This document shows positions 1-64,000 of a stretch of 64,000 nucleotides of DNA, one piece after another (position 1 is the first letter of the stretch; each line of letters opens with the position of its first letter). The notes beneath the pieces were generated by a model. It did not search any database. It was not told the origin of the DNA and was given only the letters and a program-made list of their open reading frames with translations. This stretch comes from Solilutibacter silvestris (GTDB lineage Bacteria; Pseudomonadota; Gammaproteobacteria; Xanthomonadales; Xanthomonadaceae), in NCBI RefSeq assembly GCF_002895945.1, contig NZ_NPZB01000002.1, forward strand, positions 744,001 through 808,000. Reading direction: 5' to 3'. The position numbers and the translations under genes were made by a program.

Positions 1-391
1 GTCCCAGCCGCAGGTTGGCGAGCAGGGCGACGCTGCCGCCCCAGCAGAAGCCGACCACGCCGACCTTGGTCGCGCCTGTTTCGCGCAGGCGCTGAGCCGC
101 GGCATCGACCAGGTGCGATGCGCGATCGAAGCCAAGTTCGCCGATCAGCGTACGGCCTTGCTGCATGCCCTCACTGTTGTAGGGCAGGTCGATATCGGGT
201 TCCAGCACGTCGAACAGAGCCGGTGCCAACGCAATGAAACCCTCGCGCGCATAGCGATCGGTGATGTCGCGGATATGCGTGGTGACGCCGAAAATTTCCT
301 GAATCACGATCAGCCCCATGGTTGAGGGCCGCTGCGGTCGGGCCAGCCAGCCGCCGATGCGGCCGTCCGGGGTGTCGAGTTCGATTTTCAT
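1..391 (-). CDS. Dienelactone hydrolase family protein (partial, runs off left edge)
   Basis: Only the first 130 codons are present; the 3' end lies outside the window. The ATG is at 391-389 and the product begins [16 protein letters not shown] motif at residues 31-35 and GFCWGG at 114-119 match the dienelactone hydrolase branch of alpha/beta hydrolases, where the Cys (C116 here) is the nucleophile. The Asp and His of the triad would lie in the missing part. These are cytosolic hydrolases of cyclic or activated esters; the substrate of this one cannot be told. It is divergent from rimO, about 60 bp away, so the two promoters share that gap. Confidence 0.85.
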
Positions 392-419
392 GGTTTCGGG
401 GCGTCCGGCGGCGATTCCC

Positions 420-425
420 TATAAT
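420..425 (+). promoter_or_regulatory. Consensus -10 box for rimO
   Basis: A perfect TATAAT sits 25 bp upstream of the rimO ATG. No good -35 hexamer is visible at 16-18 bp spacing. The site lies in the short divergent gap with the dienelactone hydrolase gene. It is inferred from the hexamer alone. Confidence 0.5.
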
Positions 426-450
426 TCCACACCCTGTCCCGGTGGTCCGC

Positions 451-1782
451 ATGTCCTTGTCCCAACCCAAAGTCGGTTTCGTCAGCCTCGGCTGCCCCAA
501 GGCGCTGGTCGATTCGGAGCGCATCCTCACCCAGTTGCGGGTCGAGGGTTACGACCTTGTGCAGGATTACGACGCTGCCGACGTGGTGGTGGTGAACACC
601 TGCGGCTTCATCGATTCGGCGGTGGCGGAATCGCTGGATGCGATCGGCGAGGCGATGGCCGAGAACGGCAAGGTGATCGTCACCGGTTGCCTAGGCAAGC
701 GCAGCGAGGTGATCCGCACGGCCTACCCCGATGTGTTGTCGATCAGCGGGCCGCAGGACTACGCCAGCGTGATGGAGGCGGTGCATGTCGCCTTGCCGCC
801 GCGGCACGATCCCTTCGTCGATGTCGTTCCCGATTACGGCTTGAAGCTGACGCCGAAGCACTACGCCTATCTGAAGATTTCCGAAGGCTGCAACCATCGC
901 TGCAGTTTCTGCATCATCCCGTCAATGCGCGGTGATCTGGTGTCGCGGCCAGTCGATGATGTGCTGCGCGAAGCCGAGAAGCTGGTGCGTGGCGGCGTCA
1001 AGGAATTGCTGGTCGTGTCGCAGGACACCTCGGCCTACGGCGTCGACATGAAGTACGCCGAACGCGAATGGCATGGCAAGTCGTATGCGACGCGGATGAA
1101 GGCGCTGTGCGAGGGATTGTCGGAACTCGGCGCGTGGACGCGATTGCACTACGTCTATCCGTATCCGCACGTCGACGACGTGATTCCGTTGATGGCGGAG
1201 GGCAAGATCCTTCCTTACCTCGACATTCCGTTCCAACACGCCAGTCCACGCATCCTCAAGTTGATGAAGCGTCCCGGCGCGGTCGACAAGACGCTCGAGC
1301 GCATCCAGCGCTGGAAGGCGATTTGCCCGGAATTGACGATCCGTTCGACCTTCATTGTCGGCTTCCCGGGCGAGACCGAAGCGGAGTTCGAGGAGTTGCT
1401 GGATTTCCTCGAGGCAGCGCAACTCGATCGCGTCGGTGCGTTCGCCTATTCGCCGGTGGAAGGCGCGGCCGCGAATGCGTTGCCCGATGCGTTGCCGGAA
1501 GAGGTGAAGCAGGAACGGCTGGCGCGTTTCATGGACGTGCAGGCAGCGATTTCCGAAGCGAAACTGGCCGACAAGGTCGGCACGGTGCAGGAATGCATCG
1601 TCGATGCGATAGATGGCGAACTGGCGATCGCGCGTTCGAAAGCCGACGCGCCGGAAATCGACGGGCTGGTCCAGATCCAGGATGGTTTCGAGGCCGGCCT
1701 GAAGCCAGGCGATTTCGTCTCGGTGCAGATCATGGGCAGCGATGAGCACGATCTGTACGGGGAAGTGGTTTACAACGATTGA
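451..1782 (+). CDS. rimO: Ribosomal protein uS12 methylthiotransferase RimO
   Basis: The product is 443 aa, close to the 441 aa of the E. coli enzyme. RimO is a radical SAM enzyme that adds a methylthio group to an aspartate of ribosomal protein S12. Two cluster sites are visible: the N-terminal UPF0004 cysteines C15, C51 and C80, and the radical SAM motif CNHRCSFC with C147, C151 and C154. A TRAM-like region follows at the C-terminus. The ATG at 451 was chosen because the conserved [13 protein letters not shown] block begins about ten residues later; upstream in-frame starts would only add an unconserved extension into the neighbouring promoter. The stop codon is 3 bp from the repeat element that follows. 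Confidence 0.96.
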
Positions 1783-1785
1783 CTC

Positions 1786-2154
1786 CTCGCACGCGCTGGC
1801 TTTAGGTCTTCGCGAAAGCACATCGCCCGGCTGTGCGCCTTTAGCGGTTATCCGCAGTGGTCGACACGCCGTGAATCCGTCCATGGAGGCTCAGCCGCCG
1901 CATCCATGCGGCGGAATGGTCGGCCACTGCGGACGAACCGCACGGCGCTGCCGGTGGTGGCTTTCAAGACTCTTTAAAGCCATAACACGCGCGCGGCAAG
2001 TGGGTGCGCCAGTCCGATGCGCGACCGTGACGCGCCATGGATGGCGCGTACGAGCCTACATGGACGTATTCACGGCGTGTCGCGCATTGGAGCTGGTCAA
2101 CCCACGTCAGCCAGCGTGTGCGAGGAACTCCGGCCGCCAGCCAGCGCGTGCGAG
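1786..2154 (-). repeat. Large imperfect inverted-repeat element, copy 1
   Basis: This non-coding element fills the gap between the convergent genes rimO (stop at 1782) and greB (stop at 2160). The ends are inverted copies of CTCGCACGCGCTGGCT: 1786-1801 on the plus strand and 2139-2154 on the minus strand, with a further degenerate copy at 2109-2124. Inner arms 1865-1892 and 2052-2079 are inverted repeats matching at 26 of 28 positions. Each arm tip forms its own perfect hairpin: 1895-1914 (9-bp stem, CC loop) and 2030-2049 (9-bp stem, GG loop). The central part (1953-2021) is the reverse complement of the centre of copy 2 (61110-61177), including a perfect 21-bp match at 1984-2004. Short frames inside it look spurious. 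I recognise no named family. Confidence 0.85.
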
Positions 2155-2159
2155 CTGTA

Positions 2160-2681
2160 TCAGCCCGCGTCGTACGCGATTCCAAGAATCACGAAATGCA
2201 CCAAACCAGCAGGCAGCGTGGCATCAAACTCGTCATCCACCCGCTTGTTCAACAATGCCCGCGCCAGCGGCGAATCGATACTGATGTGACCGAGCGCGGC
2301 GTCGGTCTCGTCCGGGCCGACGATGCGATAACGCACTTCCTCGCCGGAATCGCCACGCTCCAGCGTCACCCGCGCACCGAAGAAAATCCGGTCGGGATGG
2401 CTGGGGGCATGCTCGACTACATGCAGCAACGGCAGGCGCTTGCTGAGATAACGCACGCGCCGATCGATCCCGCCCAGCTGCTTCTTGCGATAGGTGTACT
2501 CCGCGTTCTCGGAACGATCGCCTTCGGCCGCCGCCGCCGCGAGTGCGCGCACCACTTCCGGTCGCTGCACGCGCCAGAGATCGTCGAGTTCCGCCTTCAA
2601 GCGATCATGCCCGGCACGGGTGATCAACGCCGTGCCCTGTTCGGCGGGAGGGCGCCAGCGGCCCATCGGAGGCTGCGTCAT
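2160..2681 (-). CDS. greB: Transcription elongation factor GreB
   Basis: The 173-aa product has the two-part Gre layout: an N-terminal coiled coil with the acidic tip motif in [16 protein letters not shown], and a C-terminal FKBP-like domain ending [10 protein letters not shown]. Gre factors enter the RNA polymerase secondary channel and stimulate cleavage of backtracked transcripts; the Asp and Glu at the coiled-coil tip hold the catalytic magnesium. The YRKKQL wording is GreB-like rather than GreA-like. The ATG at 2681 (MTQPPM) lies 16 bp after the yjgR-like stop, which suggests co-transcription. An in-frame ATG at 2666 is a possible alternative. The gene converges on rimO across repeat copy 1. 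Confidence 0.93.
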
Positions 2682-2697
2682 CGTCGAGTCCCTGCGC

Positions 2698-4200
2698 TCA
2701 GCGCTTGCCGCCGAAAATGCCGCCAAGTACACCGCGCAGGATCTGTCGGCCAACCTGCGATCCCATCGTGCGCACGGTCTGCTTGGCCATCGTCTCGATC
2801 ATGCCCTGGCGGCGCTTGGTGCCGAAGATCGCATCCTTCACCGTCTGGCTGAAGCCGCCTTCTTCCTGCGCTTCACCCTTGGCGGGCGGCGCGTCGTTCG
2901 AGGTCGCGGCGTCATTGGCCTTCTTCGCCAGCATCTCGAACGCCGACTCGCGGTCGATCGCCTGGTCATACTTCATGCCGACCGGACTGCCGGCGCGCAC
3001 CTGCTGGCGTTCGGCATCGGTGATCGCGCCCATGCGGCAACGTGGCGGCGCAATGATCGTGCGTTCGACCGGCATCGGAATGCCTTTCTCCTGCAGCGTC
3101 GACACCAGTGCCTCGCCAACGCCGAGTTGCCCGATCGCCTTGGCGACATCGAGTCCGGGATTCGCCACGAAGGTTTCCGCTGCCGTGCGCACTGCTTTCT
3201 GATCGCGCGGGGTGAATGCACGCAACGCGTGCTGGAAGCGATTGCCCATCTGGCCGAGGATGTTGTCGGGGACATCGTCGGGGAACTGCGAGCAGAAATA
3301 CACGCCGATGCCCTTAGATCGGATCAACCGCACCACCTGTTCCACCCGTTGCAGCAGCGCCGGTGGTGCGTCATCGAACAGCAGATGCGCTTCGTCGAAC
3401 ACGAAAACCAGTTTCGGTTTGTCAAGATCGCCGACTTCCGGCAGTTTTTCGAACAATTCCGACAACAGCCACAACAGGAAACTGGTGTAGAGCTTGGGCT
3501 TGAGGATCAGCTGGTCGGCGGCGAGAATACTGATCATGCCGCGGCCATCCTGCGTCGTGCGCATCAGGTCGGACAATTCCAGCGCCGGTTCGCCGAAGAA
3601 GACGTCGCCGCCCTGTTGCTCGATCTGCAACAGTGCGCGCTGGATCGCGCCGATCGATTGCGTGCTCACCAGGCCGTAGCTGGTGGAAATGTCCTTGCGT
3701 TCGTCGGCAAGCAGGCCGAGCAGGGCGCGCAAGTCCTTGAGGTCGAGCAGCAGCAGGCCGCGATCGTCGGCAAGCTTGAACAGGATTTCCAGCACGCCGG
3801 ATTGGGTGTCGTTGAGCTCGAGGATGCGCGACAGCAACAACGGGCCCATTTCGCTCACCGTGGTGCGCACCGGATGGCCTTTCTGGCCCCACAGGTCCCA
3901 GAAGATCGTCGGGTTGCCTTCGCTGGTGTAGCCATCGATGCCGATCTCGGCGACGCGCTCGCGGATCTTGTCGTTCGGCTCGCTGGCCAGCGCCAGTCCG
4001 GCCACGTCTCCCTTGACGTCGGCGAGGAGCACCGGCACTCCGAGCCGCGAGAATCCTTCCGCCAGCGTCATCAACGTCACCGTCTTGCCGGTGCCTGTCG
4101 CGCCTGCCACCAAGCCGTGGCGATTGCCGTATTTCGGCAGCAACCAGACCTTGTCGCCCTTGGCTGTGGTGACCGATTTGCCGACAAGGATCGGATCCAT
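2698..4200 (-). CDS. yjgR: YjgR-like P-loop ATPase (DUF853, HerA-type helicase fold)
   Basis: The 500-aa product has a Walker A motif [11 protein letters not shown] near residues 35-45 and a Walker B motif [11 protein letters not shown] in the middle. This is the pattern of the DUF853 family of HerA/FtsK-like ATPases represented by E. coli YjgR. Its cellular role is unknown; relatives of the fold move DNA or peptides. The C-terminal part is rich in Ala and Gly and ends GGIFGGKR. The frame starts with ATG at 4200. A TAGAAT hexamer on the minus strand (4232-4227) is a possible -10 box. It is transcribed ahead of greB. Confidence 0.9.
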
Positions 4201-4272
4201 GGAACTTTCCCGCTATGAAAGCGTCGATTCTAAGCGGCGGTGCGTGATCGCATGAATGCGCAACGAATGCAC

Positions 4273-4302
4273 TTGCCGCTGACTTCCCGCAACCGTTAGG
4301 CT
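4273..4302 (+). promoter_or_regulatory. Candidate promoter of the lytic transglycosylase gene
   Basis: TTGCCG (4273-4278) and TAGGCT (4297-4302) are separated by 18 bp and lie 34 bp before the first ATG. CAAGGA just upstream of the start is a reasonable ribosome binding site. The call rests on hexamer similarity only. Confidence 0.4.
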
Positions 4303-4336
4303 TGACGATTCCCTGCAACGACTCCCCAAGGATCAG

Positions 4337-5938
4337 ATGATGGTGCGACCTGCAATGTTGTTGGTGTCCCCCATGTTGGCAATCGCATTGGTGATGAGTC
4401 TCGTGACGACCACGGCGGTCGCGGCGGACCGCAAGGACCCGATGGCGGAGTGGAAAGGTCGCATGACGGGGCTGGACACCCGCATCAAGGCCGCGCAATC
4501 CGAAGCCGAGCTGCACGAATTGCAAGGGCAGATGGACCAGTTGCTGCAGGCCTGTGCACAGGCGCGCGGTTGCGACATCGCGCAATTGCTGCCGATCTAT
4601 CGCGCTGCCAGTGCCGCTCGGAGCAACCCGGTTTCGATGAAGGATGACAACGACGACGGCGGCGATGGTCCCGACGAGATGATCGATGTCGCTGGCGACA
4701 AGACGCCCCAACAGGCCACCGCAGACGCGTTGCTGGATGAGCGCAATCGCCACTTCCTCGACATGGTGAAGATGAATCCGGCGGTGCAGGCCGGCATCCG
4801 GCGCTGGCTCACCGACATGCGGCCGTCGCTGATGGCAAGCTACGAGAATTTCCAGTACCTGAAATCGAGCATGCTCCCGGCCTTCCAGAGCCGCGGTCTG
4901 TCGGAGGCATTGCTGTTCGGCATCATCGCCAAGGAATCCAATGGCAAGGTCCATGTCGGCTCGCGCGTCGGTGCGGTCGGGCCATTGCAGTTCATGCCGG
5001 CCACCGGCCGGCGTTTCGGGCTGGGACAGGATGGCAGCGGCTTCGACACCCGTTACGATCCGAAAATGTCGTCTGCCGCCGCCGCCGAGTATTTCAGCGA
5101 ACGTTACGCCGAGCTCAACAACAACATCGAGCTGTCGCTGGCGGCGTACAACGGCGGCGAAGGCCGCGCGCTGCGCGTGTACCAGGCCAGCGGTGGCCGC
5201 AGTTTCTGGGATGCCGATGTCTATGCGCAATTCCCGGCGGAAACCCGCGACTACGTGCCGATGGTGATCGCGGCGGCATGGCTGTACCTGCATCCGCGCG
5301 AATATGGCGTGCGCTTCCCGCGCGTGTCCGATCGCCCGGCGCAGATCAAGTTGGAGAAGCCGACCAGCTTCAACGAAATGACCATCTGCATGGGCAATGC
5401 CCGCGGCACCGATGGCTATCTGCGCGCGTTGCGCAACATGAATCCGCGCTACTCGCCCGACACCTGGCTGTCGGCGGGAACCGTGCTCAATGCGACCACC
5501 GCGATGTCGCGGGCGTACAGCTGGAACTGCACCAGCGGGCGCCGCGCCGAACTCGCCCATGAATTGATGACCGCTGATGCGCGTTCCGCGCTGGTGCGCA
5601 TCGGGCCGCTGGAACCGGGAGCGACCAGCGCTGCATCCGCGCAGATCGAGCAGGCGGGCATTGGTGCGGCCACGCAGGATCCTGCCACCCGCATACAACC
5701 GCTGGCCGTGGCTGCGCCGCCGCCGAAAGCGATTGCGAAGCCGGCACCGCGTGTCGAAAAGAAAGAGAAGCCCAAGCGCGTGAAGCAGTATCGCGTGGCG
5801 AAGGGCGACACCCTCGGCCGCATCGCCGACAAGCACGATTGCGACCTGAAGGCGCTGGCGAAGGCCAACGGCCTGCACGCGCCGGGTTATGTCGTGAAGC
5901 CGGGCAGCAGTATCAAATTGGAAGGCTGCGACAACTAG
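4337..5938 (+). CDS. MltD-like membrane-bound lytic murein transglycosylase with LysM domain
   Basis: The 533-aa product starts with a hydrophobic export signal of about 30 residues ending TTAVAA. An unconserved linker follows, then a goose-lysozyme-type SLT domain around residues 190-310: FGIIAKESNG carries the catalytic Glu, and GAVGPLQFMP and LAAYNGGEGRA are family motifs. The C-terminus holds one LysM repeat (YRVAKGDTLGRIADKH...). Such enzymes cleave the MurNAc-GlcNAc bond of peptidoglycan to 1,6-anhydro products in the periplasm. A single LysM is fewer than E. coli MltD has. No lipobox cysteine is obvious, so membrane attachment is uncertain. Either ATG at 4337 or 4340 could start it. 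Confidence 0.9.
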   Translation: MMVRPAMLLVSPMLAIALVMSLVTTTAVAADRKDPMAEWKGRMTGLDTRIKAAQSEAELHELQGQMDQLLQACAQARGCDIAQLLPIYRAASAARSNPVSMKDDNDDGGDGPDEMIDVAGDKTPQQATADALLDERNRHFLDMVKMNPAVQAGIRRWLTDMRPSLMASYENFQYLKSSMLPAFQSRGLSEALLFGIIAKESNGKVHVGSRVGAVGPLQFMPATGRRFGLGQDGSGFDTRYDPKMSSAAAAEYFSERYAELNNNIELSLAAYNGGEGRALRVYQASGGRSFWDADVYAQFPAETRDYVPMVIAAAWLYLHPREYGVRFPRVSDRPAQIKLEKPTSFNEMTICMGNARGTDGYLRALRNMNPRYSPDTWLSAGTVLNATTAMSRAYSWNCTSGRRAELAHELMTADARSALVRIGPLEPGATSAASAQIEQAGIGAATQDPATRIQPLAVAAPPPKAIAKPAPRVEKKEKPKRVKQYRVAKGDTLGRIADKHDCDLKALAKANGLHAPGYVVKPGSSIKLEGCDN

Positions 5939-5950
5939 AACAGGTTCTGA

Positions 5951-6793
5951 TCAGATCAGCGTCGCCAGTCGTTGCCCGAGTTTGACCGGCGATTCCGCCT
6001 GCAGGCCGGGGGCGAATTCGGCGACGCCGAGCGGCAGCAACACGATCACGGTCGAGCCGTAGTTGAAGCGCGCCATTTCGGCGAAACGGTCGATGGCGAT
6101 ATCGCGCCCGCGATAATCCTTGCCGCGGATGCCGCCGCCATAGGGTGGAATCTCGACGCCGCCCCAGACCGTTTCCACGCCGGAGACCAGCAGCGCCGCG
6201 ACCATCACTTGGCACATCGGTCCGAAACTGGTGTCGAAATGGCAGGCGAGGCGTTCGTTGCGGGCGAAGACGCGTGGCACCGACGCCACCGCATCCGGCC
6301 CGACCGAGAACAGACGTCCCGGCACGTGCAAGGTGTCGCGCAGGGTTCCGCTCCACGGCATGTGGACGCGATGGTAATCGCGCGGCGAGAGGTAGAGGGT
6401 GGCGAACAGGCCGTCGCGATAGGCGGGTGCGGCTTCGGCGTCGCCGAGCAATTCCTCGACCGTGAACGACTGGCCCTTGGCCTGGAAAATGCGGCCATCC
6501 TCGATTTTCCCGAGCTGGCTGATGCGGCCATCGGCGGGCATCAGCAGGGCGCGTGGATCGGCATCGGGCGTGCGTGCGCCGGGCCGCAGTGCGCGGGTGA
6601 AGAAGGCATTGAAGCTCGGGTAATGGCGCGGATCGGAGTCGGCGGCTTCGCTCATGTCGACGCCGAATTTCGCGATCACGGCGTCGATCAGCTGCTGCTT
6701 GATCGCAGGATTGGTCGAATAGGCCAAGCGTCGCGCCAGCGACGACAACAGGCGATGCGGCAACGCGTAGGTGAGTGCGGTCAGCGGGCTCAT
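5951..6793 (-). CDS. psd: Phosphatidylserine decarboxylase proenzyme
   Basis: The 280-aa product makes phosphatidylethanolamine from phosphatidylserine at the inner membrane. PSD is self-processed: the chain breaks before a Ser that becomes the pyruvoyl cofactor. Here the site is NYGST with cleavage expected between G246 and S247; the common form is LGST, so the residue before Gly is Tyr instead of Leu. [14 protein letters not shown] (residues 61-74), MPADGR (D88) and YHRVH (140-144) are the other family motifs. The start codon overlaps the stop of the SCO-like gene (ATGA), showing translational coupling. It converges on the transglycosylase gene, leaving a 12-bp gap. Confidence 0.95.
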
Positions 6794-7428
6794 GGAGGCG
6801 TTTGGCTCAGTGCGGTCATGTCGGCAGCAATTGCCCGTGGATCGAAGGGAGGTGTGATCGTGCCGGCCATCCGGACTTGCGGATCGAGCACCACGATCGC
6901 GGCCGAGTGGTCGACGCTGTAGGCATTGGCGGGCGCGCCCGCTTCCGGCGCACTGCGCATGAACACCATCGACAGCGAGTGCGCGAATGCTTCCAGTGCT
7001 TTCGGATCGGCGGTCGCGGCCAGGGTGTCGGGATTGAAGCCGTGCGCGTAGGTTTCGGCGATCTGCGGCGTATCGCGCCCGGGATCGACGCTGACGAACA
7101 GCAGGCGCGGGCGGCTGGCCTCGGGCAGGGTGCGCCATTGCTTCTGGGCAACGGAGAGCTGCGCCAACGTGGTCGGGCAGACGTCCGGGCAGTGGGTGAA
7201 GCCGATGAAGACCAGCGTCCAGTGACCGCGCAGGGTCTCCGGCGTCAGCGCGCTGCCATCGCCGCGCTGGAGCGAAAACTGCGGGATCGCACGCGGTTGC
7301 GGGAACAGTTGCACCGCGCGGGTCTGCACCTGCGGGGCGGACGGAGCGTGGAAGACCTTGAGTCCGGCGAAGAGGCCGGCGACCGCGAAGGCGAGCACGA
7401 GAATGACGGCAAGAGGGCGTTTCGACAT
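6790..7428 (-). CDS. SCO1/SenC family copper-binding protein
   Basis: The 212-aa product has one N-terminal membrane anchor (residues 5-25) and a thioredoxin-like domain facing the periplasm. The copper ligands of the family are visible: the CxxxC pair in THCPDVCPT and the distal His in [14 protein letters not shown] proteins deliver copper to, or reduce, the CuA site of cytochrome c oxidase. Its downstream partner here is psd, which is functionally unrelated although coupled by an ATGA overlap. It is divergent from prmB with a 75-bp gap. Confidence 0.92.
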
Positions 7429-7463
7429 CCGACCATGATACCGGCGCGTCCGGCGGCGGGCCT

Positions 7464-7469
7464 TATACT
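7464..7469 (+). promoter_or_regulatory. Candidate -10 box for prmB-aroC
   Basis: TATACT lies 34 bp before the prmB GTG in the divergent gap with the SCO gene. A start point near 7476 would give a leader of about 28 nt. No clear -35 is visible. Confidence 0.35.
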
Positions 7470-7503
7470 GGCGCATCGCCTCTCTTTTCCGCAGATTTCC
7501 GCC

Positions 7504-8430
7504 GTGACCGACGCCGCCAGCGAGCTCCACACCATCATCGATTTCATCCGCTATGGCGGCTCGCGCTTCAATGCAGCCGGGCTGACCTTCGGCCACAGCT
7601 ACGACAACGCGATGGATGAAGCGACCCAGCTCGTTCTCCATGCCTTGCATCTGCCGCATGATCTGTCGCCGGTCTACGGGCAATCGCGTTTGGTCGGCGA
7701 GGAAAAGGCACACGTTCTCGAGTTGTTCCGCCGTCGCGTCGACGAACGCATTCCGGCCGCCTATCTCACCGGCGAAGCGTGGTTCGCGGGAATGAGCTTC
7801 AAGAGCGATCCGCGCGCGCTGGTGCCGCGTTCGCCGATCGCCGAACTGGTCGAATCCGGTTTCGAGCCGTGGCTGGGTGGACGCGAAGTGCATCGCGCCC
7901 TCGACATCTGCACCGGTTCCGGTTGCATCGCCATCGCGATGGCGCATTACAACCCGGACTGGCAGGTCGATGGTGTCGACATCAGCGACGAGGCGTTGAC
8001 GTTGGCCGAGGAGAACAAGGCGCGCCTGCACGCCGGCAACGTGCGTTTCCTCAAGTCCGACCTGATGAACGCGTTGAAGGGCGAGAAATACGATCTCATC
8101 GTCACCAATCCGCCTTACGTCACCCATGCCGAAACCGATGCGCTGCCACCGGAATATGCGCACGAACCGGAACTCGGATTGCGCGCCGGTGACGACGGCC
8201 TCGATCTGGCGCTGAAGATCCTCCGTGATGCGCCCGATCATCTCAACGAACACGGCCTGCTGATCTGCGAAGTGGGCGAGGCCGAGCGTGCGCTCGATGC
8301 CTTGCTGCCGGAACTGCCGATGGCCTGGGTGGAGTTCAAGGTCGGGCAGATGGGGATTTTCGTGGTTGAACGCGCCGATCTGGTCGCGCACCACGCACGC
8401 ATCGCCGAACTTGCGGCAACGCGACCATGA
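7504..8430 (+). CDS. prmB: 50S ribosomal protein L3 glutamine methyltransferase PrmB
   Basis: The 308-aa product methylates the glutamine side chain of ribosomal protein L3 using S-adenosylmethionine. The SAM-binding motif [14 protein letters not shown] (around residue 135) and the substrate-binding NPPY motif (around 203) are intact. The N-terminus, with [16 protein letters not shown] and [10 protein letters not shown], is typical of PrmB rather than the release-factor enzyme PrmC. The GTG at 7504 was chosen because conserved sequence begins within ten residues; longer in-frame starts run into the divergent SCO gene. The stop overlaps the aroC start (ATGA). Confidence 0.94.
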
Positions 8431-9506
8431 ACACTTTTGGCCAGTTGTTCCGCGTCACCACTTTCGGCGAATCGCACGGTCCGGCGATCGGCTGCGTGAT
8501 CGACGGCTGTCCTCCCGGCATCGCCATCGCGCCGGAAGAGTTCGCACACGATCTCTCCCGCCGCGCCACCGGCAAGACCCGTCATACGTCTGCGCGACAC
8601 GAAGCCGACGAAGTCGAAATCCTCAGTGGCGTCTACCAAGGCTTCACCACCGGAACGCCGATCGCGCTGTTGATCCGCAACACCGACCAGCGCAGCAAGG
8701 ACTACGCCAATATCGCGCAGCAGTTCCGTCCCGGTCATGCCGACTACACCTACTGGCAGAAATACGGCATCCGCGATCCGCGCGGTGGCGGTCGCAGCAG
8801 TGCGCGCGAAACCACCATGCGCGTGGCATCGGGAGTGATCGCCAAGAAATGGCTGGGCGAACGCGGCGTGCAGGTGCGTGGCCATCTCGCGCAAATCGGT
8901 GATGTCGTTCCCGTCGCTCACGACTGGTCGGTGGTCGAGGACAATCCGTTTTTCTGGCCGGATGCCGCGCAGGTGACGGAGCTCGAGGTCTACATGGATG
9001 CGCTGAGGAAGTCCGGTGATTCGGTCGGCGCGAAAATCGTCGTCGAGGCCGATGGCGTGCCGCCGGGCTGGGGCGAACCGATCTACGGCAAGCTCGATGG
9101 CGAGCTCGCCGCGGCGATGATGTCGATCAATGCGGTCAAGGGCGTCGAGATCGGCGACGGCTTCGCCAGCGTTGCGCAGAAGGGCACCCAGCATCGCGAT
9201 GCCATCGCGTTGGATGGCTTCGCATCGAACCACGCCGGCGGCATTCTCGGCGGCATCAGCACCGGCCAGACCGTGCGCGTCGCGGTGGCGTTCAAGCCGA
9301 CCTCCAGCCTGCGCCTGCCGGTGGCCAGCGTCGATACCGACGGCAACGCGATCGAAGTGGTGACCACCGGTCGCCATGATCCCTGCGTCGGCATCCGCGC
9401 CACGCCGATCTGCGAAGCCATGCTGGCGCTGGTGCTGATCGATCAGGCGCTGCGTCATCGTGCCCAGTGCGGCGATGTCGGGCCGGTGCAGCCGCGCATC
9501 GTGTAG
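8427..9506 (+). CDS. aroC: Chorismate synthase
   Basis: The 359-aa product (361 in E. coli) is full length. It catalyses the last shikimate step, EPSP to chorismate, with reduced FMN. Signature motifs are visible: [20 protein letters not shown] at the N-terminus, the [14 protein letters not shown] stretch, and a C-terminal region ending in [13 protein letters not shown]. Chorismate feeds phenylalanine, tyrosine, tryptophan, folate and quinone synthesis, which matters here because the nearby trpF-like gene seems inactive. Translation is coupled to prmB by a 4-bp overlap. Confidence 0.97.
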
Positions 9507-9589
9507 ACAGGTGTCGATGTCATTTCGTGCTTAGAATGACGATTCCGGCCGCGCCTCTGCGGCCATCCCCCAAGACAAGGCAGAAGGAA

Positions 9590-10609
9590 GTGAGCAAGCA
9601 GTACGTGGTGGCAGTGGTGGGCGCGACTGGCGCCGTGGGCGAAGCGATGCTGTCGGTACTGCATGAACGCAAATTTCCGATGAAAGAAGTGATCGCGCTG
9701 GCCAGCGAACGCTCGGCCGGCAGCGAGGTGAAGTTTGGCAACCAAGGCATCGTCGTGCGCGACCTCGCCACCTTCGACCCCAAGGGCGTGGACATTGCGC
9801 TGTTCTCCGCGGGTGGATCGGTGTCGAGGGAGTACGCACCGAAGTTCGCCGCCGCCGGCGCGGTGGTGATCGACAACTCCTCGGCCTTCCGCGATGACGT
9901 CGACGTGCCGCTGGTGGTGTCGGAAGTGAACCCGCAGGCGCTGAAAAATCGCCCGCGCGGCATCATCGCCAATCCCAACTGTTCGACCATGCAGCTGATG
10001 GTGGCGCTGGCGCCGATCCATCGCGCGGTCGGCATCGAGCGCATCAACATCGCCACCTACCAGTCGGTGTCCGGCACTGGCGTCAAGGCGATGGAAGAAC
10101 TCGGCAAGCAGACCGCCTCGCTGCTCAATTTCCAGGGCGCCGAGGCCACGGTCTATCCGGTGCAGATCGCCTTCAACGTGATCCCGCATGGTGGCGATTT
10201 CCTCGACAACGGTTACACCACCGAGGAATGGAAGCTGGTCACCGAGACACGCAAGATCCTCGGTGACGACCGCATCCTGGTGAACGCCACCGTGGTACGC
10301 GTACCTGTGTTCTACGGCCATTCCGAAGCGGTGCATCTGGAAACGCGCGAGAAGATCACGCTCGAACGCGCGCGCGAACTGCTGGCCGCGCAGCCGGGCC
10401 TGGAACTGGTGGACGAACGGGCGCCGGGCGGTTATCCGACGCCGGTGACGCACGCCTCCGGCAACGATCCGGTCTTCGTCGGCCGCCTGCGCGAAGACGT
10501 CTCGCATCCGCGCGGGCTCGACATGTGGGTGGTGTCCGACAATATCCGCAAGGGCGCGGCACTCAATGCCGTTCAGGTCGCCGAACTGGTCATCGCGGAA
10601 CAGCCTTGA
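9590..10609 (+). CDS. asd: Aspartate-semialdehyde dehydrogenase
   Basis: The 339-aa product reduces aspartyl phosphate to aspartate semialdehyde, the branch point to lysine, diaminopimelate, threonine and methionine. The NADP-binding GATGAVGEAML is at residues 11-21, and the catalytic Cys is C131 in NPNCSTMQL. The downstream histidine region (FNVIPHGG) is present. The start is a GTG at 9590 with AGAAGGAAG directly upstream; the spacing is tight, and an in-frame ATG at 9536 is an alternative, but conserved sequence begins only after 9590. A TAGAAT box lies at 9532-9537, just after the aroC stop. Confidence 0.95.
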   Translation: MSKQYVVAVVGATGAVGEAMLSVLHERKFPMKEVIALASERSAGSEVKFGNQGIVVRDLATFDPKGVDIALFSAGGSVSREYAPKFAAAGAVVIDNSSAFRDDVDVPLVVSEVNPQALKNRPRGIIANPNCSTMQLMVALAPIHRAVGIERINIATYQSVSGTGVKAMEELGKQTASLLNFQGAEATVYPVQIAFNVIPHGGDFLDNGYTTEEWKLVTETRKILGDDRILVNATVVRVPVFYGHSEAVHLETREKITLERARELLAAQPGLELVDERAPGGYPTPVTHASGNDPVFVGRLREDVSHPRGLDMWVVSDNIRKGAALNAVQVAELVIAEQP

Positions 10610-10649
10610 ATTGCCAAGCCGGTGGGCCATCGCTAGAGTCCGCGGGATC

Positions 10650-12401
10650 ATGCCGGAGAATGGTTTGAACAAGCGACTGCATTCGCTGGTCCTGTCGTTG
10701 CTGCTCGCGGCGGCGACCGGCCCCGCGTTCGGATTGGGTCTGGGGCAGATCCAGGTCAAGTCGCGGATGAACGAACCGCTGGTGGCCGACATCCCGGTCA
10801 TCACCAGCGATCCATCCGAACTGGCGCAATTGCAGGCCAGGCTGGCGTCGCCGGATACCTTCATCCGGATTGGCCTGCCGTTGCCCGATCGACTGGTCTC
10901 CGATCTGCATTTCCAGGTGATCGACGGCGCCGACGGCAAACCGTACATCCATGTCACCAGCAGCACGCCGGTGAGCCAGCCGCTGGTCAATTTCCTGGTC
11001 GAAGTGGACTGGGGCGACGGCAAGCTGGTGCGCGAATATTCCGCACTGGTGGCGACGCCCAGCAGTGTCGTCGCGACCGCGCAGCCGACGCTGGAAGCGC
11101 CGACCGTCACCGCTGCGCCAGTCAACACCATTGATCGCAGTACGGCGCCATCATCGGCAGGTAACGCGCTCGCCGCGACACCAGCGCCTCCGGCGGTCGT
11201 GGCGAAAGCGACACCGAATGTCATGCCGGCCGCGCAACCGTCGCGCGCGCTGGCCGCGGCATCATCCGCTGCGGATTTCGGGCCGGTGCGCCGCGGGCAG
11301 ACCCTCGGCGCCATCGTCAGTGGCTTGCAGAATGGCGGCCAGGATCGCGATGACGTGATGCAGGCGTTGGTCGCGCTCAATCCCGATGCCTTCATCAATG
11401 GCGATCGCAACCGCCTGCGCGCCGGCGCGGTGCTGCGGATGCCGGAGGGCGTGCAGGCGTCCGCAGGTGCCAGCGGCAAAGCCGGCAATGCGGTCGCGCG
11501 CAGCGTGGCGCGGGCACAGATCGCCAAGGCGCGCACTGCCGGAAATGCATCGAGTCGTCGCCCGGTCGATGTGGCCAATGCGCCGGTGACCAATACCGCA
11601 TCAGCGGACAACAAAGACAACGCGGCATCGGCGAAGCGCGTGGCCGATGCCCGTTTGCGCATCGTGCCTGCCGCCAATGGTGATGCCGGATCGGCCGGAA
11701 CGAAGTCGGGACGCGGATCGTCCGGAGGAAACGGAGACATGCTGCAACAGTTGCAACAGTCGCAGGAAACCATCGCCACCCGCGATGCCGAAATCACCGA
11801 GCTGAAATCGCGCGTCGGCGAATTGGAAAAACTCCAGCAGAAGCAGTCGCAGTTGATCGCGATGAAGAGCACCGAGCTCGCCGCCGCCCAGCAGAAGCTT
11901 GCGGTGCACCAGGCCACGCCGGCGCCGGCTGCGGGTGGATTCGGCCTGTGGTGGCTGTTGCCGGCGGCGCTGGCGGTGGCTTTGCTCGCGGCATTGTGGC
12001 GCTTGTTCGGTCGTCGCCAGGGTCGCGCGGTCACGCGTGGTTTCGCGACGTCGGCGCAGGCCCCGGTGGCTGCCACCAGCACGGCGGATGCCGTGCCTCC
12101 TGCTGCGGTGGAAACGCCAGCGCCGGAGGTTGCGGCGCGCGAAGACGGCTTGCCGACATGGGCGCGCGGCGATGCCTGGTTGCCGGAGACCGCGGCGAGC
12201 CACACGCAAGCGCACACGACGACCGCGCCGGATTTTCCGGATGCCGTGACGGCGGTGATGGACAGTCGCCTGCAGTTGGCCCGCACCTACATCGGACTCG
12301 GTGATGTCGCGACCGCGCGCGCCCTGCTGCAGGACGTGCAGCAGGAAGGCGACGCTGCAGCGCGCGCGCAGGCGATCACGCTGCTCGACAGCTTGCGCTG
12401 A
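10650..12401 (+). CDS. fimV: FimV-like pilus assembly / peptidoglycan-binding protein (short form)
   Basis: The 583-aa product has a signal peptide ending near GPAFGLGLG and the FimV N-terminal domain ([19 protein letters not shown]...). A LysM-like segment follows ([14 protein letters not shown], around residues 212-260). After it come a low-complexity linker, a coiled coil (residues 365-415), a membrane helix ([19 protein letters not shown]) and a C-terminal helix-turn-helix repeat of the FimV type ([20 protein letters not shown]). FimV is an inner-membrane hub for type IV pili and polar organisation in Pseudomonas. This version is much shorter than the roughly 900-aa Pseudomonas protein. 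The asd-fimV-truA order supports the name. A TTG at 10665 behind GGAGA is an alternative start. Confidence 0.85.
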
Positions 12402-12418
12402 CGGGACAGGTCCCAACG

Positions 12419-13210
12419 ATGCCCAGATATGCGCTCGGCGTCGAATATGACGGCAGCGCTTTCCACGGCTGGCAACGCGTGGAAGCCGGTGTTCGCAACG
12501 TGCAGGAAACGCTGGAGACCGCACTGTCGTCGGTGGCCGATCACCAGGTCCGCGTGGTCTGTGCCGGCCGCACCGATGCCGGCGTCCATGCGCGTTGCCA
12601 AGTGGTGCATTTCGACAGCGATGCCGTGCGCGACGCCCGCGCATGGACGTTGGGCACCACTTCGCGCCTGCCTGCGGATGTCGGGGTGTTGTGGTGCCGG
12701 GAAGTCCCGGACACGTTCAGTGCCCGCTTCTCGGCGCTGTCACGCCGCTATCGCTACCGCATCCTCAATCGCCAGGTCCGGCCTGCGTTCGAGCGCCAGT
12801 ATCTGACCTGGGAATTGCGACCGCTGGATCATTCGCGCATGCACGCCGCCGCGCAATTCCTGGTGGGCGAGCACGACTTCGAAGCGTTCCGCAGCGCGCA
12901 ATGCCAGGCCACGCACGCGCGCCGCCACCTCCATTCGATTTCAGTGGAGCGCCATGGCGATGAAGTGGTGATGGACATTCAGGCGAACGCCTTTCTCCAT
13001 CACATGGTGCGCAATATCGTCGGTTCGTTGCTGCCGGTGGGGCGTGGCGAGCGTCCGGTCGAATGGATTGCCGAATTGCTGGCGGGCCGGGATCGCACGC
13101 TGGCCGGTCCGACCGCGCCAGCCCAAGGATTGCTGTTTGTCGGTCCGCAATACCCGGGGGAATGGACCCTGCCGACAGAGAATACGTTTACACCGCGAGA
13201 GCCTGAATGA
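12419..13210 (+). CDS. truA: tRNA pseudouridine(38-40) synthase TruA
   Basis: The 263-aa product converts uridines 38-40 of the tRNA anticodon stem to pseudouridine. The catalytic Asp is D53 in [11 protein letters not shown], the invariant family motif. The N-terminal [10 protein letters not shown] and the C-terminal [11 protein letters not shown] are also typical. It starts 17 bp after fimV and ends about 120 bp before the trpF-like gene. Confidence 0.97.
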
Positions 13211-13224
13211 TTCATTGAGTGGTA

Positions 13225-13246
13225 GTTTGTGCCAGCGTCCACAAAC
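13225..13246. promoter_or_regulatory. Hairpin in the truA / trpF-like gap
   Basis: GTTTGTG (13225-13231) and CACAAAC (13240-13246) form a perfect 7-bp stem around an 8-nt loop. No T-run follows, so it is not a standard terminator. It could be an operator or a leader structure for the trpF-like gene. The surrounding 120 bp is richer in A and T than the flanking genes. Confidence 0.35.
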
Positions 13247-13330
13247 ACTGCAAAAACCGGTACTTGCGTGTGGATTGGCCTTCACAGGCAATCGATATCC
13301 TGCAGTCCTCCTGCTTCGTCTTGACGTTAC

Positions 13331-13984
13331 GTGCTGAAGGATCAGTTTTCGCGGACCCGCATCCGTTTCGATGGGTTCACTCGCCCTGGCGATGTCAGGT
13401 TGGCCAGTGAATTGGGCGTCGATGCCATCGGTTTTGAATTTGCCCAGGGTGCCCGCCGCCAGATTCGCGTGGAGGATGCGCGATTCATGCGCCATGCCTT
13501 GGCGCCGCTGGTGTCGGGCGTCGCGATCCTGCGCGACAACAGCGTCGATGAGGTGCGCGAAGTCGTGCGCCAGTTGCGGCCTGCGTTGCTCGAATTCCGT
13601 GGCGATGAAGACGATGTGCGCATGCGCTCGTTCGGCGTTCCCTATGCGCGGGCATTGCGGCGCGAAGAGTGGGCGATGATGAACGCAGGCAGCTTGCAGA
13701 CGCGCTATCCGAATGCGTCGATGTTCGTGCTGTATGCGGACGAGACGGAAGAACCCCCGGCACTGGAAGCGGAGTGGTCGTGGTTGCCGGAAGGCCTGGC
13801 CAGGCCGCTGATGTTGGCTGGCGGTATCGCCCCTGGCAACGTGTCGGCAATCATCGGGACGCTCGGGCCCTGGGGCGTGTCCGCCCTTGAAGGCATCGAA
13901 GTGGCGCCGGGACGAGTGGATGGCGATCGCATGAACAGCTTCCTGCGCGAATCCCGGGATGCCGATTGCCGCAAGGGCCGCTAA
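13331..13984 (+). CDS. TrpF-like protein lacking the phosphoribosylanthranilate isomerase active site
   Basis: This intact 217-aa frame occupies the trpF position after truA and aligns end to end with TrpF: RTRIRFDGFTRPGDVRLA, GVDAIGFEFAQG and LAGGIAPGNV are clearly homologous. The catalytic residues are gone. The Cys of the (I/F)CG motif is D14. The Asp of the LLDS motif aligns with Y135. The FHG motif reads FRG. The GGxGxxFDW phosphate loop is replaced by EPPALEAEWSW, and the DVSSGIE phosphate-binding segment reads SALEGIE. True TrpF isomerises phosphoribosylanthranilate in tryptophan synthesis; this product very probably cannot. The start is GTG. There is no frameshift or stop, so either recent decay or a new non-catalytic role is possible. 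The comparison is with remembered TrpF sequences. Confidence 0.8.
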   Translation: MLKDQFSRTRIRFDGFTRPGDVRLASELGVDAIGFEFAQGARRQIRVEDARFMRHALAPLVSGVAILRDNSVDEVREVVRQLRPALLEFRGDEDDVRMRSFGVPYARALRREEWAMMNAGSLQTRYPNASMFVLYADETEEPPALEAEWSWLPEGLARPLMLAGGIAPGNVSAIIGTLGPWGVSALEGIEVAPGRVDGDRMNSFLRESRDADCRKGR

Positions 13985-14027
13985 TTGGTCGATAATTGCG
14001 GGTCCGATCCATCTGCAAGCATCCAGC

Positions 14028-14393
14028 ATGACCGACTCCAATCCGCAGGCTCCCCAATCCGGCCAACAGCCGGCCGGCCAACAGATCGACCCCGAATTCT
14101 TCGCCTGCAGCAATACCTACCTGGACATCGCCAACCAGCAGGCGCGCCAGCAGGGCATGCGTCGCGTCAGTGGCGCCATCCTCTTCGCTGCGGCACGTTA
14201 CAACGTGCACGCCTATCTTGGCTTCGAAACCGATATCCGCGGCACCAAGGATGAATTCCTCAACCACATGACCGATCTGTACCGGAGCATGCTGGAGGAT
14301 CACCTGATGGGCATCGCCAATGAGCGCGGCATTGCGCTGGATGCGCCTGCGGACCAGCCTGCCGCCGCAAACGACACCATGCCGCCGGTCTGA
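14028..14393 (+). CDS. DUF3144 family protein
   Basis: The 121-aa product has no signal peptide or membrane segment. A Gln/Pro-rich N-terminus (to about residue 20) precedes a helical domain with FACSNTYLDIANQQ, RVSGAILFAAARYNVHAYLG and a FLNHMTDLYRSMLEDHL segment, which I recognise as the DUF3144 pattern. The function of the family is unknown. It sits between the trpF-like gene and accD, where relatives as I recall carry trpB and trpA. A GATAAT box at 13991-13996 could drive it. Family assignment is from memory of the motif pattern. Confidence 0.7.
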   Translation: MTDSNPQAPQSGQQPAGQQIDPEFFACSNTYLDIANQQARQQGMRRVSGAILFAAARYNVHAYLGFETDIRGTKDEFLNHMTDLYRSMLEDHLMGIANERGIALDAPADQPAAANDTMPPV

Positions 14394-14438
14394 ACCCGGC
14401 TGGTCTAGACTGTCCAGTCCTTCCCGACAGCGGTTCCC

Positions 14439-15325
<887 letters not shown>

Positions 15326-15329
<4 letters not shown>

Positions 15330-16681
15330 GCCGCAAATACTTCGGCACCGATGGCATCCGCGGCCGCGTCGGCAGCGCGACCATCTCCGCCGATTTCGTC
15401 CTGCGTCTCGGCAACGCCTATGGCCATGCCTTGCGCGAACGCGCGCAGGCCGAAGGCGTGTGGCGCAAGCCCATGGTGGTGATCGGCAAGGACACCCGCA
15501 TCTCCAACTACATGTTCGAGGCTGCGCTCGAAGCCGGGCTGGTCGCGGCGGGCGTGGATGTGGAGCTGGTCGGCCCGATGCCGACGCCGGCGGTGTCGCA
15601 TCTCACGCGTTCGCTGCGCGCCGACGGCGGCATCGTGATTTCGGCGTCGCACAATCCGCATTACGACAACGGCATCAAGTTCTTCTCGGCGGCCGGCGAA
15701 AAGCTCGACGACAAGACCGAGGAAGCCATCGAGGCCGCGCTCGATACACCATTTTCCACGGTGGAATCGGAACAGCTTGGCCGTGCCGTGCGCACCCGCG
15801 ATGCCGTCGGTCGCTACGTCGAAGCGTGCAAGTCGGCGGTGCCCAAGGGCTTCGATCTCGGCGGCATGCGCCTGGTGGTCGATTGCGCCAATGGTGCCAA
15901 CTACCAGATCGGGCCGCTGGTGCTGCGTGAACTCGGCGCGCGCGTCGAGGCCATCGGCGACCAGCCCAACGGCACCAATATCAATGCCGGTGTCGGTTCC
16001 ACCCATCCGCAGGCACTGTCGGCGCGCGTGGTGGAAACCGGCGCCGATCTCGGCATCGCCTTCGATGGCGACGGCGATCGCGTGATGCTGGTCGACGGCG
16101 CCGGCAATGTCTGCGACGGCGACGATCTGATCTACGTTCTCGCCCGCGATTGGAAGACCAGCGGTCGCCTGCGCGGACCGGTGATCGGCACGCTGATGAG
16201 CAACTACGGGCTGGAACAGGCGCTGGCGGCTGCCGGCATCGATTTCCGCCGGGCAAATGTCGGCGATCGCTACGTCCACCGCATGCTGATCGAAAACGAT
16301 GGCGTGCTCGGCGGCGAAGCCTCGGGCCACATCCTGTGCCTGGATCGCAGCACCACTGGTGACGGCATCGTCGCCGCGTTGCAGGTGCTGGAAGTGATGA
16401 AGCGCACCGGCAAGTCGCTGGCGGAATTGCTCGCCGGCTTCCAGCGCGTGGCGCAAAAGACCCGCAACGTGCGTTGCACCGACGCCAGGCGCGCCGTTGC
16501 CGATCCCGGCGTGGTTGCCGCGCTGGAACAAGCGCAGGCCAACATCAAGGGCCGCGGGCGGGCCTTCCTGCGTCCCTCCGGCACCGAACCGGTGGTGCGC
16601 GTGACCGTGGAAGCCGCCGATCCCGCGCTGGTCGAATCCACCCTCGATGTCCTCGCGCGTGCGGTCGAAGCCGCCGTCTGA
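15326..16681 (+). CDS. glmM: Phosphoglucosamine mutase
   Basis: The 451-aa product converts glucosamine-6-phosphate to glucosamine-1-phosphate for UDP-GlcNAc, peptidoglycan and LPS. The N-terminus [13 protein letters not shown] and the phosphoserine loop [15 protein letters not shown] (active Ser about residue 108) are present. The metal loop [11 protein letters not shown] and the phosphate-binding [11 protein letters not shown] near the end are also intact. The start is GTG at 15326, overlapping the accD stop. An intact metal loop and sugar-binding loop indicate an active enzyme. Confidence 0.96.
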
Positions 16682-16706
16682 GTCGAAAGAATCCGGAGTT
16701 GTTGCA

Positions 16707-17660
16707 ATGATCAGTGCCATTCCCACCCTCGACATCCGTCGCTTCACCCATCCATCCAGCGCCGAGGATCGCCAGGCCTTCGTCGACGAGCTGGGCGCGG
16801 CTTATCGCGAGTGGGGTTTCGCCGGCATTCGCAACCACGGCATCCCGCAAGCGCTGATCGACGGCAGTTACGACGTGTTCCAGCGCTTCTTCGCGTTGCC
16901 GGAAGACACCAAGAAGCAGTATCACGTGGCTGGCGGCGGCGGTGCGCGCGGCTACACGGCGTTTGGCGTGGAAACCGCGAAGGGTGCGAAGTATTCCGAT
17001 CTCAAGGAGTTCTGGCACATCGGTCGCGAGATTCCGCGTGATTCCAAGTACGCCGATGACATGCCGGCAAATCTGTGGCCCGCCGAAGTCGAGGGTTTCC
17101 GCGAACAGGGCTATGCGCTGTACCGCGCACTCGACGATCTCGGCGCGCAGGTGCTGCGTGCGCTGGCCTTGCACATCGACCTGCCGGAAGACTATTTCGC
17201 CGACAAGACCGATTCCGGCAATTCGATCCTGCGTCCGATCCACTATCCGCCGATCACCGCCGACGACATCCCCAATGTGCGCGCCGGCGCGCACGAGGAC
17301 ATCAACCTGATCACCCTGCTGGTCGGTGCCAGCGCGGCCGGGTTGGAAGTGTTGTCGAAGAAAGGCGAGTGGGTGGCGTTCACCTCGGATGCCGACACGA
17401 TCGTCGTCAACATCGGCGACATGCTGCAGCGCCTGACCAACCACGTCTATCCGTCGACGACGCATCGCGTGGTCAATCCGCCGGGCGAAGCGGCGCGCAA
17501 GCCGCGTTATTCCACGCCGTTCTTCCTGCATCCGAATCCGGATTTCCTGATCGACGTGTTGCCGTCCTGCGTCACCGCGGGCAACCCGAAGCGTTATCCG
17601 CAACCGATCACCGCGCAGGGCTATCTGGAAGAACGGTTGCGCGAGATCAAGCTGAAGTAA
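16707..17660 (+). CDS. Isopenicillin N synthase-like 2OG-Fe(II) oxygenase
   Basis: The 317-aa product shows the double-stranded beta-helix metal triad: HxD in AHEDINLITLL and the distal His in STTHRVVNP, followed by the co-substrate-binding Arg in PRYSTPFFLHP. The N-terminal DIOX_N-like part has WGFAGIRNHGIP. Such enzymes use iron, oxygen and usually 2-oxoglutarate to oxidise small molecules; the substrate here is unknown. It separates glmM from tpiA, which I recall as neighbours in relatives. After its stop the last few codons recur imperfectly: CAAGCTGAAGTAA at 17650 and CAAGCTGAAATAA at 17673, a small 3'-end duplication. Confidence 0.88.
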   Translation: MISAIPTLDIRRFTHPSSAEDRQAFVDELGAAYREWGFAGIRNHGIPQALIDGSYDVFQRFFALPEDTKKQYHVAGGGGARGYTAFGVETAKGAKYSDLKEFWHIGREIPRDSKYADDMPANLWPAEVEGFREQGYALYRALDDLGAQVLRALALHIDLPEDYFADKTDSGNSILRPIHYPPITADDIPNVRAGAHEDINLITLLVGASAAGLEVLSKKGEWVAFTSDADTIVVNIGDMLQRLTNHVYPSTTHRVVNPPGEAARKPRYSTPFFLHPNPDFLIDVLPSCVTAGNPKRYPQPITAQGYLEERLREIKLK

Positions 17661-17702
17661 CTCGCTGGAATAACAAGCTGAAATAAACAGGGGGAGCAGC
17701 AC

Positions 17703-18467
17703 ATGCGTCGCAAGATCGTTGCAGGCAACTGGAAATTGAACGGTGATCGCGCTTTTGGCGAAGCGCTGGTCGATGCCTTGAAGGATGGCGCCGCACTGGC
17801 GCAGGCACGCGTCGACTGCATCGTCTTCCCGGCGATGCCTTACGTACCCGGATTGGTCGCGCATTGCGCCGGTGGGGCGATCGCGGTGGGCGCGCAGGAC
17901 GTCAGCGAACACGCCAAGGGGGCCTATACCGGCGAAGTCTCGGCACCGATGTTGCACGATGTCGGTGCGACCCACGTGCTGGTCGGGCATTCCGAACGCC
18001 GCGAATACCACGACGAGGGCAGTGCATTGGTGGCGCGCAAGTTCATGGCCGCGCATGCCGCCGGGCTGGTGCCGGTGCTGTGCGTGGGCGAGCGGCTGGA
18101 GGAACGCGAGGCCGGCACCACCGAGGCGGTAATCGCCGCCCAGCTGGCGCCGCTGCTGGCGCTGGAAGGCGGGCTGCAGGCGCTGGCGGCTGGCATGGTC
18201 GCCTACGAGCCGGTGTGGGCGATCGGCACCGGGCGCACCGCCACGCCGGAACAGGCGCAGGCGGTACACGCATTCATCCGTGGCCGGGTGGCGCGCGAGG
18301 ATGCTAGAATCGCCGGCTCGTTGCCGATTCTTTACGGCGGCAGCGTGAAGTCCGACAACGCCGCGGCGCTGTTTTCGCAGCCCGATGTCGATGGCGGACT
18401 GGTGGGTGGCGCTTCGCTCGTCGCCCGCGATTTCCTCGACATCATCACGGCGGCTGCGGCTGCCTGA
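17703..18467 (+). CDS. tpiA: Triosephosphate isomerase
   Basis: The 254-aa product interconverts dihydroxyacetone phosphate and glyceraldehyde-3-phosphate. Catalytic residues are in place: K11 in GNWKLNG, H96 in VGHSERR and E169 in AYEPVWAIGTG, followed by the mobile loop. The C-terminal phosphate site GGSVKSDN is present. A GGGGAGC ribosome binding site precedes the ATG. The tpiA-secG-tRNA-Leu-nuo order is widely kept in proteobacteria. Confidence 0.97.
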   Translation: MRRKIVAGNWKLNGDRAFGEALVDALKDGAALAQARVDCIVFPAMPYVPGLVAHCAGGAIAVGAQDVSEHAKGAYTGEVSAPMLHDVGATHVLVGHSERREYHDEGSALVARKFMAAHAAGLVPVLCVGERLEEREAGTTEAVIAAQLAPLLALEGGLQALAAGMVAYEPVWAIGTGRTATPEQAQAVHAFIRGRVAREDARIAGSLPILYGGSVKSDNAAALFSQPDVDGGLVGGASLVARDFLDIITAAAAA

Positions 18468-18484
18468 ACGTTCCACGGACTGCC

Positions 18485-18916
18485 ATGCTCCCGTTGATTC
18501 TCAATGTTGTGTACGTCGTCGTCGCGGTTGCGATGGTTGTGTTGATCCTGCTCCAGCAGGGCAAGGGCGCGCAGGCCGGTTCCGGCTTCGGCTCCGGTGC
18601 GTCGGGCACGGTGTTCGGCGCGCGCGGCGCAGCCAACTTCCTGTCCAAGACCACACGCTGGCTGGCGACTGCCTTTTTCGGCATCACCCTGTTGATGGCG
18701 TGGCTGTTCGTGCACGGCAACCAGAAACAGGTCGCGGCGAGCAACACCAGCAGCATCATGGCGTCGCAACAGGCGGCTCCGGCCACCAAGACCGCGCCGA
18801 CAGCGGGCATCCCGCAGGCCCCGGCATCGACGGTGCCGCAGGCGCCCGCGCAGAATGCGCCGCAGGCTCCGGCAAATGCGCCGAACAGTGCACCGGGCGG
18901 TTCGCAAAAGCACTGA
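18485..18916 (+). CDS. secG: Preprotein translocase subunit SecG
   Basis: The 143-aa product has two membrane helices (about residues 3-22 and 52-73) around the conserved LLQQGKGAQAGSGFGSGASGTVFG segment of SecG. The third part is an Ala/Pro/Gln-rich tail with repeated PQAPA units, which makes it longer than the 110-aa E. coli protein. SecG binds SecYE and aids SecA-driven export. Only 17 bp separate it from tpiA. Confidence 0.94.
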   Translation: MLPLILNVVYVVVAVAMVVLILLQQGKGAQAGSGFGSGASGTVFGARGAANFLSKTTRWLATAFFGITLLMAWLFVHGNQKQVAASNTSSIMASQQAAPATKTAPTAGIPQAPASTVPQAPAQNAPQAPANAPNSAPGGSQKH

Positions 18917-18929
18917 TCCGATTTACAAT
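18901..18929 (+). promoter_or_regulatory. Candidate promoter for tRNA-Leu
   Basis: TTCGCA (18901-18906) and TACAAT (18924-18929) are 17 bp apart and lie 38 bp before the mature tRNA. The -35 overlaps the end of secG. This is hexamer similarity only. Confidence 0.4.
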
Positions 18930-18967
18930 CTCTTGATGGCATGTGGAGACGCATGCCGAACCAGATT

Positions 18968-19052
18968 GCCCAGGTGGCGGAATTGGTAGACGCACTACCT
19001 TGAGGTGGTAGCGGCTTAGGTCGTGGGGGTTCGAGTCCCCCCTTGGGCACCA
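18968..19052 (+). tRNA. tRNA-Leu (anticodon GAG)
   Basis: The 85-nt gene has an encoded CCA end (19050-19052) and a seven-pair acceptor stem, one pair being G-U. The anticodon stem CTACC/GGTAG encloses loop TTGAGGT with anticodon GAG at 19002-19004. The long variable arm of class II tRNAs and a TTCGAGT T-loop are visible. It reads CUC and CUU leucine codons. It lies between secG and nuoA, as in many proteobacteria. Confidence 0.97.
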
Positions 19053-19140
19053 ACAGCGCATGCGGATCGTCATCCGCATGCCATCACGCCGGACAGGAGT
19101 CCGGTTCAGCGGGTCCGGATGGCCCCACAGGAAGACCGAA

Positions 19141-19497
19141 GTGCTGGCCGAATACCTGCCGACCTTGCTGTTCCTCCTGGTTGCCATCGGCATCGGCGTC
19201 GCGCTGATCGTGATCGGCAACCTGATCGGACCGAAGAAACCCAGCGCCGAGAAACTCGCGCCCTACGAGTGCGGCTTCCTGCCCTTCGAGGATGCGCGGC
19301 TCAAGTTCGACGTCCGCTATTACCTGCTGGCCATCCTGTTCATCGTCTTCGACCTGGAAATCGCCTTCGTGTTTCCGTGGGCGCTGGTGTTCCGCGAGCT
19401 TGGCCCGTTCGGCCTGGTCGAAATGGGCATCTTCCTGTTGTTGCTGGTGCTCGGTTTTGCTTACGTCTGGAAGAAGGGAGCACTGGAATGGGAGTAA
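19141..19497 (+). CDS. nuoA: NADH-quinone oxidoreductase subunit A
   Basis: The 118-aa product has three membrane helices and the subunit motifs [32 protein letters not shown]. It is part of the membrane arm of complex I near the quinone tunnel. The GTG at 19141 starts the conserved [12 protein letters not shown] region; earlier starts would read through sequence just downstream of the tRNA. It opens the 14-gene nuo operon. Its end overlaps the nuoB start by 10 bp. Confidence 0.96.
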
Positions 19498-20075
19498 GCC
19501 ACACTCCGTTCTTCAATCCGATCCCCGAGGGTCGGCTGGACGATCTGCTGCGCCCCGAGGGCGACAACCCGGTGATGCAGCAGGGCTTCGTCACCACCAG
19601 CATGGATTCGCTGTGGAACTGGGCGCGCACCGGCTCGATGTGGCCGATGACCTTCGGTCTCGCCTGCTGCGCGGTGGAGATGATGCATGCCGGCGCCGCG
19701 CGCATCGACATGGATCGCTTCGGCGTGGTGTTCCGACCGTCGCCGCGCCAGTCCGACGTGATGATCGTGGCCGGCACGCTGGTCAACAAGATGGCGCCGG
19801 CGCTGCGCAAGGTCTACGACCAGATGCCCGATCCCAAGTGGGTGATCTCGATGGGCAGCTGCGCCAATGGCGGCGGCTATTACCACTATTCGTATTCCGT
19901 GGTGCGTGGTTGCGATCGCATCGTGCCGGTCGATGTCTACGTGCCGGGTTGCCCGCCGACCGCGGAAGCGCTGGCCTACGGCATCCTGCAATTGCAGAAG
20001 AAGATCCGCCGCACCACCGTCTTCGGCGATCGCGACAAGGCACTCGCGGACGCCCGTTCGCCCATGGTGGTCTGA
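19488..20075 (+). CDS. nuoB: NADH-quinone oxidoreductase subunit B
   Basis: The 195-aa product carries the terminal 4Fe-4S cluster N2 that reduces quinone. Its ligands are visible: the tandem Cys in [20 protein letters not shown] and [11 protein letters not shown]. Residues [12 protein letters not shown] and [11 protein letters not shown] are typical. It lies in the connecting module of the peripheral arm with NuoC, D and I. Confidence 0.97.
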
Positions 20076-20076
20076 C

Positions 20077-20847
20077 ATGAGTGCGACGCAAATGACCACC
20101 GGCCAGTTCGCCGATGCGCTGCGTGCGCGCTTTCCCGCAGCGCAGGTGACTGTCGCCGGGCGCCATCGCGAAGTCACGCTGGAAGTGGCTCCCGCCGATT
20201 GGCTGGCCGCTGCGCGCGCATTGCGCGATGAATTCGGCTTCGAACAATGCATCGACGTTTGTGGCGTCGATTACCTTGGTTACGGCAGCGACGAGTGGGA
20301 CACCGATGTGTCCAACGAAGGTTTCAGCCGTGGCGTCGAGGGCAGGGGGCCGGGCCGCTTCAAATGGGGCGAACAGCCGTTGCGGCAGACGCCGCAGCCG
20401 CAGGGCCAGGCGCCTGAAATCGAGGTTCCCGGACGTCGCTTCGCCGCGGTCGCGCACCTGCTGTCGATCCGCAACAACCGTCGCGTGCGCCTGCGCGCGT
20501 TCTGCGCTGACGACGCCTTGCCGGTGGTCGATTCGCTGATGTCGGTGTGGGCGGGCACGGACTGGTTCGAGCGCGAGGCCTTCGACATGTTCGGCATCAT
20601 CTTCGAAGGGCATCCGGACCTGCGCCGCATCCTCACCGATTACGGTTTCGTCGGCCACCCGTTCCGCAAGGACTTCCCGTTGATCGGCAATGTCGAAGTG
20701 CGTTATGACGCCGAGAAGCAGCGCGTGATCTACGAACCGGTGACCTCGGTCGAGCCGCGCGTCGGCGTGCCACGCGTGATCCGTGACGATTCGCGCCTCG
20801 CGACTGCGAAGGGCGAAGCCGGCGATGTTGCAGGAAAAGTGAAATGA
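20077..20847 (+). CDS. nuoC: NADH-quinone oxidoreductase subunit C
   Basis: The 256-aa product is the 30-kDa subunit of complex I, separate from NuoD (the two are fused in E. coli). The signature [10 protein letters not shown] type motif reads [29 protein letters not shown] here. The N-terminal half has an insertion of about 45 residues ([20 protein letters not shown]...) before the conserved core. Its stop overlaps the nuoD start (ATGA). Confidence 0.95.
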
Positions 20848-22163
20848 CGGCCGAATCGATCCAGTCGCCGGCGGCGACCTCCGCATTGGCGAGCAATCCC
20901 GCCGAATCCCGGCCGGAAATCAGAAACTACACGATGAACTTCGGCCCGCAGCATCCGGCCGCGCATGGCGTGTTGCGTCTGATCCTGGAAATGGATGGCG
21001 AAACCGTGCAGCGCGCCGATCCGCATATCGGCCTGTTGCATCGTGGCACCGAGAAACTCACCGAATCGAAGCCGTACAACCAGTCGATCGGCTACATGGA
21101 TCGCCTCGACTACGTGTCGATGATGTGCAACGAACACGCCTACGTGCTGGCGATCGAGAACCTGCTCGACATCACTCCGCCGGAACGCGCGTTGTGGATC
21201 CGCACGATGTTCGACGAGATCACGCGCATCCTCAACCACCTGATGTGGCTGGGTTCGAACGCGCTCGACCTCGGCGCGATGGCGGTGTTCCTCTACGCCT
21301 TCCGCGAACGCGAAGAACTGATGGACGTGTACGAGGCGGTGAGTGGCGCGCGCATGCACGCGGCCTATTACCGCCCGGGCGGCGTTTATCGCGACCTGCC
21401 GGGCACCATGCCGAAGTACCGCGAATCGAAGTGGCGCAAGGGCGGTAAGCTCAAGCGTTTCAACGAGGCGCGCGAAGGTTCCGTACTCGATTACCTGGAA
21501 GATTTCGCCAAAAATTTCCCGGCGCGCATCGACGAATACGAAACCCTGCTCACCGACAACCGCATCTGGAAACAGCGCACCGTCGATGTCGGCGTCGTGA
21601 CGCCCGAACAGGCGCTGGCCTGGGGCATGACCGGCCCGATGCTGCGCGGTTCCGGCTTCGAATGGGATCTGCGCAAGAAGCAGCCGTATGCCAAGTACGC
21701 GGAAGTCGATTTCGACATTCCGGTCACGCACAACGGCGACTGCTACGACCGCTACCTGATCCGTGTCGCCGAGATGCGCCAGTCCAATCGCATCATCAAG
21801 CAATGCGTGAAGTGGCTGAAAGCCAACCCCGGCCCGGTGATGCTCGACAACCACAAGGTGTCGCCGCCGTCGCGCGAGGAAATGAAGGACGACATGGAAG
21901 CGATGATCCATCACTTCAAGTTGTTCTCGGAAGGCTATTCGGTGCCGGTCGGGGAAAGCTACGCCGCGGTCGAAGCGCCGAAGGGCGAATTCGGCGTGTA
22001 CCTGGTGTCCGATGGCGCCAACAAGCCGTATCGCTGCAAGTTGCGCGCGCCCGGGTTCGCACATCTGTCATCGATGGACGCGATCGTCCGCGGTTACATG
22101 CTGGCCGACGTGGTGGCGATGATTGGTACGTATGACGTGGTGTTCGGAGAGATCGATCGATGA
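20844..22163 (+). CDS. nuoD: NADH-quinone oxidoreductase subunit D
   Basis: The 439-aa product is the 49-kDa subunit that forms the quinone-binding pocket with NuoB. Conserved parts include [14 protein letters not shown] with the quinone-ligand His, HRGTEKL, and a C-terminus ending DVVFGEIDR. It descends from the large subunit of NiFe hydrogenases but has lost the metal-binding cysteines, as is normal in the family. Translation is coupled at both ends by ATGA overlaps. Confidence 0.97.
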
Positions 22164-22687
22164 AAGTGACCGGCAATTTCGAGAATGCTCGCAATGTCGA
22201 TCCGATGCTGGTGTTGGGCGACGAAACGCGCGCGCACATCGATCACTGGTTGACCAAGTTTCCCGCGGACCGCAAGCGCTCCGCGGTGCTGCAGGGCTTG
22301 TACGCCGCGCAGGAACAGAACGGCGGCTTCCTCACCGACGAACTGATCGCCGCGGTCGCCAAATACCTCGGGCTGCCGCCGGTGTGGGCGTACGAAGTCG
22401 CGAGTTTCTACTCGATGTACGAAACACAGCCGGTCGGTCGCAACAACGTCGCCTTCTGCACCAATATCAGCTGCTGGTTGAATGGCGCCGAAGACCTGGT
22501 CGCGCACGCGGAGAAGAAACTGGGCTGCAAGCTCGGCGAAACCAGCGCCGACGGCCGCGTCTACCTGAAGCGCGAAGAAGAATGCGTCGCCGCTTGTTGC
22601 GGTGCGCCGGTGGTCGTGATCAACGGCCATTACCACGAGAAGCTCGACGCCGCCAAGGTCGACGCGCTGCTGGACGGATTGAAGTGA
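22160..22687 (+). CDS. nuoE: NADH-quinone oxidoreductase subunit E
   Basis: The 175-aa product holds the 2Fe-2S cluster N1a in a thioredoxin-like fold. The four ligands are in FCTNISCWL and [11 protein letters not shown]. It joins NuoF and NuoG in the NADH dehydrogenase module. The start overlaps the nuoD stop (ATGA). Confidence 0.96.
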
Positions 22688-22689
22688 CG

Positions 22690-24051
22690 ATGTCGGGACA
22701 CAGCCACTACAGCGAAGGCTACGGCCCGGTCGGTCCGGCGCCGCAGGAACACAACGTCGTCTACACGACGCTGCATTTCGACAAGCCCTGGAGCTACGAG
22801 AACTATCTCAAGACCGGCGGTTACAGCGCGCTGCGCAAGCTGCTGGAAGAGAAAGTGCCGCCGGCCGATGTGGTCGAGATGGTCAAGGCTTCCGGCCTGC
22901 GCGGTCGCGGTGGCGCGGGCTTCCCGACCGGCCTGAAGTGGAGCTTCATGCCCAAGGGTCCGGGCCAGAAATACATGCTGTGCAACTCCGACGAATCGGA
23001 ACCCGGCACGGCCAAGGATCGCGACATCCTGCGTTTCAATCCGCACTCCGTGGTTGAAGGCATGGCGATCGCCTGCTACGCCACCGGCGCGACGGTCGGC
23101 TACAACTACCTGCGCGGCGAATTCCATCACGAACCGTTCGAGCATTTCGAGGAAGCGCTGCGCGAAGCCTATGAACACGGCTGGCTCGGCAAGAACGTGC
23201 TTGGCAGTGGTGTCGACATCGACATCTACGGTGCGCTCGGTGCCGGCGCCTACATCTGCGGCGAAGAAACCGCTCTGATGGAATCGTTGGAAGGCAAGAA
23301 GGGCCAACCGCGCTTCAAACCGCCGTTCCCGGCCAATTTCGGCCTGTACGGCAAGCCGACCACGATCAACAACACCGAAACCTATGCCTCGGTGCCGGCG
23401 ATCATTCGCAACGGCGCCGAGTGGTTCGCCAATCTCGGCAAGCCCAACAACGGTGGCCCGAAGATCTTTTCGATCTCCGGCCAGGTCAATCGTCCCGGCA
23501 ACTACGAAATCCGCCTCGGCACGCCGTTCGCGGACTTGCTGGAGATGGCGGGTGGCGTTCGCCACGGGCATCGCCTCAAGGCGGTGATTCCCGGCGGTTC
23601 GTCGATGAAGGTGTTGAAGGGCGAGACCATGATGGGCCTCACCATGGACTACGACGCGATCCAGAAAGCGGGATCGGGCCTCGGCTCCGGCGCGGTGGTG
23701 GTGATGGACGAAACCGCCTGCATGGTGCGCGTCTGCCATCGCATCTCGCGCTTCTATTTCAAGGAATCGTGCGGCCAGTGCACGCCGTGTCGCGAAGGCA
23801 CCGGCTGGATGTATCGCCTGCTCAGCCGCATCGTCGACCACACCGCGACGATGGACGATCTCTACATGCTCAAGGCTTCGGCCGGGCAGATCGAAGGCCA
23901 CACCATCTGCGCCTTCGGTGAAGCCGCGGCGTGGCCCGTGCAGGGCTTCCTCGCCCAGTTCTGGGATGAATTCGAATATGCCATCGTCAACAAGCGTTTC
24001 CTGGTCGATGACCAGCGCGCCGGCACGGTGATCGAGAAGGTGGCGGCATGA
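22690..24051 (+). CDS. nuoF: NADH-quinone oxidoreductase subunit F
   Basis: The 453-aa product binds NADH, FMN and cluster N3. The glycine-rich nucleotide site is [16 protein letters not shown], the FMN region includes [15 protein letters not shown], and the 4Fe-4S ligands are in [12 protein letters not shown] plus a later Cys in GHTICAFG. It is where electrons enter complex I. The ATG at 22690 lies 2 bp after the nuoE stop; a GTG at 22684 is an alternative. Confidence 0.97.
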
Positions 24052-26285
24052 GCGCACAACCGCAGCCGGTGAACCCGAACCTGCCGCCCGACCACGTCAC
24101 CGTGTTCGTCGATGGCGTCGAGATCGCCGCGCCCAAGGGCTCGATGATCATCCAGGCCGCGGACAAGGCCGGCATCCCGGTCCCGCGTTTCTGCTATCAC
24201 GACAAGTTGGCGATCGCCGCCAACTGCCGCATGTGCATGGTCGATACCGAGCTTGGCGGCCGGCCCGCGCCGAAGCCGTCGCCGGCCTGCGCGACGCCGG
24301 TGGCCGACGGCCTGAAAGTGTTCACGCGCAGCGAAAAGGCGCTGAAGTTCCAGCGCGACGTGATGGAATTCCTGCTGATCAACCATCCGCTGGATTGCCC
24401 GATCTGCGATCAGGGCGGCGAGTGCGAACTGCAGGACGTGGCGATGGGTTACGGCCGTTCGGTCAGCCGTTTCGTCGAGCGCAAGCGCGCGGTGCCCGAC
24501 GAGGATCTCGGTCCGCTGGTCGCCACCGAGATGACCCGTTGCATCCAGTGCACCCGTTGCGTGCGTTTTACTGGCGAAATCGCCGGGACGTACGAGCTGG
24601 GCGGCATGTATCGCGGTGAGAACCTGCAGATCGGCACTTTCGACGGCAAGCCGTTGATGACCGAACTGTCCGGCAACGTCATCGACGTCTGCCCGGTCGG
24701 CGCGCTCACCAACAAGGTGTTCCAGTTCCAGGCACGCCCGTGGGAGCTGGTCGCGCGCGAATCGCTGGGCTATCACGATGCGCTCGGCAGCAACCTGTTC
24801 CACCACGTGCGTCGCGGCGAAATCCTGCGCAACGTGCCGCGCGACAACGAAGCCGTGAACGAGTGCTGGCTCTCGGATCGCGACCGCTATTCCAACCAGG
24901 GCCTGTACGCCGAAGATCGCGCCCACGTGCCGATGGTCAAGGAAGCCGGTGAGTGGCGCGAAGCAAGTTGGGATGAGGCGCTGACGAAGGCGCAGTCGAT
25001 CCTCTCGGCGAATCGCGGCGACGCGCTCGGTGTCCTCGTGCATCCGGCGACCAGCAACGAGGAAGGGCTGGAACTCGCGGCGCTGGCCGATGGTCTCGGC
25101 TCCGCGCATATCGACCATCGCATCCATGCGCTCGATCTCTCCGATGGCGCAGTGGCGCAAGCGTTCGAGGCGTCGGTCGCCGATATCGAACACGCCGATG
25201 TCATCGTCATCGTTGGCAGCAACATCCGCCACGAAGTCCCGCTGCTGCACGCCCGCGTGCGCAAGGCGTGGACGCGCGGCGCGAAGATCCATGTCGTCAA
25301 TCCGGTCGATTTCCACTTCACCTTCGAGACCGCCGGCAAGCACATCGTGCCGCCATCGCAAGTGGCTGCGGAATTGGCCAAGGTCGATCTCGGCGATGCC
25401 AAGGCGCCTGTGGTGATCGTTGGTGGCGTTGCCGAACGCGGCGTGCACGCCAGTGCGATCCGCAAGGCCGCACGCGAATTCGCCGCAGTGAAGAACGCGA
25501 AGTTGTGCCGCATTCCGCAGGGCGCCAACGCACTCGGATTGACCCGTGCTGGCGTGTTGCCGACGGGACGCGATGCGCTGGCGATGCTGCGCGAACCGCG
25601 CAAGGCCTACATCCTCCATGGCATCGAGCCCGGCCTCGATTTCGCTTATCCGGGTCTCGCCGCGCGTGCGCTCGCCGATGCCCAGGTGGTGGCGTTCACT
25701 AGCTACGCCTGCCAGTCGACGCGCGCTGTCTCCGACGTGATCCTGCCGATTGGCGCGTTCCCGGAAGTGCAGGGCAGCCTGACCAATCTCGACGGCCGCG
25801 AACAGCACAGCCAGGCCGCCGGCAAGCCGCCGCGCGATGCCCGTGAAGGCTGGCGCGTGCTGCGTGCGCTCGGTGGCGCGCTTGGCATCGCCGGATTCGA
25901 TTTCACCGATTTCGACGGACTGCGTGCATCGCTCAAGCCGCGCGAGGTGACGGTGAAGCCGGGTGCAGCAGTTGGCGCCAGCGGCAGCGGTCTCGAAGTC
26001 GCCGCGTCCGATGCCATCTATCGCGTCGATGCGGTGACCCGTCGTTCCGCCGCGCTGCAGGCGCATCCGCTCAATGTTGGTCCGCAGGCGGTATTGCATC
26101 CGCAGACCGCCACTGCAGTCGGCTTGGTCGAAGGTGGCACTGGTCGCTTCACCACCGGTGATGGCACCGCGTCGCTGCCAGTGCGGCTGGATGCCGGCGT
26201 CGCGCCCGGTTGCGTGTGGATCGAACGCGGTTACGGCGCCACGGCGCCGATCGCCGCCGCCGACGTGGAGGCACGCCCGGCATGA
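24048..26285 (+). CDS. nuoG: NADH-quinone oxidoreductase subunit G
   Basis: The 745-aa product is the 75-kDa subunit. An N-terminal ferredoxin-like part carries the 2Fe-2S ligands ([16 protein letters not shown]), the His/Cys cluster ([18 protein letters not shown]) and a 4Fe-4S set ([10 protein letters not shown]). A molybdopterin-oxidoreductase-like domain follows without obvious molybdenum ligands. It is shorter than E. coli NuoG (908 aa). Both ends overlap their neighbours by 4 bp. Confidence 0.95.
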
Positions 26286-27361
26286 ACCACTACGTCCAAC
26301 AATTCCACGACTGGCTGGCCGGCTTCGGCGCCATCGGCGTGCTCGCATGGCTGATCCTGTTGATCCTGCTGATCGCGGTGCCGGTGATCATTTCGGTGGC
26401 GTTCTACGTGGTGTGGGAACGCAAGCTGATCGGCTGGATGCACGTCCGCCATGGCCCGATGTATGTCGGCTTCGGCGTGTTCCAGGCCTTCGCCGACGTG
26501 TTCAAGCTGCTGTTCAAGGAAGTGATCCAGCCGAGCAGCGCCAGCAAGTTCCTCTTCATCCTCGCGCCGCTCATCACCCTTGCGCCTGCGTTCGCGGCGT
26601 GGGCGGTGATTCCATTCGACGACAAGCTGGTGCTGGCCGACGTCAATGCCGGGATGCTGTACCTGTTGGCGATGACCTCGCTTGGTGTGTACGGCATCAT
26701 CCTCGCCGGCTGGGCCTCGAACTCGAAGTACGCCTTCCTCGGCGCGATGCGTTCCGCCGCGCAAGTAGTCAGTTATGAAATCGCGATGGGTTTCGCGCTG
26801 GTTGGCGTGCTGGTCGCCGCTGGCAGCCTCAACCTCACCGATATCGTGCACGCGCAGGCCGGTCGTTTCGGGCTGTTCAACTGGTACTGGTTGCCGTTGC
26901 TGCCGCTGTTCCTGATCTACTTTATTTCGGGCGTTGCCGAAACGAACCGCGCGCCGTTCGACGTGGTGGAAGGCGAGTCGGAAATCGTTGCCGGCCACAT
27001 GGTGGAATATTCGGGATCGCAGTTCGCGCTGTTCTTCCTCGCCGAATACGCCAACATGATCCTGGTGAGCTTCACCACCGCGCTGTTCTTCCTCGGTGGT
27101 TGGCTCAGTCCCTTGCATGGCTTCGGCATTCCGTTGCTGTCGGCCGATGGCTGGTGGTGGCTGCTGGCCAAGGCTGTCTTCTTCGCCAGCATCTTCATCT
27201 GGTTCCGCGCCGCGTTCCCGCGTTACCGCTACGACCAGATCATGCGGCTGGGCTGGAAGGTCTTCATCCCCATCGCCATTTTCTGGATTTTCGTGACGGC
27301 GCTGATGGCGTATTACGGCCTGCTTTCACCGAGCACGATCGCCCACGGAGGCCAGGCATGA
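26282..27361 (+). CDS. nuoH: NADH-quinone oxidoreductase subunit H
   Basis: The 359-aa product has about eight membrane helices and caps the quinone chamber. The family motifs are [19 protein letters not shown], the [10 protein letters not shown] segment and [20 protein letters not shown], which lines the quinone tunnel with acidic residues. Start and stop overlap nuoG and nuoI by four bases each. Confidence 0.97.
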
Positions 27362-27846
27362 GTCGCGTTGCTGCCTATCTCAAGAGCCTGTTGTTGCTGG
27401 AATTGGTGCGTGGCATGGGCCTCACCTTCAAGTACATGCTGAAGCCGAAGTACACGGTCATGTACCCGATGGAGAAGATCCCGCAGTCGCCGCGTTTCCG
27501 CGGCATCCACGCGCTGCGCCGCTACCCCAACGGCGAGGAACGCTGCATCGCCTGCAAGTTGTGCGAAGCGGTGTGCCCGGCGCTGGCGATTACCATCGAC
27601 TCGCATCGACGCGAGGACGGCACCCGTCGTACCACGCGCTACGACATCGACCTGTTCAAGTGCATCTTCTGCGGCTTCTGCGAAGAGAGCTGTCCGGTCG
27701 ATTCCATCGTGGAAACGCATATCCACGAGTACCACATGGAAAAGCGTGGCGAGAACATCCTGACCAAGCCCATCCTGCTGGCCATCGGCGATCGTCTCGA
27801 GGCGGAAATCGCCGAACGCCGCGCCGCCGACGCCCCTTACCGTTGA
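27358..27846 (+). CDS. nuoI: NADH-quinone oxidoreductase subunit I
   Basis: The 162-aa product is the two-cluster ferredoxin-like subunit carrying N6a and N6b. Both motifs are intact: [13 protein letters not shown] and [13 protein letters not shown]. An amphipathic N-terminal helix ([18 protein letters not shown]) attaches it to the membrane arm. It passes electrons from NuoG to NuoB. Confidence 0.97.
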
Positions 27847-27853
27847 GGACGAC

Positions 27854-28486
27854 ATGGACTTTCCCCTGATCGCCTTCTACTGCTTCGCGACACTGGCCGC
27901 CGCCGCCGCACTCGGCGTGATCGCCGTGCGCAACCCGGTGCATGCCGCGCTGTTCCTGGTGCTGACATTCTTCTCCGTCGCCTGCACCTGGATCGTCGCC
28001 GGTGCCGAATTCCTCGGTGTCGCGCTGGTGCTGGTCTATGTCGGCGCGGTGATGGTGCTATTCCTGTTCGTGGTGATGATGCTCGATCTCGACACCGACC
28101 CGATGCGCGAAGGCTATGTGCGCTATCTGCCAATCGGTGCACTGGTCGCGTTGATCATGCTGGTCGAGATGTTCATGGTGATCGGCGTGCGATCGCGCCT
28201 GCTGCCGTTCGCCGAGGCCGCGCCAGCCGATGCCGGCTCGCCGAACGCGGTGTGGCTGGCGCGCGCGCTGTTCACCGATTTCCTGCTGCCGTTCGAAGTC
28301 GCGGCGGTGATCCTGACCATCGCGGTGATCGCGGCGGTAATGCTGACCTTGCGCCAGCGTGGTGGCACCCGCACGCAGAAGCCGGCCGACCAGGTCCGCG
28401 TCAAGGCGGGCGACCGCCTGCGCATGGTGAAGATGGCGGCGGAACTGCCACAGGCCGCCGAAGCGACCCCGGAGGCGAAGGAATGA
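27854..28486 (+). CDS. nuoJ: NADH-quinone oxidoreductase subunit J
   Basis: The 210-aa product has five membrane helices; the third carries the [19 protein letters not shown] segment that coils in complex I. The C-terminal tail ([20 protein letters not shown]...) is cytoplasmic and poorly conserved. It starts 7 bp after nuoI and its stop overlaps the nuoK ATG. Confidence 0.95.
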
Positions 28487-28797
28487 TGACCACGCTTGGC
28501 CTCGGCCACTACCTCGCGCTGGGCGCGGTGCTGTTCTGCATCGCGATCGCCGGAATCTTCCTCAATCGCAAGAACGCCATCATCCTGCTGATGTGCATCG
28601 AACTGATGCTGCTGGCAGTGAACATCAACTTCGTGGCGTTCTCGCGCGACATGCACAACGCGACCGGCCAGGTCTTCGTGTTCTTCATTCTCACCGTGGC
28701 CGCCGCCGAAGCGGCGATCGGACTGGCGATCCTGGTCACGTTGTTCCGCAACCGACGCACCATCAACGTCGGTGAACTGGATTCGCTGAAAGGGTGA
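28483..28797 (+). CDS. nuoK: NADH-quinone oxidoreductase subunit K
   Basis: The 104-aa product has three membrane helices with two buried acidic residues used in proton transfer: the Glu in [11 protein letters not shown] and the Glu in [12 protein letters not shown]. It is MrpC-like. Two ATG codons (28483, 28486) are possible starts; the first overlaps the nuoJ stop. Confidence 0.96.
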
Positions 28798-30872
28798 CCG
28801 GCAGCATCATGGATATTTCGACCACCCAACTCCTCGTCATCGTCCTGGCCCCGTTGCTGGGATCGATCCTCGCTGGCCTCTTCGGCAAGTTCATCGGCCG
28901 CAGTGGCGCCCACGTCGCCACCATCCTCGGCGTCGGCATCAGCTGCGCGTTGTCGATCGGCGTGCTGTGGAAACTGCTGCACGGCGCGCCCGTGGTGAAC
29001 CAGGATCTCTACACCTGGTTCGATGTCGGCGGCCTGCAGGCGCATGTCGGCTTCATGGTCGACAACCTGACCGCGATGATGATGGTCGTCGTCACCTTCG
29101 TCTCGCTGCTGGTGCACATCTACACCATCGGCTACATGGCCGACGACGACGGTTACCAACGCTTCTTCAGCTACATCTCGCTGTTCACCTTCAGCATGCT
29201 GATGCTGGTGATGAGCAACAACTTCGTCCAGCTGTTCTTCGGCTGGGAAGCGGTGGGCCTGGTCTCGTACCTGCTGATCGGCTTCTGGTTCAAGCGCCCG
29301 ACGGCGATCTTCGCCAACCTCAAGGCGTTCCTGGTCAACCGCGTCGGCGATTTCGGCTTCCTGCTCGGCATCGCGGGCATTGTCGCCTGGGTGGGTACGC
29401 TCGATTACGCGACTGCGTTCCAGCACCTCGATAAACTGCAGGGCACGGTGGAAGTGTTCCGTGGCCATCCGTGGTCGATGGCGACCTTCGTGGCGATCTG
29501 CCTGTTCATCGGCGCGATGGGCAAGTCGGCGCAGGTGCCGCTGCATGTGTGGCTGCCGGATTCGATGGAAGGCCCGACACCGATCTCTGCGCTGATCCAC
29601 GCCGCGACGATGGTGACCGCCGGCATCTTCATGGTCGCGCGCATGTCGCCGATCTTCAATCTGTCGCCGGTCGCGTTGAACTTCATCCTCTTCATCGGCG
29701 CCACCACCGCGTTGTTCACCGGCCTGATCGGTATCGTCCAGAACGACATCAAGCGCGTGATCGCGTATTCCACGCTGTCGCAGCTCGGCTACATGACGGT
29801 CGCGCTCGGCGTCTCGGCGTATTCCGCCGCGGTGTTCCACCTGATGACGCATGCGTTCTTCAAGGCGCTGCTGTTCCTCGCCGCCGGCAGCGTGATCATC
29901 GGCATGCACCACGAGCAGGACATGCGCCGCATGGGTGGCCTGCGCAAATACATGCCGATCACCTTCTGGACGTCGTTGATCGGTACGCTGGCTTTGATCG
30001 GCACGCCGTTCTTCGCCGGTTTCTACTCCAAGGACAGCATCATCGATGCCGCCAAGGAACACGCGCTGGAGCAGGGCGGTTTCATTGCCCAGTACGGCTA
30101 TTACGCGGTGCTGCTGGGTGCCTTCGTCACCTCGTTCTACAGCTTCCGTTTGCTGTACCTGACCTTCTTCGGCAAGGAACGCTTCCGCGACGTCGCGCAC
30201 GATCACCATGACGCGCATCACGACGATCACGCGCACGGTCACGACGACCACGGCCATGCGCACGAACCGCACGAATCGCCATGGGTGGTGACGTTGCCGC
30301 TGATCCTGCTGGCGATCCCGTCGATCGTGATCGGCTATCTCACCATCGGCCCGATGCTGCATGGCAAGACCACGGGTGGCGAGGAAGCGGGCAAGTCGTT
30401 CTTCGACGGCGCGATCCAGTTGCCGGCGCATGGCGTGATGGGCAAGCTCGGCGAGGAATTCCACGGATCGTTGCAGATGGCCTTGCATGGCTTCACCCAG
30501 GCGCCGTTCTGGCTGACGCTCGCCGGATTCCTGCTGGCGACGTGGATGTACCTGCTGAAGCCCGAAGTCGCCGCCAAGGCGCGCAAGACCTTCGCGCTGC
30601 CGGTGCGCATCCTCGAGGACAAGTACGGCTTCGACAAGCTGTGGATCAATGGATTCGCCGGCACCGGACTGCTGCTCGGTCGTGCTTCGCGCTGGTTCGA
30701 CAGCCGCGTCATCGACGAACACATGGTCAACGGTGCGGCCCGCGATACCCTCGATATCGCCGCCGCGATTCGTCGCATGCAGACCGGATATCTCTACAGC
30801 TATGCCTTCGCGATGATTGTCGGCCTGATCCTGTTGCTGGCGTGGCTCATCAAGACGGGCGCCGGAGCATGA
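28794..30872 (+). CDS. nuoL: NADH-quinone oxidoreductase subunit L
   Basis: The 692-aa product is the distal antiporter-like proton pump with the long lateral helix. Proton-path residues lie in [18 protein letters not shown] and in the Lys-containing [15 protein letters not shown] segment. A histidine-rich loop, twelve His in 26 residues at about 469-493, separates two C-terminal helices. The start is GTG at 28794, overlapping the nuoK stop; an ATG at 28809 is an alternative. Confidence 0.96.
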
Positions 30873-32401
30873 CCGCGATGACCCACATTCCTTTCCTCAG
30901 CCTGTTGATCTGGCTGCCGATCCTCGGCGGCGTGCTGACCCTGTTGATGGGTGGCCAACGTGCCAATGCCGCGCGCTGGCTGGCGACCCTGTTCGCGGCT
31001 GCGACCCTGGTTGCGAGCATTCCGCTGGTCGGCAACTTCGATTACGCCAACGGCGGCCTGCAGTACGTCGAGCAATGGGCGTGGATCGATGCCTATCGCA
31101 TCCAGTACCACCTCGGTGTCGACGGCATTTCCGTTGCGTTGATCGTGCTGACCACCATCACCAGCCTGTTGGTGCTGATCGGCGCTTGGGGATCGATCGA
31201 TCGCAAGGTCAACCAGTACTACGCACTGTTCTTGATCCTCGAAGGCTTGATGATCGGCGTATTCAGCGCCCAGGACGCGATCCTGTTCTACGCCTTCTTC
31301 GAAGGCATGCTGATCCCGATGTTCATCCTGATCGGCGTGTGGGGCGGGCCGCGTCGTGTCTATGCCGCGGTCAAGTTCTTCCTCTACACCTTCCTCGGTT
31401 CGGTGTTCATGCTGATTGCGCTGGTCTACCTGTACCTCAAGTCGGGTAGCTGGCAGCTTGCCGATTGGTATGCATTGCCGCTGACGGCGAAAGAGCAAAC
31501 GTGGATCTTCTTCGCCTTCCTCGCCGCGTTCGCGGTCAAGGTGCCGATGTTCCCGGTGCACACATGGTTGCCGGATGCGCACGTCGAGGCGCCGACCGGC
31601 GGTTCGGTGATCCTGGCGGCGATCATGCTGAAGATCGGTGGATACGGCTTCCTGCGCTTCAGCCTGCCGATCGCGCCGGATGCCAGCGCCGAATGGGCGT
31701 GGCTGGTGATCGCGTTGTCGCTGATCGCGGTGATCTACGTCGGCCTGGTCGCGCTGGTACAGGACGACATGAAGAAGCTGGTGGCGTATTCCTCGGTATC
31801 GCACATGGGCTTCGTCACCCTCGGCATCTTCGTCGCGGTATTGCTGGCGCGCTCGCAGGGCGCGAATGGCGCCGGCACCCAACTGGCGCTGCAAGGCGCG
31901 ATGGTGCAGATGATATCGCACGGTTTCGTCTCCGGTGCGATGTTCTCCTGTATCGGCGTGATGTACGACCGCATGCACACCCGCATGATTCGCGATTACG
32001 GCGGCGTCGCCAATACCATGCCGTGGTTCGCCGCCTTCATGGTGCTGTTCGCGATGGCGAATTCCGGCTTGCCCGCGACCAGCGGTTTCGTCGGCGAATT
32101 CATGGTCATTCTCGGCGTGTTCCAGCAACATCCGCTGATCGCTGTCGCTGCCGCGACCACGCTGGTGATCGGCGCCGGCTACACGCTGTGGCTGGTCAAG
32201 CGCACCATCTGGGGCGAAGTCGCCAACGCGCATGTCGCCGCGCTGAAGGACATCAACCTGCGCGAAGCCTGCGTGCTCGGCGTGTTCGCACTCGGCGTAC
32301 TCGCCATCGGCCTTGATCCCAAGCCTCTCACTGATCTGATGGCACCGGCCTTGCAACACCTTGGCAGCCAGATCGTCGCCAGCAAGCTCACCGGACTTTG
32401 A
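30869..32401 (+). CDS. nuoM: NADH-quinone oxidoreductase subunit M
   Basis: The 510-aa product is the second antiporter-like subunit with about 14 helices. The key Glu is in FYAFFEGMLIPMFILIGVWG and the Lys in AFAVKVPMFPVHTWLPDAH. The latter motif plus EAPTGGSVILAAIMLK identifies it as NuoM rather than NuoN. The start overlaps the nuoL stop (ATGA). Confidence 0.97.
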   Translation: MTAMTHIPFLSLLIWLPILGGVLTLLMGGQRANAARWLATLFAAATLVASIPLVGNFDYANGGLQYVEQWAWIDAYRIQYHLGVDGISVALIVLTTITSLLVLIGAWGSIDRKVNQYYALFLILEGLMIGVFSAQDAILFYAFFEGMLIPMFILIGVWGGPRRVYAAVKFFLYTFLGSVFMLIALVYLYLKSGSWQLADWYALPLTAKEQTWIFFAFLAAFAVKVPMFPVHTWLPDAHVEAPTGGSVILAAIMLKIGGYGFLRFSLPIAPDASAEWAWLVIALSLIAVIYVGLVALVQDDMKKLVAYSSVSHMGFVTLGIFVAVLLARSQGANGAGTQLALQGAMVQMISHGFVSGAMFSCIGVMYDRMHTRMIRDYGGVANTMPWFAAFMVLFAMANSGLPATSGFVGEFMVILGVFQQHPLIAVAAATTLVIGAGYTLWLVKRTIWGEVANAHVAALKDINLREACVLGVFALGVLAIGLDPKPLTDLMAPALQHLGSQIVASKLTGL

Positions 32402-33861
32402 TGATGGGCACTCTCTCGACTTTCAATCCCGCCGAGCTCTGGCCGCTGCTGCCGGAACTGGTGATGGTCACCGGCACGTTCGCGTTGCTGGTGCTCGATT
32501 TGTTCGTGTCGCCACGCCGCAACGGCATTGTCCATGCGCTCGGCTTCGTGCTGTTGCTGGCGGTGGCCGCGCTGTGCGTTGCCGGCTGCGGTGGTCACGG
32601 CACCGTGCTCAACGGCATGTTCGTGCGCGACACCCTGGCCGACCTGATGAAGGGCGGCATCCTGCTGGCCTCGGCGCTGGCCTTCGTCTATGCGTGGCCG
32701 TTCCTGCGCGAACGCGGCTTGTACAAGGGCGAAATCACGCTGCTGATGCTGTTCGCCACGCTCGGCATGATGTTGCTGGTTTCGGCCGGCAGCCTCGTGA
32801 TGGTCTATCTCGGCCTGGAAATGCTGGCGCTGAGTTCGTATGCGCTGGTGGTCACCGATCGCGACAGTCCGGTCGCCTCGGAGGCTGGCATGAAGTACTT
32901 CGTGCTCGGTGCGCTGGCCTCGGGCATGTTGCTGTTCGGCATGTCGCTGATCTATGGCGCCACCGGCACGCTCGACCTTGCCCAGATCAACGCCTCGGCG
33001 CAGGGCGGTGGTGCCCACTGCGACCTGCTGCTTGCCGGCACGGTGTTCGTCGTTGCCGGCATCGCCTTCAAGTTCGGCGCCGCGCCATTCCATATGTGGT
33101 TGCCGGATGTGTACCAGGGTGCGGCCACGCCGATCACGCTGTTCATCGGTTCCGCACCGAAGATCGCCGCGCTTGGCATGGCACTGCGATTGCTCGATGG
33201 TGGTTTGTCGCCTGTCAGCGATCGCTGGCACGTGATGGTAGCCGCGCTGTCGGCGTTGTCGCTGATCGTCGGCAATTTCGCCGCGCTGATGCAGACCAAC
33301 CTGCGGCGCATGCTGGCGTATTCGACCGTCTCGCACGTCGGCTTCCTTCTGATGGGCGTCGCTGGTGGTGGCGCGGAAGGCAACGCAGCGGCACTGTTCT
33401 ACGCATTGATCTATGCAGTGACGTCCGCCGCGGCGTTCGGGTTGATCACGCTGATGGCGCGCAAGGGCTTCGAAGCCGACGAGATCGACGACTACAAGGG
33501 CCTGGCCTCGCGCCAGCCGTTGATGGCGGCACTGATCCTCGGCGTGATGGCGTCGCTGGCCGGCGTGCCACCCTTCATCGGCTTCTTCGCCAAATTGACC
33601 GTGATCGAAGGTGCGCTCAACGGTGGCCTGTTGTGGCTCGCCATCGTCGGCATCATTTGCGCGGTGGTCGGTGCGTTCTACTACCTGCGCGTGATCAAGG
33701 TGATGTATTTCGATCAGCCGGTCGAAGGCGCGCACCCGATGCTCGCGCACGACGAGGGTGGGGTGAAGTGGTTGTTCATGGTGAATGCCGGTCTGCTGCT
33801 GGTGCTGAGCATCTTCCTGCAGCCGTTGATGGCCTGGTGTCGAAGCGCGTTCGGCGCGTGA
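32401..33861 (+). CDS. nuoN: NADH-quinone oxidoreductase subunit N
   Basis: The 486-aa product is the third antiporter-like subunit and closes the operon. The Glu in MVYLGLEMLALSSYALV and the Lys in FKFGAAPFHMWLPDVYQG are the expected proton-path residues. Starts at TTG 32398, ATG 32401 and ATG 32404 are all in frame; the ATG at 32401 shares one base with the nuoM stop. A strong terminator follows. Confidence 0.96.
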   Translation: MMGTLSTFNPAELWPLLPELVMVTGTFALLVLDLFVSPRRNGIVHALGFVLLLAVAALCVAGCGGHGTVLNGMFVRDTLADLMKGGILLASALAFVYAWPFLRERGLYKGEITLLMLFATLGMMLLVSAGSLVMVYLGLEMLALSSYALVVTDRDSPVASEAGMKYFVLGALASGMLLFGMSLIYGATGTLDLAQINASAQGGGAHCDLLLAGTVFVVAGIAFKFGAAPFHMWLPDVYQGAATPITLFIGSAPKIAALGMALRLLDGGLSPVSDRWHVMVAALSALSLIVGNFAALMQTNLRRMLAYSTVSHVGFLLMGVAGGGAEGNAAALFYALIYAVTSAAAFGLITLMARKGFEADEIDDYKGLASRQPLMAALILGVMASLAGVPPFIGFFAKLTVIEGALNGGLLWLAIVGIICAVVGAFYYLRVIKVMYFDQPVEGAHPMLAHDEGGVKWLFMVNAGLLLVLSIFLQPLMAWCRSAFGA

Positions 33862-33876
33862 GCCGGCTGTGACCGT

Positions 33877-33907
33877 GGTCGGCACGCATAGCGTGTGCCG
33901 GCCTTTT
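33877..33907 (+). terminator. Intrinsic terminator of the nuo operon
   Basis: An 11-bp stem (33877-33887 with 33893-33903, two G-U pairs) around loop ATAGC is followed by TTTT. It lies 16 bp after the nuoN stop. From here to the receptor promoter (33908-34090) I see no gene. Confidence 0.8.
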
Positions 33908-34090
33908 GTCTGATGTGGTGTCTTGAGCGCGGATCGCGAGGGCGATGTCTTGCCGCGATCCGGCCGAACTTGCGCGCATGAATGTTGCGTTGCAACAACA
34001 CGCTGCCGAATCTTTGAAGCCAAAAAGCAGGCAGCGTAACGCTTGTGTCGTAGATCCGTTGACAGCTGTGTCGATCATTTCGCCGATTAT

Positions 34091-34119
34091 TTCTGAATTG
34101 TTAATGCAATCTGTAGACT
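34091..34119 (+). promoter_or_regulatory. Candidate promoter of the Oar-like receptor gene
   Basis: TTCTGA (34091-34096) and TAGACT (34114-34119) are 17 bp apart, 54 bp before the ATG. A perfect TTGACA is also present at 34059-34064, but its best -10 (GATTAT at 34085) is 20 bp away. AAGGA precedes the ATG. Both promoter readings are tentative. Confidence 0.35.
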
Positions 34120-34173
34120 TCCGGGCCGAAATCTCCCGTTTTCCGGGAATCCGACCGCTAGAAGGATCCACAC

Positions 34174-37100
34174 ATGTTGCATTCACGCCACCGCTCCATC
34201 CGTCCCCATGCCTTGGCGCTTGCCTTGGCCATCGGCTTTGCAGGCAATCTCCACGCCCAGTCCAACATCACCGGCAGCATTTTCGGTACCGCCGAGGCTG
34301 GCGCCACCGTCGTTGTCGAGAACAAGGACACCGGCCTGACTCGCCGCATCACGGCAGATCAGAGCGGCCGCTACCAGGTCAGCGCGCTTCCCAACGGCAC
34401 CTACAAGGTGACCGAAGAGAAGAACGGCGCGACGATCGCCACCCGCGACAACATCGCAGTCAATATCTCCAGTGGCACCGAAGTGTCGTTTGCCGCGACA
34501 GCCAAGTCGGGTAACGAGCTCGGGACGGTGACCATCACCGGTTCCGGCGGCGCCGGCATCGATACCAGCCAGACCGATACCCGCACGGTGCTGTCGGCGG
34601 ACCAGTTGAACAAGATTTCGGTCGCCCGCGACATCGCCAGCGTCGCCCTGCTTGCGCCGAGCGTGGTTGCAAACGACAGCTACAAGTCGGCGAACGGCGT
34701 CACCGTGCCGAGCTTCGGCGGTTCCGCGTCGTCCGAGAACGCCTATCTGATCAACGGCTATGCGGTCACCAATCCGCTGACGTCGATCGGCTTCACCACG
34801 CTGCCCTTCGATGCGATCGCCCAGCAGCAGATCCTCACCGGCGGCTACGGCGCCGAATTCGGCCGTTCGACCGGCGGCGTGATCAACGTCGTGTCGAAGC
34901 GTGGTTCCAACAAGTGGAAGTTCGGCGTCTATACGATGTGGGCCCCGCGCGAGACGCGCGCCACGGCGCGTGACCGCTACTACCCGGTCACCGGCTTCTA
35001 CAACCCGACGACCTATCCGGCCACGCCCGCACGCCAGACCGATGGCACGCTCGACCTGTATCGCAAGGCCAACAATTCCTGGTCGACAACGGTCGGTGGC
35101 TACGTCAGCGGGCCGATCATTCCCAACAAGCTGTTCGTCTATGCGGATGTCGAAACCACCCGCGAGCAGGGGCAGCTGGTGAATTCCGTTCGCCTGGATT
35201 CTCCGGGTTCGAATGCACAGCTGGGCGGCTGGCGCCAGTACCGCAATGACTATCCGCGTGGCCTGGTCAAGCTCGACTGGAACGTCAACGACAAGAACAC
35301 CCTGGAGTTCACCGGTGTTGTCGATGATGCCAAGTACGACACCGATGGCTACAGCTTCAACTATGCCGATGACTCGCATGGCACCACGCAGTACAACGGT
35401 CCGCTGAACCGCGATCGCAGCCGCCTGTACATCGGCAAGTACACCGGCTACCTGACCCAGGACATGACCTTGTCCGTCCTCTATGGGCAGCAGAAGATCA
35501 AGCACGACCAGGACCTGTTCGGTTACAGCGACGCTTGCCCGCGCATTGCCGCAGCTGCGGCGAACCGTGCCCCGTCCGTGCCGTCGGCCAATTACAACGG
35601 CTGCCAGATCTACAACGCCGCGATCTTCATGCCGGGGCGCCAGCGCTTCGACAACACCAACGGCGGCCGCATCGACTTCGCATGGCATCTCGGCAGCCAC
35701 GACCTGCGCGTGGGTTACGAGCAGCAGACGGCGACTTCGTACACCAATTCGCAGCAGCCGGGTGGCTACATCTGGAATTACCTGTGGCAGTCGAATGCCG
35801 GTACGGCGGTCGATGCTTCGCATGGCGTCGCGTCGCCGGCGTCGGGCGGACAACTGGGCACCACCGGCTACTACGTCAGCCGTGTCGTCCAGACGCGCCA
35901 GGCCGAAGTCAAGACGGTCCAGAAGTCGCAGTACATCGAGGATCGTTGGCAGATCGGCGATCGCTTCCTGTTGTCCCTTGGTCTTCGCAACGAACAGTTC
36001 ACCAATTACACCGCTGCCGGGCAGCCATACATCTCCCAGAAGAAGCAGCTGGCACCGCGCATCGGCGCGGCGTGGGATGTGTTCGGCGATTCCAGGTTCA
36101 AGGTGTTCGGCAATGCAGGTCGCTACTATCTGGCGCTGCCGAACAATGCGGCCGTACGCGGTGCCGCTGCCTCCATCAACACCAACGAGTACTTCACCTA
36201 CTCGGGCGTGAATGCCGATGGTTCGCCGATCAACCCGGTTGCGATTGCGGTCGATCCGTCGAAGGGTGGCGTGTGCCCGAATTCGAACCTGGTGTCCGCA
36301 AACCTGGAATGCGGTATCCCGCCGAATCCGTTGACCACCACCGCGAAGAACATCAAGGGCCACTACCAGGACGAGTTCATTCTCGGCTTCGAAGCTGCAG
36401 TGGCGGACCATGTTTCGATGGGCGCCAAGCTGACGTCGCGCATCCTGCGCAGCGCGATCGACGATACCTGCACGCCTGCCCTGGGAGGCAAGTGCCGCAA
36501 CTTCAATCCTGGCGTGGGCAACGCGTTCTACCTTGAACAGCCCGACGGCAGCCTGGCGTTGCGCTATTTCACCGCGGCTGAACTCGGTTTGCCGAAGCTG
36601 AAGCGTACCTATCACGCACTTGACCTGTTTGCCGAACACGCGTTCTTCAACAAGTGGTACGGCAAGGTGGAGTACACCTTCTCCAAGAACATCGGCAATA
36701 CCGAAGGCCAGCTCGCTTCCGACCTGGATATCGGCGCCGGTGGTCAGGTGGACGTCTCCCGTACGCAGGATTGGGATCTCCCGCAGTTGATGGTTGGCGC
36801 CTACGGCTTGTTGCCGAATGACCGCACCCATCAGTTGAAGGCGTTCGGCTACTACCAGTTCACGTCGCAATGGCGCGCCGGTGGCTCGATGATGTTTGCT
36901 TCGGGGCGTCCGCGCAGCTGCACCAGCTTCTACCCGACGGCTGACAAGGGTCTGTACAACGGTTCGTACTACTACTTCTGCGGGCTGGCAGGCTCCGGCA
37001 CTCCGGTGGGTTCCACGGGCTATGCACCACCGTCGGCGGATTATCGCTACGCGCCGCGCGGTACCTACGGGCGTTCACCGAATTCGTTCCAGCTGAATTT

Positions 37101-37302
37101 GAACGTTGCGTACATTCCGTCCTGGGCCGCAGGCAAGTTGACGCTGCAGGCCGACCTGCTCAATGCGTTGAATCGCCAGAACGCGGGTTCGTACAACTAC
37201 CGCTACTCGGCCAACCGCACCCAGGCCAGCCAGACCTATGGGCAGGAACTGAACTATGCGGCACCGCGTTACCTGCGACTGACCGCGCGTTACGATTTCT
37301 GA
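34174..37302 (+). CDS. Oar-like TonB-dependent receptor with N-terminal carboxypeptidase-regulatory-like domain
   Basis: The 1042-aa product has a signal peptide ending NLHAQ. A beta-sandwich of the CarboxypepD_reg type follows at about residues 30-110 (GSIFGTAEAGATVVVENKDTG). The plug domain, about 120-250, includes AYLINGYAVTNP and GGYGAEFGRSTGGVINVVSK. A large barrel ends in RYDF with the C-terminal Phe required for outer-membrane insertion. This layout matches Oar/SusC-like receptors rather than classic siderophore receptors. The ligand is unknown. Cysteines in the barrel (for example at CGIPPN and CTPALGGKC) may form extracellular disulfides. It is transcribed alone between two terminators. 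Confidence 0.9.
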   Translation: MLHSRHRSIRPHALALALAIGFAGNLHAQSNITGSIFGTAEAGATVVVENKDTGLTRRITADQSGRYQVSALPNGTYKVTEEKNGATIATRDNIAVNISSGTEVSFAATAKSGNELGTVTITGSGGAGIDTSQTDTRTVLSADQLNKISVARDIASVALLAPSVVANDSYKSANGVTVPSFGGSASSENAYLINGYAVTNPLTSIGFTTLPFDAIAQQQILTGGYGAEFGRSTGGVINVVSKRGSNKWKFGVYTMWAPRETRATARDRYYPVTGFYNPTTYPATPARQTDGTLDLYRKANNSWSTTVGGYVSGPIIPNKLFVYADVETTREQGQLVNSVRLDSPGSNAQLGGWRQYRNDYPRGLVKLDWNVNDKNTLEFTGVVDDAKYDTDGYSFNYADDSHGTTQYNGPLNRDRSRLYIGKYTGYLTQDMTLSVLYGQQKIKHDQDLFGYSDACPRIAAAAANRAPSVPSANYNGCQIYNAAIFMPGRQRFDNTNGGRIDFAWHLGSHDLRVGYEQQTATSYTNSQQPGGYIWNYLWQSNAGTAVDASHGVASPASGGQLGTTGYYVSRVVQTRQAEVKTVQKSQYIEDRWQIGDRFLLSLGLRNEQFTNYTAAGQPYISQKKQLAPRIGAAWDVFGDSRFKVFGNAGRYYLALPNNAAVRGAAASINTNEYFTYSGVNADGSPINPVAIAVDPSKGGVCPNSNLVSANLECGIPPNPLTTTAKNIKGHYQDEFILGFEAAVADHVSMGAKLTSRILRSAIDDTCTPALGGKCRNFNPGVGNAFYLEQPDGSLALRYFTAAELGLPKLKRTYHALDLFAEHAFFNKWYGKVEYTFSKNIGNTEGQLASDLDIGAGGQVDVSRTQDWDLPQLMVGAYGLLPNDRTHQLKAFGYYQFTSQWRAGGSMMFASGRPRSCTSFYPTADKGLYNGSYYYFCGLAGSGTPVGSTGYAPPSADYRYAPRGTYGRSPNSFQLNLNVAYIPSWAAGKLTLQADLLNALNRQNAGSYNYRYSANRTQASQTYGQELNYAAPRYLRLTARYDF

Positions 37303-37323
37303 TCGAAACGGTCGTGGTGCAAC

Positions 37324-37355
37324 GAAACCGCCGGGGAAATCCGGCGGTTTCACTT
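37324..37355 (+). terminator. Intrinsic terminator after the Oar-like receptor
   Basis: A perfect 11-bp stem, GAAACCGCCGG (37324-37334) with its complement at 37341-37351, encloses loop GGAAAT. Only a short ACTTT follows, so termination may be partial. Confidence 0.7.
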
Positions 37356-37371
37356 TGGGGAACATCCGGGC

Positions 37372-37400
37372 TTGCAACAAGTTCCGCGGCGCGTCATAAT
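37372..37400 (+). promoter_or_regulatory. Promoter of the initiator tRNA gene
   Basis: TTGCAA (37372-37377) and CATAAT (37395-37400) are 17 bp apart, and the -10 ends 11 bp before the mature tRNA. The spacing suits a stable RNA gene. Confidence 0.65.
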
Positions 37401-37411
37401 GGTCGGCCTGG

Positions 37412-37488
37412 TGCGGGGTGGAGCAGTCTGGCAGCTCGTCGGGCTCATAACCCGAAGGTCGCAGGTTCAAATCCTGCCCCCGCTACCA
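37412..37488 (+). tRNA. Initiator tRNA-fMet (anticodon CAT)
   Basis: The 77-nt gene has an encoded CCA end (37486-37488) and anticodon CAT at 37446-37448. Three G-C pairs in a row in the anticodon stem (CGGG/CCCG) mark it as the initiator. The first position does not pair: T at 37412 faces T at 37484, giving a U1-U72 mismatch where E. coli has C1-A72. An unpaired 1-72 position is what formylation requires. The T stem GCAGG/CCTGC is perfect. Confidence 0.95.
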
Positions 37489-37501
37489 ACAGCAAGATGA
37501 G

Positions 37502-37535
37502 AACGGCGTGCCGCGAGGTGCGCCGTTTTTCTTTG
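37502..37535 (+). terminator. Intrinsic terminator of tRNA-fMet
   Basis: An 11-bp stem with two G-U pairs (37502-37512 with 37517-37527) closes on a GCGA tetraloop and is followed by a T-rich run TTTCTTT. It lies 13 bp after the tRNA. Confidence 0.85.
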
Positions 37536-37548
37536 TGTCGAAATGCAA

Positions 37549-37562
37549 TTGGATCGATCCAA
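37549..37562. promoter_or_regulatory. 14-bp perfect palindrome, candidate operator of the glk-like/aga/cutC cluster
   Basis: TTGGATCGATCCAA is a perfect palindrome with a central CG, the symmetry of LacI-family operators. It lies 43 bp before the glucokinase-like GTG, just upstream of a possible -10 (TAGGAT, 37569-37574). The regulator is unknown; one LacI-family gene exists in this window at 59962-60999, but nothing links the two directly. Confidence 0.45.
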
Positions 37563-37605
37563 GTAAGGTAGGATCGCGGGGAAAGAAATCCGGGATCGAT
37601 CGCCA

Positions 37606-38574
37606 GTGACACGTACCGACAATGTCGAATTCCTCGCCGCAGACATTGGCGGAACGCATGCCCGGGTGGCGCGCGTTGCATGCCGTGATGGCCGCATCGT
37701 GGTGCTGGAACAGCACGTGGCGCAGGTATCGGGGACGCGATCGCTCGCCGCCTTGCTTGAACATCGACGGTCATCGATCACCCATGCCGCGATCGCGGTG
37801 GCCGGTGTCGTCAACGACGATGGTGACGTGTTGAGCGAGAAGTTGCCGTGGCCGATTTCGGCGTCGCGCGTTGCGAATGAAGCCGGGCTTGCACACGTTG
37901 GCCTGGTCAACGATTTCGAAGCAGTCGCACATGCCATCCCGCATCTGCGCGAGGCATCGTTGACGCACGTGTGCGGGCCCGTTGGTGTTGCCGGAAAAAC
38001 CGCACTGGCGCTGGGGCCGGGCACCGGCATGGGTTCGGCATTGCGGCTGGACGATGGCCGGGTCATTCCCAGCGAGGCCGGACACGCGGCATTGGCAGTC
38101 GGAACACCACGCGAATGCGATCTCCTGCGTTGGCTGCTGCAGCAACGCAGTCATGTCGACAACGATCGCGTGTTGTCCGGCCCGGGCCTGCTGGAGGCTT
38201 ACCGCGGCCTGTGCTCCATCGATGCCGTGACGCCGCTCCACGCGTCGCCTGCCGATGTGGTCACCGCGGCTTCCACCCGATCGGACCGGCATGCGCTGGA
38301 AGCCGTCGAACTGTTCTGCGCGATGCTCGGAAGCTTTGCCGGTGATCTCGTCGTGACCTTCAATGCCGATGCTGTCTATCTCGCCGGTGGCGTGGCCGCG
38401 CACGTCAAACCGTTCCTGCTCGATGGCGGCTTTGCGAAGCGCTTCGTCGACAAGGGCGTGCTGCATCCGATGATGGAGCGCGTGCCGGTCTGCTTGGTGG
38501 AGGAGCCGCATCTCGGCGTGATCGGCGCGGCGGCGTGGTACCTCGAACGGCACGATCTATTCTCATTCCCCTGA
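37606..38574 (+). CDS. Glucokinase-family sugar kinase, divergent paralogue
   Basis: The 322-aa product belongs to the bacterial Glk family (not ROK): ADIGGTHARVA, LVNDFEAVAHA with the catalytic Asp, LGPGTGMGSA and LAGGVAAH. It differs from the Entner-Doudoroff operon copy at 41006-42028. The GGTNAR motif reads GGTHAR, SEGGH reads SEAGH, and the Glu before RVLSG (a glucose ligand in E. coli Glk by my alignment) is Asp. These changes suggest a different or broader sugar specificity. The start is GTG. The glycosylasparaginase gene follows 16 bp downstream, so a GlcNAc-type substrate is possible; this is inference. Confidence 0.82.
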   Translation: MTRTDNVEFLAADIGGTHARVARVACRDGRIVVLEQHVAQVSGTRSLAALLEHRRSSITHAAIAVAGVVNDDGDVLSEKLPWPISASRVANEAGLAHVGLVNDFEAVAHAIPHLREASLTHVCGPVGVAGKTALALGPGTGMGSALRLDDGRVIPSEAGHAALAVGTPRECDLLRWLLQQRSHVDNDRVLSGPGLLEAYRGLCSIDAVTPLHASPADVVTAASTRSDRHALEAVELFCAMLGSFAGDLVVTFNADAVYLAGGVAAHVKPFLLDGGFAKRFVDKGVLHPMMERVPVCLVEEPHLGVIGAAAWYLERHDLFSFP

Positions 38575-38590
38575 TACAGGAGCGACACAG

Positions 38591-39604
38591 ATGGCGACGC
38601 GACGCGGATTCCTTCAAACGGGCATTGCCGGGTTGGGCGCCTTGTGGGTCTCGGGAGGTCTCGCTGCGGTGTCACGACCGATCGCGGCAAAGGTTCCACG
38701 CGTGGTGTCGACCTGGGATTTCGGCATCGGTGCGAATGCGGCGGCGTGGAAAGTGCTGGGGCAGGGCGGTGGCGCGCTCGATGCAGTCGAAGTCGGCGCG
38801 CGCTGGGCGGAATCCGAGTTATGCAATCCGACGGTTGGCCATTGCGGCAATCCCGATCGCGACGGCGTGTTGACGCTCGATGCCAGCATCATGGATGGCG
38901 ATGGTCGCGTCGGTGCGGTCGCGGCGATCGAGGACATCCTGCATCCGGTGTCGGTGGCGCGCAAGGTGATGGAGGACAGCCCGCATGTGTTGCTGGTCGG
39001 GCAGGGCGCGCAGCAATTCGCCATCGAACACGGCTTCGAACGCAAGGCCTTGCTGACCGACAGCGCGCGCAAGGCGTGGGAAGAGTGGAAGAAGACCTCG
39101 CGCTATGAACCCGTCATCAACGCCGAACGGCGCCTGCGTCCGGGCGATTCCACCAACCACGACACGCTGGGCATCCTCGCGATTGATACAAGGGGCCACA
39201 TGGCGGGCGCCTGCACCACCAGTGGCATGGCGTGGAAAGTCCACGGCCGTGTTGGCGACAGCCCGATCGTCGGTGCCGGCTTGTATGTCGATGGCGAAGT
39301 CGGCGCCGCGACCGCGTCCGGTGTCGGCGAGGAGATGCTGCGCAATGCCGCCAGTTTCCTCGTGGTCGAACTGATGCGGCAGGGACGTTCGCCGGCGCAG
39401 GCCTGTCGCGAGGCGATCGCGCGCGTGGTGCACAAGCGCCCGGCCGCGAGCAAGACGCTGCAGGTGTGTTTCCTGGCGATGAATCGTCGTGGCGAAGTCG
39501 GCGCCTATGCGCTGCACAAGGGCTTCGTCTATGCGATGCAGGATGAGGCGGGCGCGCATGGCCTGACGGATTCGGCATCGATTTACACGAGTGAACAGAA
39601 ATGA
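38591..39604 (+). CDS. N4-(beta-N-acetylglucosaminyl)-L-asparaginase (glycosylasparaginase)
   Basis: The 337-aa product is an N-terminal nucleophile hydrolase that splits the GlcNAc-Asn bond of N-glycan remnants. Self-cleavage is expected before T192 in NHDTLGILAID, the family's site. Substrate residues lie in the GRVGDSPIVGAGLYVD segment downstream. The N-terminus MATRRGFLQTGIAGLGALWVSG has a Tat motif (TRRGFL), so the enzyme should be folded and then exported to the periplasm. Its stop overlaps the cutC start (ATGA). Confidence 0.92.
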   Translation: MATRRGFLQTGIAGLGALWVSGGLAAVSRPIAAKVPRVVSTWDFGIGANAAAWKVLGQGGGALDAVEVGARWAESELCNPTVGHCGNPDRDGVLTLDASIMDGDGRVGAVAAIEDILHPVSVARKVMEDSPHVLLVGQGAQQFAIEHGFERKALLTDSARKAWEEWKKTSRYEPVINAERRLRPGDSTNHDTLGILAIDTRGHMAGACTTSGMAWKVHGRVGDSPIVGAGLYVDGEVGAATASGVGEEMLRNAASFLVVELMRQGRSPAQACREAIARVVHKRPAASKTLQVCFLAMNRRGEVGAYALHKGFVYAMQDEAGAHGLTDSASIYTSEQK

Positions 39605-40329
39605 CGAAATTGCTGGAAATCGCCGCCGAAGGCGTGCGCTCGGCGATCGCGGCGGAAACCGGCGGCGGTGATCGCATCGAACTCTGCGCTGGGCTAGGCG
39701 AGGGCGGCACGACGCCATCGCATGGCGTGATCGCGGCAGCGCGCGATGCGGTGCGGATCCCGATCTTCGTGTTGATCCGACCGCGCAACGGCGATTTCCT
39801 CTACGACGCGCGCGAGATCGATGCGATGTGTCGCGATATTCGCGATTGCGCCGAGCTGGGTTGCGAAGGCGTGGTGATCGGTGCGCTCGATGCCGATGGC
39901 AACGTCGATATCGATGCCTGCAAGGCGATGATCGCCGCGGCAGCGGGCATGGAGATCACTTTTCATCGCGCCTTCGACGCCGTTGCCGATCGCGCGCAGG
40001 CGCTGGAACGGATCATCGATCTCGGTTGCTCGCGCGTGCTGACCTCCGGTGGTGCGCGCAGTGCGCCCGCAGGTGCCGAAGCGATCGCGGCCAGCGTGAA
40101 GCAGGCCGCGGATCGGATCATCATTCTTTCAGGTGCCGGCATCAACGCCGATAACGTGGTGGAACTGGCGAAGATCAGTGGTGGTCGCGAATTCCACGCC
40201 TCGGCGCGCGGCACGACGCGTTCGGCGATGCGTTACCGCAATCCGGCACTGGAAGGATTGTCGGTGGATTGGCAGGACACAAACGTTGAAATCGTGCGGA
40301 CATTGCGTGTGGCGCTGGATTCCATCTGA
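39601..40329 (+). CDS. cutC: CutC family TIM-barrel protein
   Basis: The 242-aa product has the CutC signatures ETGGGDRIELCAGLGEGGTTPS, IRPRNGDFLY, GVVIGALDADGNVD, ITFHRAFD and VLTSGGARSA. The family is named for copper homeostasis, but the biochemical role is unproven. Here it is translationally coupled to glycosylasparaginase with a 4-bp overlap, which points to a part in glycan or glycopeptide use rather than copper. No signal peptide is present, so it acts in the cytosol. Confidence 0.92.
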   Translation: MTKLLEIAAEGVRSAIAAETGGGDRIELCAGLGEGGTTPSHGVIAAARDAVRIPIFVLIRPRNGDFLYDAREIDAMCRDIRDCAELGCEGVVIGALDADGNVDIDACKAMIAAAAGMEITFHRAFDAVADRAQALERIIDLGCSRVLTSGGARSAPAGAEAIAASVKQAADRIIILSGAGINADNVVELAKISGGREFHASARGTTRSAMRYRNPALEGLSVDWQDTNVEIVRTLRVALDSI

Positions 40330-40363
40330 CAAATTGCCTTGGAGGTAGCGGGCGGCAATTTGT
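40329..40363. terminator. Hairpin between convergent cutC and eda
   Basis: ACAAATTGCC (40329-40338) and its complement (40354-40363) form a perfect 10-bp stem with a 15-nt loop. The structure sits exactly between the two stop codons. There is no T-run on either strand, so termination from it is a guess. Confidence 0.45.
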
Positions 40364-40370
40364 TCGGACT

Positions 40371-41009
40371 CTATTTCTTCTGATGCAACGCCGCCGCCTG
40401 CGTGGCGAGTTGGCGAATGCGATCCCAGTCGCGCGCGACGATCGCGTCCTTTGGCAACATCCACGAACCGCCGACGGTCAACACGTTCGACAGCGCCAGA
40501 TAATTCGGCGCGGTCTCGGCGCTGATGCCGCCGGTCGGGCAGAAGCGTGCTTCCGCGAACGGTCCCTGCACTGCGCGCAACCACGAGGTGCCACCGCTGG
40601 CTTCGGCCGGGAAGAACTTGAAATGGGTGAAACCGGCCTGCATGCCCTGCATCAGTTCGCTGGCGGTGGCGACGCCGGGGATCAGCGGGCAAGCGGCAGC
40701 ATTCGCGCGCAACAATTCCGGCGACGACCCGGGCGAAATCGCGAACACCGCGCCGGAATCGCGCACCGCAGCGTAATGCCCCGGTGTCAGCACGGTACCG
40801 GCGCCGACGATCGCATCGGGGACGTCGCGCGCGATCTTTGCGATCGCGGCCATCGCCGCCGGCGTGCGCAAGGTGATTTCCAGCACGCGCAATCCGCCGT
40901 CGACGAGCGCCCTCGCGAATGGCACGGCGTCTTCGAGATGATCGATGGTGATGGTGGGGATGATCGGCGCAGCGCGCAGCACGGCATCGGCGGTCAGGGG
41001 AGTGGTCAT
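40371..41009 (-). CDS. eda: KDPG aldolase (2-dehydro-3-deoxy-phosphogluconate aldolase)
   Basis: The 212-aa product cleaves KDPG to pyruvate and glyceraldehyde-3-phosphate, ending the Entner-Doudoroff pathway. The Schiff-base Lys is K131 in HFKFFPAE and the general base Glu is E44 in VLEITLRTP. FCPTGGIS is the phosphate-binding loop. It is the last gene of zwf-pgl-edd-glk-eda and its start overlaps the glk stop (ATGA). Confidence 0.96.
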   Translation of the reverse strand: MTTPLTADAVLRAAPIIPTITIDHLEDAVPFARALVDGGLRVLEITLRTPAAMAAIAKIARDVPDAIVGAGTVLTPGHYAAVRDSGAVFAISPGSSPELLRANAAACPLIPGVATASELMQGMQAGFTHFKFFPAEASGGTSWLRAVQGPFAEARFCPTGGISAETAPNYLALSNVLTVGGSWMLPKDAIVARDWDRIRQLATQAAALHQKK

Positions 41010-42028
41010 GGCGTGTTCTCGGCCGTGTTGGATTGAAGCTGGCGGATGGCCATTGCTGCACCGAGCAGGCCAGGATTGGGATGGATGATGACCCTGACGC
41101 CGACCCGTTCAAGGTAGGCGGCGAAGCGGCCCTTCATCAGGAAACGTTCGCGGAAGGCGCTGCTGCGCAGGAAAGGCACGAAGCGGGGGACGATGCCACC
41201 GGCGATCACCACCGAGCGCGCGCCCTGGATGAGCGCGCAATCACCGGCAACGCTGCCGAGCACGGCGCAGAAACGTGCAAGCGTCTGGCGCGCGGCGAGA
41301 TCGTGGCCATCGAGCGCCGCCGCAACGACGTCGGCGGGTTCACGCAAGGCGAGCAAGCCGGCTTCGCCCGGGCCGACGTTCGACAAGATCGCGGGCACGC
41401 CGCGCAATACCGCATCGATTTCCGAGATGCCCTTGCCGCACAACACGCGTTCAGTCGACGTGCGGCCGTGGCGCGCGGTCATCCATTGCTCGATCATCCG
41501 TTCCTCGTCGCCGACCGGCGCGAAGCTGACATGGCCGCCTTCGGTGGCGACCACGTTCCAGCCTTTCTCCGCATCACCGACCAGCAATGCGACACCGAGG
41601 CCGGTGCCGGGGCCGAGCACGCTGACCGGGCCGCTGGCGATTTGTTCGGGGCCGAACAACTGCACGACATCCTGCGGTTGCAATGCCGGAACCGCCCAAG
41701 CCACCGCGCCGAAATCGTTGAGCATGTACAGCGCGTCGAGGCCGAGCGCCTTCTGCATCTCCCTGCGGCTGAACGACCACGCACGGTTGGTCAGGCGGAT
41801 TTCGTCGGCATCGACCGGGCAGGCGACGGCGACCGCGGCCTGCTTCGGTCGCTGGCCAACGTCGGCGAGATAGGTTTCGATCGCATGCTGCAGGCTTGCG
41901 AAGTCGCCGTTGTGCAATGTTTGCGCCTGTTGCAGCGTGCACTCGCGTGCATCGAGATCGACCAGCGCGAAGCGCGCGTTGGTGCCGCCGACATCGGCGA
42001 CCAGCGCCAAGCGGTCGGCAGCGGTCAT
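41006..42028 (-). CDS. glk: Glucokinase
   Basis: The 340-aa product phosphorylates glucose with ATP. All family motifs are canonical: [26 protein letters not shown] with the catalytic Asp, [21 protein letters not shown] and TERVLCGKG. The ATG at 42028 overlaps the edd stop (ATGA), and longer starts would run inside edd. Its place in the Entner-Doudoroff operon means free glucose is fed straight to zwf. Confidence 0.95.
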
Positions 42029-43857
42029 GCGTGCGATTCCGACGGAAACAGGCAGCAGGCGCCGGCTTCGGCGTTGCCGACATTGGCGCGCATCAGGCCG
42101 AACAGTTCGCGACCCATGCCGACGTGGTGTGCGGACACATCGGGACGCTGTGCCACGCGGGCATTCCATTCGGCATCGGGCAGCAATACGTCAATGGTGC
42201 CGGCCTCGCTGTCGATGCGGATTCGGTCGCCATCGCGCAGTTTCGCGATCGGGCCACCATCCACCGCTTCCGGATAGAGATGGATCGCGGCCAGTACCTT
42301 GCCGGATGCGCCCGACATGCGGCCATCGGTGAGCAGGGCGACGCGTTGCCCGCGATCCTGCAATGCGGCCAGTGTCGGCGTCAGCTTGTGCAGTTCCGGC
42401 ATGCCGATCGCACGCGGGCCCTGGCCGCGCACCACGGCAACGAAATCGCCATCGAGTTCGCCAGCCTTGAACGCGGTGATCAACGCATCCTGCGATTCGA
42501 AGATCTTTGCCGGGGCATCGATACCGCGATGTTCTGCAGTTACCGCCGACACTTTCACCGTTGCACGACCGAGGTTGCCCTCAAGGCGGCGCAATCCGCC
42601 TTCCTTGTCGAAGGCATCGGCGAGCGGGCGCAAAATCGATGGATCACCCGACTGTGCCGGTGGTTCCTTCCATTGCAGCGCGGTGCCATCCAGCTGCGGA
42701 TGCAGTGCCTGCTGGCGCAGATCGCCGCCATGCACGCAAAGGATGTCTGCGTGCAGCAAGCCGCCATCGATCAGTTGATGGATGATGAAACCGAGTCCGC
42801 CGGCGTCGTGGAACTGGTTCACGTCACCGGAGCCGTTGGGATAGACGCGGGCGAGCAGTGGCGTCGCGCGCGACAGCGCGTCGAGATCATCCCAGTCGAT
42901 GTGCAATCCGGCGGCGCGCGCCACCGCGACCAGATGGATCGCGTGGTTGGTCGAACCGCCGGTTGCAGCAAGGCCGACCATCGCGTTGACGATGGCTTTC
43001 TCGTCGATGGTGCGGCCGATCGGGCGATAGTCGTTGCCGAGCGCGGTGATGCGCAGCACCTGTTCGGTCGCAGCGACGGTCAAGGCATCACGCAGCGGCG
43101 TGTTGGGTGGGATGAAGGCGCTGCCCGGCATGTGCAGCCCCATCATTTCCACCAGCATCTGGTTGGAATTGGCGGTGCCGTAGAAGGTGCAGGTGCCCGG
43201 TGCGTGGTAGGACGATGCTTCCGCGTCGAGCAGTTCTTCGCGCGTTGCTTCGCCGATGGCGTAACGCTCGCGTACCGCGGCCTTCTGCTTGTTGGGAATG
43301 CCGGACGGCATCGGTCCGGCAGGCACGAAGATCACCGGCAGATGGCCAAACGACAACGCGCCGATCAGCAGGCCCGGCACGATCTTGTCGCAGACGCCGA
43401 GGCACAGCGCGGCATCGAAACTGTCGTGCGACAACGCGACGCTGGTCGCCAGCGCGATGGTGTCGCGCGAGAACAGCGACAGTTCCATTCCTTCGCGGCC
43501 CTGGGTGACGCCATCGCACATCGCCGGCACGCCGCCCGCGACTTGCGCGCTGGCACCGGCATTGCGCGCGGCCATGCGCACCAGCGTCGGGTACTGCTCC
43601 ATCGGCTGGTGGGCAGAGAGCATGTCGTTGTAGGCCGTGACAATGCCGATACTGGCGTGTTTTCCGGCGCGCAGTTCCGGTTTGTCGGCACCGGCGGCGG
43701 CGAAGACGTGGGCCAGGTTGCCGCACGACAGTTCGTCGCGGGCAGGGCGTTCGCGGCGCGCGGCGGCATCGATGCGCGCGAGGTATTCGGCGCGACTGGC
43801 GCGGCTGCGCTCGGCGATGCGTTCGGTGACGCGGGCGACGACGGGATGCAATGTCAT
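42025..43857 (-). CDS. edd: 6-phosphogluconate dehydratase
   Basis: The 610-aa product converts 6-phosphogluconate to KDPG using a 4Fe-4S cluster. It shows the IlvD/Edd motifs [39 protein letters not shown] with cluster cysteines, [13 protein letters not shown] and [13 protein letters not shown]. Full length matches E. coli Edd (603 aa). The pgl stop and the edd start share one base (TGATG). Confidence 0.97.
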
Positions 43858-44546
43858 CACGGACTCCAATGGACGTGGACCGCCACGAGCGTCTGCCGCA
43901 ACAGCGCGGCGACCGGCCAGGGCAGGTCGGAGGATTGTGCGGCAGCCTGTTGCAGCACGTCGAGTTTGCGCGCACCGGTGATGCACAGATGCAGTTCTCG
44001 TGCGTTCAGCAGTCGCGGCAGGGTCAGGCTGATGCGCCGGAACGGTGCTTCCGGCGGCAACGGTTCGGGCGTGGTGAGGATGGCAGCGGCGCGTGCGTCC
44101 AGGGCGAGGCCTTCCTGCAGATTGCTCGCACCGGGGAACAGCGAAGCGAAGTGGCCGTCCTCGCCCATGCCCAGCAGCACTGCATCGAAGGTGCCGATGT
44201 TCGACAGGGTGGAACGCGCGACATGCAACGAACCATCGGCAGCGCCATCGGTGGCGGTGATCGCCAGGCAATCGGCGGTGTCGGCGAAGGCGGCACGCAA
44301 TGCAGCGATGTTGCTGGCGGCGTGATCGTGCGCGACGCAGCGATCATCGGTGGGCACGATGCGTGCGCGTTGTCCGCTTCGCGACCAGTGCTGGCCCAAT
44401 GCGCGATAGATCGGCAACGGAGTCTTGCCGCCGGCCAGTGCCATGCACGGCGATGGATTCGTCGCGCACGCAGCGGTGAGTCGTGCCGCCAATGCTCCGC
44501 ACAACGCTGCGACATCGGGATAACGATGCAGTTCCATGTTGATCAT
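43857..44546 (-). CDS. pgl: 6-phosphogluconolactonase
   Basis: The 229-aa product hydrolyses 6-phosphogluconolactone. It is of the NagB-like DevB type: [30 protein letters not shown] (the usual word is TDERWV) and [15 protein letters not shown]. The start at 44546 was chosen because it overlaps the zwf stop (ATGA); an ATG at 44537 is an alternative. It sits between zwf and edd in pathway order. Confidence 0.93.
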
Positions 44547-46015
44547 TCGCGCCACTGGTGGCCGTGGCGTTCGATCAGCGAGATCGCCGCATTCGGCCCC
44601 CAGGTGCCGGCCGGATACGGGCGCGGTGGCGCGCCGGAGTGTTGCCACGCCGAGAGGATGCCATCGACCCAAGCCCACGCCGCTTCGGTTTCGTCGCGAC
44701 GCACGAACAGCGTGCCGTTGCCTTCCAGCGCATCGAGATAGAGGCGTTCGTAAGCGAGGCGTTTGCGCGCGTTGGCGAATTCCTGGTGGAAGTCGAGATC
44801 GAGCCCGACCTTGCTCAGGCGCATGCCCTTGCGATCGAGTCCCGGCGTCTTGCTCATCAATTGCAGTTCGATGCGCTCTTCCGGCTGCAGCAGGATCAGC
44901 AGTCCGTTCGGTTGCAGGTCGCGGCGGGCGGGGCCGCCGAAGATCGAGTACGGCACCGACTTGAACTGCACGTAGATTTCGGTTTGTCGCGACGGCAGCC
45001 GCTTGCCGGTGCGCAGGTAGAACGGCACGCCCGACCAGCGCCAGTTGTCGACATGCGCACGCAATGCGACGAAGGTTTCGGTCTTGCTCGGCCGCCCCAG
45101 CTCCTCGACGTAACCCTTCACCGCGACGCCATCGACGGCGCCCGCCGTGTATTGGCCAGCCACCGCTTCATGTGCGATGTTGTCGGAATCGATCCGTCGC
45201 AGCGAACGCAGCACCTTGATCTTCTCGTTGCGTACCGCGGTCGGCTCGAAACGCGCCGGCGGTTCCATCGCCACCAGTGCCAGCAGTTGCAACAGGTGGT
45301 TCTGCACCATGTCGCGCATGGCGCCGGAATGATCGTAATAGTCGGCACGCCCTTCGACACCGACGGTCTCGGCGACGGTGATCTGCACCTGTTCGATGTT
45401 GCGCGAATTCCACAATGGCTCGAACAGCGCGTTGCCGAAGCGCAGCGCGATCAGGTTCTGCACGCCTTCCTTGCCGAGATAGTGGTCGACGCGATAGACC
45501 TGCGATTCGTTGAAGATCTTGCCGACGCCGTCGTTGATCGCTTCGGCGCTGGCGGCGTCTTCGCCGATGGGTTTTTCCAGCATCACCCGCGCCCACGGCC
45601 CCACGGCGCCATGCTTGGCCAACGCCTCGCATGCCGGCACGTAGAAACGCGGCGCGGTGCTCATGTGGTAGAGCACGTCGCCATCGCCGCGCAGCTGCGA
45701 GATCTTCTGCGCGAGTGCGGCCATCGAGACGTCGTCGTCGATGCCGGCGGGCTGGTAATCGATGCGCGCGCACAGCTTTTCCTGCACATCGGCCTTGAGT
45801 TCGTTTTTCGGGATGCGTTCGGCCAACGCGGCGCCAACTTGTGCGATGAATTCCTCGCGGCTCAACTTGGCGCGCGCGGTGCCGAGCAGGCGCAATTGCG
45901 GAATCAGCAGGCCTTCGGCTTCGAGGCTGTACAGGGACGGCCAGAGCATGCGCAGGGCGAGGTCGCCGGTGGCGCCAAACAGGGTGAGCAGGTGTGCGGT
46001 TTTCGGGGTGGACAT
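44543..46015 (-). CDS. zwf: Glucose-6-phosphate dehydrogenase
   Basis: The 490-aa product oxidises glucose-6-phosphate with NADP. The dinucleotide motif LFGATGDLALRMLWPSLY is at residues 12-29, and the substrate and catalytic motif RVDHYLGKEGVQN with the active His is intact. The phosphate ligand region (VPFYLRTGKRL) is present. An AGGAG ribosome binding site precedes the ATG. It leads the five-gene Entner-Doudoroff operon, in which each stop overlaps the next start. Confidence 0.96.
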   Translation of the reverse strand: MSTPKTAHLLTLFGATGDLALRMLWPSLYSLEAEGLLIPQLRLLGTARAKLSREEFIAQVGAALAERIPKNELKADVQEKLCARIDYQPAGIDDDVSMAALAQKISQLRGDGDVLYHMSTAPRFYVPACEALAKHGAVGPWARVMLEKPIGEDAASAEAINDGVGKIFNESQVYRVDHYLGKEGVQNLIALRFGNALFEPLWNSRNIEQVQITVAETVGVEGRADYYDHSGAMRDMVQNHLLQLLALVAMEPPARFEPTAVRNEKIKVLRSLRRIDSDNIAHEAVAGQYTAGAVDGVAVKGYVEELGRPSKTETFVALRAHVDNWRWSGVPFYLRTGKRLPSRQTEIYVQFKSVPYSIFGGPARRDLQPNGLLILLQPEERIELQLMSKTPGLDRKGMRLSKVGLDLDFHQEFANARKRLAYERLYLDALEGNGTLFVRRDETEAAWAWVDGILSAWQHSGAPPRPYPAGTWGPNAAISLIERHGHQWRE

Positions 46016-46053
46016 CGTGGACTCCTGGGAACATGGAGCCTAACCGCTCATGA

Positions 46054-46076
46054 CGTTTGCTGCATCTGCGCAAACG
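46054..46076. promoter_or_regulatory. Inverted repeat and TTGCAA cluster upstream of zwf, candidate operator
   Basis: CGTTTGC (46054-46060) and GCAAACG (46070-46076) are perfect inverted halves with a 9-bp spacer, about 40 bp before the zwf ATG. Directly next to it ATTGCAAG occurs twice (46077-46084, 46092-46099), 15 bp apart, followed by GTTGCA at 46101. I see no HexR-like TTGT-N8-ACAA site, so control may differ from Pseudomonas. The regulator is unknown. Confidence 0.45.
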
Positions 46077-46158
46077 ATTGCAAGCGCAACCATTGCAAGG
46101 GTTGCACGGGTCCCGTGGCGGACGCTGCCGGTGGCGAGTTGCCAGAAGTGGCGTGGAG

Positions 46159-46188
46159 TTGCCTCGATCCGGGCCTTGCGGCTATGAT
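46159..46188 (+). promoter_or_regulatory. Candidate promoter of the rimP-nusA-infB operon
   Basis: TTGCCT (46159-46164) and TATGAT (46183-46188) are 18 bp apart. Transcription from near 46195 would give a 160-nt leader before rimP. Confidence 0.5.
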
Positions 46189-46194
46189 GTGCAA

Positions 46195-46350
46195 CTTCGT
46201 CGTCCCGACCATCGGACGCGACCCGATGGCCAGTTCGCTGCGCCACCAGGGCCCTGGCAGGGAATCCTCCCCGCCAGACCGGACATCGCATACCGGACAA
46301 GGGCCCCTACGGGCCTTTTTTTGTTTCCGGCTCCAGACTTTCAGAACAGG
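46195..46350 (+). ncRNA. Structured rimP leader with internal terminator (attenuator candidate)
   Basis: Between the promoter and rimP the RNA can form several stems. CCATCGG/CCGATGG (46209-46215 and 46223-46229) is a perfect 7-bp stem. CCAGGGCCCTGG (46246-46257) is self-complementary. The last is a terminator-type 8-bp stem (46299-46306 with 46311-46318, loop CTAC) followed by seven T. The heptamer AGGGCCC of the terminator's 5' arm also occurs at 46248-46254, so the earlier copy could compete for the 3' arm. I recall a reported rimP leader motif in gammaproteobacteria; whether this is the same family is untested. Confidence 0.5.
46299..46323 (+). terminator. Intrinsic terminator just upstream of rimP
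   Basis: An 8-bp stem with one G-U pair, tetraloop CTAC, and a run of seven T ending 33 bp before the rimP ATG. No gene lies between promoter and terminator, so it must act on the leader of its own operon, or else end transcription entering from upstream. Confidence 0.75.
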
Positions 46351-46355
46351 CAGGA

Positions 46356-46955
46356 ATGACCAAGACCGACCAGTTGCAGGATCTGCTCGCTCCAACCGTG
46401 CATGCGCTCGGTCTGGAGCTGTTGGGCCTGGAATACCTGCCACAACCGGGCGGATCGCTGGTGCGGCTGTACATCGATGTCGCGGGTCCCGAGGCCGGCG
46501 AACGTACGGTCGGCATCGACGAATGCGAGCAGGTGAGCCGCGAGGTTGCGGCGCTGCTGGACGTGGAAGACCCGATCACTGGCAACTACACCCTGGAAGT
46601 GTCGTCGCCGGGCATCGAGCGCCCGCTGTTCACCCCGGCCCAGTTCGCGCGCTTCATCGGCGAGAACGCCAAGGTCACGCTGAAGCTGCCGCAGGATGGT
46701 CGCCGTCGCTTGCTCGGGCGGATCGTCGCGGTCGAGGGTGAAACGATCCGGTTCGATCTCGACGGCACGCCGTTCGAGGTCGCGCATTCCAACATCGAAA
46801 AGGCCCGCATCGCCCCCGATTGGGCGGCGCTGGGTTTCCCCGCCAAGGGGACGAAACCGGACGGCCGCAGCAAGAAGGCGGCCGCCGGCAAACAACAACC
46901 AACAACGTCAACTGGTGGAGCAGGATCCGCCATGGGTGGAGTCGAAAATGAGTAA
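46356..46955 (+). CDS. rimP: Ribosome maturation factor RimP
   Basis: The 199-aa product is needed to mature the 30S subunit. The N-terminal domain has LLGLEYLPQPGGSLVRLYID and the linker motif YTLEVSSPGIERPLFTPAQFARFIG is the family hallmark. A basic, Gly-rich tail extends the protein beyond the 150 residues of E. coli RimP. The last 8 bp overlap nusA. Confidence 0.95.
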   Translation: MTKTDQLQDLLAPTVHALGLELLGLEYLPQPGGSLVRLYIDVAGPEAGERTVGIDECEQVSREVAALLDVEDPITGNYTLEVSSPGIERPLFTPAQFARFIGENAKVTLKLPQDGRRRLLGRIVAVEGETIRFDLDGTPFEVAHSNIEKARIAPDWAALGFPAKGTKPDGRSKKAAAGKQQPTTSTGGAGSAMGGVENE

Positions 46956-48429
46956 GGAATTGCTGTTGGTCGTCGATGCGGTGGCCAACGAAAAGGGCGT
47001 GCCAACCGAAACGATCCTGGAAGCGATCGAGGCCGCGCTGGCCTCCGCCGCCAAGAAGCGCTACCCGGAACAGGACGTCTCCGTGCGCGTCGCCATCGAT
47101 CCCAAGGATGGCAGCTACGAAACGTTCCGCCGCTGGGAAGTGGTGGCCGACGACGTGGTGATGGAATCGCCCGACCGCCAGATCCGCCTGATGGATGCGG
47201 TGGACGAGAGCGAAGGCGCCGAAGTCGGTGACTACATCGAAGAGCACATCGACAATCCGGACTTCGGCCGCATCGCGGCGCAGGCCGCCAAGCAGGTGAT
47301 CGTCCAGCGCGTGCGCGAGGCCGAGCGCCAGCAGGTGGTGGATGCGTGGAAGGATCGCGTCGGCGAGCTGGTCACCGGCAGCGTCAAGCGCGTCGAGCGC
47401 GGCAACATCTATGTCGACCTCGGCGGCAATGCCGAGGCCTTCATCGCCAAGGACAAGGGCATCCCGCGTGATGCCTTGCGCGTCGGCGATCGCGTCCGCG
47501 GTTACCTCTATGACGTCCGCAGCGAACCGCGTGGCCCGCAGCTGTTCATCAGCCGCGCCGCTCCGGAATTCATGATCGAACTGTTCCGCCTGGAAGTGCC
47601 GGAAGTCGGCCAGGGCCTGGTCGAGATCAAGGCCTGTGCCCGCGATCCGGGCGACCGCGCCAAGATCGCCGTGCTGGCCCACGACACCCGCACCGATCCC
47701 ATCGGCGCCTGCATCGGCATGCGCGGTGCGCGCGTGCAGGCCGTGACCAATGAACTCAACGGCGAGCGCGTCGACATCGTGCTGTGGAGCGACAACGTCG
47801 CCCAGTTCGTCATCAACGCGATGGCGCCGGCGGAAGTGCAGTCGATCATCGTCGACGAAGACAAGCACTCGATGGATCTCGCCGTCTCCGAGGAGAAGCT
47901 GGCGCAGGCGATCGGCCGTGGTGGCCAGAACGTGCGTCTCGCCAGCCGCCTGACCGGCTGGCAGCTCAACGTGATGACCGCCGAACAGGTGCAGGCGAAG
48001 TCGGAGGCCGAACAGACCGCCGCCCGCCAGGTCTTCATGGACAAGCTGGAAGTGGACGAGGAAATCGCCGGCATCCTGGTCCAGGAAGGCTTCACCACCG
48101 TCGAGGAAATCGCCTACGTACCGGTCGGCGAACTGCTGGCGGTGGAGGGCTTCGACGAGGACATCGTCGAGGAACTGCGCGCCCGTGCCCGCGATGCGTT
48201 GATCAACGAAGCGCTGGCCGCGGAAGAGGGCGAGGAAGGCCCCGCCGAGGATCTGCTGACGCTGTCTGGCATGGACGAGGCGACCGCCTACGTGCTGGCC
48301 AGCCGTGGCGTGCGCACCCGCGACGACCTGGCCGAGCTGGCGGTGGACGAGATCACCGACATCGAGGACATGGACGCCGAGCGTGCGGCCGCCTTGATCA
48401 TGGAGGCGCGCAAGCACTGGTTCGAGTGA
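46948..48429 (+). CDS. nusA: Transcription termination/antitermination factor NusA
   Basis: The 493-aa product binds RNA polymerase and RNA to control pausing, termination and antitermination. Domains in order: the N-terminal polymerase-binding part, S1 (about 135-200), two KH domains (with GACIGMRGARVQAV and QAIGRGGQNVRLA) and two C-terminal acidic helix-hairpin-helix repeats. The ATG at 46948 overlaps the end of rimP by 8 bp, which couples translation. Confidence 0.97.
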   Translation: MSKELLLVVDAVANEKGVPTETILEAIEAALASAAKKRYPEQDVSVRVAIDPKDGSYETFRRWEVVADDVVMESPDRQIRLMDAVDESEGAEVGDYIEEHIDNPDFGRIAAQAAKQVIVQRVREAERQQVVDAWKDRVGELVTGSVKRVERGNIYVDLGGNAEAFIAKDKGIPRDALRVGDRVRGYLYDVRSEPRGPQLFISRAAPEFMIELFRLEVPEVGQGLVEIKACARDPGDRAKIAVLAHDTRTDPIGACIGMRGARVQAVTNELNGERVDIVLWSDNVAQFVINAMAPAEVQSIIVDEDKHSMDLAVSEEKLAQAIGRGGQNVRLASRLTGWQLNVMTAEQVQAKSEAEQTAARQVFMDKLEVDEEIAGILVQEGFTTVEEIAYVPVGELLAVEGFDEDIVEELRARARDALINEALAAEEGEEGPAEDLLTLSGMDEATAYVLASRGVRTRDDLAELAVDEITDIEDMDAERAAALIMEARKHWFE

Positions 48430-48494
48430 CCAGGCCTGCTGTGCTTCATGTTTGAGCTGAAATTGCTGTAACGCGAGTAACATCGCCCACCCAT

Positions 48495-48521
48495 GCCGAT
48501 AGCGCCCAGCGCGCTATCGGC
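48495..48521 (+). promoter_or_regulatory. Perfect 11-bp hairpin just before infB
   Basis: GCCGATAGCGC (48495-48505) pairs perfectly with 48511-48521 around loop CCAGC. It ends 17 nt before the infB ATG and has no T-run, so it is more likely a translation-control or RNA-processing structure than a terminator. Confidence 0.5.
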
Positions 48522-48538
48522 GAGACACCGGAAACCGA

Positions 48539-51202
48539 ATGTCGCAGAACAACACCATCCGCCAGCTTGCCGAACTGGTGAACACGCCGGTCGACAAGCT
48601 GCTTGAGCAGCTCAAGGAAGCCGGCATGCCGTTCGACAGCGCCGACCAGGAAGTCACGAGTGCGCAGAAGGTCAAGCTGCTCGGGTTCCTGCGCCGCACC
48701 CACGGTCGTGGCGAGAGCGCGGCCGCGCCTGCCGGAACCGAACCTGCGTCGGGCAAGATCACCCTGAGCCGCAGCAGCCGCAAGCAGGAACTCACCGTCG
48801 GCGGCGGCAAGAACAAAGCGACCGTCGATGTCGTGGTGCGCAAGAAAGTCGTGCTGAAGCCGGGCGCCAGCGATGGCGCATCAACGCGGCCGATGACCGA
48901 TGAACGCGCCGAGATCCTGCGCAAGCTGGAGGAATCCAAGCAGCGCAACCTCGATGAACAGCAGCGCCTCGCCGCGACCGATCGTGCGCGTGCCGAGGAG
49001 CGCCAGCGCAAGGAAGAGGAAGTGCGCCTCGCCGCTGAAGAAGCGCGTCTTGCCGCCGAAGCAGCTGCCAGTGAGGTGGCGACGCAGGTCGCCGAAGCGG
49101 AATCGGAAACCAAGCCGACCCGTGCCCCGGCCAAGCCTGGCACCCATGGTCATGCCGCCCATCCCCATCCGCCCAAGCCGGCACGTCCCGGCGGCCAGGA
49201 TGATGCGCGCAACGCCGGCAATGCCAAACACAAGACGCGCGGTTCACACGTGATGGTCGCTGGCGTCGAGGACGACGACAACGCCGCGCGCTTCGCCGGC
49301 AAGTTGCACCTCAGTGCCGCCGATCGCGCCCGCCGCACCACGACCACCAGCCGCAACAAGCCGCGCCACTCGCGTTCGTCCGACCAGTCGCGTACTGGCG
49401 GCGGCGAACACGGCTTCCAGCGCCCGACCGCACCGGTCGTGCGTGAAGTGACGGTTGGCGATGCCATCACCGTGTCCGACCTTGCGCAAAAGCTCGCGTT
49501 GAAGGGCGGCGACGTGGTCAAGGCACTGTTCAAGATGGGCGTGATGGCGACGGTGACGCAGTCGATCGATCACGACACCGCCGTGCTGGTTGTCGAGGAG
49601 CTCGGCCACAAGGCCGTGCGACCCAGCGACAGCGACGCCGAAACCGAATTGCTGGCGCAGGTGGAAGACGCCGGCCAGCAGGGCGAGCTCGCGCAGCGGC
49701 CGCCGGTGGTCACCATCATGGGCCACGTCGACCACGGCAAGACCTCGCTGCTGGATTACATCCGCCGCACCAAGGTGGCGACGGGCGAAGCCGGCGGCAT
49801 CACCCAGCACATCGGCGCCTATCACGTGAAGACGGCGAAGGGCACGATCAGCTTCCTCGATACCCCGGGCCACGCCGCGTTCACCTCGATGCGTTCGCGC
49901 GGCGCCAAGCTCACCGACATCGTGGTGCTGGTGGTGGCTGCCGACGACGGCGTGATGCCGCAGACCATCGAAGCGGTGCAGCATGCGCGCGCCGCCAAGG
50001 TGCCGCTGATCATCGCGATCAACAAGATGGACAAGTCCGACGCCGATCCGATGCGCGTCAAGAACGAATTGCTGGCCCAGGAAGTCGTTGCCGAAGATTT
50101 CGGCGGCGAGACCCAGATGGTGGAGCTGTCGGCCAAGAGCGGGCAGGGCGTGGACGAGTTGCTCGACGCCATCCTGCTGCAGTCGGAAGTGCTGGAACTC
50201 AAGGCCGTCCCGGATGGTCGCGCCAGCGGCACCGTGATCGAATCCGCGCTCGACAAGGGCCGTGGCCCGGTCGCGACGGTGCTGGTCCAGCGCGGCATCC
50301 TGCGCAAGGGCGATTACCTGGTGTGCGGCGTGCAGTACGGCCGCGTGCGTGCGCTGTTCAACGAAACCGGGGAGCAGGTGGCGGAAGCCGGCCCGTCGAT
50401 CCCGGTGCAGGTGCTCGGCCTGTCGGGCGTGCCGGACGCAGGCGACGATTTCGTCGTGGTTGCCGACGAACGCCTGGCCAAGGACGTGGCGCAGCAACGC
50501 GAAGCCAAGCGTCGCGAATCACGCCTGATCAAGCAGGCCGGCAACCGCATGGAAGACGTCATGGCGCAGATGGGCCAGGGCGCGTCCCAGCAGGTGCTGA
50601 ACCTGGTGGTGAAGGCCGACGTGCATGGTTCTATGGAAGCATTGCGCGAATCGCTGAGCGGTTTGTCGAACGACCAGATCCGCATCACCGTGATCGGTTC
50701 CGGCGTCGGCGGCATCACCGAATCCGATGCCCAGCTCGCCGCGACCTCGAAGGCCGCGCTGATCGGCTTCAACGTCCGTGCCGATGCCTCCGCGCGCAAG
50801 ATCATCGATGCCAACGGCGTCGACCTGCGCTACTTCTCGATCATCTATGACGTGATCGACCAGGTGAAGCAGATCGCCTCGGGCGTGCTCGGCAAGGAAA
50901 TCCGCGAAGACATCATCGGCACCGCCGAAGTGCAGCAGGTGTTCCGCCACTCCAAGTTCGGCTCGATCGCTGGTTCGATCGTGGTGGAAGGCGTCATCCG
51001 CCGCGGCAAGCCGGTCCGCGTGCTGCGCGACGACACCGTCATCTTCACCGGCGACCTCGATTCGTTGCGTCGCTTCCAGGAGAACGTCGACGAGGTCAAG
51101 CACGGCACCGAATGCGGTATCGGCGTGAAGGGCTACGACCAGGTGCGCGCCGGCGACAAGATCGAGTGCTTCGAACGCGTGGAAGTGCAGAGGACGCTGT
51201 AA
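48539..51202 (+). CDS. infB: Translation initiation factor IF-2
   Basis: The 887-aa product delivers initiator tRNA to the 30S subunit. The N-terminal third holds IF2_N ([21 protein letters not shown]) and a charged Ala/Glu-rich coiled region, then a second IF2_N-like unit. The GTPase domain has G1 GHVDHGKT at residues 395-402, DTPGHAAF (G3) and NKMDK (G4). Domains II-IV follow to the end. Internal starts for shorter isoforms may exist as in E. coli. Confidence 0.97.
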
Positions 51203-51222
51203 GGTCCGATGGAGTCAAACCG

Positions 51223-51600
51223 ATGGCCATGAAGAAATCGTTCCATCGCAGCGATCGCGTCTCCGCCCAGTTGCGGCGCGATCTCGGCACGCTGGTGCAC
51301 GCCACCATGCGCGAACATGCGCTGCCGTCGGTCAGCGTGTCCGATGTCGAGGTTACGCGCGATCTCGCCCACGCCAAGGTGTTCTTCACCGCGCTCGATC
51401 CGGCGCGGGCGAAGGAGGCGCTCAAGGGCTTGCAGGAACATGCGCGCGAGATCCGCTTCCAGTTGGCGCATGCGATGAAGCTGCGCCACGTGCCGGAATT
51501 GCATTTCCAGTACGACGATTCGGTCGATCGCGGCGAGCGCATCGAGCACTTGCTGCGCGATCTGCCGCCTGCCGGCGACGACGACTCCGCCGAGTCGTAA
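51223..51600 (+). CDS. rbfA: Ribosome-binding factor A
   Basis: The 125-aa product binds the 30S subunit during 16S rRNA maturation. The single KH-like domain shows SFHRSDRVSAQLRRDLG, VSDVEVTRDLAHAKVFFT and LRHVPELHFQYDDSVDRGERIEHLL. Starts at 51223 or 51229 are possible. It lies between infB and truB as in many bacteria. Confidence 0.95.
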   Translation: MAMKKSFHRSDRVSAQLRRDLGTLVHATMREHALPSVSVSDVEVTRDLAHAKVFFTALDPARAKEALKGLQEHAREIRFQLAHAMKLRHVPELHFQYDDSVDRGERIEHLLRDLPPAGDDDSAES

Positions 51601-51653
51601 GCCATCGTGCAGCTGGCGTGATTGCTGGCTGCTGACGGCACTACAATCCCCCG

Positions 51654-52679
51654 ATGACGACGCCGCGTCCACGCAGCCGCTTCCGCAAGGTCGATGGCAT
51701 CCTGTTGCTGGACAAGCCGCGCGGCCCGAGTTCCAACCAGATCCTGCAGCGCGTGCGCCACCTGTTCCGTGCGCACAAGGCCGGGCATACCGGTGCACTC
51801 GATCCGCTGGCGACCGGCCTGTTGCCGATCTGCTTCGGCGAGGCGACCAAGATCGCCGGCGGCCTGCTCGGCGCACGCAAGGCCTATGAAGCCGTCGCGC
51901 GACTGGGCATCGTCACCGATACCGACGACGCCGAGGGCCAGGCGTTGCGCGAACGCGAGGTGCCCAACTTCGATATCCCCACGCTGGATGCCGCGTTGCG
52001 CGGATTGACCGGCCATATCCAGCAGGTTCCGCCGATCTATTCCGCGCTCAAGCGCGGTGGCGAGCCGTTGTACATGAAGGCGCGGCGCGGCGAAAAGATC
52101 GAACTGGACCCGCGTCCGGTCGACGTGCACGCCTTCGACCTGCTCAACGCCGCCGATCTCCTCGACGAACATCCCAACCTGCGACTGCATGTCGAATGCG
52201 GATCGGGCACCTACATCCGCAGCCTGGTGCGCGATCTCGGCGAAATCCTCGGCTGCGGCGCGCATGTCACCGAATTGCGGCGGCTGTGGGTCGATCCCTT
52301 CCGCGAACCGAAGATGTGGACGTTGTCGGCGCTGGAGGAACTGGCCGAGCGCGGCGAACGCGCGCTCGATGCCTGCCTGCTGCCGATCGAGACCGGCATG
52401 GCCTCGTGGCCGCAAGTGCACCTGTCGCCGGCGCAGGCGCTGCTGCTGGGGCAGGGCCAGTCGGTGGCGGGGCCATTCCAGCCCATCGGCGAGGTGGCAG
52501 TCCTCGATGGCTGGGGCAAGGCGCTGGGCTTGGGCGAAGTCGACGCCTCCGGCCGGTTGCGGGCACGACGGATGTTCACCTGGGCGGTTCCGGGCCGGGA
52601 AGCGCCGGAATTGCCGGAATCGGGCAATTCGGACACGAATACGATGTCACACGTTGTTCACGGGGCCGAAGCCCGGTAG
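51654..52679 (+). CDS. truB: tRNA pseudouridine(55) synthase TruB
   Basis: The 341-aa product makes pseudouridine 55 in the T-loop of tRNAs. The catalytic Asp is D50 in AGHTGALDPLATG. KPRGPSSNQ, the YSALKRGGEPLY motif and GSGTYIRSLVRDLGE are typical. A PUA-like C-terminal domain is present and followed by an unconserved tail of about 25 residues. The promoter of rpsO overlaps its 3' end. Confidence 0.96.
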   Translation: MTTPRPRSRFRKVDGILLLDKPRGPSSNQILQRVRHLFRAHKAGHTGALDPLATGLLPICFGEATKIAGGLLGARKAYEAVARLGIVTDTDDAEGQALREREVPNFDIPTLDAALRGLTGHIQQVPPIYSALKRGGEPLYMKARRGEKIELDPRPVDVHAFDLLNAADLLDEHPNLRLHVECGSGTYIRSLVRDLGEILGCGAHVTELRRLWVDPFREPKMWTLSALEELAERGERALDACLLPIETGMASWPQVHLSPAQALLLGQGQSVAGPFQPIGEVAVLDGWGKALGLGEVDASGRLRARRMFTWAVPGREAPELPESGNSDTNTMSHVVHGAEAR

Positions 52680-52682
52680 ACT
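52654..52682 (+). promoter_or_regulatory. Candidate rpsO promoter inside the end of truB
   Basis: TTGTTC (52654-52659) and TAGACT (52677-52682) are 17 bp apart; the -10 contains the truB stop codon. A separate promoter for rpsO fits the strong need for S15. Confidence 0.5.
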
Positions 52683-52686
52683 ATTG

Positions 52687-52712
52687 GCGCCCAACACGGA
52701 CTGTGTTGGCGC
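52687..52712 (+). promoter_or_regulatory. Stem-loop in the rpsO leader
   Basis: GCG(C)CCAACAC at 52687-52697 pairs with GTGTTGGCGC at 52703-52712, a 10-bp stem with one bulged C. It would be at the very 5' end of the transcript from the promoter above. S15 represses its own mRNA through leader structures in E. coli; whether this stem serves that purpose is inference. Confidence 0.4.
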
Positions 52713-52803
52713 ATTCACGTTAACGGCGGACCCAGCGGTGCGACTCCGGAAGTGATCTTCCGCGCGCGTTCCTGCCAGTCCCGCATCTACCCAGGAAATT
52801 CAA

Positions 52804-53064
52804 ATGTCGATCGACACCAGCAAGATCATTGAAGACAACAAGCGCGGCGCCAGCGATACCGGTTCTCCCGAAGTCCAGGTCGCCCTGCTCACCGCCCGCA
52901 TCGAGCACCTGACCGAGCACTTCAAGACCCACAAGCAGGATCACCACAGCCGTCGTGGCCTGCTCAAGATGGTCAACAGCCGTCGCAGCCTGCTCGATTA
53001 CCTGCATGGCAAGGATGCGGAGCGTTACAAGGCACTGATCCAGAAGCTCGGCCTGCGCCGCTAA
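52804..53064 (+). CDS. rpsO: 30S ribosomal protein S15
   Basis: The 86-aa product binds 16S rRNA early in assembly. [14 protein letters not shown]-type sequence reads [21 protein letters not shown] here, and [20 protein letters not shown] carries the rRNA-binding His and Arg residues. CAGGAAA precedes the ATG. A strong terminator follows the gene. Confidence 0.98.
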
Positions 53065-53072
53065 GCTTCGCC

Positions 53073-53106
53073 AACGCGGCTCGGAAACGGGCCGCGTTTT
53101 GTTTTG
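53073..53106 (+). terminator. Intrinsic terminator after rpsO
   Basis: AACGCGGC (53073-53080) pairs with 53091-53098; two more pairs can form inside, leaving loop GGAAAC. The T-rich tail TTTTGTTTTG overlaps the 3' arm. It separates rpsO from pnp, though read-through into pnp is common in relatives. Confidence 0.8.
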
Positions 53107-53200
53107 CAGCACGAAAGTTTTCGCAGTACGGAATTTCGCAACACTCACTCGCCGCGCGGACAGGGGTTCGCGCGGATCAATCGACCCCCAAGGAACATAC

Positions 53201-55312
53201 GTGGCCAAGATCAGCAAAACCTTCCAGTACGGCAACCAGACCTACACCATCGAAACCGGCGAAGTCGCCCGTCAGGCCGGCGGCGCCGTGATGGTCTCCG
53301 TCGATGGCACGGTGTTGCTGGTCGCCGCCGTCGCCGCCAAGTCGGCGCGCGAAGGCCAGGACTTCTTCCCGCTCACCGTCGACTACCAGGAAAAGTTCTA
53401 CGCCGGCGGCCGCATCCCGGGTGGCTTCTTCAAGCGCGAAGGTCGCGCCACCGAGAAGGAAACGCTGATCTCGCGCCTGATCGATCGTCCGATCCGCCCG
53501 CTGTTCCCCGAGGACTACAAGAACGAAGTCCAGATCATCGCCACCGTGATGTCGATGAATCCGGAAGTCGACGGTGACATCCCGGCGCTGATCGGCGCGT
53601 CCGCCGCGCTCGCGCTGGCCGGCACCCCGTTCCAGGGCCCGATCGGCGCCGCCAAGGTCGGCTACAAGAACGGCCAGTACCTGCTGAACCCGACCATCAC
53701 CGAGCTGAAGGATTCCGAGCTCGAGCTGGTCGTCGCCGGTACTTCCAACGCGGTGCTGATGGTCGAGTCCGAAGCGAAGATGCTGTCGGAAGACGTGATG
53801 CTCGGCGCGGTGATGTTCGGACATCGCGAGATGCAGAAGGTCATCAACATCATCAACGAACTCGTTGTCGAAGCCGGCACCAAGCCGTCGGCATGGCAGG
53901 CCCCGGCCAAGAACGAGGCGATGATCGCCGCGCTGAAGGACGCCGTCGGCAACCAGCTCGCCGCAGCCTTCCAGGTGCGCGACAAGCTGCAGCGTCGCGA
54001 TGCCATCGCCGCGATCAAGAAGGACGTGCTGACCGCATTGGTCGGTCGCGCCGAATCCGAAGGCTGGAGCGCCGGCGAACTGTCGAAGGAATTCGGCGAA
54101 CTCGAATACCAGACCATGCGCGGCTCGGTGCTCGACACCAAGGTCCGCATCGACGGCCGCGCGCTCGACACCGTGCGCCCGATCGCTTCCAAGGTCAGCG
54201 TGCTGCCGCGTACCCACGGTTCCTCGCTGTTCACCCGCGGCGAAACCCAGGCGATCGTGATTGCGACGCTCGGCACCGCGCGTGACGGCCAGATCATCGA
54301 CGCCGTCTCCGGCGAGTACAAGGAACACTTCCTGTTCCATTACAACTTCCCGCCCTATTCGGTCGGTGAGTGCGGCCGCATGATGGGCCCGAAGCGTCGC
54401 GAAATCGGCCACGGTCGCCTCGCCAAGCGCGGCGTGCTGGCGGTGATGCCGACGATGGAAGAATTCCCGTACACCATCCGCATCGTCTCGGAAATCACCG
54501 AGTCGAACGGTTCCTCGTCGATGGCATCGGTCTGCGGTTCCTCGCTGGCGCTGATGGACGCGGGCGTGCCGATCAAGGCGCCGGTCGCCGGCATCGCGAT
54601 GGGCCTGGTGAAGGAAGACGACAAGTTCGTCGTGCTGTCCGACATCCTCGGCGACGAAGATCACCTCGGCGACATGGACTTCAAGGTTGCCGGCACCTCC
54701 GACGGCGTGACCGCGCTGCAGATGGACATCAAGATCCAGGGCATCACCGAGGAAATCATGAAGGCCGCGCTGGCGCAGGCCAAGGCTGGTCGCCTGCACA
54801 TCCTTGGCGAAATGGCCAATGCGTTGACCACGCCGCGCGCCGAACTGAGCGAGTTCGCGCCGCGCCTGCTCACCATCAAGATCCATCCGGACAAGATCCG
54901 CGAAGTGATCGGCAAGGGTGGCGCGACGATCCAGGGCATCACCAAGGAAACCGGTACCCAGATCGACATCCAGGACGACGGCACCATCACCATCGCCTCG
55001 GTCAACAACGCCGCCGCGCTCGCCGCGAAGGCACGCATCGAGCAGATCACCAGCGACGTCGAGCCGGGCCGCATCTATGAAGGCAAGGTCGCCAAGATCA
55101 TGGACTTCGGTGCTTTCGTCACCATCCTGCCGGGCAAGGACGGCCTGGTGCACGTCTCGCAGATCTCCAACGAGCGCGTCGAGAAGGTCGGCGACAAGTT
55201 GAAGGAAGGCGATATCGTCAAGGTCAAGGTGCTGGAAGTCGACAAGCAGGGCCGCATCCGCCTGTCGATGAAAGCCGTGGAAGAAGGTGAGGGCGTCACT
55301 CCGGCGGAGTGA
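53201..55312 (+). CDS. pnp: Polyribonucleotide nucleotidyltransferase (PNPase)
   Basis: The 703-aa product degrades RNA from the 3' end by phosphorolysis and is a degradosome partner. Two RNase PH domains are present ([17 protein letters not shown] and the [12 protein letters not shown] / [11 protein letters not shown] regions of the catalytic half). A KH domain ([16 protein letters not shown]) and a C-terminal S1 domain ([18 protein letters not shown]) follow. The start is GTG at 53201 behind AAGGAA; upstream in-frame codons overlap the rpsO terminator. Confidence 0.97.
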
Positions 55313-55334
55313 TCTTTCGCAACATGGCGTGACG

Positions 55335-55370
55335 AAAAGAGCGAATCGAAAGGTTCGCTCTTTTTCTTTT
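55335..55370 (+). terminator. Intrinsic terminator after pnp
   Basis: AAAAGAGCGAA (55335-55345) pairs perfectly with 55354-55364 around an 8-nt loop and runs into TTTTTCTTTTT. It is a strong terminator 22 bp after the pnp stop. Confidence 0.9.
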
Positions 55371-55380
55371 TGAAAGCGAA

Positions 55381-55398
55381 ACGTCATCCAACTGAAAT
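55381..55398 (+). promoter_or_regulatory. Pho-box-like site upstream of receptor/phospholipase pair
   Basis: ACGTCAT-CCAA-CTGAAAT has two 7-bp half-sites spaced by 4 bp, the layout of PhoB boxes (CTGTCAT-N4-CTGTCAT). Ten of the 14 half-site positions match. It ends 80 bp before the receptor ATG. The downstream phosphocholine phospholipase C is a type of gene known to be phosphate-regulated in Pseudomonas, which supports the reading. Confidence 0.4.
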
Positions 55399-55478
55399 CG
55401 GAAGCACCGATGCTGCGCCGTCCGCCGGCGTAGTGAACGTCGCGTCATCTTCCATTCCGATTTCAAGGATCGTTCTGC

Positions 55479-57773
55479 ATGTCTTCCTCCGCACGTCTTC
55501 CTGCGCGCAGCCTGCTCGCGTTGTCGCTCATCGCCGCCATGGGTGCCGTCTCAGCCCAGGAAATGGCCCAGCCGGCACCTGCCAATGCTTCGGTCAACGC
55601 AACCGATGCCGCGCAAGCGGGCAACGGTACGACCAGCAAGGACCTCGACACCATCTCGGTGATCGGTCGCGGCGAGACGCGCCAGGTGCAGCGCATCACC
55701 GCGAAAGACATGAAGACCTTGCCGCCGGGCACCAGTCCGTTGAAGGTGCTGGAAAAGCTGCCGGGCGTGCATTTCGAATCGGCCGACAGCTACGGCAATT
55801 ACGAGTGGTCGACGCGCATCAGCCTGCGCGGCTTCAACCAGACGCGCCTCGGCTTCATGCTGGATGACATCCCGCTGGGAGACATGAGCTATGGCAACAA
55901 CAACGGCCTGCACATCAGCCGCGCGTTGATTTCCGAGAATCTCGGCAGCGCCGAACTGTCCTCGGGCATCGGTGCGCTGGGCACGGCATCCACCGGCAAC
56001 CTCGGTGGCACCGTGCAGTTCCATTCCAGCGACCCGGCGCCGGACTACGGCGTGATGCTGGCGCAGACCATCGGCAGCGACAGCACCTATCGCACCTACG
56101 GTCGCCTCGATACCGGCGACCACCACGGCTTCGCGATGTATCTCTCCGCGGAATCTGCCAGCGCCGACAAGTGGAAGGGCGATGGCCAGCAGAAGCAGTT
56201 CCAGTTCAACGGCAAGGCGGTCTACAACTTCGGCGACAGCAAGGTCGGTGCGTTGTTCACCACCTCGAAGCGCAACGAAACCGACTACCAGGATTTGTCG
56301 TGGGACATGCTCAAGCGGCTGGGCTGGAACTGGGACAACTACGCGCCGAACTGGAATGCAGCGGTGAACGCAGCGAAGACGCAGTGCGGCGCCACCTACG
56401 TCTACACCTGCGATGACGCCTATTACGCCGGGCGCGGCCTGCGCAACGACAGCGTGACCTCGCTGTTCGGCGATTTCGCGCTGGCCGAGGGCGTGCGCCT
56501 GAAGGCGACGGCTTATCACCACGAGAACCGCGGCCAGGGCCATTGGTTCACGCCGTACCAGGCGTCGTACCCGGGCACCGCGCAGGAAACGCCGATCTCG
56601 ATCCGTACCACCGAATACGGCATCAACCGTTCCGGGCTGATGGCAGGGCTGGAATGGACGCTGGGCAACAATCTGTTGCAGGCCGGCGCCTGGGGCGAGA
56701 ACAGCCATCACACCGTGCAGCGCAATTTCTATTTCATCAGCGGTCCGGTGGACGACAGCTATTTCCTGCACAACCCGAATATCCGCAAGTTCTACCAGCG
56801 CTATGCCACGCAGACGCGCCAGTTCTACCTGCAGGACAGCATCACCCTGCTCGACGGCCGCATGCGCTTCGACATCGGCGTGAAGAGCCCGCACACCACC
56901 ACGACCTCGACGACGGTGCTGGGTTCCTATGCCAATGGCAGCCTGCGCGCCAGCAAGGGCGCGTTGCCGCAACTTGGCTTCGGCTACAAGTTCGATGATC
57001 GCAACGAAGTGTTCGCGTCGTATGCGCAGAACATTGCCGCGTTCCAGGCCGGGATCAACGGCCCGTTGGCGACCACGCAGGCCGCGTTCGATGTTTTCGC
57101 CAGCAAGTTGAAGCCGGAGGAATCGTCGACCATCGAAGCCGGTTACCGTCATGGTGGCGACTGGTTCGAAGGCTCGCTCGCGCTGTACACCACGAAGTTC
57201 AAGAACCGCCTGCTGTCGATCCAGCAGTGCTCATCCGGCATCCAGGGCTGCCCCTCGGCATATGCCAACGTCGGCGCGGTGAACAGCCGTGGCGCCGAAG
57301 CGACCTTCATCCTCAAGCCGATGCAGGGGCTGCGCTGGTACAACTCGCTGTCGTACAACAAGTCGACCTACGCCGACGATTACCTCAACGGCGCCACGCT
57401 GGTCCCGACCAAGGGCAAGACCACGGTGGATTCGCCCAAGTTGCTGTTCAACAGCGAACTGGCGTGGACGATGAACGGCTGGGATGCACGCGTGGCCGGC
57501 AGCTACACCGGCAAGCGTTACTACACCTATCTCAACGATGGCGCGGTGCCCAGCTACTGGCAGTTCAATGCCTCGGCAGGATACGATTTCGGCAAGATGG
57601 GTTTCCTGCAGGATCTGCGCGTGGCGCTCAACGTGACCAACCTCGCCAACAAGCATTACTTCGGAACGATCGGTTCGAACGGGTTCACCGACAGTGACGC
57701 CGTCGGCTATTTCGCCACCATGCAGGCGGGCGCGCCGCGCCAGGCGATGTTCACCGCGACCGCGAAGTTCTGA
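55479..57773 (+). CDS. TonB-dependent receptor
   Basis: The 764-aa product starts with a signal peptide ending MGAVSAQ. A TonB-box-like segment (DLDTISVIGRG, about 55-65) precedes the plug (LKVLEKLPGVHFES, ISLRGFNQTRLGFMLDDIPLG) and a 22-strand-type barrel ending in TATAKF with the C-terminal Phe. It resembles FecA/FepA-type receptors more than the Oar type. The ligand is unknown. The phospholipase C gene starts 7 bp after its stop, so the two are one operon, possibly for uptake of a phosphorus-containing compound. Confidence 0.9.
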   Translation: MSSSARLPARSLLALSLIAAMGAVSAQEMAQPAPANASVNATDAAQAGNGTTSKDLDTISVIGRGETRQVQRITAKDMKTLPPGTSPLKVLEKLPGVHFESADSYGNYEWSTRISLRGFNQTRLGFMLDDIPLGDMSYGNNNGLHISRALISENLGSAELSSGIGALGTASTGNLGGTVQFHSSDPAPDYGVMLAQTIGSDSTYRTYGRLDTGDHHGFAMYLSAESASADKWKGDGQQKQFQFNGKAVYNFGDSKVGALFTTSKRNETDYQDLSWDMLKRLGWNWDNYAPNWNAAVNAAKTQCGATYVYTCDDAYYAGRGLRNDSVTSLFGDFALAEGVRLKATAYHHENRGQGHWFTPYQASYPGTAQETPISIRTTEYGINRSGLMAGLEWTLGNNLLQAGAWGENSHHTVQRNFYFISGPVDDSYFLHNPNIRKFYQRYATQTRQFYLQDSITLLDGRMRFDIGVKSPHTTTTSTTVLGSYANGSLRASKGALPQLGFGYKFDDRNEVFASYAQNIAAFQAGINGPLATTQAAFDVFASKLKPEESSTIEAGYRHGGDWFEGSLALYTTKFKNRLLSIQQCSSGIQGCPSAYANVGAVNSRGAEATFILKPMQGLRWYNSLSYNKSTYADDYLNGATLVPTKGKTTVDSPKLLFNSELAWTMNGWDARVAGSYTGKRYYTYLNDGAVPSYWQFNASAGYDFGKMGFLQDLRVALNVTNLANKHYFGTIGSNGFTDSDAVGYFATMQAGAPRQAMFTATAKF

Positions 57774-57780
57774 CGCGGCG

Positions 57781-59859
57781 ATGGCTTCTGAAGAGCGCAG
57801 GCGATTCCTGAAGGGCTCCGGCGCCGCAATCGCCGGAGTGCTGGGCGTGCAATTGTTGCCGCCGGCGATTCGCGCGGCATTGGCGGTGGAACCGGCGCGG
57901 GTGACCGGTTCCCTGCGCGATGTCGAGCACATCGTGGTGTTGATGCAGGAAAACCGCTCGTTCGATCATTACTTCGGTGCGATGCGCGGTGTGCGCGGCT
58001 TCTGCGATCCGCGGCCGGCGCCGTTGCCGAACGGACGCACCGTGTGGGAACAACCGGCTGTTCCCGGTGGCGAGCCGGCGATCACGCCATTCCACCTCGA
58101 TTCGAGCGCGACGGCGGCGCAATGCCTGGCCGATATCGACCACAGCTGGAAGGGATCGCAGGAATTGTGGCGTCATCACGACGCGTGGATGAAAGTGAAA
58201 GGGCCGATGTGTTTCGGCCACTTCACCCGCGCCGACCTGCCGTTCTACTACGCGCTGGCCGATGCTTTCACCGTGTGCGATGCCTATCACTGCTCGATTT
58301 TCGGGCCGACCAATCCCAACCGATTGCACCTGTTCAGCGGCACCAGCGGCCTGACCACGGGTCACGATGGCAAGCAGGCGGTGACCAACGTGGACGACGG
58401 CAACTGGAGCGCCGACATGTCCGCCGACAAGCCGGGCTTCGTGCCGTTCGCATGGCGGGCCTATGCCGAAAAACTGCAGGATGCCGGCGTGGCATGGAGG
58501 GTGTATCAGGAATACGACAACTACGGCGACAACCCGTTGCAATCGTTCGCGGCGTTTCGCGGTCTTGATCGTGCGTCGCCGCTGTATGCGCGCGGTCGTG
58601 CCTGGGCCGATGGTTCGACCAAGGACAACGCTCCGAAGACGCGCGGCGAGCATGTCATCGCCGAGTTCACCCGCGACGTGCGTGAAGGCAAGTTGCCGCA
58701 GGTGTCGTGGATCGTGCCGCCGTACATCATGAGCGAGCATCCGGCGGCATCGCCCGCGTACGGCGAATCGTTGAGCGCGCAGTTGCTGGCGGCGCTGGCG
58801 GCCAATCCGGCGGTGTGGGCGAAGACGGTTTTCATCATCAATTACGACGAAAATGGCGGGTTTTTCGATCATGTCCCACCCGCGATCGGCACCAACGATG
58901 CTGCCATCGGCGCGAGCACGGTGTCGCTGCAGGGCGAGGATTACCACGGCGTTCCGGTTGGCCTCGGGCCGCGCGTGCCGATGCTGGTGGTGTCGCCATG
59001 GAGTCGCGGCGGCTGGGTGAATTCGCAGGTGTTCGACCACACCTCGGTGATCCGCTTGATGGAGGAACGTTTCGGCGTGCGTTGCGATGCGATCAGCCCG
59101 TGGCGGCGCGCGGTGTGTGGTGATCTCACATCGACGCTGGCATTCGACGTGCGCGATGACGCGTGGCCGACGCTGCCGGACATGGGCGATCGCCAGCAGT
59201 GGGCCGACGCCAGTTGCAAGCAGGCGATTCCGAAGGCGCCCGCAGTTCCTTCATCATTGCCGACGCAGGAGCCGGGACGACGTCCGGCGCGGCCGCTGCC
59301 GTATGCGTTGTCGGCATCCACGCGTATCGATCATGGCGCGCGCAAGATCGCGCTCGAGGTTGCCAATGCCGGCACGGCGGCGGCGGTGTTCACTGTGTAT
59401 CGATCAGGCAGCGATGCCGGTCCATGGTGGTTCACGGTGGACGCGGGCAAGCGGCTGGAGCACCACTGGGATCTCGATGCCGATGGTCGCCACGCCTTCG
59501 AGGTTCATGGCCCGAATGGCTGGTTGCGCACTTTCTCCGGCGCGACCGCGAATGGACACGGCCCGCGACCGCAAGTGGACTGCACCGCGCAGGGCGATCG
59601 CATGGTGTTGCGGCTACGCAACGATGGCGATGCCGCGTGCATGCTGCGCGTCTCGTCGGGACGTTACGATCACGGCCCTGCACGGACGCACGTATTGAAG
59701 CCCGGCGCGAGTGTCGAGGATATGCGTGATATCGCGGCAAGTGATCACTGGTACGACTTGCAGGTGACGATGGAGGGTGACGGCGCGTTCCTGCGTCGTT
59801 TCGCCGGGCATGTCGAAACCGGACGCGCCAGCCGCAGCGACCCGGCATTGTCGGGCTGA
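57781..59859 (+). CDS. Phosphocholine-specific phospholipase C, Tat-exported
   Basis: The 692-aa product has a Tat signal (ERRRFLKGSGAAIAG) and the phosphoesterase domain of the acid phosphatase/PLC family. Motifs include VVLMQENRSFDHYFG near residue 60 (metal-binding Glu/Asn and nucleophile region), NYDENGGFFDHVPPP-type sequence (NYDENGGFFDHVPPAIG) and SEHPA. Two C-terminal immunoglobulin-like DUF756 domains lie at about 510-600 and 610-690. It resembles Pseudomonas PlcH/PlcN, which split phosphatidylcholine or sphingomyelin and release phosphocholine. It follows the TonB receptor in the same operon. Confidence 0.92.
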   Translation: MASEERRRFLKGSGAAIAGVLGVQLLPPAIRAALAVEPARVTGSLRDVEHIVVLMQENRSFDHYFGAMRGVRGFCDPRPAPLPNGRTVWEQPAVPGGEPAITPFHLDSSATAAQCLADIDHSWKGSQELWRHHDAWMKVKGPMCFGHFTRADLPFYYALADAFTVCDAYHCSIFGPTNPNRLHLFSGTSGLTTGHDGKQAVTNVDDGNWSADMSADKPGFVPFAWRAYAEKLQDAGVAWRVYQEYDNYGDNPLQSFAAFRGLDRASPLYARGRAWADGSTKDNAPKTRGEHVIAEFTRDVREGKLPQVSWIVPPYIMSEHPAASPAYGESLSAQLLAALAANPAVWAKTVFIINYDENGGFFDHVPPAIGTNDAAIGASTVSLQGEDYHGVPVGLGPRVPMLVVSPWSRGGWVNSQVFDHTSVIRLMEERFGVRCDAISPWRRAVCGDLTSTLAFDVRDDAWPTLPDMGDRQQWADASCKQAIPKAPAVPSSLPTQEPGRRPARPLPYALSASTRIDHGARKIALEVANAGTAAAVFTVYRSGSDAGPWWFTVDAGKRLEHHWDLDADGRHAFEVHGPNGWLRTFSGATANGHGPRPQVDCTAQGDRMVLRLRNDGDAACMLRVSSGRYDHGPARTHVLKPGASVEDMRDIAASDHWYDLQVTMEGDGAFLRRFAGHVETGRASRSDPALSG

Positions 59860-59961
59860 GTCGCAGTGGATCCAATCGCGGATGAATGTGCAACTGCAGC
59901 ATGCGTTGCCGCCGGCCCATGGCCGCTGCGCAGCGACTGAATGCGGAGTTACACTGCGCCG

Positions 59962-60999
59962 ATGCAACCATCGCGCAAGAAATCCCGGATCACTTCGCTC
60001 GACATCGCCCATCGTGCCGGGGTCTCGCAGGCGACGGTTTCGCGCGTGTTGCGCGGCAGTCCGCTGGTGAACGCGGAAACGCGGCGTCGAGTGGAAGAGG
60101 CGGTTCGCGAGCTCAATTACAAGGTCGATCGCCACGCGTCCAGTTTGCGCACGCAACGCGCTGGAACGCTGGCGCTGTTGCTGTTCGAGGAGCCGGGGCC
60201 GGAAGACGTCCAGATCAATCCGTTCTTCCTGTCGATGCTCGGCTCGATCACCCGCGAATGCGCGCGCCAGGGCCACGACCTGCTGGTGTCGTTCCAGCAA
60301 CTATCCGATGACTGGCACGCCGATTACGAAGACAGCATGAAGGCCGACGGCTTGATCCTGCTTGGTTACGGCGATGACGTGCTGTACCAGGAGAAGCTCG
60401 AGCGATTGCACGGGCAGGGTACGCATTTCGTGCGCTGGGGGCCGGTGCGGCCGGGCCAGATCGGGATTTCCATCGGTTGCGACAATCATCTCGGCGGCCA
60501 GCTCGCCGGCGCACATTTGTTGGAGCTTGGGCGCAAGCGCATCGCCTTCCTCGGTGATGCTTCATCGCGTTACCCGGAATTCCTTGCGCGCTTCAACGGC
60601 TGCGAAGCGGCGCTGCAGGAACAGGGTTTGTCGCTCGATCGCAAATTGCAGGTGGATGCCAGCACCAGCGAAGAAGATGGCCATCGTGCCGCCCGCGAAT
60701 TGCTGGCGCGTGGACTGGAATTCGATGCGGTGTTCGCCGGCAGCGATCTGATCGCGATCGGGGCGATGGCGGCCTTGCGTGATGCCGGCAAGCGTATTCC
60801 GCAGGATGTCGCCGTGGTCGGATTCGATGGCCTGTCGCAAGCGCGCTACAGCACGCCGCCATTGACGACGGTGATGCAGGACACGCAACTTGCGGGCCGC
60901 TTGCTGGTGGACAGTTTGTTGATGCTGGTGCGCGACCAGCCGGCGGACAGCATCATGATTCCGCCTGAACTGGTGGTGCGGACTTCAAGCGCCGGCTGA
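59962..60999 (+). CDS. LacI family transcriptional regulator
   Basis: The 345-aa product has the LacI helix-turn-helix (SLDIAHRAGVSQATVSRVL) with hinge ELNYKVDRHASSLRT, then a periplasmic-binding-like sensor domain (GLILLGYGDDVL, AHLLELGRKRIAFLGD, DAVFAGSDLIAIGAMAAL, VVGFDGLSQARYSTPPLTTV). An upstream in-frame ATG at 59941 is an alternative start. A TACACT box at 59950-59955 would leave almost no leader. It faces the alpha-amylase/transporter pair across repeat copy 2, so control of maltodextrin use is likely but unproven. Confidence 0.9.
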   Translation: MQPSRKKSRITSLDIAHRAGVSQATVSRVLRGSPLVNAETRRRVEEAVRELNYKVDRHASSLRTQRAGTLALLLFEEPGPEDVQINPFFLSMLGSITRECARQGHDLLVSFQQLSDDWHADYEDSMKADGLILLGYGDDVLYQEKLERLHGQGTHFVRWGPVRPGQIGISIGCDNHLGGQLAGAHLLELGRKRIAFLGDASSRYPEFLARFNGCEAALQEQGLSLDRKLQVDASTSEEDGHRAARELLARGLEFDAVFAGSDLIAIGAMAALRDAGKRIPQDVAVVGFDGLSQARYSTPPLTTVMQDTQLAGRLLVDSLLMLVRDQPADSIMIPPELVVRTSSAG

Positions 61000-61010
61000 G
61001 GCGCGGGGTT

Positions 61011-61310
61011 CTCGCACGCGCTGGCTGGCGTGGGCGGCAGACCCAATGCGCGGGACGCCGTGAATCCGTCCATGGAGGCTCGACTCGGCATCCATGCCTC
61101 GTATGCCCGCGCATCGGGCAGACCGCCCACTTGCCGCGCGCGTGTTGTAGCTTTTCAGAGTCTTGAAAGCCGCCACCGGCGGCGCCAGCGCGGTTCGTCC
61201 GTATGGCCGACCGTACGAGGCATGGATGCCGAGTCCGAGCCCCCATGGATGGGTTCACGGCGAGTCGGCCATATGGACAACCGACGCAGGCGCACAGCGG
61301 GGCGAGAAGG
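61011..61310 (+). repeat. Large imperfect inverted-repeat element, copy 2
   Basis: This element lies between the convergent LacI-family gene (stop at 60999) and alpha-amylase gene (stop at 61336). It starts with CTCGCACGCGCTGGCT (61011-61026), identical to the end of copy 1. Arms at 61083-61103 and 61214-61234 are a perfect 21-bp inverted repeat, and the outer arms (from 61056 and to 61262) continue it imperfectly. The centre, 61110-61177, matches the reverse complement of copy 1. A GCCGCCACCGGCGGC hairpin lies at 61169-61183. The far end is less clear: the terminal 16-mer is not present on the right, so the boundary near 61310 is approximate. Confidence 0.8.
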
Positions 61311-61335
61311 CGCAAGTCCGCTTTTGTGCGTCCGG

Positions 61336-63048
61336 CTAATCCTGCTTTTTGCGCGCGCCCGCCATCGCGGCGTCCAGTGCCGTCAGCAGTTTCGGATCAG
61401 TCGCTTTTGCAGCAAGCGTGAACACCTGCACGCCGTGCGCAGGCACGCGGCTTTCCAGCGATTTTCCAGTAGTCACCTTGCGCTTGCTGCCATCGAGCGC
61501 CGACGTCCACGTCCCAGACTGCAGCATGTCGCCGATGCGGAAGTCCTGCGGCGTGTCGCCCTTGTTGAGCAGCACCAGCGCGATCTCGCTGCGGCCAGCG
61601 TGCTGGTAGACGCGATAGAACGCCGCGCGATTGCCGGCGAGCTCGAGATCGACCTGCAAGCCGCGTTGCAGCGCGACGTGCGCCTGCCGCACCCTGGCGA
61701 TGCGGATCAGGTTCGCGCGGATCGGGCTCTTGCGCGCTGCGGCGATGCCCTCGGTGCCGAAGTAGTTGCGGTTGCCGGCGTGTTCGGCGGCGCCCCGTTC
61801 GAAACCCATTTCCGAGCCGTAATAGATCACCGGGATGCCGCGCGCGGTGAACAACCAGTTGTCGGCATCGATGAAACCATTGTCCGTGGCGTCGAGCCGC
61901 GCCATGTCGTGGTTGTCGTAAAACGTCATCAATTCATACGGATTGGCGTACGGACCGTTGGTCAGGTACAGCGGTTCGGCCAGCGCGGCGTATGAACTGT
62001 CCTGATGCTCGAAGGTCGCCTGCAAGGCCTTGCGCAGCGGGAAATCGAGCACGCTGACATTGGCGTTGCGCGTCAAGGTATGTTCGGCGATCTTGTTGGC
62101 GTCGTAGTCGAATGCTTCGCCGAACATGAAGAAGCCGGGGCGGTGCTGGCGGATGCGATTGACGAAGGCGTGCCAGTAGGTGTGCGGCATCCAGCCGATG
62201 GTGTCGATGCGGAAGGCGTCCGCGCCCTGGTCGATCCACTGCGAATACGCGCCGACGAAATACTCCAGCACCTGCGGGTTGTTCTCGTTCATGTCCGAGA
62301 GTTGCGCCAGGTTGCCGCCGGTGTTGTACCAGGCGTGCAGCGGATTGTGCTTCGGATCGAGTTTGTCCGGCAGCAGGTTCTGCTCGTCGGCTTTCAGGCG
62401 CCAGTCCTTGTCGTAGATCTTGCCGTATTTCGGCTGGTCCTTCGGCATGGTGAAGGCGGGCGAGCCGTGGTTGCAGACGATATCGAGCACCACCTTCAAG
62501 CCATGCGCGTGCATCGTGCGGGTGAAGTCGTGGAAGTCGAGGCCGCGACTCGGCAGATGTTCATCCACCACCCAGAAATTGTCGCCCCAGTAACCGTGAT
62601 AGCCGGTCTTTCCGCCATCGGTGAAGTGACCAGCCCATTTCACCGGTTCGCCGCCGGTGAAGGCTTCGTCGGGGTTGTCGACGATCGGCGTGATCCACAC
62701 CGCGCCGAAGCCCATCTGCTTGATGTAATCGATGTTGTCGACGATGCCCTTGAAATCGCCGCCCATGTAGCCGACGTTGGCGCTCTTGCCGGCCGGCGCG
62801 CCGGGTACCGGACGATCGAAGGTGTAGAACGCCGCGCCCTTGGCCTTGCCCTGGTCGCGATGATCGTTCGATGGATCGCCGTTGACGAAGCGATCTGTCA
62901 TCACGAAATACACCGCGTCGCTGGCCATTGGTTGCAGCGTGCCGTAGTAGTCGCGCGTTGGCGATTTTTCCGCCGGCGCAGCATTGGCCATCGTGGTGCA
63001 GATGGCGAACGCGATGGCGCTGGCCAACGAAACGGATGCGATACGCAT
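61336..63048 (-). CDS. Secreted alpha-amylase family GH13 enzyme
   Basis: The 570-aa product has a signal peptide (ending MANAAPA) and a GH13 barrel. Conserved regions: DIVCNHGSP (region I), DAFRIDTIGW with nucleophile D282, FMFGEAFDYD with acid/base E311, and TFYDNHDMARL with D381. The beta-sandwich domain C follows from about residue 470. The sequence is close to cyclomaltodextrinase/CGTase-like amylases acting on starch or maltodextrins in the periplasm or outside. The ATG at 63048 begins a proper signal peptide. The transporter gene ends 10 bp upstream, so they share an operon. Confidence 0.92.
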   Translation of the reverse strand: MRIASVSLASAIAFAICTTMANAAPAEKSPTRDYYGTLQPMASDAVYFVMTDRFVNGDPSNDHRDQGKAKGAAFYTFDRPVPGAPAGKSANVGYMGGDFKGIVDNIDYIKQMGFGAVWITPIVDNPDEAFTGGEPVKWAGHFTDGGKTGYHGYWGDNFWVVDEHLPSRGLDFHDFTRTMHAHGLKVVLDIVCNHGSPAFTMPKDQPKYGKIYDKDWRLKADEQNLLPDKLDPKHNPLHAWYNTGGNLAQLSDMNENNPQVLEYFVGAYSQWIDQGADAFRIDTIGWMPHTYWHAFVNRIRQHRPGFFMFGEAFDYDANKIAEHTLTRNANVSVLDFPLRKALQATFEHQDSSYAALAEPLYLTNGPYANPYELMTFYDNHDMARLDATDNGFIDADNWLFTARGIPVIYYGSEMGFERGAAEHAGNRNYFGTEGIAAARKSPIRANLIRIARVRQAHVALQRGLQVDLELAGNRAAFYRVYQHAGRSEIALVLLNKGDTPQDFRIGDMLQSGTWTSALDGSKRKVTTGKSLESRVPAHGVQVFTLAAKATDPKLLTALDAAMAGARKKQD

Positions 63049-63058
63049 GGTCAAGTCC

Positions 63059-64000
63059 TCAGGCCGCGCGAGTGGGGGATTCGTGCACGCGCACCAGGCA
63101 CAGTGCACCAACAAGCAGGCTGGCACCGCTGATCACCAGTCCGAAGATCGCCTGGTTGCCGAACAGATGGCGCAATGCCGGGCCCAGCAGCGTTGCCGCG
63201 ACGATCTGCGGAATCACGATGAACATGTTGAAGATGCCCATGTAGAGGCCCATCTTGCGCTCGTCGATATGCGAGGCGAGCAGGGCATACGGCATCGACA
63301 GGATGCTGGCCCAGGCGATGCCGACCAGTGCGAACGAGCCGATCAGCCATGCCGGCGTGGAGACTGCATACATCGACAGGAAGCCGAGTCCGCCCAATGT
63401 CAGCGAGACGAAATGCACCAGGCGCCGGTTCAGCGGCCGGCGCGCGGCGTAGAAGCTCAGCAGCAGGGCCACCGCCATCGAGGACAGTCCGTAATAGCCC
63501 ATGTACGAACCGGTGAGATCGGCCGCGTTCTGGAAGGCGGCGTTCGCCTGGTGGAATGCTTCCGCCTGTGCGGGAATCGTGGTGTCGAAGGCGGCGAGAT
63601 CGGGTGCCGGCGCGTGGAAGACGTGTTCGGTCAGGCCGGGCGTCGCCATCGACCACATCGAAAAGAACGCCAGCCAACTGAAGAACTGCACCAGGCCGAT
63701 CGCGCGCATCTGCTGCGGCATGTGCAGGATGGCCTGCCAGATTTCGCTGATGAACCCCTTGTCGACAGCCTCTGTCGATGCGTGTTGTTCGACCGGCTCC
63801 GGCGGATATTCGCGGGTGGTGAAGATCGTGACCAGGATGCTGGCGAGGAACACGAAGGCGCCGATCGAGAACGCGACCTGCACCGATGGTGGCACCACGC
63901 CGGGACCGGCTTCGTTCGACACGCCAAGCCGGGTGACGAACCACGGCAGGTTGCTGGCGACCCAGGTGCCGATGCCGATGATCAGCGTTTGCAACACGAA
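63059..64000 (-). CDS. MFS sugar transporter, SLC45/maltose-sucrose type (partial, runs off right edge)
   Basis: The C-terminal 313 codons are visible and the frame is open to the window edge, so the start is outside. About seven hydrophobic helices can be counted. FVLQTLIIGIGTWVASNLPW and PPSVQVAFSIGAFVFLAS match the SLC45-like MFS branch that imports maltose or sucrose in related bacteria. The segment YALLASHIDERKMGLYMGIFNMFIVIPQIVAA is a family hallmark. It lies upstream of the amylase in the same direction. Substrate is inferred from context. Confidence 0.85.
   Translation of the reverse strand, partial: FVLQTLIIGIGTWVASNLPWFVTRLGVSNEAGPGVVPPSVQVAFSIGAFVFLASILVTIFTTREYPPEPVEQHASTEAVDKGFISEIWQAILHMPQQMRAIGLVQFFSWLAFFSMWSMATPGLTEHVFHAPAPDLAAFDTTIPAQAEAFHQANAAFQNAADLTGSYMGYYGLSSMAVALLLSFYAARRPLNRRLVHFVSLTLGGLGFLSMYAVSTPAWLIGSFALVGIAWASILSMPYALLASHIDERKMGLYMGIFNMFIVIPQIVAATLLGPALRHLFGNQAIFGLVISGASLLVGALCLVRVHESPTRAA

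Follow-up and report, generated by a model that had tools for sequence, protein, structure and literature searches.

A TrpF homologue without its catalytic residues, under purifying selection in a Lysobacteraceae genus and best read as a pseudoenzyme left by replacement of its pathway

The window analysed here, that is, the whole stretch of 64,000 nucleotides from Solilutibacter silvestris, carries at positions 13331..13984 of its forward strand an intact open reading frame (ORF) of 217 aa derived from trpF; its GTG start is the third codon past an in-frame TGA, and both the start codon and this upstream TGA are conserved in the six of six genomes aligned. The three neighbouring genes described here lie on the same strand. 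Upstream, truA for the tRNA pseudouridine synthase (12419..13210) marks the position of an old trpFBA cluster, and it is parted from the trpF-derived gene by an intergenic stretch (13211..13330, forward strand) that is partly conserved in six genomes, its conserved blocks including TCCAC and GTGG in inverted form. This stretch of about 120 bp is not seen in the native loci read, where the trpF gene directly adjoins truA or overlaps it; a consensus scan around the gene found neither a sigma-70-like promoter nor a terminator. Downstream follows a co-retained gene for a DUF3144 protein (PF11342) of 121 aa when read from the ATG at 14028 (14028..14393), an alternative upstream ATG at 13959 being so placed that the gene would overlap the trpF-derived one, and then the gene at 14439..15329, the downstream border of the old cluster by position and conservation, which we take from the gene order to be accD.

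The ORF matches the TrpF family PF00697 at 60.3 bits (cut-off 22.7), its score against the NCBIfam equivalog NF002296 is 214.2 bits, below the cut-off of 270, and it is the sole PF00697 match at E <= 0.001 in a genome of 2.85 Mb with an estimated completeness of 100%. No family besides PF00697 was matched in Pfam and NCBIfam at E values up to 1, which includes the HisA/HisF family of Pfam, presumably PF00977. The protein aligns end to end with solved TrpFs, its AlphaFold2 model is a (βα)8 barrel with a pLDDT of 91.1, and the first 12 matches of this model in a PDB comparison are TrpF or bifunctional TrpC-TrpF structures. The first-pass annotation, which had described an intact, full-length TrpF homologue in the trpF position with its fold signature kept, was thus right on both counts. 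In the plasmid collection, matches to the protein occur in 31 records, every one below 60% identity. By ancestry, the ORF is a native trpF inherited by vertical descent within a Lysobacteraceae genus.

The residues on which TrpF chemistry depends are nevertheless gone, and the ORF is the homologue of an enzyme without that enzyme's catalytic residues. In the alignments, codon 14 (GAT, 13370..13372, forward strand) places Asp where TrpF has its catalytic Cys, codon 90 (CGT, 13598..13600, forward strand) places Arg at the His of the FHG motif, and codon 135 (TAT, 13733..13735, forward strand) places Tyr where the catalytic Asp would be. Alignment with solved TrpFs and with 50 native ones, these being chosen rows rather than all loci, confirms the two catalytic replacements read at first pass, and in the model the catalytic pair is likewise absent, residues 14 and 135 sitting at its places at the C-terminal ends of strands 1 and 6. 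Asp14 is present in all eight copies of this form found in the genus, versus Cys in 50/50 native TrpFs; the change takes two base substitutions, and both GAT and GAC are used among the eight, so that the Asp has been kept through synonymous changes. Residue 135, an Asp in 50/50 native TrpFs, is Tyr in two copies, His in four and Arg in two. At residue 90, His and hence FHG is retained in 5/8 copies, Arg occurs in the window only, and the remaining two have Ala and Ser; the reported change of FHG to FRG therefore holds for this genome and not for the group. The annotated loss of the GGxGxxFDW and DVSSG segments also stands in part, since GGxG is deleted and the D-x-x-S-G motif of β8 is replaced, with its Asp and Ser lost, while the Trp of FDW is kept in 8/8 copies. 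All eight copies have lost the Asp acid, GGxG and the β8 Asp; residue 184 is Ser or Val, and residue 188 is Gly, Ser or Glu. The Lys two residues ahead of the catalytic Cys is also lost in the window protein, whose sole Cys is residue 213, in the tail, and three of the eight copies have no Cys at all. Among 111 sequences (110 loci and the window), a TrpF match was obtained for 109 and the Cys and Asp pair for 83 by pairwise alignment; two further loci (L009 and L073), left out of the large alignment, show Gly and Ser at the Asp column pairwise and are canonical on reading.

HisA, like PriA, has an Asp as catalytic residue at the place of the TrpF Cys. The exchange of Cys for Asp alone is not a loss of the active site, since Asp is catalytic there in PriA, whose catalytic residues are named as Asp9 and Asp169 in PMC5404923. 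The pseudoenzymes have only the first of these two Asp residues, Asp14, the second place being Tyr, His or Arg. The phrase "without its active site" used at first pass was accordingly slightly too strong for the Cys replacement alone, and it is sound for the second acid, the loop and the phosphate segments, the joint loss of which argues against PRA isomerase activity. The changes do not look like those of a face set free from all constraint: the catalytic-face loops, taken as a whole, with a mean column identity of 0.74 in six pseudoenzymes versus 0.73 across five native sequences from the genus, are as conserved as native ones, the β8 loop being looser (0.72 versus 0.89) and the β1 end (0.94 versus 0.80) and β5 loop (0.73 versus 0.46) tighter than in the native proteins. 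Besides Asp14, three positions only (46, 47 and 136) are newly invariant, and both halves of the barrel are conserved to the same degree as in native TrpF. With so few new fixed residues and this native-like conservation of the halves, nothing marks out a new surface for binding. The conserved N-terminal half was considered as pointing to a new interface, an idea rejected because native TrpF shows the same.

The pseudoenzyme form occurs in 8 of the 17 same-genus genomes, the window's own (G000) included, the others being G002, G003, G005, G007, G011, G014 and G015; in eight further genomes the native TrpF is canonical, and in one (G001) trpF is broken. The copies of G002, G005, G007, G014 and G015 are 70-75% identical to that of the window, and those of G003 and G011, missed by the Pfam search, 41-42%. 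The eight form one clade inside the Lysobacteraceae TrpFs with a support of 100/98, and a concatenated marker tree (17 to 19 genomes per gene) also groups the eight genomes (95.1/95). A profile built from the eight copies scores them at 365-415 bits, the next best among 297 family genomes reaching 282. When patterns drawn from them were scanned against 84,980 species genomes, 50 loci were confirmed and five had the Asp form, all in metagenome assemblies (Lysobacter sp. clean267, SZAS-108, SZAS-109, SZAS-110 and SH_66_9); these are apparently the copies of G002, G005, G007, G014 and G015 again rather than additional genomes.

The ORF is free of stops in all eight genomes. The comparison of dN/dS with orthologues proposed at first pass gives a median of 0.19 (range 0.11-0.27; 15 pairs of the six genomes other than G003 and G011). 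The values for comparison are 0.05 for AccD, 0.12 for TruA in five genomes, 0.21 for native TrpF in the genus and 0.25 for the replacement TrpF treated below. All of these are Nei-Gojobori counting estimates rather than likelihood tests, and the pseudoenzyme pairs were taken within each of the two subgroups. For the pair G003-G011 the value is 0.09 (bootstrap 0.05-0.15), which is rough given a dS of 1.5, and dN is 0.13 in the pseudoenzyme versus 0.34 in the replacement TrpF. The gene is maintained by purifying selection, like canonical TrpF. Of the two fates offered by the first-pass annotation, the eight-genome clade, the invariant Asp14 and the canonical-like dN/dS favour a pseudoenzyme kept for another role, and a very recent relic is not supported by a clade of this breadth under such selection.

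Tryptophan synthesis itself is accounted for elsewhere in the genome. A complete trpEGDCFBA operon, in which matches to trpA, B, C, D and E lie together, is located at G000:C2:172882-179169, with trpG between trpE and trpD and, between trpC and trpB, a gene for a TrpF of 209 aa (L052:8786-9415, on the same contig outside the window). The suggestion that the organism should need tryptophan if no other trpF existed is therefore not supported, the search for trpA to trpE and a further trpF having found all of them in one operon. This second TrpF is not reported by a PF00697 search of the genome at E <= 0.001, and the absence of a second trpF by that search was misleading; the divergent TrpF was recognized from its position in the gap between trpB and trpC, by blastp and with its own profile. 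Its motifs read K-V-C-G, H-G-G-S-G and L-A-G-G, with D-A-A-S at β8; Cys, GGSG and AGG are kept in 9/9 sequences, and the catalytic Asp place holds a Glu that is also invariant in 9/9. The protein is extremely divergent, with QPYLP where the FHG region would be. Its predicted structure is closest to TrpF, and its place and residues make it the likely true trpF product of the genome, presumably active, which would offer a test of how far a working TrpF can drift. For annotation, the consequence is that homology would give the name trpF to the pseudoenzyme gene, and a Pfam search would pass over the likely true trpF because of its low score.

The replacement TrpF is found at E <= 1e-25 in 9 of the 297 family genomes, namely the eight and one of another genus (G050), and a long branch parts it from native TrpF in the tree. 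The operon looks foreign and is read as laterally acquired; its donor was not found, the relatives of its TrpF in 11 other genomes of 369 from the class being weak (at most 77 bits). The tree of the operon TrpF (L034, L037, L039, L040 and L052-L054) conflicts with the pseudoenzyme and marker trees, in that it joins, with weak support, G000 with G015 (94/55) and places G050 inside the group (89/63). This conflict suggests that the operon may still be moving between lineages. In G050, truA and accD are immediate neighbours, and no trpF turned up at that site. In addition to the replacement operon, this genome has another trpB match above the cut-off and an incomplete match to IGPS, at C8:387367-388515 and C15:43331-43843, perhaps remnants of its native pathway.

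In other bacteria, trpFBA is flanked by truA and accD, according to a published survey (PMC2395257). The relatives carry trpF-trpB-trpA at the window's site, and the old native cluster has the order truA-trpF-trpB-DUF3144-trpA-accD, from which native trpB and trpA are gone in the eight genomes, trpF and DUF3144 remaining. The DUF3144 gene is present in 10 of the 19 genomes searched, that is, the eight and two native-trpF genomes (G004 and G010), where it lies between native trpB and trpA; the six other native-trpF genomes of the genus lack it, so native TrpF does not need DUF3144. DUF3144 also lies 3′ of trpF, with similar spacing, in two Thermomonas loci, one Luteimonas and one Lysobacter locus, and in L014 it lies downstream of trpF, cut at the end of the locus. 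The gene is constrained in its own right (median dN/dS 0.25, 15 pairs). G001 and G050 have neither a native trpF nor DUF3144, trpF being broken in the former and missing from the site in the latter. Two deletions have cut the relic in the sister genome G001 (L127:6867-7922) down to about 105 residues, and it contains one stop. This genome has lost the pathway, with no match to trpA, B, C or D and only faint traces of trpA, and is likely that of a tryptophan auxotroph. Some native clusters, those of G009, G006 and G012, include additional ORFs of roughly 170-190 aa that are interspersed with or next to trpF, trpB and trpA (L042:4913-5464, L044:3264-3770 and L043:4100-4663). An open-access literature search, which covers few subscription journals, returned no paper on DUF3144.

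The reading that we favour, and to which we give somewhat less than an even chance, is that the native trpF barrel became redundant after operon replacement and was retained as a folded protein for binding or scaffolding, without isomerase activity. An ancestor would have gained the whole trpEGDCFBA operon, which looks foreign; the native copies of trpB and trpA would then have been removed from the cluster, and native trpF, made redundant by the replacement operon, would have lost its isomerase chemistry while the barrel stayed under purifying selection as a pseudoenzyme, so that it would now work non-catalytically. The favoured, unproven partner would be the product of the next gene downstream, the DUF3144 protein, which is the other spared member of the cluster interior, because it was spared with trpF in the eight genomes and was not found in G001. 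This link is a correlation drawn from a single clade with two contrasts; it amounts in essence to one evolutionary event and could be due to chance. Native TrpF may already have had such a partner role as its second one; that native Lysobacteraceae TrpF has a second, non-catalytic role with DUF3144, which displacement of the pathway left as the sole function, appears rather unlikely to us, and if true it would be a natural separation-of-function experiment across eight species.

The main rival to a binding role is a new enzymatic activity, in which Asp14 would act as general base, as in HisA/PriA, on a substrate that lacks the phosphate grip of TrpF. The invariance of an Asp at the catalytic-base place, two base changes away from Cys and kept through synonymous changes, is compatible with chemistry, as is the catalytic role of an Asp in PriA (PMC5404923); the catalytic-face loops, not looser overall and tighter at the β1 end and β5 loop, point the same way, and the few newly fixed residues and native-like conservation of the barrel halves fit this proposal equally well. 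Against it, the second acid (Tyr, His or Arg), residue 90 (His, Arg, Ala or Ser) and residue 188 (Gly, Ser or Glu) provide no second conserved candidate there, nor is another Pfam or NCBIfam family matched at E values up to 1. It is this variation between lineages at the old catalytic places that favours the binding role, and we regard new catalysis as somewhat less probable than binding.

Three further explanations fare much worse. That the protein is a weak or conditional PRA isomerase, a back-up to a replacement TrpF which is itself odd in having Glu for the catalytic Asp, draws some force from PriA, where Asp can serve at the Cys place (PMC5404923), but the losses shared by all eight copies and the retention of Cys, GGSG and AGG in 9/9 replacement TrpFs make it improbable. 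Retention in cis only, as a leader for the translation or transcription of DUF3144 and accD, would suit the short spacing to DUF3144 and the conserved stretch upstream; selection acts on the amino-acid sequence, however, and in both halves of the barrel, and we hold this to be very improbable. A decaying relic, open by chance or recency, would account for active-site residues that differ between lineages and is the least credible of all, given dN/dS values of 0.09-0.27 over 16 pairs, with bootstrap upper limits that stay at or below 0.36 in six bootstrapped pairs, the lack of stops in eight genomes, and the very different state of the genuine relic of the genus in G001.

The comparison presents a core biosynthetic enzyme that has outlived its pathway, with canonical copies, a broken one and eight constrained copies without the catalytic residues in one genus, next to a neighbouring genus with no trpF at the site; this points to a hitherto undescribed role for TrpF or its barrel and gives DUF3144 a context. 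In the open-access literature, with few subscription journals covered, no TrpF-derived pseudoenzyme was found. Bacterial pseudoenzymes generally have lost catalytic residues while fold and selection are kept. With TrpF itself (PF00697; 1nsj, 1lbm and 1v5x) the protein shares ancestry, barrel fold and the place between truA and accD, and the AGG and FxG elements are partly kept; unlike TrpF, it has Asp for Cys and Tyr, His or Arg for Asp, it lacks GGxG and the β8 D-x-x-S-G, and a separate TrpF is encoded in the genome. Displacement of whole trp operons by lateral transfer has reportedly been described by Xie and co-workers, whose genes flanking trpFBA are cited in PMC2395257. Here too, a whole-pathway operon supplants split trp clusters, and trpF-trpB-trpA is bordered by truA and accD, with the difference that trpF, one of the displaced genes, survives as a pseudoenzyme under constraint. 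The gene-loss study of SubTrpF and SubHisA2 is reportedly that of Juarez-Vazquez et al. 2017. In PriA/HisA-type enzymes and SubTrpF/SubHisA2 (PMC5404923), a retained (βα)8 isomerase changes after the loss of pathway genes, as here, and the PriA/HisA type also has an Asp at the catalytic place of β1, as the pseudoenzyme does; SubTrpF and SubHisA2 keep one of two isomerase activities, whereas the present protein lacks the second acid, and its pathway was replaced rather than lost. Unlike PriA/HisA, the pseudoenzyme matches in sequence no family but TrpF (PF00697), and among these systems it is best read as a constrained pseudoenzyme left by replacement of its pathway.
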